Positions 1-51,138 of a stretch of DNA of 51,138 nucleotides are shown in pieces (the stretch's first letter is position 1; the number at the start of each line of letters is the position of its first letter). This stretch comes from Bacteroidota bacterium (GTDB lineage Bacteria > Bacteroidota > Bacteroidia > JACCXN01), in the NCBI GenBank assembly GCA_013696965.1, contig JACCXN010000079.1:1-51138 (forward strand). The letters run 5' to 3'. The notes below the pieces were generated by a model. The model ran no database searches. It was not told the origin of the DNA and worked only from the letters and a program-made list of their open reading frames with translations. The position numbers were made by a program, and so were the translations under genes.

Positions 1-449
1 GAGTTATTTGGTTGATAATCTACAAGATACAAAATTAACCCAGGCCAACTTACTGAAAATCAATTAGTTATAAACATACTTATTCACATAAAATTATTCT
101 TAAATAAATTCAAAACAGTTTCTTAATATTAAAAATAATTACTCAAAGGTATTTTTTAGGATGAAATGAAAAACTAAAAGGTAATAAATCAGGTAAATTT
201 TTCTTAAAGATAGTTTTAAACTGTATTGTAAATGAGTTTGAATTATTAAATATGAATATTTTTTGCATTTTCAAATTCTATGATGGCTCAGGTAATTCAT
301 TGTAAAATTTGAATAATTTACACTAGTTATCTAAAAATATTAACAGTCGGAAAACAATGTGAATGTATTTTTGAAATTATTTTTAACTATGGTGCTTTAC
401 ATTTTTTGCTATTTTCGCAATTAATAAAAACATAAAAATCAATTATATT
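1..449. other. AT-rich leading region without a recognised gene
   Basis: This stretch is strongly AT-rich and all frames are interrupted by stops. I see no tRNA, no long hairpin and no repeat. It may contain the 3' side of an upstream transcription unit outside the window and, at its right end, the lpdA promoter. Confidence 0.5.
410..417 (+). promoter_or_regulatory. possible -7 element of lpdA
   Basis: TATTTTCG matches the Bacteroidota -7 consensus TAnnTTTG at seven of eight positions and lies 32 nt before the lpdA ATG. I could not find a clear -33 TTG at the usual distance, so this is tentative. Confidence 0.35.
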
Positions 450-1835
450 ATGAATTTTGACTTAATAGTAATAGGAACAGGCCCGGGTGGCTATGTTGCC
501 GCAATAAGAGCTTCGCAATTGGGACTAAAAACAGCTGTTGTAGAAAAAGCTGAATTAGGAGGAATTTGTTTAAATTGGGGATGTATACCTACGAAGGCTT
601 TATTAAAAAGTGCACAGGTGTTTGAATATATTAGCCATGCTTCTGATTATGGTATTAAAGTAAATGGTTTTGATGCTGATTTTGGTGCAATGATAAAAAG
701 AAGCCGTGATGTTGCTGAGGGAATGAGTAAGGGAATACAGTTTTTATTGAAAAAAAATAAAATTGAAGTTATTAAGGGTTTTGGAACCCTTAAAGGCAAG
801 GATGTTAGCGTTAAAGATGAAAGCGGAAAAGAAACGGTATATACTGCAAAAAGTATAATACTTGCAGTTGGTGCTCGTTCAAGGGAACTTCCAAACTTAA
901 AACAAGATGGAAAAAAAGTAATTGGTTACCGTGAGGCTTTGGTTTTGCCTTCACATCCAAAATCAATGGTAGTTGTTGGATCAGGGGCTATTGGTTCCGA
1001 ATTTGCTTATTTTTACCAGGCTTTGGGCACTAAGGTTACTCTTGTAGAATATCTGCCTAATATTGTTCCTTTTGAAGATGAGGATGTATCAAAACAACTT
1101 TTAAAGTCATTTAAGAAAATGGGCATGGAAGTTATGACTGAATCAAGTGTTGAATCGGTTGATACTTCTGGCAAAACCTGTAAAGTAAAAATTAAAACAA
1201 AAAAGGGAGATGAGACAGTGGAATGCGATATTGTGCTTTCTGCCGTTGGAATAACAACAAACATTGAAGGAATTGGTCTTGAAGAAACTGGAGTTGCCAC
1301 AGATAAAGGAAAAATAATAGTTGATGAATTTTATCAAACAAATATTCCCGGAATATATGCTATTGGTGATTGTGTAAAAGGACAAGCTCTTGCTCATGTG
1401 GCTAGCGCTGAGGGAATAATATGTGTTGAAAAAATAGCAGGACATTCCCCGGAAGCACTTGAATACAATAATATTCCAGGATGTACTTATTGCTCCCCTG
1501 AAGTTGCATCAGTTGGCTATACCGAAAAAGCGGCCAAGGAAGCTGGCTATGAGCTTAAAATAGGCAAGTTTCCATTTTCGGCATCTGGAAAAGCCTCTGC
1601 ATCAGGAAGCAAAGATGGTTTTATCAAACTTATTTTTGATGCTAAATATGGTGAATTGTTAGGAGCGCATATGATTGGTGCGAACGTTACTGAAATGATA
1701 TCAGAAATTGTGGTTGCAAGAAAACTTGAAATAACCGGAATGGAATTAATCAAAGCTGTACACCCACATCCTACTATGAGCGAGGCTATTATGGAAGCTG
1801 CTGCTGCTGCCTATGGAGAGGTAATTCATTTATAA
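450..1835 (+). CDS. lpdA: dihydrolipoyl dehydrogenase (E3)
   Basis: FAD-dependent pyridine nucleotide-disulfide oxidoreductase that reoxidises dihydrolipoamide of 2-oxoacid dehydrogenase or glycine cleavage complexes using NAD+. The 461 residues are the usual family length. The FAD-binding GTGPGG motif is at residues 9-14. The redox disulfide is C40 and C45 in GGICLNWGCIPTK. The NAD-binding GSGAIG is at 177-182 and the second FAD contact AIGDC at about 304-308. The C-terminal active-site HPHPTMSEA gives the H440/E445 pair. No E1 or E2 gene is adjacent, so the partner complex is not shown here. The gene stands alone and converges on dacB, sharing a hairpin terminator. Mercuric or glutathione reductases are excluded by the HPHPT motif and the lipoamide-type disulfide loop. 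Confidence 0.96.
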   Translation: MNFDLIVIGTGPGGYVAAIRASQLGLKTAVVEKAELGGICLNWGCIPTKALLKSAQVFEYISHASDYGIKVNGFDADFGAMIKRSRDVAEGMSKGIQFLLKKNKIEVIKGFGTLKGKDVSVKDESGKETVYTAKSIILAVGARSRELPNLKQDGKKVIGYREALVLPSHPKSMVVVGSGAIGSEFAYFYQALGTKVTLVEYLPNIVPFEDEDVSKQLLKSFKKMGMEVMTESSVESVDTSGKTCKVKIKTKKGDETVECDIVLSAVGITTNIEGIGLEETGVATDKGKIIVDEFYQTNIPGIYAIGDCVKGQALAHVASAEGIICVEKIAGHSPEALEYNNIPGCTYCSPEVASVGYTEKAAKEAGYELKIGKFPFSASGKASASGSKDGFIKLIFDAKYGELLGAHMIGANVTEMISEIVVARKLEITGMELIKAVHPHPTMSEAIMEAAAAAYGEVIHL

Positions 1836-1845
1836 TTTTAATACC

Positions 1846-1886
1846 CATCATAAAAAAAGGCGCTTAATGCGCCTTTTTTTATGATG
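1846..1886. terminator. bidirectional terminator between lpdA and dacB
   Basis: A perfect 18-bp inverted repeat (1846-1863 and 1869-1886) surrounds the 5-nt loop TTAAT. The GC-rich core GGCGC/GCGCC is flanked by seven A on one side and seven T on the other, so the hairpin can end transcription in both directions. It lies 11 nt after lpdA and 11 nt from the dacB stop, which fits a shared convergent terminator. Confidence 0.93.
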
Positions 1887-1896
1887 CTAAAGCATG

Positions 1897-3387
1897 CTAA
1901 TCACAATTGCTTTCTGACATTGCAACCATTATTTTTTCCATTTTTGATTTCATTTCTGCTGGAGAGCAGGTATAATTGTTGGCAATCATTGCAAAGGCAA
2001 TTAGGTTTCCGCTTTTGTTGTTAACGTATCCCGTATAGCTTCTTACCCGGTTAATATAACCGCTTTTTGCTCTTAAATTATTTCCGGCGGATGTTCCCTG
2101 GCAAATATTTGCAATTGAACCGCTTATTCCGGCTATTGCAAGGGAATTGTAAAAAAATTCGAATTCAGAAGAACCTGTCATGTATTTCATTACCTCTGCC
2201 AATTGCTTTGCAGTTATTCCATTTGCTCTTGATAATCCGCTTCCATCTGCAATAAACATACCTTGTGTATCTATTCCCTTTGATCGCCAAAATTCGGTGA
2301 GTGCTTTTGCGCCTGCCTGGGATTCTCCTGATTTTAATTTTAACAAGCCAATGTGATTTAACAAATGTTCCGCAAAAAGATTTACGCTCTTTAGATTCGT
2401 CCAGTTTATAATTTCAATTAAAAATGGCGAATAAAAATCAGCAATTTGTATTCTTTTTTGACGCTTGCTGTTTGTATTTATTCTGTTGATCGTAGAGGGT
2501 TCACCCGAAATTTTCATGCCGTTTTTCTTTAAAACCTCATTAAAGGCAAAAGCAGCCAACAGGGGAGGCTCTGGCATTGCTCCTTTTACAAAAAAGGAAG
2601 TTCTTCCCGAAGGAATTTCTCCTCTTATTATTCGATGAGGAGAATTTGGAGCTCCGAAAATTATTGAATTATCTGAGGAAACAGAGCTTGCCTTCACTTC
2701 ACTCTTTAGTTGCATATAAGGAATGAATGGTAAAATGTTTTTCACTTTCACTAAATCTCCAATATTTCCACTTGAAAATTCTATTTCATATACATTATCA
2801 AATACAGATAAGCCACTGGAACAAGCTCCATAATAATTTCCAATATCTCCCCAGGTCCATGTGGATGGAATTAATTCGCCTGAAAAAATTTCATCATCTC
2901 CTACAATTGAACCATTTATTCCAGAAATTCCTGATGCGAATACAGCATTAGTCCAACTGGTCAAAAATTCAAACCTGTTTTTGTTAAATAAAAAGGATGA
3001 CCCAATGGATGGATCTCCTCCCCCTTTAATGTATAAATTACCTTGTAATACACATTCAGAATCTATGTATCCATCATATTCCAATGTAGTTTTAAACCGG
3101 TGCTTACTCCCGAAAAGCTCAAGACTTGCAGCTGTTGTAACTGCTTTCATAGTGGAAGCAGGAATAAGACTTTGATTGGAGTTGTATTCAATTAATACTG
3201 TTCCTGTCTTAGTATCAATTGCATAAAAACCGAAAGAACCGTTTTTTAAATCCTTATCAGCACCCGTTTTGTTGACAAGTTGCTGTAATACCAGTTGTTT
3301 ATTTAAAAGGTTATCCTTGCTTTGTTGGGAAAGCAAAGGACTTATAACAAAAAGGAAAATAACACTTATTACAAAAATAATCCGCAC
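1897..3387 (-). CDS. dacB: D-alanyl-D-alanine carboxypeptidase/endopeptidase, PBP4 type (peptidase S13)
   Basis: Periplasmic peptidoglycan hydrolase that trims or cleaves D-Ala crosslinks. A signal peptide covers about residues 1-21 (cleavage near SPLLSQ). The three penicillin-binding motifs are visible: SxxK as S78-T-M-K81, SxN as S334-V-N336, and the third box as K441-S-G443 (KSG in place of KTG). DGSGLSRANG at 381-390 is also typical of S13 enzymes. The 496-residue length includes the large insertion between SxxK and SxN characteristic of PBP4. The start codon is GTG; it immediately precedes a well-formed signal sequence and I found no in-frame ATG alternative nearby. The gene is divergent from asnB, with 100 nt between them, and ends at the terminator shared with lpdA. 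Confidence 0.93.
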   Translation of the reverse strand: MRIIFVISVIFLFVISPLLSQQSKDNLLNKQLVLQQLVNKTGADKDLKNGSFGFYAIDTKTGTVLIEYNSNQSLIPASTMKAVTTAASLELFGSKHRFKTTLEYDGYIDSECVLQGNLYIKGGGDPSIGSSFLFNKNRFEFLTSWTNAVFASGISGINGSIVGDDEIFSGELIPSTWTWGDIGNYYGACSSGLSVFDNVYEIEFSSGNIGDLVKVKNILPFIPYMQLKSEVKASSVSSDNSIIFGAPNSPHRIIRGEIPSGRTSFFVKGAMPEPPLLAAFAFNEVLKKNGMKISGEPSTINRINTNSKRQKRIQIADFYSPFLIEIINWTNLKSVNLFAEHLLNHIGLLKLKSGESQAGAKALTEFWRSKGIDTQGMFIADGSGLSRANGITAKQLAEVMKYMTGSSEFEFFYNSLAIAGISGSIANICQGTSAGNNLRAKSGYINRVRSYTGYVNNKSGNLIAFAMIANNYTCSPAEMKSKMEKIMVAMSESNCD

Positions 3388-3487
3388 GCAGGTAGGCTTT
3401 TTAAATCTTCTAAATTTATAAAATAAAATTTGTTTTTCAACGGTTATAGAATTCTAAAATTGTAAATTCGCAGGTAATAGATATAAA

Positions 3488-5377
3488 ATGTGTGGCATTA
3501 CAGGAGTTTATGCATTTCAACCAGGAGCTGAAGATTTCTTATCAGGAATTGATTCCTCCGTTTTTACCCTATCCAAAAGGGGGCCGGATAGCCATTGTGT
3601 TTATAAACATAATAAAATTGCTTTAGGTCATACTCGTCTTTCAATAATTGATACTTCCGAAGCAGGAATTCAACCATTTACAGATATTTCCGGAAGGTAT
3701 ACAATTGTTTTTAACGGTGAATTTTTTAATTTTAAAGAACACAAAGCAAAATTAATTAAAGCCGGAGTAACATTCAAATCAGGCACGGATACTGAAGTAT
3801 TACTTTATTTATACATTTCGGAAGGTGTAAAATGCCTAAATAAAATAAATGGTTTTTTTGCCTTTGCAATTTATGACAAACTGGAGGATTCTTTATTTAT
3901 AGCAAGAGACCGATTGGGAGTTAAACCTCTTTATTATTCAGTTGATCAAAACAGGTTGATTTTCGCATCAGAAATGAAAGCGATGATGGCGTATGGAATA
4001 AAAAAGGAAATTGACCAGGTGTCCTTGTTTACTTATTTTCAATTAAATTATATTCCTGCTCCACATTCTATTTTTAAGAATATCAAAAAATTAGAGCCTG
4101 GAAATTACCTTATCATTAAAAATAATGAGGTTTCTTTTGCTACCTATTATTCAATTAAAAAAGAAGAAAAAAAACCAGAACTAAGTTATGAAAATGCAAA
4201 ATCAGAATTAATTGATTTACTTGAAGATGCAGTTCAGAAAAGACTAATTTCAGATGTACCATTAGGAGCATTTTTAAGCGGTGGGGTTGATTCTTCAATA
4301 ATTACAGCCTTAGCCAGTAAGCATACACCTCATCTTAATACATTTTCTATTGGATTTAAAGATGAACCTATGTTTGATGAAACATATTATGCAGAGCTTG
4401 TTGCCAATAAATACAAAACAAACCATACCGTTTTTTCATTAAGCAATGAGGACCTTTACACTCACTTATTTGATGCACTTGATTATTTGGATGAACCATT
4501 TGCAGATTCATCAGCATTAAATGTTTTCATCCTAAGTTATCTAACAAAAAAACATTTAACAGTGGCTCTTTCAGGAGATGGGGCTGATGAACTTTTTGCA
4601 GGATACCATAAGCATTATGCAGAATATAAAGCAATGCAAGGTGGACTTTCAGCTTCCTTGGTAAAATCTGCTGCTCCTCTTTGGGAATTACTTCCAAAAT
4701 CCCGCAACAATATTTTTTCCAATAAAATAAGACAGTTGGAAAAGTTCAGCAAAGGACTTAACTTGACAAGAAAAAACAGGTATTGGAAATGGGCTGGTTT
4801 AATGGATGAGAAAGCGGCCTTGTTTCTTCTGAACATTAAAGACGAGCAACTAAAGGAATTTTTTGAAAGAAAAAATAAAATTTTAGAACATATAAACCAG
4901 GATGGCGATTTCAATGAAATACTCCTCACGGATTCCACTTTGGTTTTGCCAAATGATATGCTTGTAAAGGTAGATATGATGTCAATGGCAAATAGTTTAG
5001 AGGTTAGATCACCCTTTTTGGATTACCGCGTTGTGGATTTTGCTTTTTCTTTACCTGCTTCATTTAAAATTAACGATAAACTAAAAAAACGAATACTTCA
5101 GGATGCCTTCCGACCTTTTTTACCCCAGGAATTATATGCAAGGCCAAAAAAGGGATTTGAAGTTCCCCTTCTCAAATGGATGAAAACTGGTTTAAAAAGT
5201 TTAATTGAAAAGGAGTTGCTCGAAGAAAATTTTATCCGTCAGCAAAACATTTTTAACTTTGAGTCTGTTAAAGGATTATTAAAAAAACTTAATTCACCCA
5301 ATCCAGGGGATTCTGTTGCCAATATTTGGGCTTTATTGGTGTTCCAATATTGGTGGAAAAAATACATGAACGATTAA
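3488..5377 (+). CDS. asnB: asparagine synthase (glutamine-hydrolysing)
   Basis: Makes asparagine, or amidates a related acid, from aspartate, glutamine and ATP. The mature N-terminus begins with the class II glutaminase nucleophile Cys2 (MCGITG). NGEFFN near residue 76 belongs to the glutaminase pocket, and the ATP-pyrophosphatase loop SGGVDSS is at 264-270. The 629 residues match the family. SGDGADELFAGY, later in the synthetase domain, is also typical. It is the first gene of a plus-strand set; the next gene starts 16 nt after its stop. Bacteroidota genomes carry several AsnB paralogues, some used for amidating surface polysaccharides, so asparagine biosynthesis is the default assignment rather than proven. 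The nearest -7-like sequence is TAAATTCG at 3463-3470. Confidence 0.92.
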   Translation: MCGITGVYAFQPGAEDFLSGIDSSVFTLSKRGPDSHCVYKHNKIALGHTRLSIIDTSEAGIQPFTDISGRYTIVFNGEFFNFKEHKAKLIKAGVTFKSGTDTEVLLYLYISEGVKCLNKINGFFAFAIYDKLEDSLFIARDRLGVKPLYYSVDQNRLIFASEMKAMMAYGIKKEIDQVSLFTYFQLNYIPAPHSIFKNIKKLEPGNYLIIKNNEVSFATYYSIKKEEKKPELSYENAKSELIDLLEDAVQKRLISDVPLGAFLSGGVDSSIITALASKHTPHLNTFSIGFKDEPMFDETYYAELVANKYKTNHTVFSLSNEDLYTHLFDALDYLDEPFADSSALNVFILSYLTKKHLTVALSGDGADELFAGYHKHYAEYKAMQGGLSASLVKSAAPLWELLPKSRNNIFSNKIRQLEKFSKGLNLTRKNRYWKWAGLMDEKAALFLLNIKDEQLKEFFERKNKILEHINQDGDFNEILLTDSTLVLPNDMLVKVDMMSMANSLEVRSPFLDYRVVDFAFSLPASFKINDKLKKRILQDAFRPFLPQELYARPKKGFEVPLLKWMKTGLKSLIEKELLEENFIRQQNIFNFESVKGLLKKLNSPNPGDSVANIWALLVFQYWWKKYMND

Positions 5378-5393
5378 TTTTTTAGATTTAGCA

Positions 5394-6332
5394 ATGTTTT
5401 ACGAATTTAACGGATATATACCAGTAGTTGATGAATCAGCTTTTGTTCATCCCCAGGCCTCAGTAACAGGGAATGTAATTATTGGTAAAAATGTATATAT
5501 TGGTCCTGGTGCTGCCATTCGGGGTGATTGGGGACAAATTGTAATTGAAGACGGTTGTAATGTACAGGAAAATTGCACAATACATATGTTTCCCGGTGTT
5601 ACAGTTACCCTGCATAAGTCCGCTCACATAGGACATGGTGCTATAATACATGGAGCAAGCATTGGAGAAAATTCATTAATAGGAATGAATGCAGTAATTA
5701 TGGATAATGCACAAGTAGGGAATAATTGTATTGTTGGTGCATTGTGTTTTGTACCAGCTGATATGAAAATACCCGAAAGAAAAGTGGTGGTAGGAAATCC
5801 CGCTAAAATAATAAAAGAGGTAAGTGATGAAATGATCCAATGGAAAACCAAAGGGACAGAATTGTATCAGCAACTTCCGAATGATTGTTATAGCAGTCTT
5901 AAACCTTGCGAACCTTTAAGAACAATGCCATCAGACAGACCAAAACAACAAAATGTATATAAAACCTGGAATAAATCAAAAAACAAATTAAAAATTCTTC
6001 ATATTGCCGAGGAGGAAAATTGGGAAAAATCAACTGAATCAGGGTTTTATTATAATGATTCCTTATCTACAGAGGGTTTCATTCATTGCTCACTTGCTGA
6101 AGACTTTGAAGAAACAGCAAACCTTCATTATAAAAACAAAAACAACCTTCTCGTTCTTTGCATTAATGGTGAAAAGGTTAAACCAGAAATAAAAATGGAA
6201 ATGGCCTTAAAAAGAGGTAAGTTATTTCCACACATTTATGGTCCAATAAATGTGGATGCTGTAGAAAGTGTTCTGGCATTAAAAATGGATGAAAACGGAT
6301 TATTTATACTACCTAAAAATTTAATGTTATGA
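5394..6332 (+). CDS. gamma-carbonic-anhydrase-like (PaaY family) hexapeptide protein fused to DUF952
   Basis: Two domains are joined in one 312-residue frame. Residues about 1-185 form a left-handed beta-helix of the PaaY/CaiE branch of gamma carbonic anhydrases. It has the zinc histidines H64, H81 and H86 (spacing H-x16-H-x4-H) and PaaY-like blocks such as IGMNAVIMD and the C-terminal LKPCEPLR. In the family PaaY is a thioesterase or carbonic anhydrase. From residue 199 (nt 5988) to the end, the sequence resembles DUF952, with LHIAEEENW, EGFIHCS and KLFPHIYGPIN; that family has no settled function. No paa catabolic genes are nearby, so a phenylacetate role is not supported. The gene lies 16 nt after asnB, and its TGA overlaps the ATG of the esterase gene. 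The domain calls are recalled family knowledge; the exact reaction is unknown. Confidence 0.85.
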   Translation: MFYEFNGYIPVVDESAFVHPQASVTGNVIIGKNVYIGPGAAIRGDWGQIVIEDGCNVQENCTIHMFPGVTVTLHKSAHIGHGAIIHGASIGENSLIGMNAVIMDNAQVGNNCIVGALCFVPADMKIPERKVVVGNPAKIIKEVSDEMIQWKTKGTELYQQLPNDCYSSLKPCEPLRTMPSDRPKQQNVYKTWNKSKNKLKILHIAEEENWEKSTESGFYYNDSLSTEGFIHCSLAEDFEETANLHYKNKNNLLVLCINGEKVKPEIKMEMALKRGKLFPHIYGPINVDAVESVLALKMDENGLFILPKNLML

Positions 6333-7471
6333 GAATATCAATCCTACTAACCCTTTTGCTTTCATCCTTAACTATACAAGGACAAACATTTATAAAAAGC
6401 TTTACTTTTGATGGTGTTGTAAGAAGCTATAGAATTTTTATTCCTTCCAATTATGATCCCTTAAATGAATATCCTCTTGTTTTCAACCTGCACGGGAATG
6501 GTTCAAGTGCAAGCCAGCAGGAGCCCTATTCACAAATGAATTTGATTGCTGATACAGCAAATTTCATAGTTGTATATCCTGACGGAATAAGCAATACCTG
6601 GAACAGTGGATTTAATGTTCCTTATAACTCTGGTACGAATGATGTAGGTTTTATTTCAGCACTTATCGATACGGTTTCTGCAAATTACACTATCAATTCT
6701 CAAAGAGTTTATTCCTGTGGAATGTCTATGGGTGGTTTTATGAGTTACCGTTTGGCTTGCGAATTAAATGGAAGAATAGCAGCAATAGCCTCAGTTACAG
6801 GTTTAATGTCGGTACAGCTTCCTCAAAATTGCCAGCAACAAAAAGAGGTTCCTGTGCTTCAAATACATGGCACTGACGATGCAACCGTATTATACAATGG
6901 AACATCCTGGCACACATCTGTTAATGCCACGGTAGATTTTTGGATTCAAAAAAACAATTGTCCAACAACAGCTATAGTTACCAACATGCCAGATATAGTG
7001 AATGAAGGTTCAACTGTTGTAAAATATTATTATGGTCCCTGTACTAACAACAGTGAGGTTGTATTATTTAAAGTTGAAGGCGGTGGTCATACATGGCCAG
7101 GTGACATTGCTGTTCCCTCACTTGGTAATACTAATCAGGATATTAAAGCAAGCATTGAAATCTGGAAATTCTTTAGCAGACATGAATTAGCTTTACCAAC
7201 TTCGGTTATCCATACTAAATTAAGCAAGGGTAATAGTATAATTATTGCTCCAAACCCCGTAAATGATAAACTAAACTTAAGTTTTTCAGAAACTGAACAG
7301 GAGAAAATAATTTCTGTTTTTAATTCTAAAGCTGTGCTTGTTCACACTCAAACTGTTGCTCCATCAATTAGTTCCACGGCTATTGATCTTACAACATTCC
7401 CAACAGGTTTATATCTTGTTGTTATTAATAATGGTGAATCAAAGGAGGTTGTTAAAGTGGTAAAGAAGTAA
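6329..7471 (+). CDS. secreted polyhydroxybutyrate-depolymerase/feruloyl-esterase-like hydrolase with T9SS sorting domain
   Basis: An alpha/beta-hydrolase of the LpqC/PHB depolymerase esterase type. The signal peptide is residues 1-18 (ends IQGQ). The oxyanion-side motif is NLHGNG at 53-58. The nucleophile is S133 in CGMSMGG, the acid is D183 or D184 in HGTDD, and the catalytic histidine is H254 in GGGHTWPG. HTWPG is common in acetyl- and feruloyl-esterase members. A type A T9SS sorting domain occupies about 304-380 (begins IIIAPNP, ends EVVKVVKK), so the enzyme should be secreted or attached to the surface. Its ATG overlaps the previous TGA by 4 nt, implying translational coupling. The natural ester substrate cannot be read from sequence. 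Convergent with the OmpA-family gene; the 146 nt between them hold no clear terminator. Confidence 0.9.
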   Translation: MRISILLTLLLSSLTIQGQTFIKSFTFDGVVRSYRIFIPSNYDPLNEYPLVFNLHGNGSSASQQEPYSQMNLIADTANFIVVYPDGISNTWNSGFNVPYNSGTNDVGFISALIDTVSANYTINSQRVYSCGMSMGGFMSYRLACELNGRIAAIASVTGLMSVQLPQNCQQQKEVPVLQIHGTDDATVLYNGTSWHTSVNATVDFWIQKNNCPTTAIVTNMPDIVNEGSTVVKYYYGPCTNNSEVVLFKVEGGGHTWPGDIAVPSLGNTNQDIKASIEIWKFFSRHELALPTSVIHTKLSKGNSIIIAPNPVNDKLNLSFSETEQEKIISVFNSKAVLVHTQTVAPSISSTAIDLTTFPTGLYLVVINNGESKEVVKVVKK

Positions 7472-7617
7472 TTTCAAAAATATTTTTGTTATTAATAACC
7501 CAAAGGAAAGTGTTTTTTATCTTACTTTTAATAGAAAACAATACATAGTTATTTCGAATAATTTAATACCAATTGAAAATAAAAAAGAAGATATATTTTA
7601 AAAAAGTAAAATAGCTT

Positions 7618-9732
7618 TTAGTTCCCAACAACAATAAATTCAGCCCTTCTGTTTAATTGATGTTCTTCAGGAGTGCATTCAACTCCATCGGCACATTTAT
7701 TAACCAAATTAGCTTCCCCCTTGCCTTCAATTGCTTGAATTCGTTTGGCGCTTATACCCTTCAAAATTAAATATTGAGCTGCTTCATTGGCCCTTTTTTT
7801 GGATAAACGAATATTGTAATCAAGCGATCCTTTAGAATCTGCATATGCAATTATTTTGATTTTCACATCAGGATTGGCTTTGAGAATGGCAATGTTTTTA
7901 TCTAATGCATTTTTGGAGTCTACCTTTACCTGGCCTTTATCGAAATCGTAATAAACATTTTCGAAAACAAATTCACCAACAATCGCCCCTACTTTATTAT
8001 CATCATTGGAGGCCTCTTTTGAATTATTCTTTGGATTATTGACTGCCAATAATGGTTCCTTCACTTTTTCCACTACATGTATAAACTTGCTTATACAATA
8101 ATTATCAGTGGTTAGTTTTATTTTATGAAATGCCTGAAGTTCCATTTTTATCTCGTAAACTCCTGTATTTTCAAAGGTATGAGTTGTTTTTACTTCCTTT
8201 GCAGTGCTCCCGTCTGCGAATAACCAAAAAACATCGTTCCCTATTTCTGAATCCTTTACCCTGCTTTGGGAAGCATCAAAAAACACTTGGTCTCCCTTAA
8301 GTATGGTATCAGGCATAGTGAAATTTATAAATTTAACCGAATTCGGAGAATCATTTTGGACTTGTGTAATAACATTACAATCCTTGAATTCAGGTTCAGT
8401 TAAATAAGTAATACGGTAAATATCCATATCACCAAGGCCATCAGGTCTTGAGGATGAAAAATAAGCCTGATTGCCTACTTTAACCGGATTGTAAAAAATA
8501 TCATCAGCCATTGAATTAACAGGTCTTCCAAGATTAACCGGTTTGGTCCAGCTTCCATTTATATTGTGGGTATAAAAGATATCGTATCCTCCAATTGTAT
8601 TATGTCCCTTTGAAGAAAAATACAAAGTTTTACCATCTTCAGAAATAAATGGACTATCCTCATTGTATTTAGTATTTATTTCAGCTCCAATATTCTTTGC
8701 GATTCCCCAGGTTCCATCTTCCTGGAGAGTGGATGAATATAAATCAAGTCCACCCAGCCCACCTTTTCGTTCACTTGAAAAAAACATTGTTTTTCCATCT
8801 GAACTAATGCAGGCATGAGGTTGGTAACCCTTATTGGAATTGATATTTTCATTCAATTTTTCGGGTCCTTGCCAAATGCCCTCTTTTGTAAGATGAGATA
8901 CCCAAAGACTATTGTCGCGAAAAGTAAACAGTTTTTGCTCGTCAGAAGAAAAGCCAACAACAGCATCATGCTTTGGAGAATTAGGAATTAATCCCACATA
9001 TTTATCTGAAACAAGGAACTTTTGAGCAGGAGAAAAACCATTTTCCTCTTTTCGTGATAAATACATATCCTCAAAAAACTTGTCATCCCTGTAATCAATC
9101 TTTCCACCCAAATTGCTGCTCCTTCTGGAGGTAAACATCAATATGTGTTCTTCATTATTTATAACTGGTGCATAATCCGGGAATTTTGAATTAATATTGC
9201 TTCCCATATTTTCAACTTTCACCTTTTTATCCACAGCTACAGCAAATGCTTTTCCTCCAAAACACTGTGCAATGCGGAAGTTTAGTTCAGAAAACAATTC
9301 CTTTCCGGGTTTATTGTTTTTTACAAACTGCTTCATAATAGTATAATTTTCAATAGCTTTTTCAAGCTCGCCCTTATGCTGGTACAAATCACCCAAATAA
9401 TAAAAAAGCTCCCCAATTGTGTCTTTAGGAGAATTTTTTACTGCTTTTTCAAAATAAGGAAGAGCTTCTTCCTTTCTGTGGAATGTATAATAGTAATTTA
9501 AACCAAGTTCATAATTATAATTGAAATTATCAGGATTTCTTTCAACCAGCTTAATTAATTTTGCTCTCGAAAGTTCAGGTTCACCTGCATTTGCATGCTT
9601 TTTTGATTGACGGAAAAGTTTATTATTTGAATGCTCCTTTTGATTTAGTGTATCCTGAGCATTTAGTATTTCCGGAGTGCAAAGCAAGATTAAAGCACTT
9701 AATGTGGCAATTATATATCGATCAAATAACAT
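7618..9732 (-). CDS. TPR / PD40 beta-propeller / PKD-like / OmpA-family outer-membrane protein
   Basis: An envelope protein of 704 residues. It has a signal sequence (ends EILNAQ), then TPR-like helices to about residue 150. About six PD40/WD40-like blades follow (SSERKGGLGGLDLYSS, SSKGHNTIGGYDIFYT and SSSRPDGLGDMDIYRI are three). A PKD-like segment comes around 475-555 and a C-terminal OmpA domain binds peptidoglycan (YYDFDKGQVKVDS, then ADSKGSLDYNIRLSKKRA). In the family such proteins tether outer-membrane complexes to the cell wall, including T9SS and gliding components. The open frame extends to 9786, but that first codon is TTG; the ATG at 9732 gives a compact signal peptide and is preferred. 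It follows the M3 peptidase gene by 80 nt on the same strand. The partner complex is unknown. Confidence 0.86.
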   Translation of the reverse strand: MLFDRYIIATLSALILLCTPEILNAQDTLNQKEHSNNKLFRQSKKHANAGEPELSRAKLIKLVERNPDNFNYNYELGLNYYYTFHRKEEALPYFEKAVKNSPKDTIGELFYYLGDLYQHKGELEKAIENYTIMKQFVKNNKPGKELFSELNFRIAQCFGGKAFAVAVDKKVKVENMGSNINSKFPDYAPVINNEEHILMFTSRRSSNLGGKIDYRDDKFFEDMYLSRKEENGFSPAQKFLVSDKYVGLIPNSPKHDAVVGFSSDEQKLFTFRDNSLWVSHLTKEGIWQGPEKLNENINSNKGYQPHACISSDGKTMFFSSERKGGLGGLDLYSSTLQEDGTWGIAKNIGAEINTKYNEDSPFISEDGKTLYFSSKGHNTIGGYDIFYTHNINGSWTKPVNLGRPVNSMADDIFYNPVKVGNQAYFSSSRPDGLGDMDIYRITYLTEPEFKDCNVITQVQNDSPNSVKFINFTMPDTILKGDQVFFDASQSRVKDSEIGNDVFWLFADGSTAKEVKTTHTFENTGVYEIKMELQAFHKIKLTTDNYCISKFIHVVEKVKEPLLAVNNPKNNSKEASNDDNKVGAIVGEFVFENVYYDFDKGQVKVDSKNALDKNIAILKANPDVKIKIIAYADSKGSLDYNIRLSKKRANEAAQYLILKGISAKRIQAIEGKGEANLVNKCADGVECTPEEHQLNRRAEFIVVGN

Positions 9733-9812
9733 TCTATTTACTATTTTAAGTTTTTGCAAAATACCATTATCATTGGACTTTAGCAATAAAAAGGATAAAA
9801 AAAAGGATAAAA

Positions 9813-11537
9813 TTACAATTCAGCCATTTCTTTTCTAACAAAATCCGCAAGTTCTTTAACATAGGAATCAGAAAAATCGAATTTAATACCTGCTGTTTCA
9901 TAAATTTCTCCAATGGGTCTTGTATAGCCAAGAGCAAGGGCTGAGGTATAATCTTTTATTGCTTGTTTGGGGTTGTTTTTAAAATTCCTCCAAACTGCAA
10001 TCGCCCCTAATTGAGCAAAGCCATATTCTATATAGTAAAAGGGTACTTCAAATAAATGAAGTTGTTTTTGCCAGATATTTGCTTTTACCTTTTCCATTCC
10101 ACTCCAGTCTACTATGCTACTGTTAAATCCACTGTAAATTTCAATCCATTTATCATTCCTTTCATTAACAGAATGATCCGGATTTTCATAAATCCAATGT
10201 TGAAATTTATCAATGGTGGCAATCCAGGGAAGTGTTCCCAATACTTTTTCTAACTGTTCCCTTTTTGCCCTTTTAAGTTCATCTTTATCTTTAAAAAACA
10301 CATCCCAATGATCCATGGTAATTAATTCCATACTCATTGATGCAAGTTCTGCTACTTCTGAGGGAACACTTTTAAAAGCGGTAAGCTCCAAATCACGTGA
10401 AAGAAAAGAATGAATTGCATGCCCACCTTCATGCACCATAGTAATCAAATCTCTGAATGAGCCAACTGCATTCATGTATATAAAAGGAACACCTATTTCA
10501 TAAAGAGGATAATTAAAACCACCAGGTGCTTTACCTTTTTTAGATTCAAGGTCAAGGTATCCCATTTGTTTCATGATTTCAAGCTTTTCTCCAAAAAAGA
10601 GACTTATCCGGTTAAAGCATTCTATGGTTTTTAGTATTAACTCTTCTTGATTTTCAAAAGGTTTCAAAGCAGGTTTTCCTGTAATATCAACCTCTGTATC
10701 CCAAGGTTTTAATTGATCCACTCCAAGTGCTTGCTTTCTTTGTATATCCAACTGATCTAAAACCGGAGTAATATGAGTTTTAATAGCATGGTGAAAATCA
10801 TAACAATCTTTTACCGAATAATCAAACCTGCCAAGTTCAGCAAACTTATAATCGCGGTAATTTTCAAAACCGGCATTCTTTGCTATTGTAGTTCGTATTT
10901 GAATAAGTTCAGAAAAAAGCTGGTTTAGCTTTTCCACATCCTGAGTTCTTCTGAAAGAAATCTTTTCAAAAACAATTTCTCTTATATTTCTATCAAGATC
11001 TTTAAGGTGTTTTGCCGCTTGTTGCAAGGTTATTTCCTTACCTTCTATCTCCACAGTCATTAATGCACTAATAGAACCATATTTTTGCTCTTCCGTGTTT
11101 AGTTGAGTGAATAATGGAATATTTTGTTCACGAAATATTTCTATTTCCTTTTTAATGGCCCTTAAATAAATGAAATATTTATCCTTTTCCAAATGACTTA
11201 CAAAAGATGACTCAATTAGTTTTTTATTGAATTTATCATCATAAGGGGACATTCTTGGTTGAATTTCAGTTATAAAAAAATTGAAATCATCGGCAAGTGC
11301 CTTATCTGTAGTATCAATATTCATTTTGATATACCTCCATGCAGCATCCTCCTCAATTACCGCTTCAAGCTCACTCCTATCCTTTAACCAAAATTCTATA
11401 TCTTCCAGGGAATTCAATTTCCTTGCTAATAAATCATCAAAGTAGGGTTGAATTGATTCCCATGAATTTATAATTAAATTCTCTGAAAGAAATGTCCTTC
11501 TTTTCTTAACAGGTAATGTTGTGGGTGAATTAGTCAT
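9813..11537 (-). CDS. M3 family oligoendopeptidase (PepF-like)
   Basis: Cytoplasmic zinc metallopeptidase that cleaves short peptides. The 574-residue protein has the zinc motif HEGGHAIH at 369-376 and the downstream glutamate ligand in SEVAEL, around residues 394-397. YYIEYGFAQLGA near the C-terminus and the long helical N-terminal half fit the oligoendopeptidase F branch of M3. There is no signal peptide. The open frame runs up to 11585, but that first codon is TTG and lies inside a 32-nt palindromic terminator of the preceding gene. The first ATG, at 11537, is therefore taken as the start. The gene is co-directional with DUF5606 upstream and the OmpA-family gene downstream, probably with its own promoter after the terminator. 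Confidence 0.92.
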   Translation of the reverse strand: MTNSPTTLPVKKRRTFLSENLIINSWESIQPYFDDLLARKLNSLEDIEFWLKDRSELEAVIEEDAAWRYIKMNIDTTDKALADDFNFFITEIQPRMSPYDDKFNKKLIESSFVSHLEKDKYFIYLRAIKKEIEIFREQNIPLFTQLNTEEQKYGSISALMTVEIEGKEITLQQAAKHLKDLDRNIREIVFEKISFRRTQDVEKLNQLFSELIQIRTTIAKNAGFENYRDYKFAELGRFDYSVKDCYDFHHAIKTHITPVLDQLDIQRKQALGVDQLKPWDTEVDITGKPALKPFENQEELILKTIECFNRISLFFGEKLEIMKQMGYLDLESKKGKAPGGFNYPLYEIGVPFIYMNAVGSFRDLITMVHEGGHAIHSFLSRDLELTAFKSVPSEVAELASMSMELITMDHWDVFFKDKDELKRAKREQLEKVLGTLPWIATIDKFQHWIYENPDHSVNERNDKWIEIYSGFNSSIVDWSGMEKVKANIWQKQLHLFEVPFYYIEYGFAQLGAIAVWRNFKNNPKQAIKDYTSALALGYTRPIGEIYETAGIKFDFSDSYVKELADFVRKEMAEL

Positions 11538-11561
11538 AAAAAAATTATTATTAGTAATTAA

Positions 11562-11593
11562 AAAGCTCTTTGAATTTAAATTCAAAGAGCTTT
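11562..11593 (-). terminator. palindromic terminator after the DUF5606 gene
   Basis: A perfect 32-nt palindrome (16-bp arms meeting at 11577/11578, arm AAAGCTCTTTGAATTT). As RNA it would fold with a small loop around AATT, with GC pairs midway and a T-rich 3' side. It lies 26 nt after the stop of the upstream minus-strand gene and just before the pepF-like start. A palindromic operator for the next gene is the alternative. Confidence 0.7.
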
Positions 11594-11619
11594 AATATAT
11601 GGTTATTACTTTATTATCA

Positions 11620-12186
11620 TTATGCCCCTGTTTTTCTAACAGTCTGTGTTTTACCAGTTTTAGCTTTTGATGTTTTTGGAGTAGGTTTTACTGTTTTCGC
11701 TGCACGTTTTGCAGTTGCTTCAGCTTTATCCTTGCTCTCTGCTTTCGTCTTTTTTGGTTTATCTGTATCTTCAGCTTCCTTTTCAGTTGATTTTTCTTCA
11801 ACAACAGGTTTAATAAGACCATCAGCCTGTAAAATATTATACCAGGAAATTACCTTTTTAATATCCGACACATAAACCCGGTCTTTATCATATTCTGGAA
11901 GTACTTTATCAAAATATTTTTTCAAGGCTTCAGCATCTGATTTGGAATCTATAGCAGCTCCGCCTTTTTCCTTTTCAAATATTTTTGTAAATACCTCAAT
12001 TAAAGGCACATCTTCATTTGTGGTGAAAATGCTAATGTCCTGCAAAGAACTTACCTTTTGAGATGCATGTACTTGTAATCTTTTTTTCTCTGTTAAAGAT
12101 TCTACTATTAATCCATTGTTCGCCTTAGAAATTATTTTAAATAATCCTCCTTGTCCTGAAACAGAAATATAATCGCTTAAATTCAT
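11620..12186 (-). CDS. DUF5606 domain protein with lysine/alanine-rich tail
   Basis: The 188-residue product matches my recollection of DUF5606, a family largely confined to Bacteroidota. Its N-terminus is MNLSDYISVSGQGGLFKII, followed by blocks such as DRVYVSDIKKVISWYNIL near residue 105. No function is established for the family. Residues from about 130 to the end are low complexity, dominated by K, A, T and E (for example AEATAKRAAKTVKP). This resembles a disordered, positively charged nucleic-acid-contacting tail, but that is only inference. No signal peptide or membrane segment is seen. The open frame extends to a GTG at 12210, yet a perfect -7 box sits exactly there, so the ATG at 12186 is preferred. 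It also matches the usual family start. Confidence 0.85.
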   Translation of the reverse strand: MNLSDYISVSGQGGLFKIISKANNGLIVESLTEKKRLQVHASQKVSSLQDISIFTTNEDVPLIEVFTKIFEKEKGGAAIDSKSDAEALKKYFDKVLPEYDKDRVYVSDIKKVISWYNILQADGLIKPVVEEKSTEKEAEDTDKPKKTKAESKDKAEATAKRAAKTVKPTPKTSKAKTGKTQTVRKTGA

Positions 12187-12209
12187 ATTGTTTTTAAAAT
12201 ATATTTTCA

Positions 12210-12217
12210 CAAAAATA
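12210..12217 (-). promoter_or_regulatory. -7 element of the DUF5606 gene
   Basis: The minus strand reads TATTTTTG, a perfect match to TAnnTTTG, ending 23 nt before the ATG. A TTTG at 12242-12245 lies 24 nt further upstream, slightly long for a -33 element. The box covers the alternative GTG start. Confidence 0.6.
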
Positions 12218-12249
12218 AAAAAAATAATCTTTGAATTGGTACAAACTTT

Positions 12250-15099
12250 TTATTTTATCACAGTTAACTTTCCTGATGAAGAAAATTCACCGCTTGTAAG
12301 CCTGTAAATATAGACTCCTGCATTAAGTATGCTTGTATCTGTAGTAATTCTGTTAAATCCTTGAGGAGAAGCCTCTTGAACTATTATTTCAATTATTTGT
12401 CCCATACTGTTATACAATATTAAATCTACAGGGGCAGGTGAAGGAAGATAAAATTCAAAAGTTACATCATTTTTAGTAGGATTGGGATAGCACTTACCAA
12501 ACCATACTTCATTTTCATCAATAGGTTTATGATTACGGTTGTGGGGAATTTCAGTATCATATTTATTTTGTGCAGCAAACGCACTGCTTTTCAAATCAAC
12601 TAAGTCGTCTCCTGCAATTAAGGCAAATGCAATGAAAGCTGTATCACCCGGAGAAAGGTAAAAAGGTCCTGTACTCATTACATCAATTATATCGTTTCCA
12701 AATTGATTTGCACCTGCTTCATTACGGCTTGTGCTAAGGGTAGCGAATTTTTTATTGTTTTCAAATCCACCTGTAATATCTACTCCTCCTGCTCCCCCGT
12801 TTATATTATCAATAGCATAATGAATTGGAGGAGCAGTTGAACTTAGCAATTTTATTCCTGCATACAATCCATTTGGCTCCAGGCTATAAGAATATCCCAT
12901 TTTATTATCTGAGTCATAATTGATTCTGTTCACACTATAGTCCATTATGTCCCAATCGGCAAATATTCCTGCATACAGGTTATTTATTGGCTTGTCGCCT
13001 TTGTTAACAATATCATATAGAATAATTATATATTTTCGGTGTTCAGGTGAATTCCAGGCATAAGCATTATGATTGATTGATACATTCAATGGCGTTAAAG
13101 AAGTATTGTCATTAAATTTTCCTTCCAGGTTAATATCAGCGACCATTAATGGACTATCAGTAACTCTTAATATTGATTTAAAATCCTGATTGGTTTTTCC
13201 TTGCTCTCCCCTAACACAACTTGAAACAGCACTTTCGGAATTACCTACCATTAATCCTCCTTCATACAACAATGTAGGATTGTTCTTATAAGTAAAACCA
13301 AGCCCATATTGTTGTCCTTGTTTATTGTAGCCGATCTTGCCAGAACTTGTAATTGTAGTGCCAATATCATTAATTTTAACATTAATAAAATCAACATTTA
13401 CCATTAATGTAAAGAAATAATCTGCTGTATAATTGCCGTCCTGTATGGTTACAGTAAATAAGGCTTCAGTATTTTCAGGAGCATCTTTTAATATAACAAC
13501 ACGAAAAGGATCTGCACTATTATTTACTGAATCAAGCGTAGGAATAGAGCCAAAATAGGTAGAAGAATTCAATACTTTAATGAAATTATCTTTGGCTTTT
13601 AAAGTTACGGATACATTGGAGGCAGGTGCAAGATAATTTTTAAAAAAACAGGAGATTGAAACTGTATCTCCGGCAATAAAATAATCATGCATGCTGCCTT
13701 TAAAAGTTTGATTGGTTAGTACAATTGAAGGGGTATTGGTTTCAGTGAGAGCGCGATAAATATTTATTCTGCCTCTGCCAAGTTTTGATTCCAGGGATTT
13801 TTCATTCAAACCATCTATTTTATCTGCGGTAACTTTTAATTGTTCAGCAATTTGCAATGCATTGTATGAAGGAAAATAAGACTTAACAAGTGCTGCAGCA
13901 CCTGCTGCATTGGGTGTAGCCATGGATGTTCCTGATAATCCACCATAAATATTATCCGGCATTGTTGAATAGATGCCTTCACCGGGGGCACAAACATCTA
14001 TGGAATATCCATAATTTGACCCTGTCCATTTTTTATCATTCGTATTGGTGGCACCTACGGATAAAGTGTTTGCATATGCAGCAGGGTAAAATTTTTCATC
14101 CTTGCTATTGTTTCCTGCTGCAGCCACTACAAGAGCTCCTTTATTAAAGGTGGCATAATTAATAATATCCTGGCCATACTGGCCTCCACCTACACTTCCC
14201 CATGAACAATTTATAATCTGGCAACCTTGGTTGGCTGCATAAACAATACCATCATAAGCATGAGTTAAAATACCATTCTGGTTTGACACCTTTACAGGCA
14301 AATACTTACAATTAAATCCAACACCAGCAATTCCTGTATTGTTGTTCGTACTGGCAGCTGCAATACCAGTAACATGCACTCCATGTGAACCAGAATTAAT
14401 TTGAGGATAATTATTAGTTTCTCCCAAATTCCATCCACGAAAATTATCAATATACCCGTCATTATCATCATCAATACCATTAATAGGGTCGTTGTAGTTG
14501 TATTTGATATTTCCTAAAAGATCAGGATGATTAAAATCAGTTCCTGTATCCAAAATTCCAATTACAACATTTGTATCCCCTTGAGTAATATCCCATGCCT
14601 GATAGGCCTTCATAATAGCTAATGCATATTGAGAAGAAACATTCGGGTCATTAGGGGAAAATAAAAGTTTGGGAATATATAATGGCTCGGCATAAACTAT
14701 TACCCCAGTTCTATATAATTTATTTATTGCCTTTTCTAAAGAAACTGATTGGGGAATTTCAATTTCATAAATAAGGGAAAGATCTACAATTTGGCCGTCT
14801 ATGTTTTTATTCAGCTTATTTGAAACAGGTTTTTCAGCGGGGAATTTTTTTTGAATACTTTTCACTCCTAATTGTTGAAATTCTTCATTCAAAGCAGGTA
14901 TCTCTATGGAGCTGCTTTTGGCCATAGATCTATACTGTGGCTTGATCTTAATAATTATTTTTTCTGGTTGATAATCTTCCTGGGAAACATTTTCAGGTAA
15001 TTTGAAATAGGAAAATACCTCCTTCTCAATTTTTTGCAGATTCTGGGTAAGTGCAAAGAGAGGAATTAGTACAAAAAATATAACAATTATCTTTTTCAA
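12250..15099 (-). CDS. secreted subtilisin-like serine protease (S8) with T9SS sorting domain
   Basis: A 949-residue exported protease. The signal peptide is residues 1-18 (ends FALTQ). An inhibitor-type propeptide lies at about 45-140 and ends with YAEPLY. The S8 catalytic domain has D184 (ILDTGTDFNHPDL), H239 (GSHGVHVTG), oxyanion N330 (AAAGNN) and S392 (GTSMATP). Beta-sandwich regions follow, then a type A T9SS sorting domain from about 870 (CYPNPTKNDVTFEF) to the end. DDDNDGYIDN at 210-219 looks like a calcium loop. The start is TTG: a TAA lies directly upstream in frame, and the TTG begins a well-formed signal peptide. AAAGGA, 8 nt before the TTG, may act as a Shine-Dalgarno sequence, which is unusual in this phylum. 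It is 11 nt after the previous subtilase gene, so the two are probably one transcript. Confidence 0.93.
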   Translation of the reverse strand: MKKIIVIFFVLIPLFALTQNLQKIEKEVFSYFKLPENVSQEDYQPEKIIIKIKPQYRSMAKSSSIEIPALNEEFQQLGVKSIQKKFPAEKPVSNKLNKNIDGQIVDLSLIYEIEIPQSVSLEKAINKLYRTGVIVYAEPLYIPKLLFSPNDPNVSSQYALAIMKAYQAWDITQGDTNVVIGILDTGTDFNHPDLLGNIKYNYNDPINGIDDDNDGYIDNFRGWNLGETNNYPQINSGSHGVHVTGIAAASTNNNTGIAGVGFNCKYLPVKVSNQNGILTHAYDGIVYAANQGCQIINCSWGSVGGGQYGQDIINYATFNKGALVVAAAGNNSKDEKFYPAAYANTLSVGATNTNDKKWTGSNYGYSIDVCAPGEGIYSTMPDNIYGGLSGTSMATPNAAGAAALVKSYFPSYNALQIAEQLKVTADKIDGLNEKSLESKLGRGRINIYRALTETNTPSIVLTNQTFKGSMHDYFIAGDTVSISCFFKNYLAPASNVSVTLKAKDNFIKVLNSSTYFGSIPTLDSVNNSADPFRVVILKDAPENTEALFTVTIQDGNYTADYFFTLMVNVDFINVKINDIGTTITSSGKIGYNKQGQQYGLGFTYKNNPTLLYEGGLMVGNSESAVSSCVRGEQGKTNQDFKSILRVTDSPLMVADINLEGKFNDNTSLTPLNVSINHNAYAWNSPEHRKYIIILYDIVNKGDKPINNLYAGIFADWDIMDYSVNRINYDSDNKMGYSYSLEPNGLYAGIKLLSSTAPPIHYAIDNINGGAGGVDITGGFENNKKFATLSTSRNEAGANQFGNDIIDVMSTGPFYLSPGDTAFIAFALIAGDDLVDLKSSAFAAQNKYDTEIPHNRNHKPIDENEVWFGKCYPNPTKNDVTFEFYLPSPAPVDLILYNSMGQIIEIIVQEASPQGFNRITTDTSILNAGVYIYRLTSGEFSSSGKLTVIK

Positions 15100-15110
15100 T
15101 TATCAATCCT

Positions 15111-17705
15111 TTAATGGCCCTTAACGATTTGCTTGCTGTATATATTTTCTTTATTGATTATCTGCAAAGAATATACTCCTTTTTCAAATGTTGATAAATC
15201 AATTAAAAATGTAAAATTATATGTTGAATTAATTATTGATTCAGAAAATACAATCTGGCCTAATACATTTATTACATTACATTGGGTGGTTTCTCCAATA
15301 TTGTTTTTTATATTTATTTCAACCGGGCCAGAAGTAGGAATTGGATAGGCATCAACTTTAAAGGCTTCCCCAGTAAATAGAATTACAGGAAGGACATCTG
15401 AGTATTCAGAACAATCATTTGAATTATATACTTCCACTAAATAGTCTCCATCTTCTAAGGCCTGATATTTTATATCTTTCGCTCCATTGATTTTAGAACC
15501 ATTTAAATACCATTGGTAAGAATTGGCTGCTGTTGTTTTTAAAACATTTTCTTCACGCCATATTAATGGTTTAGATTGGTTTTCAGCAAAACCAATGCTA
15601 TGAACCGTTGAAATGGCACTGCACTTTTGATTGTTAAACACAGAAAGTTGGAAATTTCCTGGGCTTAATACTTCTATGGATTTGGTAGTATCCCCTGTAT
15701 TCCACAAGTATGAGTGATGATTTTTATTGGAGGACAACATAAGGCTTTTTCCTTCACATAAAACGGACGCATAGGAACTGGTTATATTTGATGTAATTAC
15801 ACCTCTTGAAACAATTCCTGCAGCATTGACTTTTCCAAATCCAAAAGTGATATTTGGAATAGCACCAGTAAAACTATCAACATAGGCTGTTTCGATAACT
15901 GCTTTTTTAATTTCGCTAAAATTAGCGCTTGGACATAATTGGAAATATAGGGCCACAATTCCTGCAACTACTGGTGAGGCCATGGATGTTCCTCCACCTA
16001 CGGTATGCATTCCACCTTCTGCAACTTTATTTGGCTCAGAATTAATTAATTGACTCATTGCTGAAAGTTTTCCTGCACTAATTACAAAATCACCTGTAGC
16101 TCCAATATCAGGTTTAATAATTCCTGATCGAGCAGGACCAAGGCTGGATGTAGCTGCAATTTCACCTTCGATGTAATTTACTGTTACAGTATTGCCATAA
16201 TAAGCAGTATAGGATGCTCGATTTGTATAATTTGCGACAGTTAAAACATCTGGGGAACAACTAAAACTACTCACAATGGATTGTTTATTATCGGGAGAGA
16301 TGTAATCGAGGATTTCAGGAAAAATAATTGGATTTGGTAATGAGTTATAAATCATTTTCGAAGTAGCCATCCAATCATCAGACCATATATCAAATTTACC
16401 GCTTCCTTTTGTAGCAAAGCGGTAATAATAATTAGCTGAATCTGCACGTGAAATCTCAACCTGCATATAATATCGCGAATCAATTCTCTCACACCAGGTT
16501 TGAACAATTCCGAGCAGATTGCCATTTGTTGAAAACAAACTGTCTTTTTTATTCATATTGAGCCTGTTTTTTATGTTAAAATAAGGGGTTATTCCTCTTA
16601 ATTCAAATTCAGGAACAGTATTATCGGCCCCGAAAGCAAATTCTGCATTGTTGAAATTCAAGGTATCAGTCCATAAACTAAACCATACTTTCCCCATGCC
16701 ATTCACTGGTTTAAACCAGGTAAATTTAGGTGTTGGAGTTATATTATAACCCAAATGAAATACAGATTCTCCTCTATTACCCCCGGCACAAACAAATGCT
16801 CTTCCCCCCTTCTCTGTAGCCATATTTGAAATTAATATTGCTGCCAGATCCTTTGCATCGTGTGATCCCGAATATGTGCCTACACTGGCATTAATAACGC
16901 AAGGCATTCCCAATAAATCAGCTTTATTGAAGATATAATGAACAGCATCAACAACAGTTGCAAGCCAATTGCCAGAAGAAAAATTAGTGGATACAATAAT
17001 AAGTTCTGCTTCGGGAGCTACTCCTTTGTATTTTCCATTGGCAAGCCCATTGCCAACAGCAGTTCCAGTAACATTGGTTCCATGTCCGTAATACTGAGGC
17101 TGGTCTTCATGGGTGCAAATTCCAGAGTTGATATCCTCCTGTGACCATTCCTGGCCATAATTATATGGAAAGGGTGTCCTGAAAGAATTGTAGGCCTGGT
17201 TTTGATCCCATAAATATTTAACCCTTGTGCTGCCAGTTGAATCACGAAAATCAGGATGATTGAAATCTAATCCTGTATCAATTATTCCCATTAATACTCC
17301 TTTTCCTGTTAACCCAACAGGTATTCCATCAATCATTCCATTGTGTACTTCAACAATCCGGTTATTAACCAGCATTTTGTCATTTAATGTAGTTCCTTTT
17401 CCATAATGAAATTCAATATGCTCTATTGCTTCCTGAGCTTCAAATACAAAAGAGCGAATGCTTGAAACAGGAAGATTTACTGCAACAATATCACCATAAC
17501 TGTATTTTATTATGCCTCCGGATTGCTCTACTGCAATTTCAATTTCCTTTATATCGCCTCTTAAAATCAAAAGCAGTTGTTCTGCAGAATTTTCACTTTC
17601 AAGAATAGCCTGGTTCAATTCCATGCTTATTTTTTCCTTCTGGCCAAAGGCATATGAGCATAAAAGCAAAAAAGAAAGCATTAGGGATGTTGTGAAAATT
17701 TTCAT
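15111..17705 (-). CDS. secreted subtilisin-like serine protease (S8) with split catalytic domain and T9SS sorting domain
   Basis: An 864-residue exported protease. The signal peptide is residues 1-21 (ends SYAFGQ). The catalytic triad is D143 (GIIDTGLDFNHPDF), H208 (YYGHGTNVTG) and S574 (GGTSMASPVVAG), with oxyanion N310 in CAGGN. About 264 residues separate N310 from S574, so a large domain (about 320-480) is inserted in the protease fold, as in some Bacteroidota and lactocepin-like S8 enzymes. An Ig-like segment around 645-700 and a short repeat before the C-terminus precede a type A sorting domain (AYPIPTSGPVEINI to the end). Its ATG overlaps the TGA of the HsdR-N-like gene (ATGA), and the second subtilase follows 11 nt downstream. 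It may act on nutrients or surface proteins; the substrate is not predictable. Confidence 0.93.
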   Translation of the reverse strand: MKIFTTSLMLSFLLLCSYAFGQKEKISMELNQAILESENSAEQLLLILRGDIKEIEIAVEQSGGIIKYSYGDIVAVNLPVSSIRSFVFEAQEAIEHIEFHYGKGTTLNDKMLVNNRIVEVHNGMIDGIPVGLTGKGVLMGIIDTGLDFNHPDFRDSTGSTRVKYLWDQNQAYNSFRTPFPYNYGQEWSQEDINSGICTHEDQPQYYGHGTNVTGTAVGNGLANGKYKGVAPEAELIIVSTNFSSGNWLATVVDAVHYIFNKADLLGMPCVINASVGTYSGSHDAKDLAAILISNMATEKGGRAFVCAGGNRGESVFHLGYNITPTPKFTWFKPVNGMGKVWFSLWTDTLNFNNAEFAFGADNTVPEFELRGITPYFNIKNRLNMNKKDSLFSTNGNLLGIVQTWCERIDSRYYMQVEISRADSANYYYRFATKGSGKFDIWSDDWMATSKMIYNSLPNPIIFPEILDYISPDNKQSIVSSFSCSPDVLTVANYTNRASYTAYYGNTVTVNYIEGEIAATSSLGPARSGIIKPDIGATGDFVISAGKLSAMSQLINSEPNKVAEGGMHTVGGGTSMASPVVAGIVALYFQLCPSANFSEIKKAVIETAYVDSFTGAIPNITFGFGKVNAAGIVSRGVITSNITSSYASVLCEGKSLMLSSNKNHHSYLWNTGDTTKSIEVLSPGNFQLSVFNNQKCSAISTVHSIGFAENQSKPLIWREENVLKTTAANSYQWYLNGSKINGAKDIKYQALEDGDYLVEVYNSNDCSEYSDVLPVILFTGEAFKVDAYPIPTSGPVEINIKNNIGETTQCNVINVLGQIVFSESIINSTYNFTFLIDLSTFEKGVYSLQIINKENIYSKQIVKGH

Positions 17706-18166
17706 ATACCTAATTTAAAATTTTCATTATACCCTGGAATTTCTTTGATAAAGGTAAATGAATTTGTTGTATAATCAATGTAGCAACAATAATGGTCCAT
17801 TCCATTTGTAACAATTAATATATCTACCTTTAACTGCATATTGTATCTTGCAATTTGTTCAAAAACAGCAGCATTTATTTTTACTTCGGGTGCTTTGCAT
17901 TCAACAATTACAGATGGCAATCCCATATTATTGTATATTACAATATCAGTTCTTTTAATTTGGTTGTTGTATTTTAATCCTTTTTCAATTTTCATTAAGG
18001 ATAAGGGATAATTTTTTTCTATGGAAAGGAAATTAATGAAATGTTGTCTTACCCACTCTTCAGGTGTTAACACCACGAATTTCTTTCTTATTTTGTCAAA
18101 AATTTGCGATCTTTGACCATCCTTCTTAATTTTATAGTCATATACAGGCAAATTAAGTTCAATCAT
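17702..18166 (-). CDS. standalone HsdR N-terminal-like (PD-(D/E)xK fold) protein
   Basis: A 154-residue protein resembling the N-terminal nuclease domain of type I restriction R subunits. The probable active-site residues are D74 (KRTDIVIYN) and E89/K91 (VIVECKAP), the D...ExK pattern of the PD-(D/E)xK fold. There is no helicase domain and no hsdM or hsdS nearby, so it is not a working type I system. Small proteins like this are widespread in Bacteroidota, often near holA as here, which hints at a DNA-maintenance role rather than defence (inference). The frame extends to a TTG at 18193, but that codon lies inside a perfect -7 box, so the ATG at 18166 is chosen. Its stop overlaps the subtilase start by 4 nt. 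Confidence 0.82.
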   Translation of the reverse strand: MIELNLPVYDYKIKKDGQRSQIFDKIRKKFVVLTPEEWVRQHFINFLSIEKNYPLSLMKIEKGLKYNNQIKRTDIVIYNNMGLPSVIVECKAPEVKINAAVFEQIARYNMQLKVDILIVTNGMDHYCCYIDYTTNSFTFIKEIPGYNENFKLGI

Positions 18167-18190
18167 AAAGAATTCATGTTTTATTTTTTT

Positions 18191-18219
18191 CAAATTTAAA
18201 AAATTCCAAAAGAAAACAA
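18191..18219 (-). promoter_or_regulatory. promoter of the HsdR-N / subtilase operon
   Basis: On the minus strand TTG (18219-18217) is followed by 18 nt and then TAAATTTG (18198-18191). This is an excellent Bacteroidota promoter (TTG-N17-23-TAnnTTTG), 24 nt before the ATG at 18166. It also excludes the TTG at 18193 as the start codon. Confidence 0.72.
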
Positions 18220-18226
18220 CTGTATA

Positions 18227-19003
18227 ATGAAGACAAAAAAAGAAATTGTGGAGAATTGGCTTCCTCGTTATACAGGAACTCCTTTAAATGAATTTGGAGA
18301 ATATATTTTATTAACAAATTTCAGCCGCTATGTTGAATTATTTGCCGAATGGCATTTGGTAGAAATTAAAGGTCTTGATCGGCCAATGCCAAATGCAACT
18401 GCAGAAGGAATTACTATTATAAATTTTGGAATGGGAAGTGCAAATGCTGCCACCATAATGGATTTATTAAGTTCCATTAATCCAAAAGGAGTATTATTTC
18501 TGGGCAAATGTGGTGGCCTTAAAAAAAAGAACAACATAGGCGATTTGATTCTTCCCATTGCAGCTATACGAGGAGAAGGAACATCAGATGATTATTTCCC
18601 TCCTGAAGTACCTGCTTTGCCTGCTTTTAGTTTGCAAAAGGCTGTTTCAACAACCATCAGAGACTTTAATCTGGATTATTGGACAGGAACAGTTTATACA
18701 ACCAACAGAAGAGTTTGGGAACATGACGAGGATTTTAAGGACTATTTAAGAACAATCCGTTGCATGGGCATTGATATGGAATCCGCAACTATTTTCTCAA
18801 TTGGTTTTGCTAATCATATTCCTACAGGTGCATTACTTTTGGTTTCTGATCAGCCTATGGTTCCTGAAGGAGTTAAGACTGCCGACAGTGATCTTATTGT
18901 AACCGCCCGCTTTGTTGAAAATCATATTAAAATTGGCATTGATTCCTTAAAACAATTGATAAATCATGGTTTAACTGTAAAGCATTTGAGGTTTGAGGAG
19001 TAA
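18227..19003 (+). CDS. amn: AMP nucleosidase
   Basis: Hydrolyses AMP to adenine and ribose 5-phosphate. The 258-residue protein is a member of the nucleoside phosphorylase fold: NFGMGSANAATIMDLL near residue 64 and FLGKCGGLKKKNNIGDLIL near 90 form the phosphosugar site, and MGIDMESATIF near 178 is the base/ribose-binding segment. SDQPMVPEG follows. The length fits the short Bacteroidota form, which lacks the extra N-terminal regulatory domain of the 484-residue E. coli Amn. The assignment as AMP nucleosidase rather than another purine phosphorylase rests on overall resemblance, including TTNRRVWEHDEDF. It is divergent from the HsdR-N-like gene, with 60 nt between the start codons, and is followed by holA after 127 nt. 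Confidence 0.87.
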   Translation: MKTKKEIVENWLPRYTGTPLNEFGEYILLTNFSRYVELFAEWHLVEIKGLDRPMPNATAEGITIINFGMGSANAATIMDLLSSINPKGVLFLGKCGGLKKKNNIGDLILPIAAIRGEGTSDDYFPPEVPALPAFSLQKAVSTTIRDFNLDYWTGTVYTTNRRVWEHDEDFKDYLRTIRCMGIDMESATIFSIGFANHIPTGALLLVSDQPMVPEGVKTADSDLIVTARFVENHIKIGIDSLKQLINHGLTVKHLRFEE

Positions 19004-19130
19004 TATAAGTTTGAATAAATTATTCGTTTACTTGTTAAATCAATAAAACATTAAATTCTGATTTTAAAATTTAAAGAATTAAAACCATTATATATACTAA
19101 ACCCTTTGGCAATTAATTACAATAAAAACA

Positions 19131-20132
19131 ATGAAGGAATTTAATGCCATAATTGCCAATCTGAAAAAAAAAATATATCATCCTGTATATTTTTTAATGG
19201 GTGAGGAACCTTACTTTATAGATGTAATATCTGATTTTGCTTCAAACAATATTCTGGATGATGCTGAAAAAGAATTTAATCTAAGCATATTATATGGCAG
19301 GGACATCAATGTTTCTACAATTATTAGTGAAGCCAAACGCTATCCTATGATTGGGAAATACCAGGTAGTGATAGTTAAGGAGGCTCAAAATGTAAAAAAC
19401 ATCGAAGAGCTGGAACCGTACCTTAAAAATCCACTTTCCACTACAATCCTTATTATTTGCCATAAATATAAAAGCCTGGACAAAAGAAAAAGCTTTGGAA
19501 AATCACTTGGACAAATGGCTGTTGTCCTGGATACAAAAAAGCTTCGTGATTACCAGGTTCCCGATTGGATAAATAATTACCTCGCTAACAAAGGCGGTTC
19601 AATTTCACCTAAGGCAGCAGTGTTAATGAATGAGTTTTTAGGTACCGACTTAAGCAAAATAGCCAATGAACTTGACAAGTTATTGCTTAACATCTCTGAA
19701 AAAACTGAAATTTCACCTGCTCATATTGAAAAATACATTGGCATTAGCAAAGATTTTAATAATTTCGAGTTGCAGAAAGCCCTAGGAAATAAAAACATTT
19801 TCAAATCCAATCAAATTATTAATTATTTTGAAAACAACCCTAAAAACAATCCTCTTGTACTAACTATCTCCGCTTTATTTTCATACTTCAGCAACATCCT
19901 GGCTTTTCATTATGCAAAAGACAAATCGGAGAGAGCTGTGGCCTTAGCATTGAAAATAAATCCTTTTTTTGTAAAAGAGTATGTAGAAGCCGCTAAAAAT
20001 TACGATATTCGTAAAACCGTTGAAATAATTGGCCTTTTGCGAATGTATGATTTAAAATCCAAGGGAGTTGAAAATACTTCAGCCAATGATGGTGAACTTT
20101 TAAAAGAACTTATTTTTAAGGTTCTACATTGA
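19131..20132 (+). CDS. holA: DNA polymerase III subunit delta
   Basis: The delta subunit of the clamp loader opens the beta sliding clamp during replication. The 333-residue protein has the typical N-terminus (HPVYFLMGEEPYFIDVISD, about residues 17-35). The degenerate P-loop region of delta subunits follows, then VVIVKEAQNV and the lid/helical part (FLGTDLSKIANELDKLLL). The C-terminal collar domain ends at residue 333 with LLKELIFKVLH. The length matches the family. HolA proteins diverge strongly; I assign it from this block order and size. The ATG follows an A-rich leader without a Shine-Dalgarno sequence. The EVE-domain gene starts 43 nt downstream and may be cotranscribed. Confidence 0.88.
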   Translation: MKEFNAIIANLKKKIYHPVYFLMGEEPYFIDVISDFASNNILDDAEKEFNLSILYGRDINVSTIISEAKRYPMIGKYQVVIVKEAQNVKNIEELEPYLKNPLSTTILIICHKYKSLDKRKSFGKSLGQMAVVLDTKKLRDYQVPDWINNYLANKGGSISPKAAVLMNEFLGTDLSKIANELDKLLLNISEKTEISPAHIEKYIGISKDFNNFELQKALGNKNIFKSNQIINYFENNPKNNPLVLTISALFSYFSNILAFHYAKDKSERAVALALKINPFFVKEYVEAAKNYDIRKTVEIIGLLRMYDLKSKGVENTSANDGELLKELIFKVLH

Positions 20133-20175
20133 ACAAAAATAAAATGGTTTTATAAATTCAAATTTAATTTTAAGA

Positions 20176-20580
20176 ATGAATTATTGGTTAGTTAAATCTG
20201 AGCCTGTGAAATTTAGTTGGGAACAATTTTTAAAAGGAGGCACAACATTTTGGGATGGGGTAAGAAATTACCAGGCCAGAAATAATCTCAAAGAAATGAA
20301 AAAAGGAGATTTGGTGCTTTTTTACCATAGCAATGTGGGAATGGAAGTTGTGGGGATTGCAAAGGTTGTTAAGGAATATTACCAGGATCCCACTACTGAG
20401 GATAAAAATTGGGTTGTAGTTGATTTAAAACCATTCAAGACACTTAAAAAACCAGTAAGCCTTACAAAAATAAAATCAGTTCCCGCACTTGAGAATATAG
20501 GCCTTGTAAAACAAGGAAGATTGTCCGTAATGGCCTTGAAAAAGGAAGAATTTGATAAAATTCTAGAGTTGGGAAGTTAA
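20176..20580 (+). CDS. EVE domain protein (thymocyte nuclear protein 1-like)
   Basis: A single-domain, 134-residue protein of the EVE family (PUA-like fold). Characteristic blocks are NYWLVKSEP at the N-terminus, WDGVRNYQARNNLKEMKKGD at about 27-46, and LVLFYHSN near 47-54. EVE domains are thought to bind modified bases in RNA or DNA, such as 5-methyl- or 5-hydroxymethylcytosine; no specific bacterial role is settled. No restriction or modification genes accompany it other than the small HsdR-N-like protein about 2 kb upstream. It follows holA by 43 nt on the same strand. No signal peptide is present, so it should be cytoplasmic. Confidence 0.92.
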   Translation: MNYWLVKSEPVKFSWEQFLKGGTTFWDGVRNYQARNNLKEMKKGDLVLFYHSNVGMEVVGIAKVVKEYYQDPTTEDKNWVVVDLKPFKTLKKPVSLTKIKSVPALENIGLVKQGRLSVMALKKEEFDKILELGS

Positions 20581-20640
20581 AGGTTTCCATTTATTAAAAT
20601 AAAAAATAAAAAAACTAATTTTATTGTTGCTCGAAATAGT

Positions 20641-20648
20641 TACTTTTG
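20641..20648 (+). promoter_or_regulatory. -7 element of the TonB-dependent receptor gene
   Basis: TACTTTTG matches TAnnTTTG perfectly and ends 20 nt before the chosen ATG at 20669. A TTG at 20624-20626 lies 14 nt upstream, slightly short for a -33 element. Its position argues against the upstream TTG start codon. Confidence 0.55.
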
Positions 20649-20668
20649 GCAACCCAAATCAAAAAAAC

Positions 20669-23002
20669 ATGTTAATCCATTTTCTTCGAAAAGTTGTGCC
20701 ATTGCTCTCAATCCTAATTTTAGCAACTTCAGTTTCCTTTGCTCAAACAGGCAATATCAGAGGTTTTGTTTACGAAAAGGAAACAGGAGAACCAGTTATT
20801 TTTACAAATGTAATTGTAAAAGGAACTACCCTTGGGGCCTCAACAGATGTAAATGGATATTATCAAATCACCAAAGTCCCGGCAGGAGATCATATTATTG
20901 AAGTAACCTATTTAGGTTATGAGACAGTTAATGTAAAGGTATCTTTAAAAGCCGGTGAAATAGCCAACAAAAGAATCACATTGGAAAAATCTACTGTTTC
21001 CCTTAAGGCTTTTAGCATTTCAGCTGATAAACAAGAAGCTAAAACAGAGGTAAGGAACTCCGTGGTTGCAATTACACCTAAAGATATAAAACAAGTCCCA
21101 ACAGTGGGCGGTGAGGCTGACCTTGCCCAGTATTTGCAGGTATTACCAGGAGTTATTTTTACCGGAGATCAGGGTGGACAATTATATATCAGGGGTGGTT
21201 CTCCTGTTCAAAACAAGGTACTAATGGATGGAATGATCATTTATAACCCCTTCCACTCCATTGGTTTGTTTTCTGTATTTGATACTGACATTATTAGAAA
21301 TGCAGATATATACACCGGAGGATTTGGGGCTGAATATGGAGGCCGGATTTCTTCAATAATGGATATTAAAACAAGGGACGGAAACAAAAAACGCATTTCT
21401 GGAAAAGTTGCTGCCTCTACCTTTGGTACTAAAACACTTATCGAAGGTCCCATTTTCAAACAAAAAGAAGATTTTACAGGAGGTAGTTCATCCTTTATTG
21501 TATCTGCAAAAAATTCCTATTTGGCTCAAAGCTCACGTTTGTTTTATACTTATGCAGATACGGCAGGCTTGCCCTTTAATTTTTCTGATTATTATGGAAA
21601 AGTTTCCTTTAGTGCTGAAAATGGCAGTAAAATAAATCTTTTTGGTTTTAGCTTTAACGATAAAGTTAAGTATCAGGCCATTTCTGATTTAAATTGGAAA
21701 TCATTTGGCGGAGGTTCAAATTTTGTGCTTGTGCCTACTGGAACTCCAATGCTTGTTGAAGGAAATTTTGCTTATTCCTCTTACGATATTACTATGGAGG
21801 AAAAAGATTTGAGTCCAAGAAGGAGCAAGATTGATGGTTTTAACCTGGGCTTGAACTTTACATACTACCAGGGAGAAAATGAATTAAAATATGGACTTGA
21901 AGTATTAGGATTCCAAACTGAATTTGAGTTTTTTAATTCCTTGAACAGAAAAATCGAACAAAACCAGAATACCACTGAATTCGGAGCATTTGTGAAATAT
22001 AAATTTGTTATTGGAAATTTAGTGGTTGACCCAAGCTTTAGAGCACAATACTATGCTTCAATGGATAATTTCTCACCTGAACCCCGACTGGGAGCAAAGT
22101 ATAACATTGGTGACCGTTTTAGAATTAAAGCATCTGGTGGTTTATATTCTCAAAACCTCATAAGTGCTGTTTCTGACAGGGATGTTGTTAATTTATTTTA
22201 TGGCTTTCTTTCAGGCTCTGATAATATCCCAGGAAAATTTACAGACAAGGATGGTACAACCCGGGAAGTTACCCATAAACTGCAAAAAGCCAATCACCTG
22301 ATTTTGGGAACTGAAATTGACCTTACAAAAAACATTACATTAAACGTTGAGGTGTACAATAAAAATTTCACACAATTAACAAATATCAACAGGAACAAAA
22401 TCTTTAATGATGACAATACATCCACTACTAAACCGGATGAATTGAAAAAAGATTTTATTATTGAAACCGGAACAGCAAAAGGAATTGATTTTTTATTGAA
22501 GTATGACATTAAAAAATTATATGTATGGGTAGTATATTCAATGTCTTATGTTGATCGCTGGGATGGAAAAAAACTATATTACCCTGTTTTTGACAGAAGA
22601 CATAATGTAAATTTTGTGGCTTCCTATACCTTTGGCAAAGACCTTAATTGGGAATTTGATGCCCGTTGGAATTATGGTACAGGTTTTCCATTTACCCCTA
22701 CTCAAGGATTTTATGAAAACAACACTTTTAGTGGAGGAACCAATACCGATTATACAAGTACAAACGGGGAACTGGGGATAATTTATGGCGATTTAAATAG
22801 CCAAAGGCTTCCAACCTACCACCGTCTTGACCTTACCTTAAAAAGGAAATTTGAAATTTCTCAAAGATCAACCCTTGAAACTGTATTTAGTGTTACAAAT
22901 GCATACAACAGGGAAAATATCTTTTATTTTGACAGGGTAAGGTACGAGAGGGTAAATCAGCTTCCTATTCTTCCATCACTGGGCATGAGCTTGACTTTTT
23001 AG
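20669..23002 (+). CDS. TonB-dependent outer-membrane receptor with CarboxypepD_reg-like domain
   Basis: A TonB-dependent active transporter of 777 residues. The signal peptide ends at SVSFAQ (about residue 26). A carboxypeptidase-regulatory-like domain follows (GNIRGFVYEKETGEPVIFT, about 28-115). The plug contains QYLQVLPGVIF, GQLYIRGGSP and NKVLMDGM, and a beta-barrel runs to a C-terminal aromatic strand (GMSLTF). It is shorter than SusC proteins (about 1000 residues) and no susD gene follows, so it is not a typical glycan-utilisation pair. The ligand is unknown. The frame can be extended 15 codons to a TTG at 20624, but the -7 box lies inside that extension and the ATG gives a clean signal peptide. 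A TonB box cannot be recognised with confidence. Confidence 0.9.
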   Translation: MLIHFLRKVVPLLSILILATSVSFAQTGNIRGFVYEKETGEPVIFTNVIVKGTTLGASTDVNGYYQITKVPAGDHIIEVTYLGYETVNVKVSLKAGEIANKRITLEKSTVSLKAFSISADKQEAKTEVRNSVVAITPKDIKQVPTVGGEADLAQYLQVLPGVIFTGDQGGQLYIRGGSPVQNKVLMDGMIIYNPFHSIGLFSVFDTDIIRNADIYTGGFGAEYGGRISSIMDIKTRDGNKKRISGKVAASTFGTKTLIEGPIFKQKEDFTGGSSSFIVSAKNSYLAQSSRLFYTYADTAGLPFNFSDYYGKVSFSAENGSKINLFGFSFNDKVKYQAISDLNWKSFGGGSNFVLVPTGTPMLVEGNFAYSSYDITMEEKDLSPRRSKIDGFNLGLNFTYYQGENELKYGLEVLGFQTEFEFFNSLNRKIEQNQNTTEFGAFVKYKFVIGNLVVDPSFRAQYYASMDNFSPEPRLGAKYNIGDRFRIKASGGLYSQNLISAVSDRDVVNLFYGFLSGSDNIPGKFTDKDGTTREVTHKLQKANHLILGTEIDLTKNITLNVEVYNKNFTQLTNINRNKIFNDDNTSTTKPDELKKDFIIETGTAKGIDFLLKYDIKKLYVWVVYSMSYVDRWDGKKLYYPVFDRRHNVNFVASYTFGKDLNWEFDARWNYGTGFPFTPTQGFYENNTFSGGTNTDYTSTNGELGIIYGDLNSQRLPTYHRLDLTLKRKFEISQRSTLETVFSVTNAYNRENIFYFDRVRYERVNQLPILPSLGMSLTF

Positions 23003-23172
23003 TGGTTTTAATTCACTTTGTTTAATATTAAAAAAGGTCCTTGTTATTTTAAAAACCTTTCATTAAACCACCTTTCATCCAATACCTGACACTTCTTTTT
23101 CGTTTAAATTTATTCATCATTCCATAAAACACGGATTAACTAAATTATAAACAATAGTTAATTATTGTTTTA

Positions 23173-23198
23173 TTGACACTGAATAATTACTATTTTTG
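23173..23198 (+). promoter_or_regulatory. pyrG promoter
   Basis: TATTTTTG at 23191-23198 is a perfect TAnnTTTG box. TTG at 23173-23175 lies 15 nt upstream; a second TTG at 23165-23167 gives a 23-nt spacer. The pyrG ATG is 42 nt downstream. Confidence 0.62.
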
Positions 23199-23207
23199 CA
23201 GGATTAA

Positions 23208-24857
<1,650 letters not shown>

Positions 24858-24919
24858 TTTTTTTTCCAGTGTTTTAAATGAGACTTTTTCATTGTTTATT
24901 TCACAAATCAATAATCAGA

Positions 24920-24949
24920 TAAAAACAACATTTTTTAATGTTGTTTTTA
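24920..24949 (+). terminator. hairpin terminator downstream of pyrG
   Basis: A perfect 13-bp stem (24920-24932 with 24937-24949, core AAAAACAACATT) surrounds a TTTT loop. It lies 62 nt after the pyrG stop, and the 3' arm ends in a run of T. The stem is AT-rich, with only two GC pairs, so termination may be partial; the yidC promoter follows at once. Confidence 0.68.
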
Positions 24950-24982
24950 CTAACAATAAAACACCTTTACCTTAATTAATAT

Positions 24983-24990
24983 TATCTTTG
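24983..24990 (+). promoter_or_regulatory. -7 element of yidC
   Basis: TATCTTTG matches TAnnTTTG perfectly, 25 nt before the yidC ATG. I could not identify a convincing -33 TTG at the usual distance. Confidence 0.58.
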
Positions 24991-25015
24991 CGTTTTTTAA
25001 AATTAAACATATAAA

Positions 25016-26881
25016 ATGGATAAGAATTCCATCATTGGACTTTTACTTATAGCTGCAATTCTAATTGGTTACAGCGTTTGGAATACCCCATCTCAAGAAG
25101 AAATTGAAGCTGCAAGAATAAAACAGGATTCAATTGCAACTGTTCAGGCAGAAAAAAAAGCAATTCAAAATTCAGAAATATTTGATGAGGCTCCTCTTGC
25201 CGATGCTATTCCAGATTCTTTAGAAAACACCTTGTTAAATGAAAAACTTCGTACACAATTTGGAGTTTTTGCAAATGCAGCGGTAGGGGAAGCGGAATAC
25301 TGGATTTATGAAAATGAATTGCTCCGATTAAAAATCAGTTCAAAAGGAGGACGCATAGTATCTGCGGAATTAAAAAATTACAAAACCTACGATTCGCTGC
25401 CTTTATATCTATTCGAAGAAAAGACATCCGCTTTTGCTTTTAATTTTAAAGCCGATAATACCCAAATTTCAACAGGTGATTTGTTTTTCACACCAATTAA
25501 CGAACCTAAAATGGTTACAGGGGAAGATTCTTCCTCTTTTACATTAAGAATGGATGCAGGCCAAGGCAGGTATATTGACTATGTATATGGTTTGAAAGGA
25601 AATTCATATTTATTAAATTTTGATGTGATTGTCCATGGACTTAATGATGTAATTTCACAGGAAACAAAGCACCTTGATTTAAACTGGAGTTTACTTGCAC
25701 CCGACCAGGAAAAAAGCATGGAAAACCAAAGGATGAACACCACAATTTATTTTAAAAATGATGATGGTGTTGATTATCTTTCCGAAACCAGTGACGATAA
25801 AGCCGTTTTGGAAAAACCAACTACCTGGGTAGGTTTAAAGCAACAATTTTTTTCAACTGTAATTATCAATGAGCAAAATTTTGAACAAAATACTTCTGTA
25901 ATTGAATCTGCAGTTGATCCTAATGAACCTGAATATGTAAAAAGACTTTCTGCAAGCCTTGGTGTTAAATATAACCACACTAAGACCGAGAAGTATGATA
26001 TGGCACTTTACCTAGGACCAAACCATTATCAAACTTTAAAAAGAAATGGATTTGAACTTCAACACATTGTTCCTCTTGGTTGGGGCATTTTTGGATGGGT
26101 AAACCAATTCCTTGTAATACCTGTATTTAATATGCTTGCAGGGTTTGACATGAGTTTTGGGATTGTCATTTTAATATTAACGCTTATTATTAAATTGGTT
26201 TTATTTCCCCTTACCTATAAGGCTTATTTGTCCACTGCTAAAATGAAGGTGCTTAAACCTGAAATTGATGAACTGAATAAAAAGTTCTCTAAGGATGAGG
26301 CTATGAAAAAACAACAAGCAGTAATGGCCCTGTATAAAAAAGCGGGAGTAAGTCCATTCGGTGGCTGTATTCCAATGCTTTTGCAATTTCCTATTCTTAT
26401 CGCATTGTTTCGTTTTTTCCCTGCATCCATTGAACTTCGTCAACAAAGCTTCCTGTGGGCAGAGGATTTGTCTACTTTCGATTCAATAGCAAGCCTGCCT
26501 TTTAATATTCCCTTTTATGGTGATCATGTTAGTTTATTTACCATATTAATGACCATTTCCACAATTTTATATACCAGGATGAACAGCCAGTTATCTGCAA
26601 GCCCTGAAATGGCCCAAATGAAATGGATGATGTACTTAATGCCAATTATTTTCCTTGGTGTATTTAATAATTATGCTGCAGGACTTAGCTATTATTATTT
26701 CCTGGCGAATATCATTACCTTTGGACAACAATTTGCAATGCAACGCATGGTTGATGATAAAGCATTGTTGGCAAAAATAGAAGTACATAAACAAAGGCCT
26801 GATAGTGATAAAAAATCCTCTTTTCAACAACGATTGGAAGATGCCGCAAAGAAAAGAGGTTATAAAATGCCTAAGAAATAA
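25016..26881 (+). CDS. yidC: membrane protein insertase YidC
   Basis: Inserts and folds inner-membrane proteins, alone or with SecYEG. The 621-residue protein has an N-terminal membrane anchor (IIGLLLIAAILIGYSVW, about 5-21). A large periplasmic beta-rich domain runs to about residue 350. The conserved YidC/Oxa1 core carries five C-terminal membrane segments. It includes MSFGIVILILTLIIKLVLFP, then PFGGCIPMLLQFPILIALFR, and ends in a basic tail (KKRGYKMPKK) that could contact ribosomes. The length and two-part layout are those of Gram-negative YidC. It has its own -7 box and is followed after 35 nt by the DUF6438 lipoprotein genes, which may read through from it. Confidence 0.97.
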   Translation: MDKNSIIGLLLIAAILIGYSVWNTPSQEEIEAARIKQDSIATVQAEKKAIQNSEIFDEAPLADAIPDSLENTLLNEKLRTQFGVFANAAVGEAEYWIYENELLRLKISSKGGRIVSAELKNYKTYDSLPLYLFEEKTSAFAFNFKADNTQISTGDLFFTPINEPKMVTGEDSSSFTLRMDAGQGRYIDYVYGLKGNSYLLNFDVIVHGLNDVISQETKHLDLNWSLLAPDQEKSMENQRMNTTIYFKNDDGVDYLSETSDDKAVLEKPTTWVGLKQQFFSTVIINEQNFEQNTSVIESAVDPNEPEYVKRLSASLGVKYNHTKTEKYDMALYLGPNHYQTLKRNGFELQHIVPLGWGIFGWVNQFLVIPVFNMLAGFDMSFGIVILILTLIIKLVLFPLTYKAYLSTAKMKVLKPEIDELNKKFSKDEAMKKQQAVMALYKKAGVSPFGGCIPMLLQFPILIALFRFFPASIELRQQSFLWAEDLSTFDSIASLPFNIPFYGDHVSLFTILMTISTILYTRMNSQLSASPEMAQMKWMMYLMPIIFLGVFNNYAAGLSYYYFLANIITFGQQFAMQRMVDDKALLAKIEVHKQRPDSDKKSSFQQRLEDAAKKRGYKMPKK

Positions 26882-26916
26882 TACTTTATTTGTTCCTTTT
26901 ATTAAAACTGATTTTT

Positions 26917-27540
26917 ATGAAAAATCCATTTTTAATTGTTTTTATATTATTTACTATAAGCATTTTCGGCTGTAAAACACCAAAAGAAAAACAAACCATT
27001 CCTGAAAATAAAGTAAATCAATCAACAGAAAATAAATTACCTGGTTCAAAAGACAATAACCCAGTTTCGACTAAAGAAAATTCTTTAAATTCATCTGGTA
27101 TTGAACAGTCTTCTAATGTGGAAAAACTTAAAAACATGGACTTTGTTTCCGCCAAAGGAAATGACACTATTTTCGCTACCATGGAAAAAACACCTTGTTA
27201 TGGAACTTGTCCTGTTTACAAATTAATGATTTTCAAATCAGGTCTTGCAATTTACCAAGGCATTAGAAATGTTGACAAAACTGGAAGATTCCTGGTTTAT
27301 TTTTCACTGGAGGAAATGAAGGAAATTGAAAATAAGGCAAATGAAATTAATTATTTTAAGCTAAAGGATGAATATGATTCTCCTGTTACAGATTTCCCTA
27401 CTACCATTACATCCCTAAGAATTAATGGAAAAGTGAAAGTAGTTTCAAATCGTGTTGGAGGCCCTCCTGAATTGAAGGGTTTTGAAAAACATATAGATGA
27501 AACTTTAATGCGAAAAGAATTTAAAGAACTTGACAAGTAA
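26917..27540 (+). CDS. DUF6438 domain lipoprotein, copy 1
   Basis: A 207-residue lipoprotein. The signal peptide leads to a lipobox ending at the cysteine in SIFGCKTPKE. A hydrophilic N/K/S/E-rich linker of about 50 residues follows. The folded domain, from about residue 77, carries TPCYGTCPVYKLMIFKSG and TDFPTTITSLRINGK, which I recognise as DUF6438. The two close cysteines in CYGTC are conserved and could form a disulfide or bind a metal. The family has no known function. The open frame reaches a TTG at 26890, but the ATG at 26917 directly precedes a normal lipoprotein signal. It is the first member of a tandem pair downstream of yidC and shares a nearly identical 41-nt block with copy 2. 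Confidence 0.83.
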   Translation: MKNPFLIVFILFTISIFGCKTPKEKQTIPENKVNQSTENKLPGSKDNNPVSTKENSLNSSGIEQSSNVEKLKNMDFVSAKGNDTIFATMEKTPCYGTCPVYKLMIFKSGLAIYQGIRNVDKTGRFLVYFSLEEMKEIENKANEINYFKLKDEYDSPVTDFPTTITSLRINGKVKVVSNRVGGPPELKGFEKHIDETLMRKEFKELDK

Positions 27541-27795
27541 AACCAACAGTAGGGTGCAGATAGTAAAGAATCATAAATTTACTTTTCTTTTCATAATAGT
27601 TTCACTATTTTTTTCATCCTGTAGCTTTCAAAAGAAAGCAGTTCCTGATAGCTCATCTTCGAATATTGATTTTAAAAAATTCGAAACAAAAAAAATTGTT
27701 TCTGCAAAGGATGATCAATTTATCTTCTCAACTATTGAAAGAACCCCCTGCAAAGGAACTTGTCCTGTTTACAAATTAATTATTTTCAAATCAGG
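27202..27795 (+). repeat. 41-nt near-identical block shared by the two DUF6438 genes
   Basis: Positions 27202-27242 and 27755-27795 agree at 40 of 41 nt (the block starts GGAACTTGTCCTGTTTAC). They encode the GTCPVYKL(M/I)IFKSG segment of each gene. The single difference turns Met into Ile. The rest of the two genes is much more diverged at the nucleotide level. Confidence 0.9.
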
Positions 27796-28087
27796 AGATG
27801 CCATTTATGATGGAAGTGATCATGTAATTCACACCGGACGGTTTTTAGTAAAGTTTTCAAAAGTCGACTTGGAGAAAATTTCAGCAAAAGCGAAAGAAGT
27901 TAAATATTTCTCATTCAAAAATGAATACCCAACAAAATCAGGAGATTTCCCTGCAACAATAACATCCTTAAGAGTTAATAAAAAAGTTAAAAGCACAAAT
28001 AATCGGGCAGGTTCCATAAAAGGCCTTAGCGATTTTGAAAATTTTATTGAACAAATGCTTTTTACCAAAAAATTCATTCCACTTTAA
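27554..28087 (+). CDS. DUF6438 domain lipoprotein, copy 2
   Basis: A 177-residue paralogue of the preceding gene. The signal peptide leads to a lipobox ending at the cysteine in FFSSCSFQKK. The linker is only about 20 residues, then the DUF6438 domain follows with TPCKGTCPVYKLIIFKSG and GDFPATITSLRVNKK. The GTC cysteine pair is retained. The reading frame has no suitable ATG before the signal sequence. Either the TTG at 27530, which overlaps the end of copy 1, or the GTG at 27554 must start it. I chose GTG because it gives a normal signal length, with AGG just before it, though the TTG cannot be excluded. Function is unknown; the pair probably arose by local duplication and is likely cotranscribed. 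Confidence 0.78.
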   Translation: MQIVKNHKFTFLFIIVSLFFSSCSFQKKAVPDSSSSNIDFKKFETKKIVSAKDDQFIFSTIERTPCKGTCPVYKLIIFKSGDAIYDGSDHVIHTGRFLVKFSKVDLEKISAKAKEVKYFSFKNEYPTKSGDFPATITSLRVNKKVKSTNNRAGSIKGLSDFENFIEQMLFTKKFIPL

Positions 28088-28401
28088 TGATTTTCTCTCC
28101 TGTTTTATACTTTTTTAAGCCTAATTGCCTGTATTTTTTAATGTGCTAATTATTAAATTTCTCCTCCTATATCCTGCTCAAAACAAAAGTATTTATTGAT
28201 TATATTAAAATTATTTTTAGTATAATCCAGTTATTCTAAAATTTTAAACAAATTAGAAAAAAAATGTTATACTTTTGATAGAGAAATCCAAAAAGAGAAC
28301 AAAGGAAAGGCTTTTTATTAATAAAAAAAGCAACCTTTAAAAATTAAACCGTCCCTAAATTAAGACCACCTAAGTGGTAGAAAAAAATTATTAAGAGTAT
28401 A
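28088..28401. other. intergenic region and leader of the SprB-like gene
   Basis: This 314-nt stretch has no open frame of note. It holds a -7 box at 28270-28277 and then a leader of roughly 120 nt with two possible hairpins. The first is at 28306-28338: 5 bp plus 6 bp, with a 3-nt bulge and an AT-rich loop. The second is at 28365-28378: a 5-bp ACCAC/GTGGT stem, 23 nt before the start codon. Neither is followed by a T run, so they are not terminators. Confidence 0.5.
28270..28277 (+). promoter_or_regulatory. -7 element of the SprB-like gene
   Basis: TACTTTTG matches TAnnTTTG perfectly, in the context TTATACTTTTGATAG. No clear -33 TTG was found. If used, it gives a 5' leader of about 120 nt. 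Confidence 0.5.
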
Positions 28402-31400
28402 ATGAAAAAGAGTAAATGGTGGTGTAATAGTTTATTTAGTTTCATTTTGTTTTTGTCGTTGTTTACTGTTGGATTTAAAGCTTATTCACAGTCCGGACTT
28501 TGTGACCCTATCACCCCGTTTTTTAATGTAAACTTATCTGGAAATCCTTCCGGGACTTTTATATCCTCCCCTGCAGTCCCGAGGGCTGGTCTTTGTTGCA
28601 CAAATTCAACACCTGACCGTTGTATTGAATTTTCAATTTTACTCGATCCTCAGGCTGTTGCAATTAATTTTTCAATTGTCTCGGGTGCTGTACCTCCTGG
28701 AGCAATGTATTATCAAATTGCTTGTGGTCCTCCAACCCCAGTTGGTCAACCCATATGCATTAGTGGCCCTGGACCTCATACGCTTACTTTTTGTAAGCCG
28801 GGAAACAATCAAAACACTTATGCAATTACATCAATCGCTGGTCCTGTTTGGGGCAATGATATTGTTATTGGGGATGGCTGCAATAAATCCCTTCATATAT
28901 CTGGTATGGTTGAATCAACTATTACCTGGAATGACATTACAGGTGGTGGTATATACAATAGCTATTTAAATTGTACTTCTGGCTGTGATTCAACTTTGGT
29001 AACCCCCCAAGCTGGTTATCCTGCTTTTGTGGATTATGTAGTATGTGGAATACCTAACGCCCAACCTTGTACCCCTAATATTCCTGTTTGTGATACTGTT
29101 AGGGTTAATTTTGTTCCTCCTTTATTTGCTTCCATTTCTCCAAATCCAGCTGCTTTTTGTGAAAATGAACCAGGAATACTTCTTACTGCTTCTGTCTCTG
29201 GTGGTGACCTTTCCTACAATTTTTTATGGACAAATTCTTCGGGAAATATTCTGGATAGTGGTTCAACCTATTTTGCAACAACACCTGGAACTTATTTTAT
29301 TGAAATTCATGATGGGACTTATCCTGGCTGTCCTTCAATAATGGAAAGTGTAACTGTTACTATGAATTTAATACCTGTTGTAATTGCAAATGACAACTTA
29401 ATCTGTGGTAATAGTGCAGCATTTTTCAATGGAAGTATCTCCAATGGAATACCTGGAGTTTGGACTGGAGGAAATGGGAATTATAGTCCTGGCGCCAATT
29501 CGATAAATGGATTTTATTATCCCTCTGCTGCTGAACTTGCAGCAGGTTTTGTAAACCTTACACTTACTTCTCAAGGTCTGGGAGGCTGTCCTGAAGTAAG
29601 TGATATTGCTCAAATAACATTTTTACCAGGTATTTTCACTGATATTATTGCACCTTCTGTATTATGTACCGGTAATACCGAAACCCTTTATGCCAATGTT
29701 TCAGGAGGTACATCGCCATTTACTTTTTCATGGAATACAGGCGAAACTTCCCAAAGTATTTCAGTAACAACAGGTGGAACATATTCTGTTACCGTGGCTG
29801 ATTCTTATGGATGTGTGCAAACAGTTTCAGTTACTGTTCCTGAAAATCCTCCTTTAATAGCATCAGCATCTCCAAGCAGTACAATTGCTTGTAATTCTGC
29901 TATTTCAGTGAATGCATCCGGAATCGGAGGAACTGGTATTTATTCCTATTTGTGGAATACAGGAGATGTTTCACAAAACATAAACGTTTATACTGGTACC
30001 TACATTGTAACAATTACGGATGATGCAGGATGCATGGATAAGGATACTGTTTCAGTTATTGCCACAAATAGTGTTTTAGATGTAACTGTTAGTGGGAATC
30101 AACTTGTTTGTTTTGGAGATCAAACTACTCTAATATCTGCTACAACAGGTGCTTTTGGAACACTAATTTACAATTGGAATAACGGCAGTACTACTTCAGG
30201 AATTACTGTTAATGGAGGAAATCATTGCTTAACAGTCACTGATGATGCAGGATGTGTTAACACAGATTGTTTTGAAGTAGTGGAAAATCCTGAACTAAAT
30301 GCAAATATTCCATTATCAGATATAATATGTTTTGGGGCATCCAAAATAATTAATGTAAATGTTTTTGGAGGTACACCTGCTTTTAATTTTTTATGGAGCA
30401 ATGGTTCTACAAACTCAACAACTAGTGTTCCTTCAGGAACTTATTCAGTTATTGTAACGGATGGAGTGGGCTGTCAACAATTCGATACTACAATTGTTAT
30501 AGAATCCCCGCTTTTATCAGCCCAAACAAGTGTTTTGAATACTATTAGTTGCTTTAATTGGAATGATGGTTCTGCAACTGTTTTACCCCAAGGGGGATCT
30601 GCACCCTATAATTACACCTGGTCACCCTATGGTGGTGTTGCAGCTACAGCAAATAACATGAATGCTGGAACTTATACCATTACCGTTTCTGATCAGGGTG
30701 GTTGCATTATTACTCCTAGTGTTACAATAACTGAGCCTCAGCCCTTGATAACCACAATTTCATCCGCCCTACAACCTAGTTGTTTTGGTTCATCAAATGG
30801 AGAGGCTACAGTCCAAACAACCGGAGGAACACCTTCATACACATACTCCTGGACCCCTACAAATACAACAGGATCTACAGCAACAGGTGTTTCCGCTGGT
30901 ACTTATGCCGTTACGGCACAAGACAATAATGGTTGTACTGCCACAGCTGGAATTACACTTACGGAACCAACAGAAATTACGTTTTCGGATATTACAGTTC
31001 AAAATGTTACTTGTTTTTTAGGAAGCAATGGATCAGCTTCTGCTCTTGCTTCTGGCGGCACTCCTGGTTATTCATATTCCTGGTCAAATGGTGCAACTGA
31101 TACCTTTATTTCAGGTTTAACCGCTGGTTTTTATAATGTTACAGCTACTGACCTTAATGGTTGCACTGCTACTTTACCCGTTTATGTCAATCAACCTGGT
31201 GAACTTTGGGTTGATAGTATTTCTTTAATTAATGTTTTATGTAATGGTGCAAACACTGGTCAAGCCGCAGTTTGGGCTTCTGGAGGAACAACCCCCTATT
31301 CATATTCATGGACTTCAACAGCATCAACAAGTTCTATTTCAACCGGGCTTTTTGCTGGCACCTATTCTGTTACTGTTACAGATATTAATGGATGTTTTAC

Positions 31401-34047
31401 AACAGAAGTTTTTACAATTACAGAACCCTTAGATATTCTTGGGTATACAATTGACCCTACTCATGTTAGTTGCTTTGAAGGTATAAATGGTGAAGCAACA
31501 CTAAATCCTACAGGTGGAGCTGGGGGATATGAAATTCTATGGTCGAACAATGAAACTACTTTTTCAATCTCAGGACTTTCAGCTGGAGTTTTTACCTTTC
31601 AGTTGAGTGATGCCAATGGATGTATTGTAAACGGAAGTGTTGAAATTTTAGAACCTACACAATTAATTACAACCACATCAACAACAAATGTTTTATGTGC
31701 TAATGATAATACAGGTACTGTTCTTATTGATGTAAATGGCGGTACCATCCCCTATTCTTTTAACTGGATAAATGCTCCTTATTCTACTAATAACCCAAAT
31801 GATTTAGCAGCAGGAAATTACGAAGTAATATTAAGCGATATAAATGGATGCCAAGATACTGTCATTTTTACAATAAATGAACCGCTCCCATTACTTGTAG
31901 ATGTAATAAATGTGGTTAATGTTTTATGTTCAGGAAATTCTGACGGATTAATAGAAATAGAAGCAACAGGAGGAACCCAGCCCTATTCTTATGCATGGAC
32001 AGGATCAATTTCATCCAATCCTCTTGTAACAGGATTAGCAGGAGGACAATACGCTTATATAGTTTCTGATAATAACGGATGTGAAATTACTGGGAATGTT
32101 GCAATTACAGAACCAGCTTTTGCCTTAGCATTCACCATCAACACTACAAATACAAATTGTTTTGGAGAAGAAACCGGTGAAATATCAGTTAATCCTTCAG
32201 GAGGAAATGGTGGTTATGAAGTTCTATGGTCAAATAATGAAACCACCTTTACAATTTCAGCATTAACAGCTGGAGTTTATTCTTTTCAATTAAGTGATTT
32301 AAATGGATGTATCCTAAACGGAAGTGATGAAGTTAATGAGCCTTCAGCCATAAATACTACCATTACTGCAACAAATGTTTTATGTGCTAATGACAATAAC
32401 GGATCAATTATCTTAACAGTAAATGGAGGTACTCCAAATTATAATTATAACTGGATTAACAGTACGAATACAACCAATAATGCAAGTAACCTTTCCGGAG
32501 GAAGTTATGACGTAATAGTAATTGATCAAAATGGTTGCAAAGATTCCCTCACAATTTTAATTGTTGAACCAACTCCCTTAAATATAAATATAATAGAGGT
32601 TAAAAATGTTTCATGCAATGGAAATTCTGACGGATTAATTAATATAGAAGCGATAAATGGCACTGCTCCATATAATTATTCCTGGACACCAAATGGATCT
32701 TCTACTTCGCTAATTACAGGACTACAACCTGGACAATATAATTATCTAATAACAGATAATTCCGGATGTACTCTTTCTGGAGGTTTTCCTATAACAGAAC
32801 CCACTCCAATAACTGTATCTATACCACCAGTGGGTCCAATATGTAAAGGAGATGCTGTAACCCTTGAAGGATTTGCCAATGGAGGTAACGGGGGTTATAC
32901 TTTTAATTGGGATCAGGGACTAGGACAAGGAAATCCTCATTTTGTTTCACTTCAAAATACAACAACCTACAACCTTATAGTTACTGATGGCATGGGATGT
33001 TCTAGCGTTTTAAAAAGTATTACAATTGAGGTTTTTGAAAATCCTATAATCACTTTTATTTCACCATCCTTAATTTGTGCAGGAGACAATGCTACAATAA
33101 GCGCTAATGTCAGTTCTGGAGGAGGAAGTTATATTTATACTTGGAATGATCCCACATTCTCTGGACCCGGGCCATTTACTGTTTTTCCTGATTCTACTGT
33201 TTCTTATTATTTAAATGTTGTTGATGCTTGTGGTATTCAAGTTAATGATTCTTTAAAGATTACTGTTTATCCTTATCCTATGGTTACATTCTCACCTTTA
33301 TATGCTGAGGGTTGTGCTCCACTTACTGTTCAATTTGAAGAAAGTGCTGTTACGGAATCTGGTTCTAGTTATTATTGGAGTTTTGGTAACAATACTTTTT
33401 CTTCAGCTCAAAAGCCTATCTATACTTATACCTCTTCAGGACAATATACTGTGTCATTAACTGTAATTTCTCCCAATGGTTGCATTAGTTTATCATCCCC
33501 AAATGGACTTGTAAATGTTTATCCCGGGCCTAATGCAGATTTCACCATAAATCCTGATGCTATTGGCCTTATTAATCCAGAAATTAATATTACCAATAAT
33601 TCCATAGGAGCAACCGCCTGGAATTGGGATTTTGACGATGGACAATTTTCAGATGAACAAAATCCAAAACATTCCTATGCTGATACAGGATCGTATACAG
33701 TTAATTTGATTGTTTCCAACAATTATGGCTGTACAGATCAAGTAAGCAAAAAAATGAAAGTTATTCCTGAATTTTCATTCTTTATTCCAAACGCATTTAC
33801 ACCAGATGGTGATAATCTTAATGATAGTTTTACTGGTATCGGTATTGGAATTGCAGATTTTGAAATGCATATCTATGACAGATGGGGTGAAAATATTTTT
33901 AGTTCATTTGATTATGAAATTCCTTGGGATGGAACAAGGTCTGGTAAAAATCTTGTTCAAATTGATGTTTATATTTACGTTATTAAAGTAAAAGATTTAT
34001 TTGGAATTTGGCATGATTACACTGGCCATGTTACTGTCGTAAGATAA
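28402..34047 (+). CDS. giant SprB-repeat surface adhesin with PKD domains and type B T9SS (gliding) C-terminal domain
   Basis: A secreted, 1881-residue surface protein. The signal peptide ends near KAYSQS (residue 31). A cysteine-rich N-terminal part covers about 32-240. Then come Ig-like and degenerate repeats, and from residue 704 to 1467 ten regular SprB repeats of 75-77 residues. Each has the pattern NVxCxGxxxG...GGTxPYxYxW...AGxYxVxVTDxNGCxxT...ITEP. Two further Ig-like units, two PKD domains (about 1620-1785; one contains WNWDFDDGQFSDEQNPKHSY) and a CHU_C/gliding type sorting domain (1791-1881, starting FSFFIPNAFTPDGDNLND) follow. SprB of Flavobacterium is the mobile adhesin used in gliding; this protein is far smaller than that one, so a general adhesin role is safer. 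No gliding genes are adjacent. Confidence 0.92.
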   Translation: MKKSKWWCNSLFSFILFLSLFTVGFKAYSQSGLCDPITPFFNVNLSGNPSGTFISSPAVPRAGLCCTNSTPDRCIEFSILLDPQAVAINFSIVSGAVPPGAMYYQIACGPPTPVGQPICISGPGPHTLTFCKPGNNQNTYAITSIAGPVWGNDIVIGDGCNKSLHISGMVESTITWNDITGGGIYNSYLNCTSGCDSTLVTPQAGYPAFVDYVVCGIPNAQPCTPNIPVCDTVRVNFVPPLFASISPNPAAFCENEPGILLTASVSGGDLSYNFLWTNSSGNILDSGSTYFATTPGTYFIEIHDGTYPGCPSIMESVTVTMNLIPVVIANDNLICGNSAAFFNGSISNGIPGVWTGGNGNYSPGANSINGFYYPSAAELAAGFVNLTLTSQGLGGCPEVSDIAQITFLPGIFTDIIAPSVLCTGNTETLYANVSGGTSPFTFSWNTGETSQSISVTTGGTYSVTVADSYGCVQTVSVTVPENPPLIASASPSSTIACNSAISVNASGIGGTGIYSYLWNTGDVSQNINVYTGTYIVTITDDAGCMDKDTVSVIATNSVLDVTVSGNQLVCFGDQTTLISATTGAFGTLIYNWNNGSTTSGITVNGGNHCLTVTDDAGCVNTDCFEVVENPELNANIPLSDIICFGASKIINVNVFGGTPAFNFLWSNGSTNSTTSVPSGTYSVIVTDGVGCQQFDTTIVIESPLLSAQTSVLNTISCFNWNDGSATVLPQGGSAPYNYTWSPYGGVAATANNMNAGTYTITVSDQGGCIITPSVTITEPQPLITTISSALQPSCFGSSNGEATVQTTGGTPSYTYSWTPTNTTGSTATGVSAGTYAVTAQDNNGCTATAGITLTEPTEITFSDITVQNVTCFLGSNGSASALASGGTPGYSYSWSNGATDTFISGLTAGFYNVTATDLNGCTATLPVYVNQPGELWVDSISLINVLCNGANTGQAAVWASGGTTPYSYSWTSTASTSSISTGLFAGTYSVTVTDINGCFTTEVFTITEPLDILGYTIDPTHVSCFEGINGEATLNPTGGAGGYEILWSNNETTFSISGLSAGVFTFQLSDANGCIVNGSVEILEPTQLITTTSTTNVLCANDNTGTVLIDVNGGTIPYSFNWINAPYSTNNPNDLAAGNYEVILSDINGCQDTVIFTINEPLPLLVDVINVVNVLCSGNSDGLIEIEATGGTQPYSYAWTGSISSNPLVTGLAGGQYAYIVSDNNGCEITGNVAITEPAFALAFTINTTNTNCFGEETGEISVNPSGGNGGYEVLWSNNETTFTISALTAGVYSFQLSDLNGCILNGSDEVNEPSAINTTITATNVLCANDNNGSIILTVNGGTPNYNYNWINSTNTTNNASNLSGGSYDVIVIDQNGCKDSLTILIVEPTPLNINIIEVKNVSCNGNSDGLINIEAINGTAPYNYSWTPNGSSTSLITGLQPGQYNYLITDNSGCTLSGGFPITEPTPITVSIPPVGPICKGDAVTLEGFANGGNGGYTFNWDQGLGQGNPHFVSLQNTTTYNLIVTDGMGCSSVLKSITIEVFENPIITFISPSLICAGDNATISANVSSGGGSYIYTWNDPTFSGPGPFTVFPDSTVSYYLNVVDACGIQVNDSLKITVYPYPMVTFSPLYAEGCAPLTVQFEESAVTESGSSYYWSFGNNTFSSAQKPIYTYTSSGQYTVSLTVISPNGCISLSSPNGLVNVYPGPNADFTINPDAIGLINPEINITNNSIGATAWNWDFDDGQFSDEQNPKHSYADTGSYTVNLIVSNNYGCTDQVSKKMKVIPEFSFFIPNAFTPDGDNLNDSFTGIGIGIADFEMHIYDRWGENIFSSFDYEIPWDGTRSGKNLVQIDVYIYVIKVKDLFGIWHDYTGHVTVVR
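30511..32802 (+). repeat. ten tandem SprB-repeat modules
   Basis: Ten in-frame modules (residues 704-1467) each end in a form of (I/V)xEP or NQP and carry a conserved cysteine near the start and an NGC or GGC near the end. The average length is about 76 codons. They are diverged at the nucleotide level, so this is a protein repeat rather than a DNA satellite. Confidence 0.88.
31429..32802 (+). repeat. higher-order duplication: two 687-nt blocks of three SprB modules
   Basis: Block 1 (31429-32115, residues 1010-1238) and block 2 (32116-32802, residues 1239-1467) are each exactly 229 codons. Modules pair in order. The first modules share LWSNNETTF(S/T)IS, (F/Y)xFQLSDxNGCI and GGYE(I/V). The second share TNVLCANDN and NWIN. 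The third share GNSDGLI(E/N)IEA. Modules in other positions do not match this closely. Confidence 0.85.
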
Positions 34048-34238
34048 ATTTCAGAAACTTTTAAAGCAAAGCCAATAGCTTTAGAGGTTGTTTTCAATCC
34101 CTAAATAACCCCAAAAAATGTCTTGTTTCTTTTTCATTATTCATTTATTAAGACCCTTTCATTACCTGATTTTTTTATTATTATCTTTAATCAATATCAT
34201 TAAAAAATAGTAAACCTTAAAAACTCCAAAAGTTAAAA

Positions 34239-34751
34239 ATGATTTTCAAAACAAATAAAGAAATGGAGGACTACCTGCTACAAACAGGTAGTGGAATTCT
34301 TAACAAAACAGTTGATCTGCCAATTGAATTAGAAAAAATATTAAAAAGTGATTTTACAACAAATAACGATTGCATTATTTTACAAGGAACTCCTAACGTT
34401 CATGAAAGAATCAATTTAATTTCAGATGGGGAAAAATGCGCATTGGAATTCCAGGAAAACAGTATACATCCATTGGATTTTATTGAACATCCAAGAAGCG
34501 AACTTGAATATTTAACCTTAGCAATTGAATGTGGAAAAAGATTAGCCAATCGTTTAACTAATGAATTTAAAGAAAAGAAATTCAAAATAATAGTTTCTTT
34601 CAATGAAACCAAAAAAGAAAATGAAAAAATTATTCAGATAGGTGGCAGTAGCGTAAGTTTTTATCAAATCAGAGACAAATGCAAGAATAAAATATTATTT
34701 GAAAACAAGAAGGAATATGTATCTGAGGCTTTACTTGAAATAAACATTTAA
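34239..34751 (+). CDS. uncharacterised 170-residue protein
   Basis: I do not recognise this protein. It has no signal peptide, no membrane segment and no lipobox, so it should be cytoplasmic. It looks globular and mixed alpha/beta: a helical start (NKEMEDYLLQTGSGILNKTV), a middle part with NDCIILQGTPNVHERIN and SIHPLDFIEHPRSELEYL, a probable helix around residue 95 (LAIECGKRLANRLTNEFKEK), and a strand-rich C-terminal third. Composition and codon use resemble the neighbouring genes, so I take it as real. It follows the SprB-like gene after 191 nt and converges on pyrF. The ATG at 34239 follows an A-rich leader. No functional link to the adhesin can be shown. Confidence 0.72.
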   Translation: MIFKTNKEMEDYLLQTGSGILNKTVDLPIELEKILKSDFTTNNDCIILQGTPNVHERINLISDGEKCALEFQENSIHPLDFIEHPRSELEYLTLAIECGKRLANRLTNEFKEKKFKIIVSFNETKKENEKIIQIGGSSVSFYQIRDKCKNKILFENKKEYVSEALLEINI

Positions 34752-34845
34752 TATTGATTTTAAATTTGTCCAATTTTAAAAGGTTCAAGTATAAATACTT
34801 TACTCTTTGATCAAATTTTTGAAGTAGAGGCTTTATGAAGAAGGT

Positions 34846-35682
34846 TTAAATTACATTCTTTTTTTGCAGAAGCAATTCCATTTCTTTCTGAATTTTCAAA
34901 GCCTCTTCTCTTGCTCTTTCAGCAAAATCTTTTCCTTTAGAGGCATAAATAATGCTTCGGGCTGCATTTACTATTAAGCCACATTCTTTTGTCATTCCAA
35001 ATTCTGCAACCGAGGTTAAATCCCCTCCTTGTGCTCCTACTCCTGGAATAAGAAGGAAATGATTAGGTATTAATTTTCTAACCTTAGTTAACAAATCAGA
35101 TCTTGTAGCTCCAATTACATACATTAAGTTTTCCTCGGATCCCCATTTTTGTGAGCGAATTAACACTTTTTCATATACTTTCTGATCATCAATTGATGTT
35201 GGAATAAACTGAAAATCCATGGCACCCGGGTTTGAAGTAAGGCCAAGCAATACAGCCCATTTTCCAGGATAATCTAAAAAAGGTTTAACAGAGTCAGCCC
35301 CCATATAAGGAGCAACAGTTATAGAATCAAAATCCAATCCAGTTGCACCATTCCCAAAAAATGTATCAGCATACCTTTTGGAAGTATTACCGATATCTCC
35401 CCTTTTGGCATCAGCAATGGTGAAAATATCTTTTGGTATTAAATGCATTGTTTTCTCAAGGGCCTGCCATCCTTTAACACCAAGACATTCGTAAAAAGCG
35501 ATATTTGGCTTATATGCAATACAAAGCTCCTGTGTTGCCAGAATTATTTGCCTGTTAAATTCGAATACGGGATCTTGAAACTCTAATAAATGTTCAGGTA
35601 TTTGATCAACATCTGTATCTAAACCAACACACAAAAAGGATTTCTTTTTCCTTATCTGTGCTATTATTTCACTTTTATTCAT
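34846..35682 (-). CDS. pyrF: orotidine 5'-phosphate decarboxylase
   Basis: Converts OMP to UMP, the last step of UMP synthesis. The 278-residue protein belongs to the longer type 2 branch common in Bacteroidota. The substrate-phosphate and catalytic segments are visible: FLCVGLDTDVDQIPEHLL at about 16-33, and the catalytic Asp-Lys-x-x-Asp motif D91-A-K93-R-G-D96 in FTIADAKRGDIGNTSKRYA. LIPGVGAQGGDL near residue 210 is the phosphate-binding loop. It is the last gene of a minus-strand operon with purM and prfA; only 3 nt separate its ATG from the prfA stop. No clear terminator was seen between it and the convergent upstream-side gene. Confidence 0.96.
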   Translation of the reverse strand: MNKSEIIAQIRKKKSFLCVGLDTDVDQIPEHLLEFQDPVFEFNRQIILATQELCIAYKPNIAFYECLGVKGWQALEKTMHLIPKDIFTIADAKRGDIGNTSKRYADTFFGNGATGLDFDSITVAPYMGADSVKPFLDYPGKWAVLLGLTSNPGAMDFQFIPTSIDDQKVYEKVLIRSQKWGSEENLMYVIGATRSDLLTKVRKLIPNHFLLIPGVGAQGGDLTSVAEFGMTKECGLIVNAARSIIYASKGKDFAERAREEALKIQKEMELLLQKKNVI

Positions 35683-35685
35683 CTT

Positions 35686-36768
35686 TTAAGCAACTGTAGT
35701 TCCTTCTTTTAATTTTTCTGCATTTTCTGCAAACTGTAAAGCATTTACCATTTCCTGAATATCTCCATCCATGAAGCTGGAAAGGCTGTAAACAGTTAAA
35801 CCAATTCGATGATCGGTTACACGACTTTGAGGATAATTATAAGTTCTGATTTTTTCTGATCGGTCACCTGTTGAAACCATCGTTTTTCTTTTCTTTGATT
35901 GCTCCTCTAATCTTTTCTGATACTCTATTTCATAAATTCTTGATCTTAAAACACCTAATGCTTTGTCATAATTCTTAAGCTGTGATTTCTGATCCTGGCA
36001 TTGAACTACAATACCTGTTGGAATATGAGTAAGCCTTATTGCAGATTTTGTAGTATTTACGGATTGACCACCGGGACCCGAAGAACAAAAAATATCTTTT
36101 CTAATGTCTGATTCCCTAACTTCTACATCAAGCTCATCTGCCTCTGGCATTACAATAACAGTAGAGGCTGAAGTATGAACCCTTCCTTGAGTTTCTGTTT
36201 GAGGCACTCTTTGAACCCTATGTACACCAGATTCATATTTAAGCTGTCCAAATACATTTTCTCCGCTAACATTAATAATAACCTCCTTAAACCCACCAGC
36301 TGTACCTTCTGTGAAATCAACCAGTTCAGCCCTCCATCCTTTCTTTTCAAAATGTTTGGAATACATGCGGTATAAATCTCCTGCAAATATACTGGCCTCA
36401 TCCCCACCGGAACCAGCCCTGATTTCCATTACAACATTTTTTATATCGTCTGGGTCTTTTGGAACTAAAAGTACTTTTATTTCCTCTTCCAGGCTCTTAC
36501 GTTTTGATTCTAATTCATTCAGTTCGATCTCTGCCATTTCACGAAAATCAGCCTCCTTTTCATTTAAAAGGATTTCTTTGGTGGCACTAATATTTTCAAG
36601 GATAAGTTTATACTTATCATATGAAATAACTATCTCTTCAAGATCTTTGTACTCTTTACTTAATTTTGCGAATTTTCTAAATTCTGAAATTACAGCAGGA
36701 TCAGAAATTTGTTGGCCTAAATTTAACCAACGGTTTTTAATTGATCCTAATTTTTCAAATATGTCCAT
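35686..36768 (-). CDS. prfA: peptide chain release factor 1
   Basis: Recognises UAA and UAG stop codons and triggers peptide release. The 360-residue length is standard. The catalytic GGQ is at 233-235 (SSGPGGQSVN). The stop-codon recognition tripeptide appears as P189-Q-T191, within VPQTETQGRVHTSA (the PxT motif of RF1, where E. coli has PAT), and the context distinguishes it from RF2. An open frame continues upstream to 36837, inside purM. However, the ATG at 36768 sits 1 nt after the purM stop and matches the normal RF1 start (MDIFEKLGSI), so the longer form is rejected. The tight spacing on both sides implies translational coupling in the purM-prfA-pyrF operon. Confidence 0.97.
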   Translation of the reverse strand: MDIFEKLGSIKNRWLNLGQQISDPAVISEFRKFAKLSKEYKDLEEIVISYDKYKLILENISATKEILLNEKEADFREMAEIELNELESKRKSLEEEIKVLLVPKDPDDIKNVVMEIRAGSGGDEASIFAGDLYRMYSKHFEKKGWRAELVDFTEGTAGGFKEVIINVSGENVFGQLKYESGVHRVQRVPQTETQGRVHTSASTVIVMPEADELDVEVRESDIRKDIFCSSGPGGQSVNTTKSAIRLTHIPTGIVVQCQDQKSQLKNYDKALGVLRSRIYEIEYQKRLEEQSKKRKTMVSTGDRSEKIRTYNYPQSRVTDHRIGLTVYSLSSFMDGDIQEMVNALQFAENAEKLKEGTTVA

Positions 36769-36769
36769 T

Positions 36770-37960
36770 TTAACTATTATAAATAAATTCTCCGTGCGCT
36801 GATTGTATAGTGAGTTTTTTTGAAGTGGATACTTCACACCTTCCTACAATTTTAGCATCTATATTAAAACTTTTAGAAATTTCGATTATTGCAGAAGCAT
36901 TTTTCTCATCTGTATAGATTTCCATCCGATGGCCCATATTGAATACCCTGTACATTTCCTTCCAGCTTGTATTGCTTTGCTGTTGTATTAACTGGAAAAG
37001 GGGTGGTATATCAAATAAATTATCCTTGATGATATGAAGATTATCCCCGGTAAAATGCAAAACCTTGGTTTGTGCCCCCCCACTACAATGAACCATTCCA
37101 TGAATTTCGGAACGCATTAGATCCAGAATTTTCTTTATTACAGGAGCATAAGTTCTGGTTGGGGATAATACAAGTTTTCCAGCATCAATTTCGCCATATC
37201 CAGGAACCTGAATTTTGTCAGTCAAATTCATTTTTCCACTGTATATAAGATCTTCAGGAACCAAAGGATCAAAACTCTCAGGATATTTTCCTGCAATTTT
37301 TTTATTAAAAACATCATGCCTTGCTGATGTCAGGCCATTACTGCCCATTCCTCCATTATATTCATTTTCATAGGAAGCTTTACCAGAAGATGCTAAACCA
37401 ATGATAACATCACCAGCCTTAATATTATCATTTGAAATCACATCACTGCGCTTGATTCTGCACATTACAGTTGAATCAACAATAATTGTTCTTACAAGAT
37501 CTCCAACATCGGCCGTTTCACCACCTGTAGAATATATGCCAATACCTTTTTCACGTAAATCTTCTAAAATTTCCTCTGTCCCATTAATAATGGCCGAAAT
37601 CACTTCTCCGGGTATCACATTTTTATTTCGCCCAATTGTGGAAGATAGAAGTATATTATTCACAGCTCCAACACAAAGTAAATCATCAAGATTCATTACA
37701 ATGGCATCTTGAGCAATTCCTTTCCACACAGATAAATCCCCTGTTTCTTTCCAATACAAATAAGCAAGTGAAGATTTTGTGCCAGCTCCATCAGCATGCA
37801 TAATATTACAATAAGCAGGATCTTCTGAAATAATATCCGGTATTATTTTGCAAAAAGCCCCGGGGAAAATCCCTTTATCAATATTCTTGATTGCATTATG
37901 AACATCTTCTTTGGATGCGGAAACTCCTCTTAAATTATACCTGGAATCTAAATTATTCAT
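36770..37960 (-). CDS. purM: phosphoribosylformylglycinamidine cyclo-ligase (AIR synthetase), Bacteroidota form
   Basis: Forms aminoimidazole ribotide from FGAM with ATP in purine synthesis. The 396-residue protein is longer than the roughly 345 residues of E. coli PurM and resembles the form I recall from Bacteroidota. Its N-terminus is SRYNLRGVSASKEDVHNAI. HADGAGTKSSLAYLYWKETG (about 55-74) is the nucleotide-binding region, and DDLLCVGAVNNI and YSTGGETADVGDLVRTI are typical PurM/PurL-superfamily blocks. It heads the operon with prfA and pyrF, combining purine and pyrimidine synthesis with translation termination. A terminator of the upstream gene lies just before its start at 37996-38021, so it needs its own promoter, which I could not identify. 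Confidence 0.92.
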   Translation of the reverse strand: MNNLDSRYNLRGVSASKEDVHNAIKNIDKGIFPGAFCKIIPDIISEDPAYCNIMHADGAGTKSSLAYLYWKETGDLSVWKGIAQDAIVMNLDDLLCVGAVNNILLSSTIGRNKNVIPGEVISAIINGTEEILEDLREKGIGIYSTGGETADVGDLVRTIIVDSTVMCRIKRSDVISNDNIKAGDVIIGLASSGKASYENEYNGGMGSNGLTSARHDVFNKKIAGKYPESFDPLVPEDLIYSGKMNLTDKIQVPGYGEIDAGKLVLSPTRTYAPVIKKILDLMRSEIHGMVHCSGGAQTKVLHFTGDNLHIIKDNLFDIPPLFQLIQQQSNTSWKEMYRVFNMGHRMEIYTDEKNASAIIEISKSFNIDAKIVGRCEVSTSKKLTIQSAHGEFIYNS

Positions 37961-37995
37961 TTCAACCTAAAATTTTACTTGGAATGATAAAAAAA

Positions 37996-38021
37996 AAAGC
38001 ATCCCTAAAAAGGGACGCTTT
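37996..38021 (-). terminator. terminator of the PorE-like gene
   Basis: An 11-position stem with one mismatch (AAAGC-A-TCCCT against AGGGA-C-GCTTT) and loop AAAA. On the minus strand it is followed by a run of T. It lies 43 nt after the stop of the 38064-40109 gene. Confidence 0.85.
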
Positions 38022-38063
38022 AGTAAAATAAGGTATAGGAAAATTCACTACACCTTTAAAAAA

Positions 38064-40109
38064 TTATTCCTCGTCCTCTTCAATTTCCTCTTCAACCGCC
38101 TCGTCTTTTGTTTCTTTAGGAGTTTCTGAAGTAGTTTTTTCTTCAGGGAATCCACCCACCGGAACATAATCAGATCTGATAACTTTAAATCTTGTTCTTC
38201 TGTTCTTTTGGTGAGCTGCTTCCTTTTCTTCATTGGACTTAAGTTTAGCAATTTCAGCATCAGAAATAAGAAGTTGATCCTTTCCGTAACCTTTTGCCAA
38301 CATTCTGTCTGCTGCAATCCCTTTTGAAACTAAATAAGTAACACATGATTTGGCTCTATTTTCAGAAAGAATCTGATTAGGTTTTTGTCCACCCCTGGAA
38401 TCCGTATGAGAGTTCAATTCAATAACAATCGTAGGATTATCAATAAGGGTTTGATATAAGAAATCTAATGAGTCATGAGATTCAGGACGAAGGGTAAATT
38501 TAGCAAGATCATAAAGTACTTCAGGAAATGCAATTTCCTTTTTCTTGGTGGTTTGCAAAGCAAAATCCTTGATAAAAGTTGTTGACTCTGTAACTCCAAC
38601 TGTAGTTTCCTTCCCTTTTGCATTTAAATAATCCTTTGCACTTACTGTTAATTCATAAGTAGTATTGGATTTAATGTATCTGTCATTTCCTTTATCTCCA
38701 AAAATATAAGTTCCTGAGGCATCTGTAGTAACTTCAGCAGAAGTACCATCGGAGCCTATAAGTTTTATAGTTGCCTGGTTAATAGGCTTTTTAGTTTCAA
38801 CATCAGTAATTGTTCCCTGAAGAACAAAAATAAGCGGAGGAAGAACAAAAGAGAAAATATCATCACCACCCATTGAACCATCGCGATTTGAAGTAAGAAA
38901 TCCTCTATCTTTAGTACCTTCAAACACAATTCCATAATCATCTCCTGCAGAATTAATAGGATATTTTAAGTTTTCAACTTTACCCCACTTTTCACCTGTT
39001 TTTTCAGCTTTAAAAATATCCAATCCACCCATTCCCATGTGTCCTGTTGAAGAAAAATACAAGGTGCCATTTTCATGGATAAAAGGGAACATTTCATCTT
39101 TTTCAGTATTAATTGATGAACCTAAGTTTACAGGAGTAGTCCAAACTTTCGCCTTTTTTTCATAGGTGCTCATCCAAATATCACGACCACCAAATCCGCC
39201 TTCCATATGGCTTGCAGTAAAAAACAAAGAATTTCCATCTTTGGTTATGGCTGGGTGACCAACTGTAATGCTATCAGGGCTAAGTTCAAGAAGCGTAATT
39301 TCAGTCCATGCGTTTCCTTTTTTTACCGCAGTATAAATTTTACAAGGCATATCCTTGTTTTTTTCAACCCCGCATCGGGTAAAAAACATGGTCCTTCCCT
39401 TGCTGTCAACACAAGCAGCACCTTCATTAGCTACGGAATTTACCTCACCTCCAATTGGGGCAGGTGTACTCCATTTTCCATTTTTATCTCTTTTTGTTTC
39501 ATAAATATCTGAAAAACTCTCACCTAAAGTTACATCAATTGTTTTACCTGCTGAACCTTCTCTTGTAGAAGTAAAAATCAGTGTATTGTTTTTTTTGTCG
39601 GCATAAGTAGGTGAAAATTCATATTGCTTGGAATTTAACTGGGTTTCCGGCAAAACAACATATCTTGTGGGTTCGTCAATCCATTTTTGGGCCATTTCAG
39701 ATGAAACAACTCCATCTTCCCCCCTTTTATCTGAAGGATTAAGAGCTTTGTAATTATTGAATTCAACTATTGCCTGAGGATAATTTCCCATTGCTTTATA
39801 AACTTCAGCAAGCCTAAGGACTGCTATTGGGTCTGGAAATTTTGCCTTAATTGCCTTTTGATACCACTTTTCAGCTTGTTTTGGATCAACCGTGTTAAAA
39901 TAACATTCTCCAAGCTGGAAAAGGATTTCAGCTTTTACAGCTTTATTCTTCTCTTTAGAATATGCTTTTTTATACAATTCAATGGCTTCGAAAAATTTCG
40001 CCTCTGAATAGGAATTGTCAGCATCCTTTACAAAACTCTTTTGCGCTGACGCTGCACCACAAAAGAATGCTACAATAAATAAGCAAAGTATAATTCTAAT
40101 AATTTTCAT
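38064..40109 (-). CDS. PorE-like TPR / PD40 propeller / CRD / OmpA outer-membrane protein
   Basis: An envelope protein of 681 residues. The signal peptide ends at AASAQ (about residue 23); a cysteine precedes it, but the surrounding residues do not form a lipobox. TPR helices cover about 25-150 (FFEAIELYKKAYSKEKNKAV). PD40 blades run from about 165 to 415 (ASHMEGGFGGRDIWMST, SSTGHMGMGGLDIFKA, SNRDGSMGGDDIFSF). A carboxypeptidase-regulatory-like domain follows (about 425-520, LQGTITDVETKKPINQATIK). The OmpA C-terminal domain is at about 530-650 (HTDSRG, LSENRAKSCVTYL). The last 25 residues are very acidic (VEEEIEEDEE). This domain order equals that of Porphyromonas PorE, which anchors the T9SS to peptidoglycan. 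The role is inferred from architecture. Confidence 0.87.
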   Translation of the reverse strand: MKIIRIILCLFIVAFFCGAASAQKSFVKDADNSYSEAKFFEAIELYKKAYSKEKNKAVKAEILFQLGECYFNTVDPKQAEKWYQKAIKAKFPDPIAVLRLAEVYKAMGNYPQAIVEFNNYKALNPSDKRGEDGVVSSEMAQKWIDEPTRYVVLPETQLNSKQYEFSPTYADKKNNTLIFTSTREGSAGKTIDVTLGESFSDIYETKRDKNGKWSTPAPIGGEVNSVANEGAACVDSKGRTMFFTRCGVEKNKDMPCKIYTAVKKGNAWTEITLLELSPDSITVGHPAITKDGNSLFFTASHMEGGFGGRDIWMSTYEKKAKVWTTPVNLGSSINTEKDEMFPFIHENGTLYFSSTGHMGMGGLDIFKAEKTGEKWGKVENLKYPINSAGDDYGIVFEGTKDRGFLTSNRDGSMGGDDIFSFVLPPLIFVLQGTITDVETKKPINQATIKLIGSDGTSAEVTTDASGTYIFGDKGNDRYIKSNTTYELTVSAKDYLNAKGKETTVGVTESTTFIKDFALQTTKKKEIAFPEVLYDLAKFTLRPESHDSLDFLYQTLIDNPTIVIELNSHTDSRGGQKPNQILSENRAKSCVTYLVSKGIAADRMLAKGYGKDQLLISDAEIAKLKSNEEKEAAHQKNRRTRFKVIRSDYVPVGGFPEEKTTSETPKETKDEAVEEEIEEDEE

Positions 40110-40144
40110 ATAGTAATCAAATTTAGTTTTTTGAAGAATAGCAC

Positions 40145-40152
40145 CAAAAATA
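40145..40152 (-). promoter_or_regulatory. -7 element of the PorE-like gene
   Basis: The minus strand reads TATTTTTG, a perfect TAnnTTTG box, 35 nt before the ATG. A second perfect match, TAAATTTG, occurs at 40118-40125, closer to the start; either could be used. Confidence 0.5.
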
Positions 40153-40195
40153 AATAAATAATTTAATTATATCAAAGCTTTAGGCAAAAATAAAC

Positions 40196-40230
40196 AAACT
40201 CCCACCTTTAAACAGAAACGGTGGGAGTTT
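40196..40230 (-). terminator. glnN terminator
   Basis: A perfect 11-bp stem (AAACTCCCACC at 40196-40206 with its complement at 40220-40230) encloses a 13-nt loop. On the minus strand the T-rich sequence GTTTGTTTATTTTTG follows. It lies 21 nt after the glnN stop. Confidence 0.9.
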
Positions 40231-40251
40231 ATTATTAGATGCTATTTAAAT

Positions 40252-42441
40252 TTATCTTGTAAAAAGTAACTCTCTGTACTTAGGTAATGGCCACATTTCA
40301 TCATCCACCATTAATTCAAGTTTATCAACATGATACCTAATTTCCTCAAAATAATTTTTCACCGAATCACTATATGCGACTGCCTTTTCACGTGAATCAA
40401 TCATTTTATTGACTTTCTTCCGTGATTCAACCATCTCTTCTTTTTTACTTATTATAATAGCCATGCGTTCTGAAATTTCAGTAACCATCCTTAATAAAAT
40501 CAAAGAATGCTTTTTATAATCAGCAGGAGGAAGTACCTCTTTAAGTCCTTTTAAGTTTTCAAGCAACACATTTTGATATTTAATAATTGTTGGCACTATA
40601 TGGTTTTGAGCTAAATCACCCAAAATACGAGATTCAATTTGAATTTTTTTCGTGTAAAGTTCAAGATAAATATCATGCCTGGCATATTGTTCAACTTTAG
40701 AATAAATTTTAAGGTTCTCAAATAAACTAATTGTTTTCGCTGAAACAAACGCATCAAAGGCCACAGGAGCAGATTTTATATTTGAAAGTCCTCTTTGGGC
40801 AGCTTCCTTAACCCATTCTTCACTATAACCGTTACCTTCAAATAAAATATTCTTTGAAGAAACTATATAACTTCTTAAAATTTGTAGAATAGCCTCATCC
40901 TTACCTATGCCTTTTTCAATTAGTTCATCAACCTGGCCTTTAAATTTAATTAATTGATCAGCCACAATTGCATTTATAACAATCATAGCAGTAGCACAGT
41001 TTGCAGATGAACCAACTGCCCTGAATTCAAATTTATTTCCTGTAAATGCGAAAGGGGAAGTCCGGTTTCTATCCGTATTATCAAGTAAAATATCTGGAAT
41101 TTTACCTATAATATTTAATTTAAGATCAGTTTTTTCATCTGCCGACATTTTTCCTTTCTTTACTTTAACCTCAAGCTCTTTAAGAACTGATGTTAATTGA
41201 GAACCAATAAAAATTGACATGATTGAAGGAGGGGCCTCATGAGCACCGAGTCTATGTTCATTTCCAGCTGAAGCAATACAAGCTCTTAATAGGTCTGAAT
41301 TTTCATAAACTGCCTTAATAGTATTAATGAAAAAAGTTAAAAATTGCAGATTGGTCTTAGGAGTTTTGCCAGGACTTAATAAATTTTTCCCGGTGTTTGT
41401 TGCTAATGACCAGTTATTATGTTTACCAGAACCATTAACCCGTGCATAGGGTTTTTCATGAAGTAATACTCTGAAATTATGATTCATTGCAATCTTTTCC
41501 ATAAGATCCATCAGTAACTGATTGTGATCAACAGCTAGATTTGCTTCTTCAAAAACAGGAGCGCATTCAAATTGGTTTGGTGCAACCTCATTGTGCCTTG
41601 TTTTAATAGGAACACCTAATTTATAACATTCAATTTCAAAATCTCTCATAAATGCTGTTACACGGGCAGGAATTGAACCGAAATAATGGTCTTCTAATTC
41701 CTGACCTTTTGCAGGACTATGACCAAAAACAGTTCTTCCTGTCATCATCAAATCTGGCCTGGAATTGAAAAAGGCCGTATCTATAAGAAAATATTCCTGC
41801 TCCCAACCCAGTGTTGAAATGACTTTGGTTACATTTTTATCAAAATACTGGCAAACATCTACTGCTGCTTTATCAACAGCACTTAAGGTTTTCAATAATG
41901 GAGTTTTATAATCAAGTGCTTCTCCCGTATAGGAAACAAAAACAGAGGGAATACATAGCATTTTCCCAATAACAAAAGCTGGAGAAGAGGGATCCCATGC
42001 AGTATATCCTCTTGCTTCAAAAGTATTCCGAATACCACCGGATGGAAAACTCGATGCATCTGGTTCTTGTTGGACAAGTTGAGTTCCTTCAAATTTCTCA
42101 ATTGCCGATCCTTCATGAGGTTCAAAAAAGGCATCGTGTTTTTCGGCAGTCGAACCTGTGAGGGGTTGAAACCAATGGGTATAATGTGTTGCACCTTTTT
42201 TGGAAGCCCATGCTTTCATTGAAGAGGCAACCTGATCAGCAATTTTCCTGTCAATGTTTGTTCCTTTATCAATTGCGCTGTTTACACTTTCAAAAGCCTC
42301 TTTAGAAAGGTATTCGCGCATAGATTCTTTGCCAAATACATTGGAAGCAAAAAAATCAGAAATTCTATCTGATGGAATATCTACCTGTTTTGGTGTTCTT
42401 GAAAGCACCTCTTCCAGCGCTTTAAATCTAAATGATGCCAT
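40252..42441 (-). CDS. glnN: glutamine synthetase type III
   Basis: Condenses ammonium and glutamate to glutamine with ATP. The 729-residue length and sequence are those of the GSIII class, the usual assimilatory enzyme in Bacteroidota. Signature blocks include RHNEVAPNQFECAPVFEEAN, NGSGKHNNWSLATNTGKNLL and NRTSPFAFTGNKFEFRAVGS (about residues 280-480), which hold the glutamate, ammonium and ATP sites. The N-terminal part carries ATHYTHWFQPLTGSTAEKHD, also typical. It forms its own transcription unit, with a perfect -7 box upstream and a strong terminator downstream. An 18-nt inverted repeat lies 72 nt or more upstream and might take part in nitrogen control, though no known operator can be named. 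Confidence 0.98.
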   Translation of the reverse strand: MASFRFKALEEVLSRTPKQVDIPSDRISDFFASNVFGKESMREYLSKEAFESVNSAIDKGTNIDRKIADQVASSMKAWASKKGATHYTHWFQPLTGSTAEKHDAFFEPHEGSAIEKFEGTQLVQQEPDASSFPSGGIRNTFEARGYTAWDPSSPAFVIGKMLCIPSVFVSYTGEALDYKTPLLKTLSAVDKAAVDVCQYFDKNVTKVISTLGWEQEYFLIDTAFFNSRPDLMMTGRTVFGHSPAKGQELEDHYFGSIPARVTAFMRDFEIECYKLGVPIKTRHNEVAPNQFECAPVFEEANLAVDHNQLLMDLMEKIAMNHNFRVLLHEKPYARVNGSGKHNNWSLATNTGKNLLSPGKTPKTNLQFLTFFINTIKAVYENSDLLRACIASAGNEHRLGAHEAPPSIMSIFIGSQLTSVLKELEVKVKKGKMSADEKTDLKLNIIGKIPDILLDNTDRNRTSPFAFTGNKFEFRAVGSSANCATAMIVINAIVADQLIKFKGQVDELIEKGIGKDEAILQILRSYIVSSKNILFEGNGYSEEWVKEAAQRGLSNIKSAPVAFDAFVSAKTISLFENLKIYSKVEQYARHDIYLELYTKKIQIESRILGDLAQNHIVPTIIKYQNVLLENLKGLKEVLPPADYKKHSLILLRMVTEISERMAIIISKKEEMVESRKKVNKMIDSREKAVAYSDSVKNYFEEIRYHVDKLELMVDDEMWPLPKYRELLFTR

Positions 42442-42458
42442 GATTTATAAGTTTTATG

Positions 42459-42466
42459 CAAAAATA
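42459..42466 (-). promoter_or_regulatory. -7 element of glnN
   Basis: The minus strand reads TATTTTTG, a perfect TAnnTTTG match, 17 nt before the glnN ATG. No standard -33 TTG is evident. Confidence 0.58.
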
Positions 42467-42512
42467 ACGCAAAACCTTTAAAATATTTACACCTTTTTAT
42501 GTTTTTTTTTCA

Positions 42513-42588
42513 ACACCCCCCTTTTTTTACTAACTATTTAAAAAAAAGTTAATAAAATAAAAAAAACAATGTAAAATTAAGGGGGTGT
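42513..42588. repeat. 18-nt imperfect inverted repeat upstream of glnN
   Basis: Arms 42513-42530 and 42571-42588 complement each other at 15 of 18 positions (outer ACACCCCC/GGGGGTGT perfect), separated by 40 AT-rich nt. The C/G runs stand out sharply from the background. It lies between the exchanger 3' end and the glnN promoter. Confidence 0.7.
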
Positions 42589-42690
42589 GTAGTCAAAATG
42601 TTCGATTATTTAAAATATACTTTCATTTTAAAATAAGTGCAAGGGAAAATAATGTATCAGGTTTTAATGCAATGGGAGGGGTATACTAAT

Positions 42691-42710
42691 AAAGGATTCA
42701 ATCCTTTTTT
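42691..42710 (-). terminator. hairpin after the Na+/Ca2+ exchanger gene
   Basis: The stem AAAGGA/TCCTTT (42691-42696 with 42702-42707) encloses loop TTCAA, with A/T runs on both sides that could extend it. It sits 18 nt beyond the exchanger stop on the minus strand. The downstream T-tract on that strand is short. Confidence 0.5.
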
Positions 42711-42727
42711 AAAAAAAATCAAACACC

Positions 42728-43669
42728 TTAATTTATGACAATGAAAATATAAACCAGGTAAAATGAAACTAATACCAGTCCTTTTAACCTTCCTATTTTT
42801 CTTCCAAAATACATTAAAGGGAAAATCAACAATGAAATTCCAAGCATCCAATAAATATCAAAATTAGCCATTTCAATACTAATTGGAATTTCTTTTACCA
42901 TTGCTGTAATTCCTAAAATGCCAAGTAGATTAAATATATTGGAACCAATTAGATTTCCAATAGAAATATCTGTTTGTTTCTTTAATGCCGCAATACCAGA
43001 GGTTACCAGTTCAGGAACACTTGTTCCGAATGCAACTACTGTAATTGCTATTATTCTTTCGCTTATACCGAAATTTTCTGCTATACCCACCGCTCCGTTT
43101 AAAAACCATTCAGCTCCAAGAATTAAGCCCAGGACACCTAAAAGTATAAATAGTAAGCTTTTCCAAATTGGAGTTGTAACCTCCGGAATTAATTCAGGTT
43201 CATCGTTTTTCGGGATTTTTTTGTGCTCCTTCCGTGATTTATATATTATCCAGAAATTGAACAAAATTAAAAACAGAAACAGGAATAAACCTTCATAAAA
43301 TCCAATAAGATTATTAAGTAAGAATAGATAAAAAATCATACTGGAAACCATCATCATAGGCCAGTCTATTTTTAAGGAATCCTTATTTATTAAAATTGGA
43401 AAAATAATGGTGGTAACACCTAGAATTAATGAGATATTGGCAATATTCGAACCAATAACATTTCCAATTGAAATATCAGGATGCCCTTGAATAGCCGCTT
43501 TAATACTGACAAGTAATTCAGGGGCTGATGTGCCAAATGAAACAATGGTCATACCAATGACAAGGACAGAAACATTGAATTTTAAAGCAATGGCAACTGC
43601 ACCTTTAACTAAAATTTCACCGCCCGAAATAAGTATAGCAAGTCCAACTATCAGTAAAAGATATTCCAT
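42728..43669 (-). CDS. calcium/sodium antiporter (CaCA family, YrbG-like)
   Basis: Inner-membrane cation exchanger of 313 residues with about ten hydrophobic segments. The two inverted alpha repeats that form the ion path are plain. The first is FGTSAPELLVSIKAA plus DISIGNVIGSNIANISLILG (about 45-84). The second is FGTSVPELVTSGIAAL plus DISIGNLIGSNIFNLLGILG (about 205-255). The acidic residue in each GTS(A/V)PEL is the ion ligand. A hydrophilic loop between the halves (about 143-165, SRKEHKKIPKNDEPELIPE) is normal. The family exports Ca2+ in exchange for Na+; specificity here is not proven. It is 50 nt downstream of tatA and may share its transcript. Confidence 0.93.
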   Translation of the reverse strand: MEYLLLIVGLAILISGGEILVKGAVAIALKFNVSVLVIGMTIVSFGTSAPELLVSIKAAIQGHPDISIGNVIGSNIANISLILGVTTIIFPILINKDSLKIDWPMMMVSSMIFYLFLLNNLIGFYEGLFLFLFLILFNFWIIYKSRKEHKKIPKNDEPELIPEVTTPIWKSLLFILLGVLGLILGAEWFLNGAVGIAENFGISERIIAITVVAFGTSVPELVTSGIAALKKQTDISIGNLIGSNIFNLLGILGITAMVKEIPISIEMANFDIYWMLGISLLIFPLMYFGRKIGRLKGLVLVSFYLVYIFIVIN

Positions 43670-43719
43670 TTATTAAAAAAAATAAAATACCATTATGAAT
43701 TCAGGCATGGGAAAACTTA

Positions 43720-43929
43720 CTAAGGCTTGTTAATATCAGTTTCATTTTTGATAACCTTTGCGCTCTCTTGAATTTCTCTTTGAATATCGCTTGTGGCGTC
43801 CTTAAATTCTCTGATTCCCTTTCCAAGTCCACGAGCAAGTTCTGGAATTTTCTTTGATCCGAAAAAAAGAAGGATAACTAAAAGAACAATAAATATTTCT
43901 CCACCACCTAAATTAAAAAATAATAACAT
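43720..43929 (-). CDS. tatA: Sec-independent protein translocase subunit TatA/TatE
   Basis: Small pore-forming component of the twin-arginine translocase. The 69-residue protein has the standard layout. A short N-terminal part is followed by one membrane helix ([14 protein letters not shown], about 11-24), the hinge [20 protein letters not shown] forming the amphipathic helix (about 24-43), and a charged tail. Phe-Gly at the hinge is present. No tatC is nearby. The gene has its own promoter that overlaps the secDF terminator, and it precedes the exchanger gene by 50 nt. Confidence 0.95.
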
Positions 43930-43946
43930 AGCCTTTGAATTTAATG

Positions 43947-43972
43947 CAAAGGTATAAAAAAAGCCCTTTCAA
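43947..43972 (-). promoter_or_regulatory. tatA promoter
   Basis: On the minus strand TTG (43972-43970) is followed by 15 nt and then TACCTTTG (43954-43947), a perfect -7 box 17 nt before the tatA ATG. The promoter overlaps the secDF terminator hairpin. Confidence 0.6.
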
Positions 43973-43992
43973 TTAAAATGAAAAGGCTTTTT
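43958..43992 (-). terminator. secDF terminator
   Basis: A 13-position stem with one C/A mismatch (AAAAAGCC-C-TTTC against GAAA-A-GGCTTTTT) and a 9-nt loop, followed on the minus strand by T runs. It lies 18 nt after the secDF stop. Confidence 0.85.
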
Positions 43993-44010
43993 CTTTAAAT
44001 TAAATATGGT

Positions 44011-46992
44011 TTATTTTAATTCTTCAGGTTTCTTGCTAAAGTCAATTACAATTGGAGTTGCAATGCAAATAGAGGAATAAGTTCCTACAACAATTCCAAT
44101 CAATAATGCAAAAGAGAATCCTCTGATCACTTCACCTCCAAAAATAAATATAGCAATCAAAACGATAAAAATTGTAAACGAAGTATTAAATGTACGACTC
44201 AATGTACTGTTTAATGCTTCATTTATCAAGGTATCCATTTCTCTTTTTCTTGAGGTAGAAAGGTATTCCCTTATACGGTCAAATACAACCACTGTATCAT
44301 TTATGGAGTAACCAATTACCGTAAGTATAGCTGCGATAAACGCCTGGTCAATTTCCAAGGAAAAAGGCAGTATTCCATAAAATAATGAGAAACAAGCAAG
44401 AACAATTAGCACGTCATGAAAAATAGCTACAAGCGCACCTAATCCAAATTGCCATTTTTTAAACCTCAAAATAATATAAAGGAAAATAACAAGAAAAGAA
44501 AATAAAATAGCCCAAACTGCAGCTGCTTTAATATCATTCGCAACTGTAGGACCTACTTTTTGAGAACTCATTATTTCAAAATTGCCATCACCAAATTGAG
44601 AAAGTCCTTCTATAAGTTTATTCTCAACAATCTGTTCAGCATCTTCTTCCTGGGAATCAATCAAATATTTAGTAGTAATTTTTACTTGTTGAGCTCCACC
44701 AAAAGTTTTCACTTCAGGAGCCTCATCAAAAGCAGTAGTAAGTGCACTCCGTAAATCAATTGTTCTTACATCCTGATCAAACCTTACTACATAGGATCTT
44801 CCTCCAACAAAATCAACACCCATATTTAATCCCCTGGCTGCAAAAGAAATAATTCCTCCAGTAATAATAATTCCTGAAATCAAATAATAGATTTTTCTTT
44901 TACTAACAAAATCAAAGTTTGAATTTTTGAAAGCATTTTCAGTGAATTTAGTGAAAAACTTAACGCTTTTGTTTTTATCCAACCTGTAAAGAAAAATTAA
45001 TCTTGTAAGGAAAATTGCAGCAAAAAGGGAAGTTAAAATACCAATGATAAGCACTGTAGCAAAGCCCCTGATTGGTCCAGTACCAAATGTATAAAGAATA
45101 ATACCGGTTAACAAAGAGGTTACGTTTGCATCAATAATTGAAGAATATGCTTTTTGATAACCATCCTCAATTGCCAGCCTAAGGCCTTTTCCTGTGGAAA
45201 GTTCCTCTCGTATTCTTTCAAATATAAGTACGTTGGCATCAACTGACATACCAATAACCAATACAATACCTGCAATACCAGGAAGTGTTAAAACAGCACC
45301 TAAAGAGGCAAGTACACCAAAAATAAAGAAGAGGTTGGCAAGAAGGGCAAAATTCGCAGCTAAACCAGCCTGATTGTAATAAAATACCATGTAAACTAAA
45401 ACAAGTAAAAGTGCAATAACAAAGGAAATCAAACCTGCCCTTATTGACTCTTCTCCTAAAGATGGGCCAACTACAGCCTCTTCAACAATCCTTGCTGGAG
45501 CAGGAAGTTTACCTGCTTTAAGAACATTGGCAAGATCTTTTGCCTCGGTAATAGAAAAATTACCAGTAATGGAAGACTGGCCACCAGAAATTTCTCCTTG
45601 TACTGTAGGGAAAGAATAAACAAAATCATCTAAAACAATTGCAATGCTTTTACCAATGTTATTGCTTGTGAGTTCTCTCCATTTCCTTGCTCCTGCAGCG
45701 TTCATAGTCATGCTAATTTCTGGAGTAGCACCAAACTGGCCGAAAGTTTGTCTTGCATCGGTAATTACATCCCCTTCCATAGCTGCTTTTCCATCTGGAG
45801 AAGCAGGGTTAATTGCTATGAGTTGCAATGCTTTTCCTTCTTTATCAAAGGCCTTAACAGTCCAAAGAAATTCGGTTCTTGAAGGAAAAACTGCTCTTAC
45901 TTTCTTGTGATTTAGGTATTCATTTACTTTTGCAGTATCTCTAATTAAGGCATAACCAACTACAGGTCCTTGTTCTGCCCCTGAAGGGTTTAGTAAAGCA
46001 AAAAGAGGATATTCTTTGGCAAGTTCCTGAAGATTTTTTTCAGCCGCTAAAGTATCACTAACACTTGTAGTATCCTCAAGCTCTAATTTTTCAAGAAGGG
46101 TTGGTTTTTCTTTTTCTGTCTGGACCAATTCTTCCTGAGGTGCAACTTGTTCAGCAGAGGCTTGAATTTCATCCACTACAATAGCTGTGGAATCAATTCC
46201 TGCTTCTTTTTTTAATTCTTTTACTACCTCATTTGCTGCCTCAAGAAGGGGATAAATATTTTTATTTTCATGAGTTTCGAAGAACTCAAGTTTTGCAGTA
46301 CCTTGTAATAACTTTCTTACACGTTCTTTTTCCTTTACACCAGGTAATTCAACTAAAATCCTGCCTGAATTTCCAAGTTTTTGAATGTTTGGTTGTGCAA
46401 CACCAAATTTATCAATACGGTTTCTTAAAACATTGAATGATATTTCAAAAGCATCTTCTGCCTCGGATCGTAAAAAAATTAATACTTCCTCATTGGTTGA
46501 TTCGTATGGTTTTATCTTCTCAGAAAGTTCCCTTGTTCCAAAAATAGTTGGAGAAGAAAGTTTTGCATCAGGAGCAATTTCATTAAAAGCCCTTCCAAAT
46601 AACGTAACAAAATCCTCTTGTGAGGTTTTTTGAAGTTCAACTGCTCTTGCAATAGATGCATTGAAAGCTGGATCAATACTTTTATTTGCCAGCTCTTTTA
46701 TTAACTCAACAACAGAAACCTCAAGAGTAACATTCATCCCACCTTGAAGATCAAGGCCCAGATTAATTTCCCTGTCTTTAACCTCACGGTAAGTGTAATT
46801 TCTAACTAAAAGATTATATACCGGCTCACTTGCTATAGAATCAAGATATCGTCTTTCGGCTTCGGGGTCACCTGCTGCTACTTCTTTGGCGTTCTTCTCA
46901 ACGCGATTAGCGATAAATGTAAATGATAACTGATATAAACAAACCAGCGCAAATACTATAGCGAACAATCTTATCGCACCTTTACTTTGCAT
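44011..46992 (-). CDS. secDF: fused protein translocase subunit SecDF
   Basis: Membrane RND-type protein that uses the proton gradient to help pull proteins through SecYEG. The 993-residue frame joins SecD (to about residue 680) and SecF. An N-terminal membrane helix is followed by YREVKDREINLGLDLQGGMN at about 67-86, the classic SecD start. A periplasmic region with an acidic, low-complexity insertion (about 270-320, QVAPQEELVQTEKEKPTLLE) comes next. The first six-helix bundle contains GIVLVIGMSVDANVLIFERI. The SecF half starts near GLNMGVDFVGGRSYVVRFD and ends with a second bundle containing VIGYSINDTVVVFDRIREYL. The fusion is standard for Bacteroidota. It is monocistronic, with a perfect -7 box and its own terminator. 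Confidence 0.97.
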   Translation of the reverse strand: MQSKGAIRLFAIVFALVCLYQLSFTFIANRVEKNAKEVAAGDPEAERRYLDSIASEPVYNLLVRNYTYREVKDREINLGLDLQGGMNVTLEVSVVELIKELANKSIDPAFNASIARAVELQKTSQEDFVTLFGRAFNEIAPDAKLSSPTIFGTRELSEKIKPYESTNEEVLIFLRSEAEDAFEISFNVLRNRIDKFGVAQPNIQKLGNSGRILVELPGVKEKERVRKLLQGTAKLEFFETHENKNIYPLLEAANEVVKELKKEAGIDSTAIVVDEIQASAEQVAPQEELVQTEKEKPTLLEKLELEDTTSVSDTLAAEKNLQELAKEYPLFALLNPSGAEQGPVVGYALIRDTAKVNEYLNHKKVRAVFPSRTEFLWTVKAFDKEGKALQLIAINPASPDGKAAMEGDVITDARQTFGQFGATPEISMTMNAAGARKWRELTSNNIGKSIAIVLDDFVYSFPTVQGEISGGQSSITGNFSITEAKDLANVLKAGKLPAPARIVEEAVVGPSLGEESIRAGLISFVIALLLVLVYMVFYYNQAGLAANFALLANLFFIFGVLASLGAVLTLPGIAGIVLVIGMSVDANVLIFERIREELSTGKGLRLAIEDGYQKAYSSIIDANVTSLLTGIILYTFGTGPIRGFATVLIIGILTSLFAAIFLTRLIFLYRLDKNKSVKFFTKFTENAFKNSNFDFVSKRKIYYLISGIIITGGIISFAARGLNMGVDFVGGRSYVVRFDQDVRTIDLRSALTTAFDEAPEVKTFGGAQQVKITTKYLIDSQEEDAEQIVENKLIEGLSQFGDGNFEIMSSQKVGPTVANDIKAAAVWAILFSFLVIFLYIILRFKKWQFGLGALVAIFHDVLIVLACFSLFYGILPFSLEIDQAFIAAILTVIGYSINDTVVVFDRIREYLSTSRKREMDTLINEALNSTLSRTFNTSFTIFIVLIAIFIFGGEVIRGFSFALLIGIVVGTYSSICIATPIVIDFSKKPEELK

Positions 46993-47033
46993 AAAATATA
47001 ATATTATTTTTTTAAATGAAAAAATTAAGGCTG

Positions 47034-47041
47034 CAAATATA
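47034..47041 (-). promoter_or_regulatory. -7 element of secDF
   Basis: The minus strand reads TATATTTG, a perfect TAnnTTTG match, 41 nt before the secDF ATG. No standard -33 element was recognised. Confidence 0.55.
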
Positions 47042-47216
47042 GAATAACAATTATTATTTCACAATGTAAAAATGATCCTTGAGGAAATATTGTGTCAATA
47101 AAGTTGAAACAGGTATATAATTATCGAAATCTCAACTACAAAAGAAATGGTGTATGAAATTCGTTTGTGCTTTTGGTCATTTTTAATAAATCCTGATATC
47201 AATAATCCATTATTGC

Positions 47217-47224
47217 TATATTTG
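47217..47224 (+). promoter_or_regulatory. -7 element of the VCBS-repeat gene
   Basis: TATATTTG is a perfect TAnnTTTG box ending 23 nt before the ATG at 47248. Its last base is the G of the alternative GTG start at 47224, so that codon could not be within the transcript. Confidence 0.6.
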
Positions 47225-47247
47225 TGCTATCTGCAATAAACTATTTT

Positions 47248-49458
47248 ATGAAAAAATGCATTTTACCTTTTCTCCTATCCATCATTCTGCTTATTAATAG
47301 AGAAAAAGTATTTTCTCAACCTTATTTAATCAGAAATGATTCAATTCCTGTTAAAATCAATTCTGATTTTATCAAAAACCCTTGGACAGGCGGTCACAAC
47401 TTTTGCCAGTTCTCGGAAATAGATTTAAACGGGGATGGAATAAAAGATTTATTTGTATTTGATCGTTCTGGAAATAAAATCACTACCTATATTAATAAAG
47501 GAATTCCAGGAGTTATTGATTATACCAATGCCCCGGAATATGCCGGTAAATTTCCTGGTTTAAAAAACTGGGTTCTTTTAAGGGATTACAATTGTGATGG
47601 AAAGGAAGATATTTTTACTCACACCAATGCTGGAATTGCGGTTTACAGGAATGATTCAGATATAAATGAAATAAAATTCACCCTGGTAAAAGATTTAATT
47701 CTTTCAAAATACTATCCCTCAGATGTTATGTCCTATAATTTATATGTAAGCTCAGTTGATATTCCTTCCGTTATGGATTTTGATGGGGATGGGGATATGG
47801 ATATCTTAACTTTTAGTAGTTTTGGAAGTTCTGTTGAATTGCATTTGAACAATTCAGTACAAACCTTTGGTAATTGCGATAGTTTACAATATGAGGTTGT
47901 GGAACGTTGCTGGGGAAAATTTACCGAGGGTATGAATTTTGACTATACCCTTAATCAATCCTGTAAAAGAAGTAGCGAAAACAACGGAAGTGGAGGACTC
48001 AGGCATGCTGGCTCTACTCTGCTATCACTTGACTTAACAGGAAATGGTGCTCTGGATCTTGTAATTGGTGATATTGGATTCTCCAATATGGCTTATTTGT
48101 TAAACGCAGGCACTTCAACTAATGGACAAATTTCAGAGGCATATCTTAATTTCCCCAGCAGTTCATCACCCGTTAATTTAACATTATTTCCAGCAGCTTT
48201 CTATGTTGATGTTGATAATGATGGAATAAATGATTTACTAATAAGCGCCAATGCAGAAAATGCTTCTGAAAATTTCAAAAGTATATGGTATTATAAAAAT
48301 CAAAACAGAAATGATTCTGCTGATTTTAAATTTGTTCAGGATGATTTTCTGCAAAATTCTATGATAGATGTTGGTGAAGGAGCTTATCCTGTATTATCGG
48401 ATTATAACATGGATGGAAAAACGGATTTATTTGTTGGCAATTACGGTTATTATACCGGTTCTGGAAACTATTCTTCCAGTATTTCGCTATTTAAAAATAC
48501 AGGTACAGTATCAGTTCCAGCTTTTGAACTTGTAACACGTGATTATGCAAATATTTCATCCTTTGGATTACGGAATGTTTACCCTGCTTTCGGAGATTTG
48601 GATGGTGATGGAGATTTAGATATGCTTATTGGTGAAGATAATGGTCAACTTTTTTATTTTGAAAACATTGCAAGTATTGGTAGTTTACCTTCCTACACAT
48701 TAAATTCCCCTAATTACTTTGGAATAGATGTGGGCCAATCCTCAACCCCACAACTTTTTGATGTGAATGGAGATGGCCTGGTTGATTTATTAATAGGGGA
48801 AAGAAATGGTTCTTTAAATTACATCCAAAATACGGGAAGCATTAATGCTCCTGTATTCAATTCAACTAATATGGTTCAGTATTTTGGAGGTGTTGATGTA
48901 AGAATAAGTTCTAATATAACCGGTTATAGTATTCCTTTCATTTTTAAAGAAAACAATACATTAAAATTGATTGTAGGGTCAGAAAGCGGAAGGCTTTTTT
49001 ATTACAATAACATAGAACAAAATCTAAACGGAAGCTTTAACCTTGTTAGTGATTTTTATGCAGGATTAAAAGAAGGTTCAAGAACATCCCCAGCAGGTTT
49101 TGATTTAAATAACAATGGTGAACATGATCTTTTTATAGGCAATTATGCAGGTGGATTAAGCTATTTTGAAAATGCATTAACGTCATTAAAAACAGAATTA
49201 AATCAAGAAATTGAATTTAAAATTTTCCCCAATCCTGCATCATCCCATATAAAAGTAGAACTAATTGTAGAAGGTACAAAAAAGCCTGCTGAATTAATAA
49301 TTTACAATTATTTAGGGGAATTACTTTCAAAGGAAAAAGTAATAAATTCTGGAACAATCATAGTTAATACTGCCTTTTTAGCTGATGGCATCTATTTTAT
49401 AATGGTTAAAAACGAGGACAAACAGGCAATTGAAAAATTTATTATCAAAAGGAATTAG
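47248..49458 (+). CDS. secreted FG-GAP/VCBS-repeat protein with T9SS sorting domain
   Basis: A 736-residue exported protein. The signal peptide ends at KVFSQ (about residue 24). Eight or so VCBS/FG-GAP units with calcium-binding DxDGDGxxD loops fill the protein and probably form a beta-propeller: DLNGDGIKDLFVF, DFDGDGDMDILTF, DLTGNGALDLVIG, DVDNDGINDLLIS, DYNMDGKTDLFVG, DLDGDGDLDMLIG, DVNGDGLVDLLIG and DLNNNGEHDLFIG. The type A sorting domain occupies about the last 80 residues (IFPNPASSHIKVEL to the end). Such proteins are surface or secreted, and their ligands are mostly unknown. The open frame begins at GTG 47224, but a -7 box overlaps it, so ATG 47248 is chosen. Its 3' end overlaps the convergent protease gene by 14 nt. 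Confidence 0.92.
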   Translation: MKKCILPFLLSIILLINREKVFSQPYLIRNDSIPVKINSDFIKNPWTGGHNFCQFSEIDLNGDGIKDLFVFDRSGNKITTYINKGIPGVIDYTNAPEYAGKFPGLKNWVLLRDYNCDGKEDIFTHTNAGIAVYRNDSDINEIKFTLVKDLILSKYYPSDVMSYNLYVSSVDIPSVMDFDGDGDMDILTFSSFGSSVELHLNNSVQTFGNCDSLQYEVVERCWGKFTEGMNFDYTLNQSCKRSSENNGSGGLRHAGSTLLSLDLTGNGALDLVIGDIGFSNMAYLLNAGTSTNGQISEAYLNFPSSSSPVNLTLFPAAFYVDVDNDGINDLLISANAENASENFKSIWYYKNQNRNDSADFKFVQDDFLQNSMIDVGEGAYPVLSDYNMDGKTDLFVGNYGYYTGSGNYSSSISLFKNTGTVSVPAFELVTRDYANISSFGLRNVYPAFGDLDGDGDLDMLIGEDNGQLFYFENIASIGSLPSYTLNSPNYFGIDVGQSSTPQLFDVNGDGLVDLLIGERNGSLNYIQNTGSINAPVFNSTNMVQYFGGVDVRISSNITGYSIPFIFKENNTLKLIVGSESGRLFYYNNIEQNLNGSFNLVSDFYAGLKEGSRTSPAGFDLNNNGEHDLFIGNYAGGLSYFENALTSLKTELNQEIEFKIFPNPASSHIKVELIVEGTKKPAELIIYNYLGELLSKEKVINSGTIIVNTAFLADGIYFIMVKNEDKQAIEKFIIKRN

Positions 49459-49885
49459 CTTTTAGTGTTAACATAAGTTCTTTTTTGTTAAAATCAACAA
49501 CTCCTTTAAATTGCATTAATAAATCACTTCCTAAAACTCCTGCTATTTTTGGCAATCCAAGACATTCGTAGGATTCATTCACATGTGAGAGGTCAATTAA
49601 AACAGCATCATAACTTAAAAGTTCTATTTCACCTATAGCTATTTTACTAATAATAGCCTTATGGCTAATCATTGAATTAGTACCTAAACCTGTGGTTAAT
49701 TTATCATGCATTGTTATTTGAATGTCATTGATGTAATCATTAATTGAATGAGAATCAAAAACTGTTTTTGAAGCTCCTGTATCTACAAGCAATATTGCGG
49801 GAATAGAATTTATTTCAATATGTATGTGAGGATGAAAACCCTCATCCTCTATTGCTACAATAATTAGTGGGATTTTTATTTTCAT
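49445..49885 (-). CDS. retropepsin-like aspartic protease (clan AA)
   Basis: A small, 146-residue, single-domain protein with the catalytic triplet D35-T-G37 in AILLVDTGASKTVFD. The second conserved block is AGVLGSDLLMQFKGVVDF near residues 115-132, matching the (A/G)xLGxDLL motif of retropepsin-like families. With one catalytic Asp per chain it should act as a homodimer. There is no signal peptide or membrane anchor, so it is probably cytoplasmic. The physiological substrate is unknown. It overlaps the 3' end of the convergent VCBS gene by 14 nt and starts 16 nt after the mdh terminator, so it may be transcribed by read-through from mdh or from an unrecognised promoter. Confidence 0.85.
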   Translation of the reverse strand: MKIKIPLIIVAIEDEGFHPHIHIEINSIPAILLVDTGASKTVFDSHSINDYINDIQITMHDKLTTGLGTNSMISHKAIISKIAIGEIELLSYDAVLIDLSHVNESYECLGLPKIAGVLGSDLLMQFKGVVDFNKKELMLTLKANSF

Positions 49886-49907
49886 TTGTGATAAAAATAA
49901 TAAAAAA

Positions 49908-49929
49908 AGGCATCCAATTACGGATGCCT
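49908..49929 (-). terminator. mdh terminator
   Basis: A perfect 8-bp stem AGGCATCC/GGATGCCT with loop AATTAC, followed on the minus strand by seven T (49907-49901). It lies 26 nt after the mdh stop. Confidence 0.92.
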
Positions 49930-49954
49930 CTGTAAAAAGAACATATTTTGTAAA

Positions 49955-50893
49955 TTAAGCTACTGCATTCATATTATCTAAAACATCCATTACTTGTTTA
50001 ACTGCAAGAGCTGAATCAGCTAACAATGCTTTTTCCTGTTCGTTTAATTCAAGTTCTATTATTTGCTCAATTCCTTTTTTACCTAATTTAACCGGAACAC
50101 CTAAATAGATATTCGACAATCCATATTCTCCATTAAGCAGCGCACATACAGGAAAAATCCTTTTTTGATCTCTTACTATTGCTTCAACCATTTGTGCTGC
50201 AGCTGCTCCTGGAGCATACCATGCTGAAGTTCCCATTAAATTAACAAGTTCTCCACCACCTTTTTTGGTTCTTTCTACAATGGCACTGAGTTTTGTTTCA
50301 TCTATCAACTCAGTAACTGGTATTCCAGCAACAGTTGTATATCTTGGAAGAGGTACCATAGTATCTCCATGCCCTCCCATTAATACAGCCTGAATGTCCT
50401 TTGGTGAAACATTTAAAGCCTCAGCAAGAAATGCTCTATAACGAGCCGTATCAAGTATTCCTGCCATTCCAAAAACTTTACTTGAATCAACTTTTGCAGA
50501 TAAAAATGCGCAATAAGTCATAACATCAAGTGGGTTGGAAACCACAATTATAATTGCATCAGGAGAATATTTAATAATATTTTCTGTAACCATTTTTACA
50601 ATCCCTGCATTTGTAGCAATTAGATCATCACGACTCATTCCCGGTTTTCTTGGCAAACCAGATGTAATTACCACAACTTCTGAACCTGATGTTCTGGAAT
50701 AATCATTTGTAACTCCAATAACTCTTGTATCATATAAGTTTATTGGAGATGTTTGCCATATATCAAGAGACTTACCTTCAGCAAGTCCTTCTTTTATGTC
50801 CAAAAGAATAACTTCATTGGCTAATTCTTTATGTGCTATAACATTTGCACAAGTGGCTCCAACATTTCCTGCTCCTACTACTGTAATTTTCAT
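49955..50893 (-). CDS. mdh: malate dehydrogenase (NAD-dependent, LDH-like type)
   Basis: Interconverts malate and oxaloacetate in the TCA cycle. The 312-residue protein has the NAD-binding GAGNVG at 7-12 with D32 selecting NAD. The mobile loop residues R82 and R88 (GLPRKPGMSRDDL) bind substrate; R82 at this position favours malate over lactate dehydrogenase. The Asp-His relay is D148 and H175 (MGGHGDTMVP), with R151 as third substrate arginine. VVSNPLDVMTYCA is also typical. It is a single-gene unit ending in a strong terminator. Confidence 0.97.
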   Translation of the reverse strand: MKITVVGAGNVGATCANVIAHKELANEVILLDIKEGLAEGKSLDIWQTSPINLYDTRVIGVTNDYSRTSGSEVVVITSGLPRKPGMSRDDLIATNAGIVKMVTENIIKYSPDAIIIVVSNPLDVMTYCAFLSAKVDSSKVFGMAGILDTARYRAFLAEALNVSPKDIQAVLMGGHGDTMVPLPRYTTVAGIPVTELIDETKLSAIVERTKKGGGELVNLMGTSAWYAPGAAAAQMVEAIVRDQKRIFPVCALLNGEYGLSNIYLGVPVKLGKKGIEQIIELELNEQEKALLADSALAVKQVMDVLDNMNAVA

Positions 50894-50932
50894 GTTATTT
50901 ATATTAAAGTGTTAATTTATTTTTTATGGCTG

Positions 50933-50940
50933 CTAAATTA
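50933..50940 (-). promoter_or_regulatory. possible -7 element of mdh
   Basis: The minus strand reads TAATTTAG, seven of eight matches to TAnnTTTG, 39 nt before the mdh ATG. No clear -33 element. Confidence 0.3.
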
Positions 50941-51016
50941 GAAAAGATAAAATTAATTATTAAATTTATTTTCAAATAAACCTGATGAATTCGATTAAAC
51001 AATGATAATTAATCAA

Positions 51017-51033
51017 TAGCGTCCTAAACGCTA
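51017..51033. repeat. short inverted repeat near the right edge
   Basis: TAGCGT and ACGCTA form a perfect 6-bp inverted repeat around CCTAA. It stands out in an AT-rich region and may mark, or lie close to, the left end of an insertion sequence beginning before 51114. Confidence 0.45.
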
Positions 51034-51052
51034 ATTAGAAAATAAAAAAATA

Positions 51053-51112
51053 AGAGAAAGAATTTTGTATATCAAAGTTACCTTTGAGTTGCACAACAAA
51101 AAAACTTTCTCT
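51053..51112. repeat. inverted repeat just before the terminal open frame
   Basis: AGAGAAAG at 51053-51060 is complementary to CTTTCTCT at 51105-51112. The complementarity extends imperfectly inward to about 16 nt (51053-51068 with 51096-51112). A -7 box lies between the arms and the frame starting at 51114 follows directly. It could be a leader hairpin that limits transposase translation. Confidence 0.5.
51079..51086 (+). promoter_or_regulatory. -7 element of the terminal frame
   Basis: TACCTTTG matches TAnnTTTG perfectly, 27 nt before the ATG at 51114. Confidence 0.45.
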
Positions 51113-51113
51113 C

Positions 51114-51138
51114 ATGACAAATATAACTTTGTTTTCTC
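51114..51138 (+). CDS. start of a probable IS4-family transposase (cut by window edge)
   Basis: Only eight codons are visible (MTNITLFS). They resemble the N-terminus I recall for Bacteroidota IS4-type DDE transposases, where a (T/I)(L/V)FSQ motif begins the protein. The promoter box and inverted repeats directly upstream are consistent with the left end of an element. With so few residues the call is tentative; any other gene start remains possible. Confidence 0.38.

Follow-up and report, generated by a model that had tools for sequence, protein, structure and literature searches.

In Flavobacterium johnsoniae, SprB is a gliding adhesin and a T9SS type B substrate that is carried by SprF. 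It comprises 6497 aa (PMC9870892) and has a length of about 200 nm (PMC12635249). Long tandem arrays of Ig-like modules make up grappling hook protein A (GhpA; 5898 aa) of Aureispira sp. CCB-QB1 (PDB 9flw, 9flp, 9fly, and others). Domain repeats often expand by several domains at once, with the growth frequently located mid-array (Bjorklund and colleagues, PMC1553488); the seven-domain blocks of the eukaryotic muscle protein nebulin are a case in point (PMC1553488).

The window analyzed here is a stretch of 51,138 nucleotides that constitutes contig C79 (JACCXN010000079.1) of the 3.86-Mb draft genome of a Bacteroidota bacterium (GCA_013696965.1; 106 contigs). It contains a gene for an SprB-repeat protein, the array of which was cut at conserved EP/QP junctions to yield ten modules (M1–M10). 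The features were placed as follows:

28402..34047, + strand: SprB-repeat, T9SS type B surface protein of 1881 aa (ORF, Pfam, TIGR04131)
28402..29400, + strand: N-terminal region of the SprB-repeat protein (sequence comparison)
30505..31428, + strand: modules M1–M4, the upstream SprB array
31429..32115, + strand: block copy 1 (M5, 31429-31656; M6, 31657-31884; M7, 31885-32115)
32116..32802, + strand: block copy 2 (M8, 32116-32343; M9, 32344-32571; M10, 32572-32802)
33598..33750, + strand: PKD domain, best stretch (Pfam PF18911, PKD_4)
33784..34047, + strand: C-terminal T9SS sorting domain of type B (TIGR04131 and CHU_C), stop codon included

Pfam SprB (PF13573) matched the protein in 10 stretches with 317.7 bits (cut-off 28; E = 4.9e-97), i.e. 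above the gathering score, which places it in the SprB-repeat family. NCBIfam TIGR04131 matched residues 1795-1881 with 41.8 bits (cut-off 35), as expected of a T9SS type B cargo protein, and the Pfam CHU_C sorting domain was likewise matched at the C-terminus. The N-terminal region was 44–53% identical to the N-termini of other SprB-repeat proteins (C10 and C35 of the same genome, and the same-class relative G009). Directly upstream of the gene, two consecutive, slightly overlapping DUF6438 genes were observed on the + strand (26890-27540 and 27530-28087); this pair, from a family of unknown function, apparently arose by tandem gene duplication.

The same genome yielded 42 CHU_C matches, 15 PorP/SprF genes, GldL, and GldJ. 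Because of this gene content, a type IX secretion system is judged to be present in the host, and a gliding apparatus probably is as well. No PorP/SprF gene was found on contig C79, though there are 15 elsewhere in the genome; the carrier (SprF/PorP) for the window protein could therefore be encoded at another locus. The initial annotation had called the protein an “SprB-like adhesin”. This is reasonable as regards the repeat type and the secretion signal, but the contig is devoid of a PorP/SprF gene, so that a gliding role is no more than putative.

The two block copies (31429-32115 and 32116-32802) were each 687 nt, or 229 codons, long, exactly as had been annotated, and their gap-free alignment featured 55.5% amino-acid and 66.2% nucleotide identity. 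Partner modules were 61% (M5/M8), 50% (M6/M9), and 56% (M7/M10) identical at the amino-acid level, with respective nucleotide identities of 69%, 65%, and 64%. All non-partner pairs within M1–M10 had amino-acid identities of 28–47%. From M4 to M10, neighboring modules were only 28–38% identical, compared to 50–61% for partners three positions apart; thus, each module of the block was closer to its counterpart at a lag of three than to its neighbors, and this held over a run of three modules. The motifs LWSNNETTF(S/T)IS, TNVLCANDN, and GNSDGLI had been described as restricted to the first, second, and third partners, respectively. Among all ORFs examined, they were found solely there.

The pairing was also examined against a comparison set of 474 modules drawn from the host genome, its relatives, and named genomes. 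All of M5–M10 (6/6) were reciprocal best matches with their partners in this set. In a maximum-likelihood tree, M5/M8, M6/M9, and M7/M10 formed clades with support values of 100/99, 100/98, and 100/98; the alignment had few columns for so many rows, and the remaining forks of this tree were mostly weak. When the order of the modules was permuted, an equally strong block signal was obtained in 12 of 20,000 shuffles. The central claim of the initial annotation, that a three-module block had been copied in order, thus withstood the pairwise comparison on which it had been staked. A paralogue was considered as the source of the block and rejected: modules from C10, C42, and C35 of the same genome and from G009 were never closer than the partner within the gene. 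No closer copy of the block was found in 40 relatives, nor in the three genomes of the order that were compared.

The similarity of M4 to M7 was slightly raised (47% amino-acid and 56% nucleotide identity). Given this resemblance, the duplicated tract may have begun at a position other than exactly 31429, or earlier rounds of duplication may have occurred. A seven-module C-A-B-C-A-B-C reading, with M4 as an older C, was also entertained. The M4–M7 similarity is suggestive in this regard, but the reading was set aside, as M4 did not group with M7/M10 in the tree.

The exact equality of the block lengths had been offered as a further indication of duplication. It does not serve as such: block lengths are equal because module length is nearly constant, with HMM-phased module starts in this section of the array lying 76–77 aa apart. 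The last five consecutive three-module sums (from M3 on) were all 229 aa, out-of-phase sets included; any three neighboring modules in this section therefore have the same total length as the block. When all the arrays were considered, exact length matches were present in 58 of the 227 pairs of adjacent triplets. Equal length consequently adds little evidence, and it is the sequence identity that proves the duplication. It had been stated, moreover, that no indel was tolerated since the event. The copies do align without indels, but this does not denote a special constraint on the block, as the length of modules outside of it is near-fixed, too. More generally, recent copying cannot be read from equal block lengths where module length is fixed.

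Divergence between the copies was estimated using the Nei-Gojobori method, which yielded a dS of ~0.9, a dN of ~0.35, and a dN/dS of ~0.4. As judged from these substitution estimates, the block copies are old and under purifying selection; the age follows from the dS value of ~0.9 (66% nucleotide identity). The same value rules out a recent, strain-specific duplication. It also leaves the proposal that block copying tunes the reach or binding of the adhesin in strain-specific ways without support, the event not being of strain-level age.

The AlphaFold2 model of the six-module block had a pLDDT of 92.9 and a pTM of 0.57, the latter rendering the relative orientation of the modules less certain, and displayed an all-beta pattern six times over. 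The block is thus predicted to consist of six tandem Ig-like beta-sandwiches. The best matches among solved structures were fragments of GhpA (Foldseek E = 9.9e-15). A structural alignment with GhpA (VIA) had a Z-score of 12.6 and an rmsd of 7.1 over 432 aligned residues, and a profile search also identified GhpA as the closest solved relative (E = 1.7e-31). In an alignment of 25 sequences, each of M5–M10 was observed to contain two invariant or near-invariant cysteines ca. 50 residues apart; an intramodule disulfide is possible at this pair.

Very probably, the array of this T9SS-secreted surface protein underwent a single, old tandem duplication of a three-module (687-nt) stretch. We infer that the stretch would have been doubled once when similar modules underwent unequal recombination or when replication slipped from one to another, and that a long divergence would have ensued, with purifying selection acting on the Ig-like fold. 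The array is likely a stalk or spacer that was lengthened once by recombination. The stalk would simply have become ~7 nm longer per block, a value scaled from F. johnsoniae SprB (229 x 200/6497).

Block copying was sought in other SprB arrays using a lag test with 300 shuffles per array. The sample comprised 26 arrays, each of six or more modules, and was biased, having been picked by similarity to the block; within it, the block signal was reached by 0 of 300 shuffles for L058 (k = 7), L059 (k = 3), L074 (k = 2), L075 (k = 4), L076 (k = 5), and the window protein (k = 3). In L059, from an uncultured Tenacibaculum (CANLMR010000004.1, ~7100-12600), a three-module unit of 720 nt recurred with 97% nucleotide identity in two separate stretches, and this expansion is, by its sequence, much more recent than that in the window. 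Recent and possibly strain-variable block copying is accordingly better studied in the SprB arrays of other species, such as this one.

A homologue in G009 (L070, ORF at 6394) was compared to the window protein. Its N-terminal modules 1–3 and their counterparts in the window protein (HMM-phased, from ~29623) paired in the same order, with strong tree support for the third pair only, and the central modules were unpaired. The pattern suggests that the ends of the array are conserved while the middle turns over. No synteny between the homologue and the window was seen within the 14 kb compared. SprB-like modules were also observed in very long open frames of same-class relatives (11,129 aa on contig C34 of G028; 5,569 aa on contig C69 of G009).

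That L059 independently features a three-module unit speaks for another explanation, in which the block is a functional super-repeat comparable to those of titin and nebulin. Its three module types would be kept distinct by selection, e.g. to provide a superhelical pitch or one ligand site per block. The persistence of type-specific motifs in partners at a dS of ~0.9 and a dN/dS of ~0.4 agrees with this explanation, as does the dissimilarity of neighbors from M4 to M10 (28–38%) next to lag-3 partners at 50–61%. However, there are only two copies, the units of 2, 4, 5, and 7 modules in other arrays argue against a fixed super-unit, and purifying selection at the level of the fold, together with common ancestry, accounts for the retained motifs. 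We therefore regard a super-repeat as improbable. Slightly less probable still is a block that acts as a selected functional super-unit of a filament (e.g. with one binding module each), with arrays growing and shrinking by whole blocks.

The pairs could also stem from three independent events, each a duplication of one module or a gene conversion, and the somewhat variable pair identities (61/50/56%) would fit such a history. Yet all three pairs have the same spacing, the same order, and similar dS values (0.86 for M5/M8, 1.05 for M6/M9, and 0.81 for M7/M10), and three events are needed where one is enough; this origin is very unlikely. An assembly artefact, conceivable in a draft of 106 contigs of which the window is one, is dismissed, as 66% DNA identity is far too low for a misassembly duplicate or collapse.

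A single block duplication is in keeping with what is known of repeat proteins. Multi-domain copying has been known in them since 2006, and the window block is a further, older example; block copying is the usual growth mode of such proteins, and the present case is ordinary. It does document, in one bacterial family (SprB arrays), a kind of repeat expansion that is chiefly familiar from eukaryotes.

Like F. johnsoniae SprB, the window protein features SprB repeats (PF13573) and a sorting domain of the type B class, and its host genome resembles the F. johnsoniae system in harboring GldL, GldJ, and many PorP/SprF genes. Unlike SprB (6497 aa), it has only 1881 aa and is not accompanied by a PorP/SprF gene on the same contig. 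With GhpA it shares the predicted fold of long tandem Ig-like modules, but the identity over aligned modules was 14–20%; there was no sign of hook assembly in the window protein, a single 1881-aa ORF in which the hook, neck, and base architecture of GhpA (~5900 aa) was not found. As in nebulin, several domains were duplicated together in the middle of the array. In contrast to that eukaryotic muscle protein, the array is bacterial, and it contains two copies of a three-module block.
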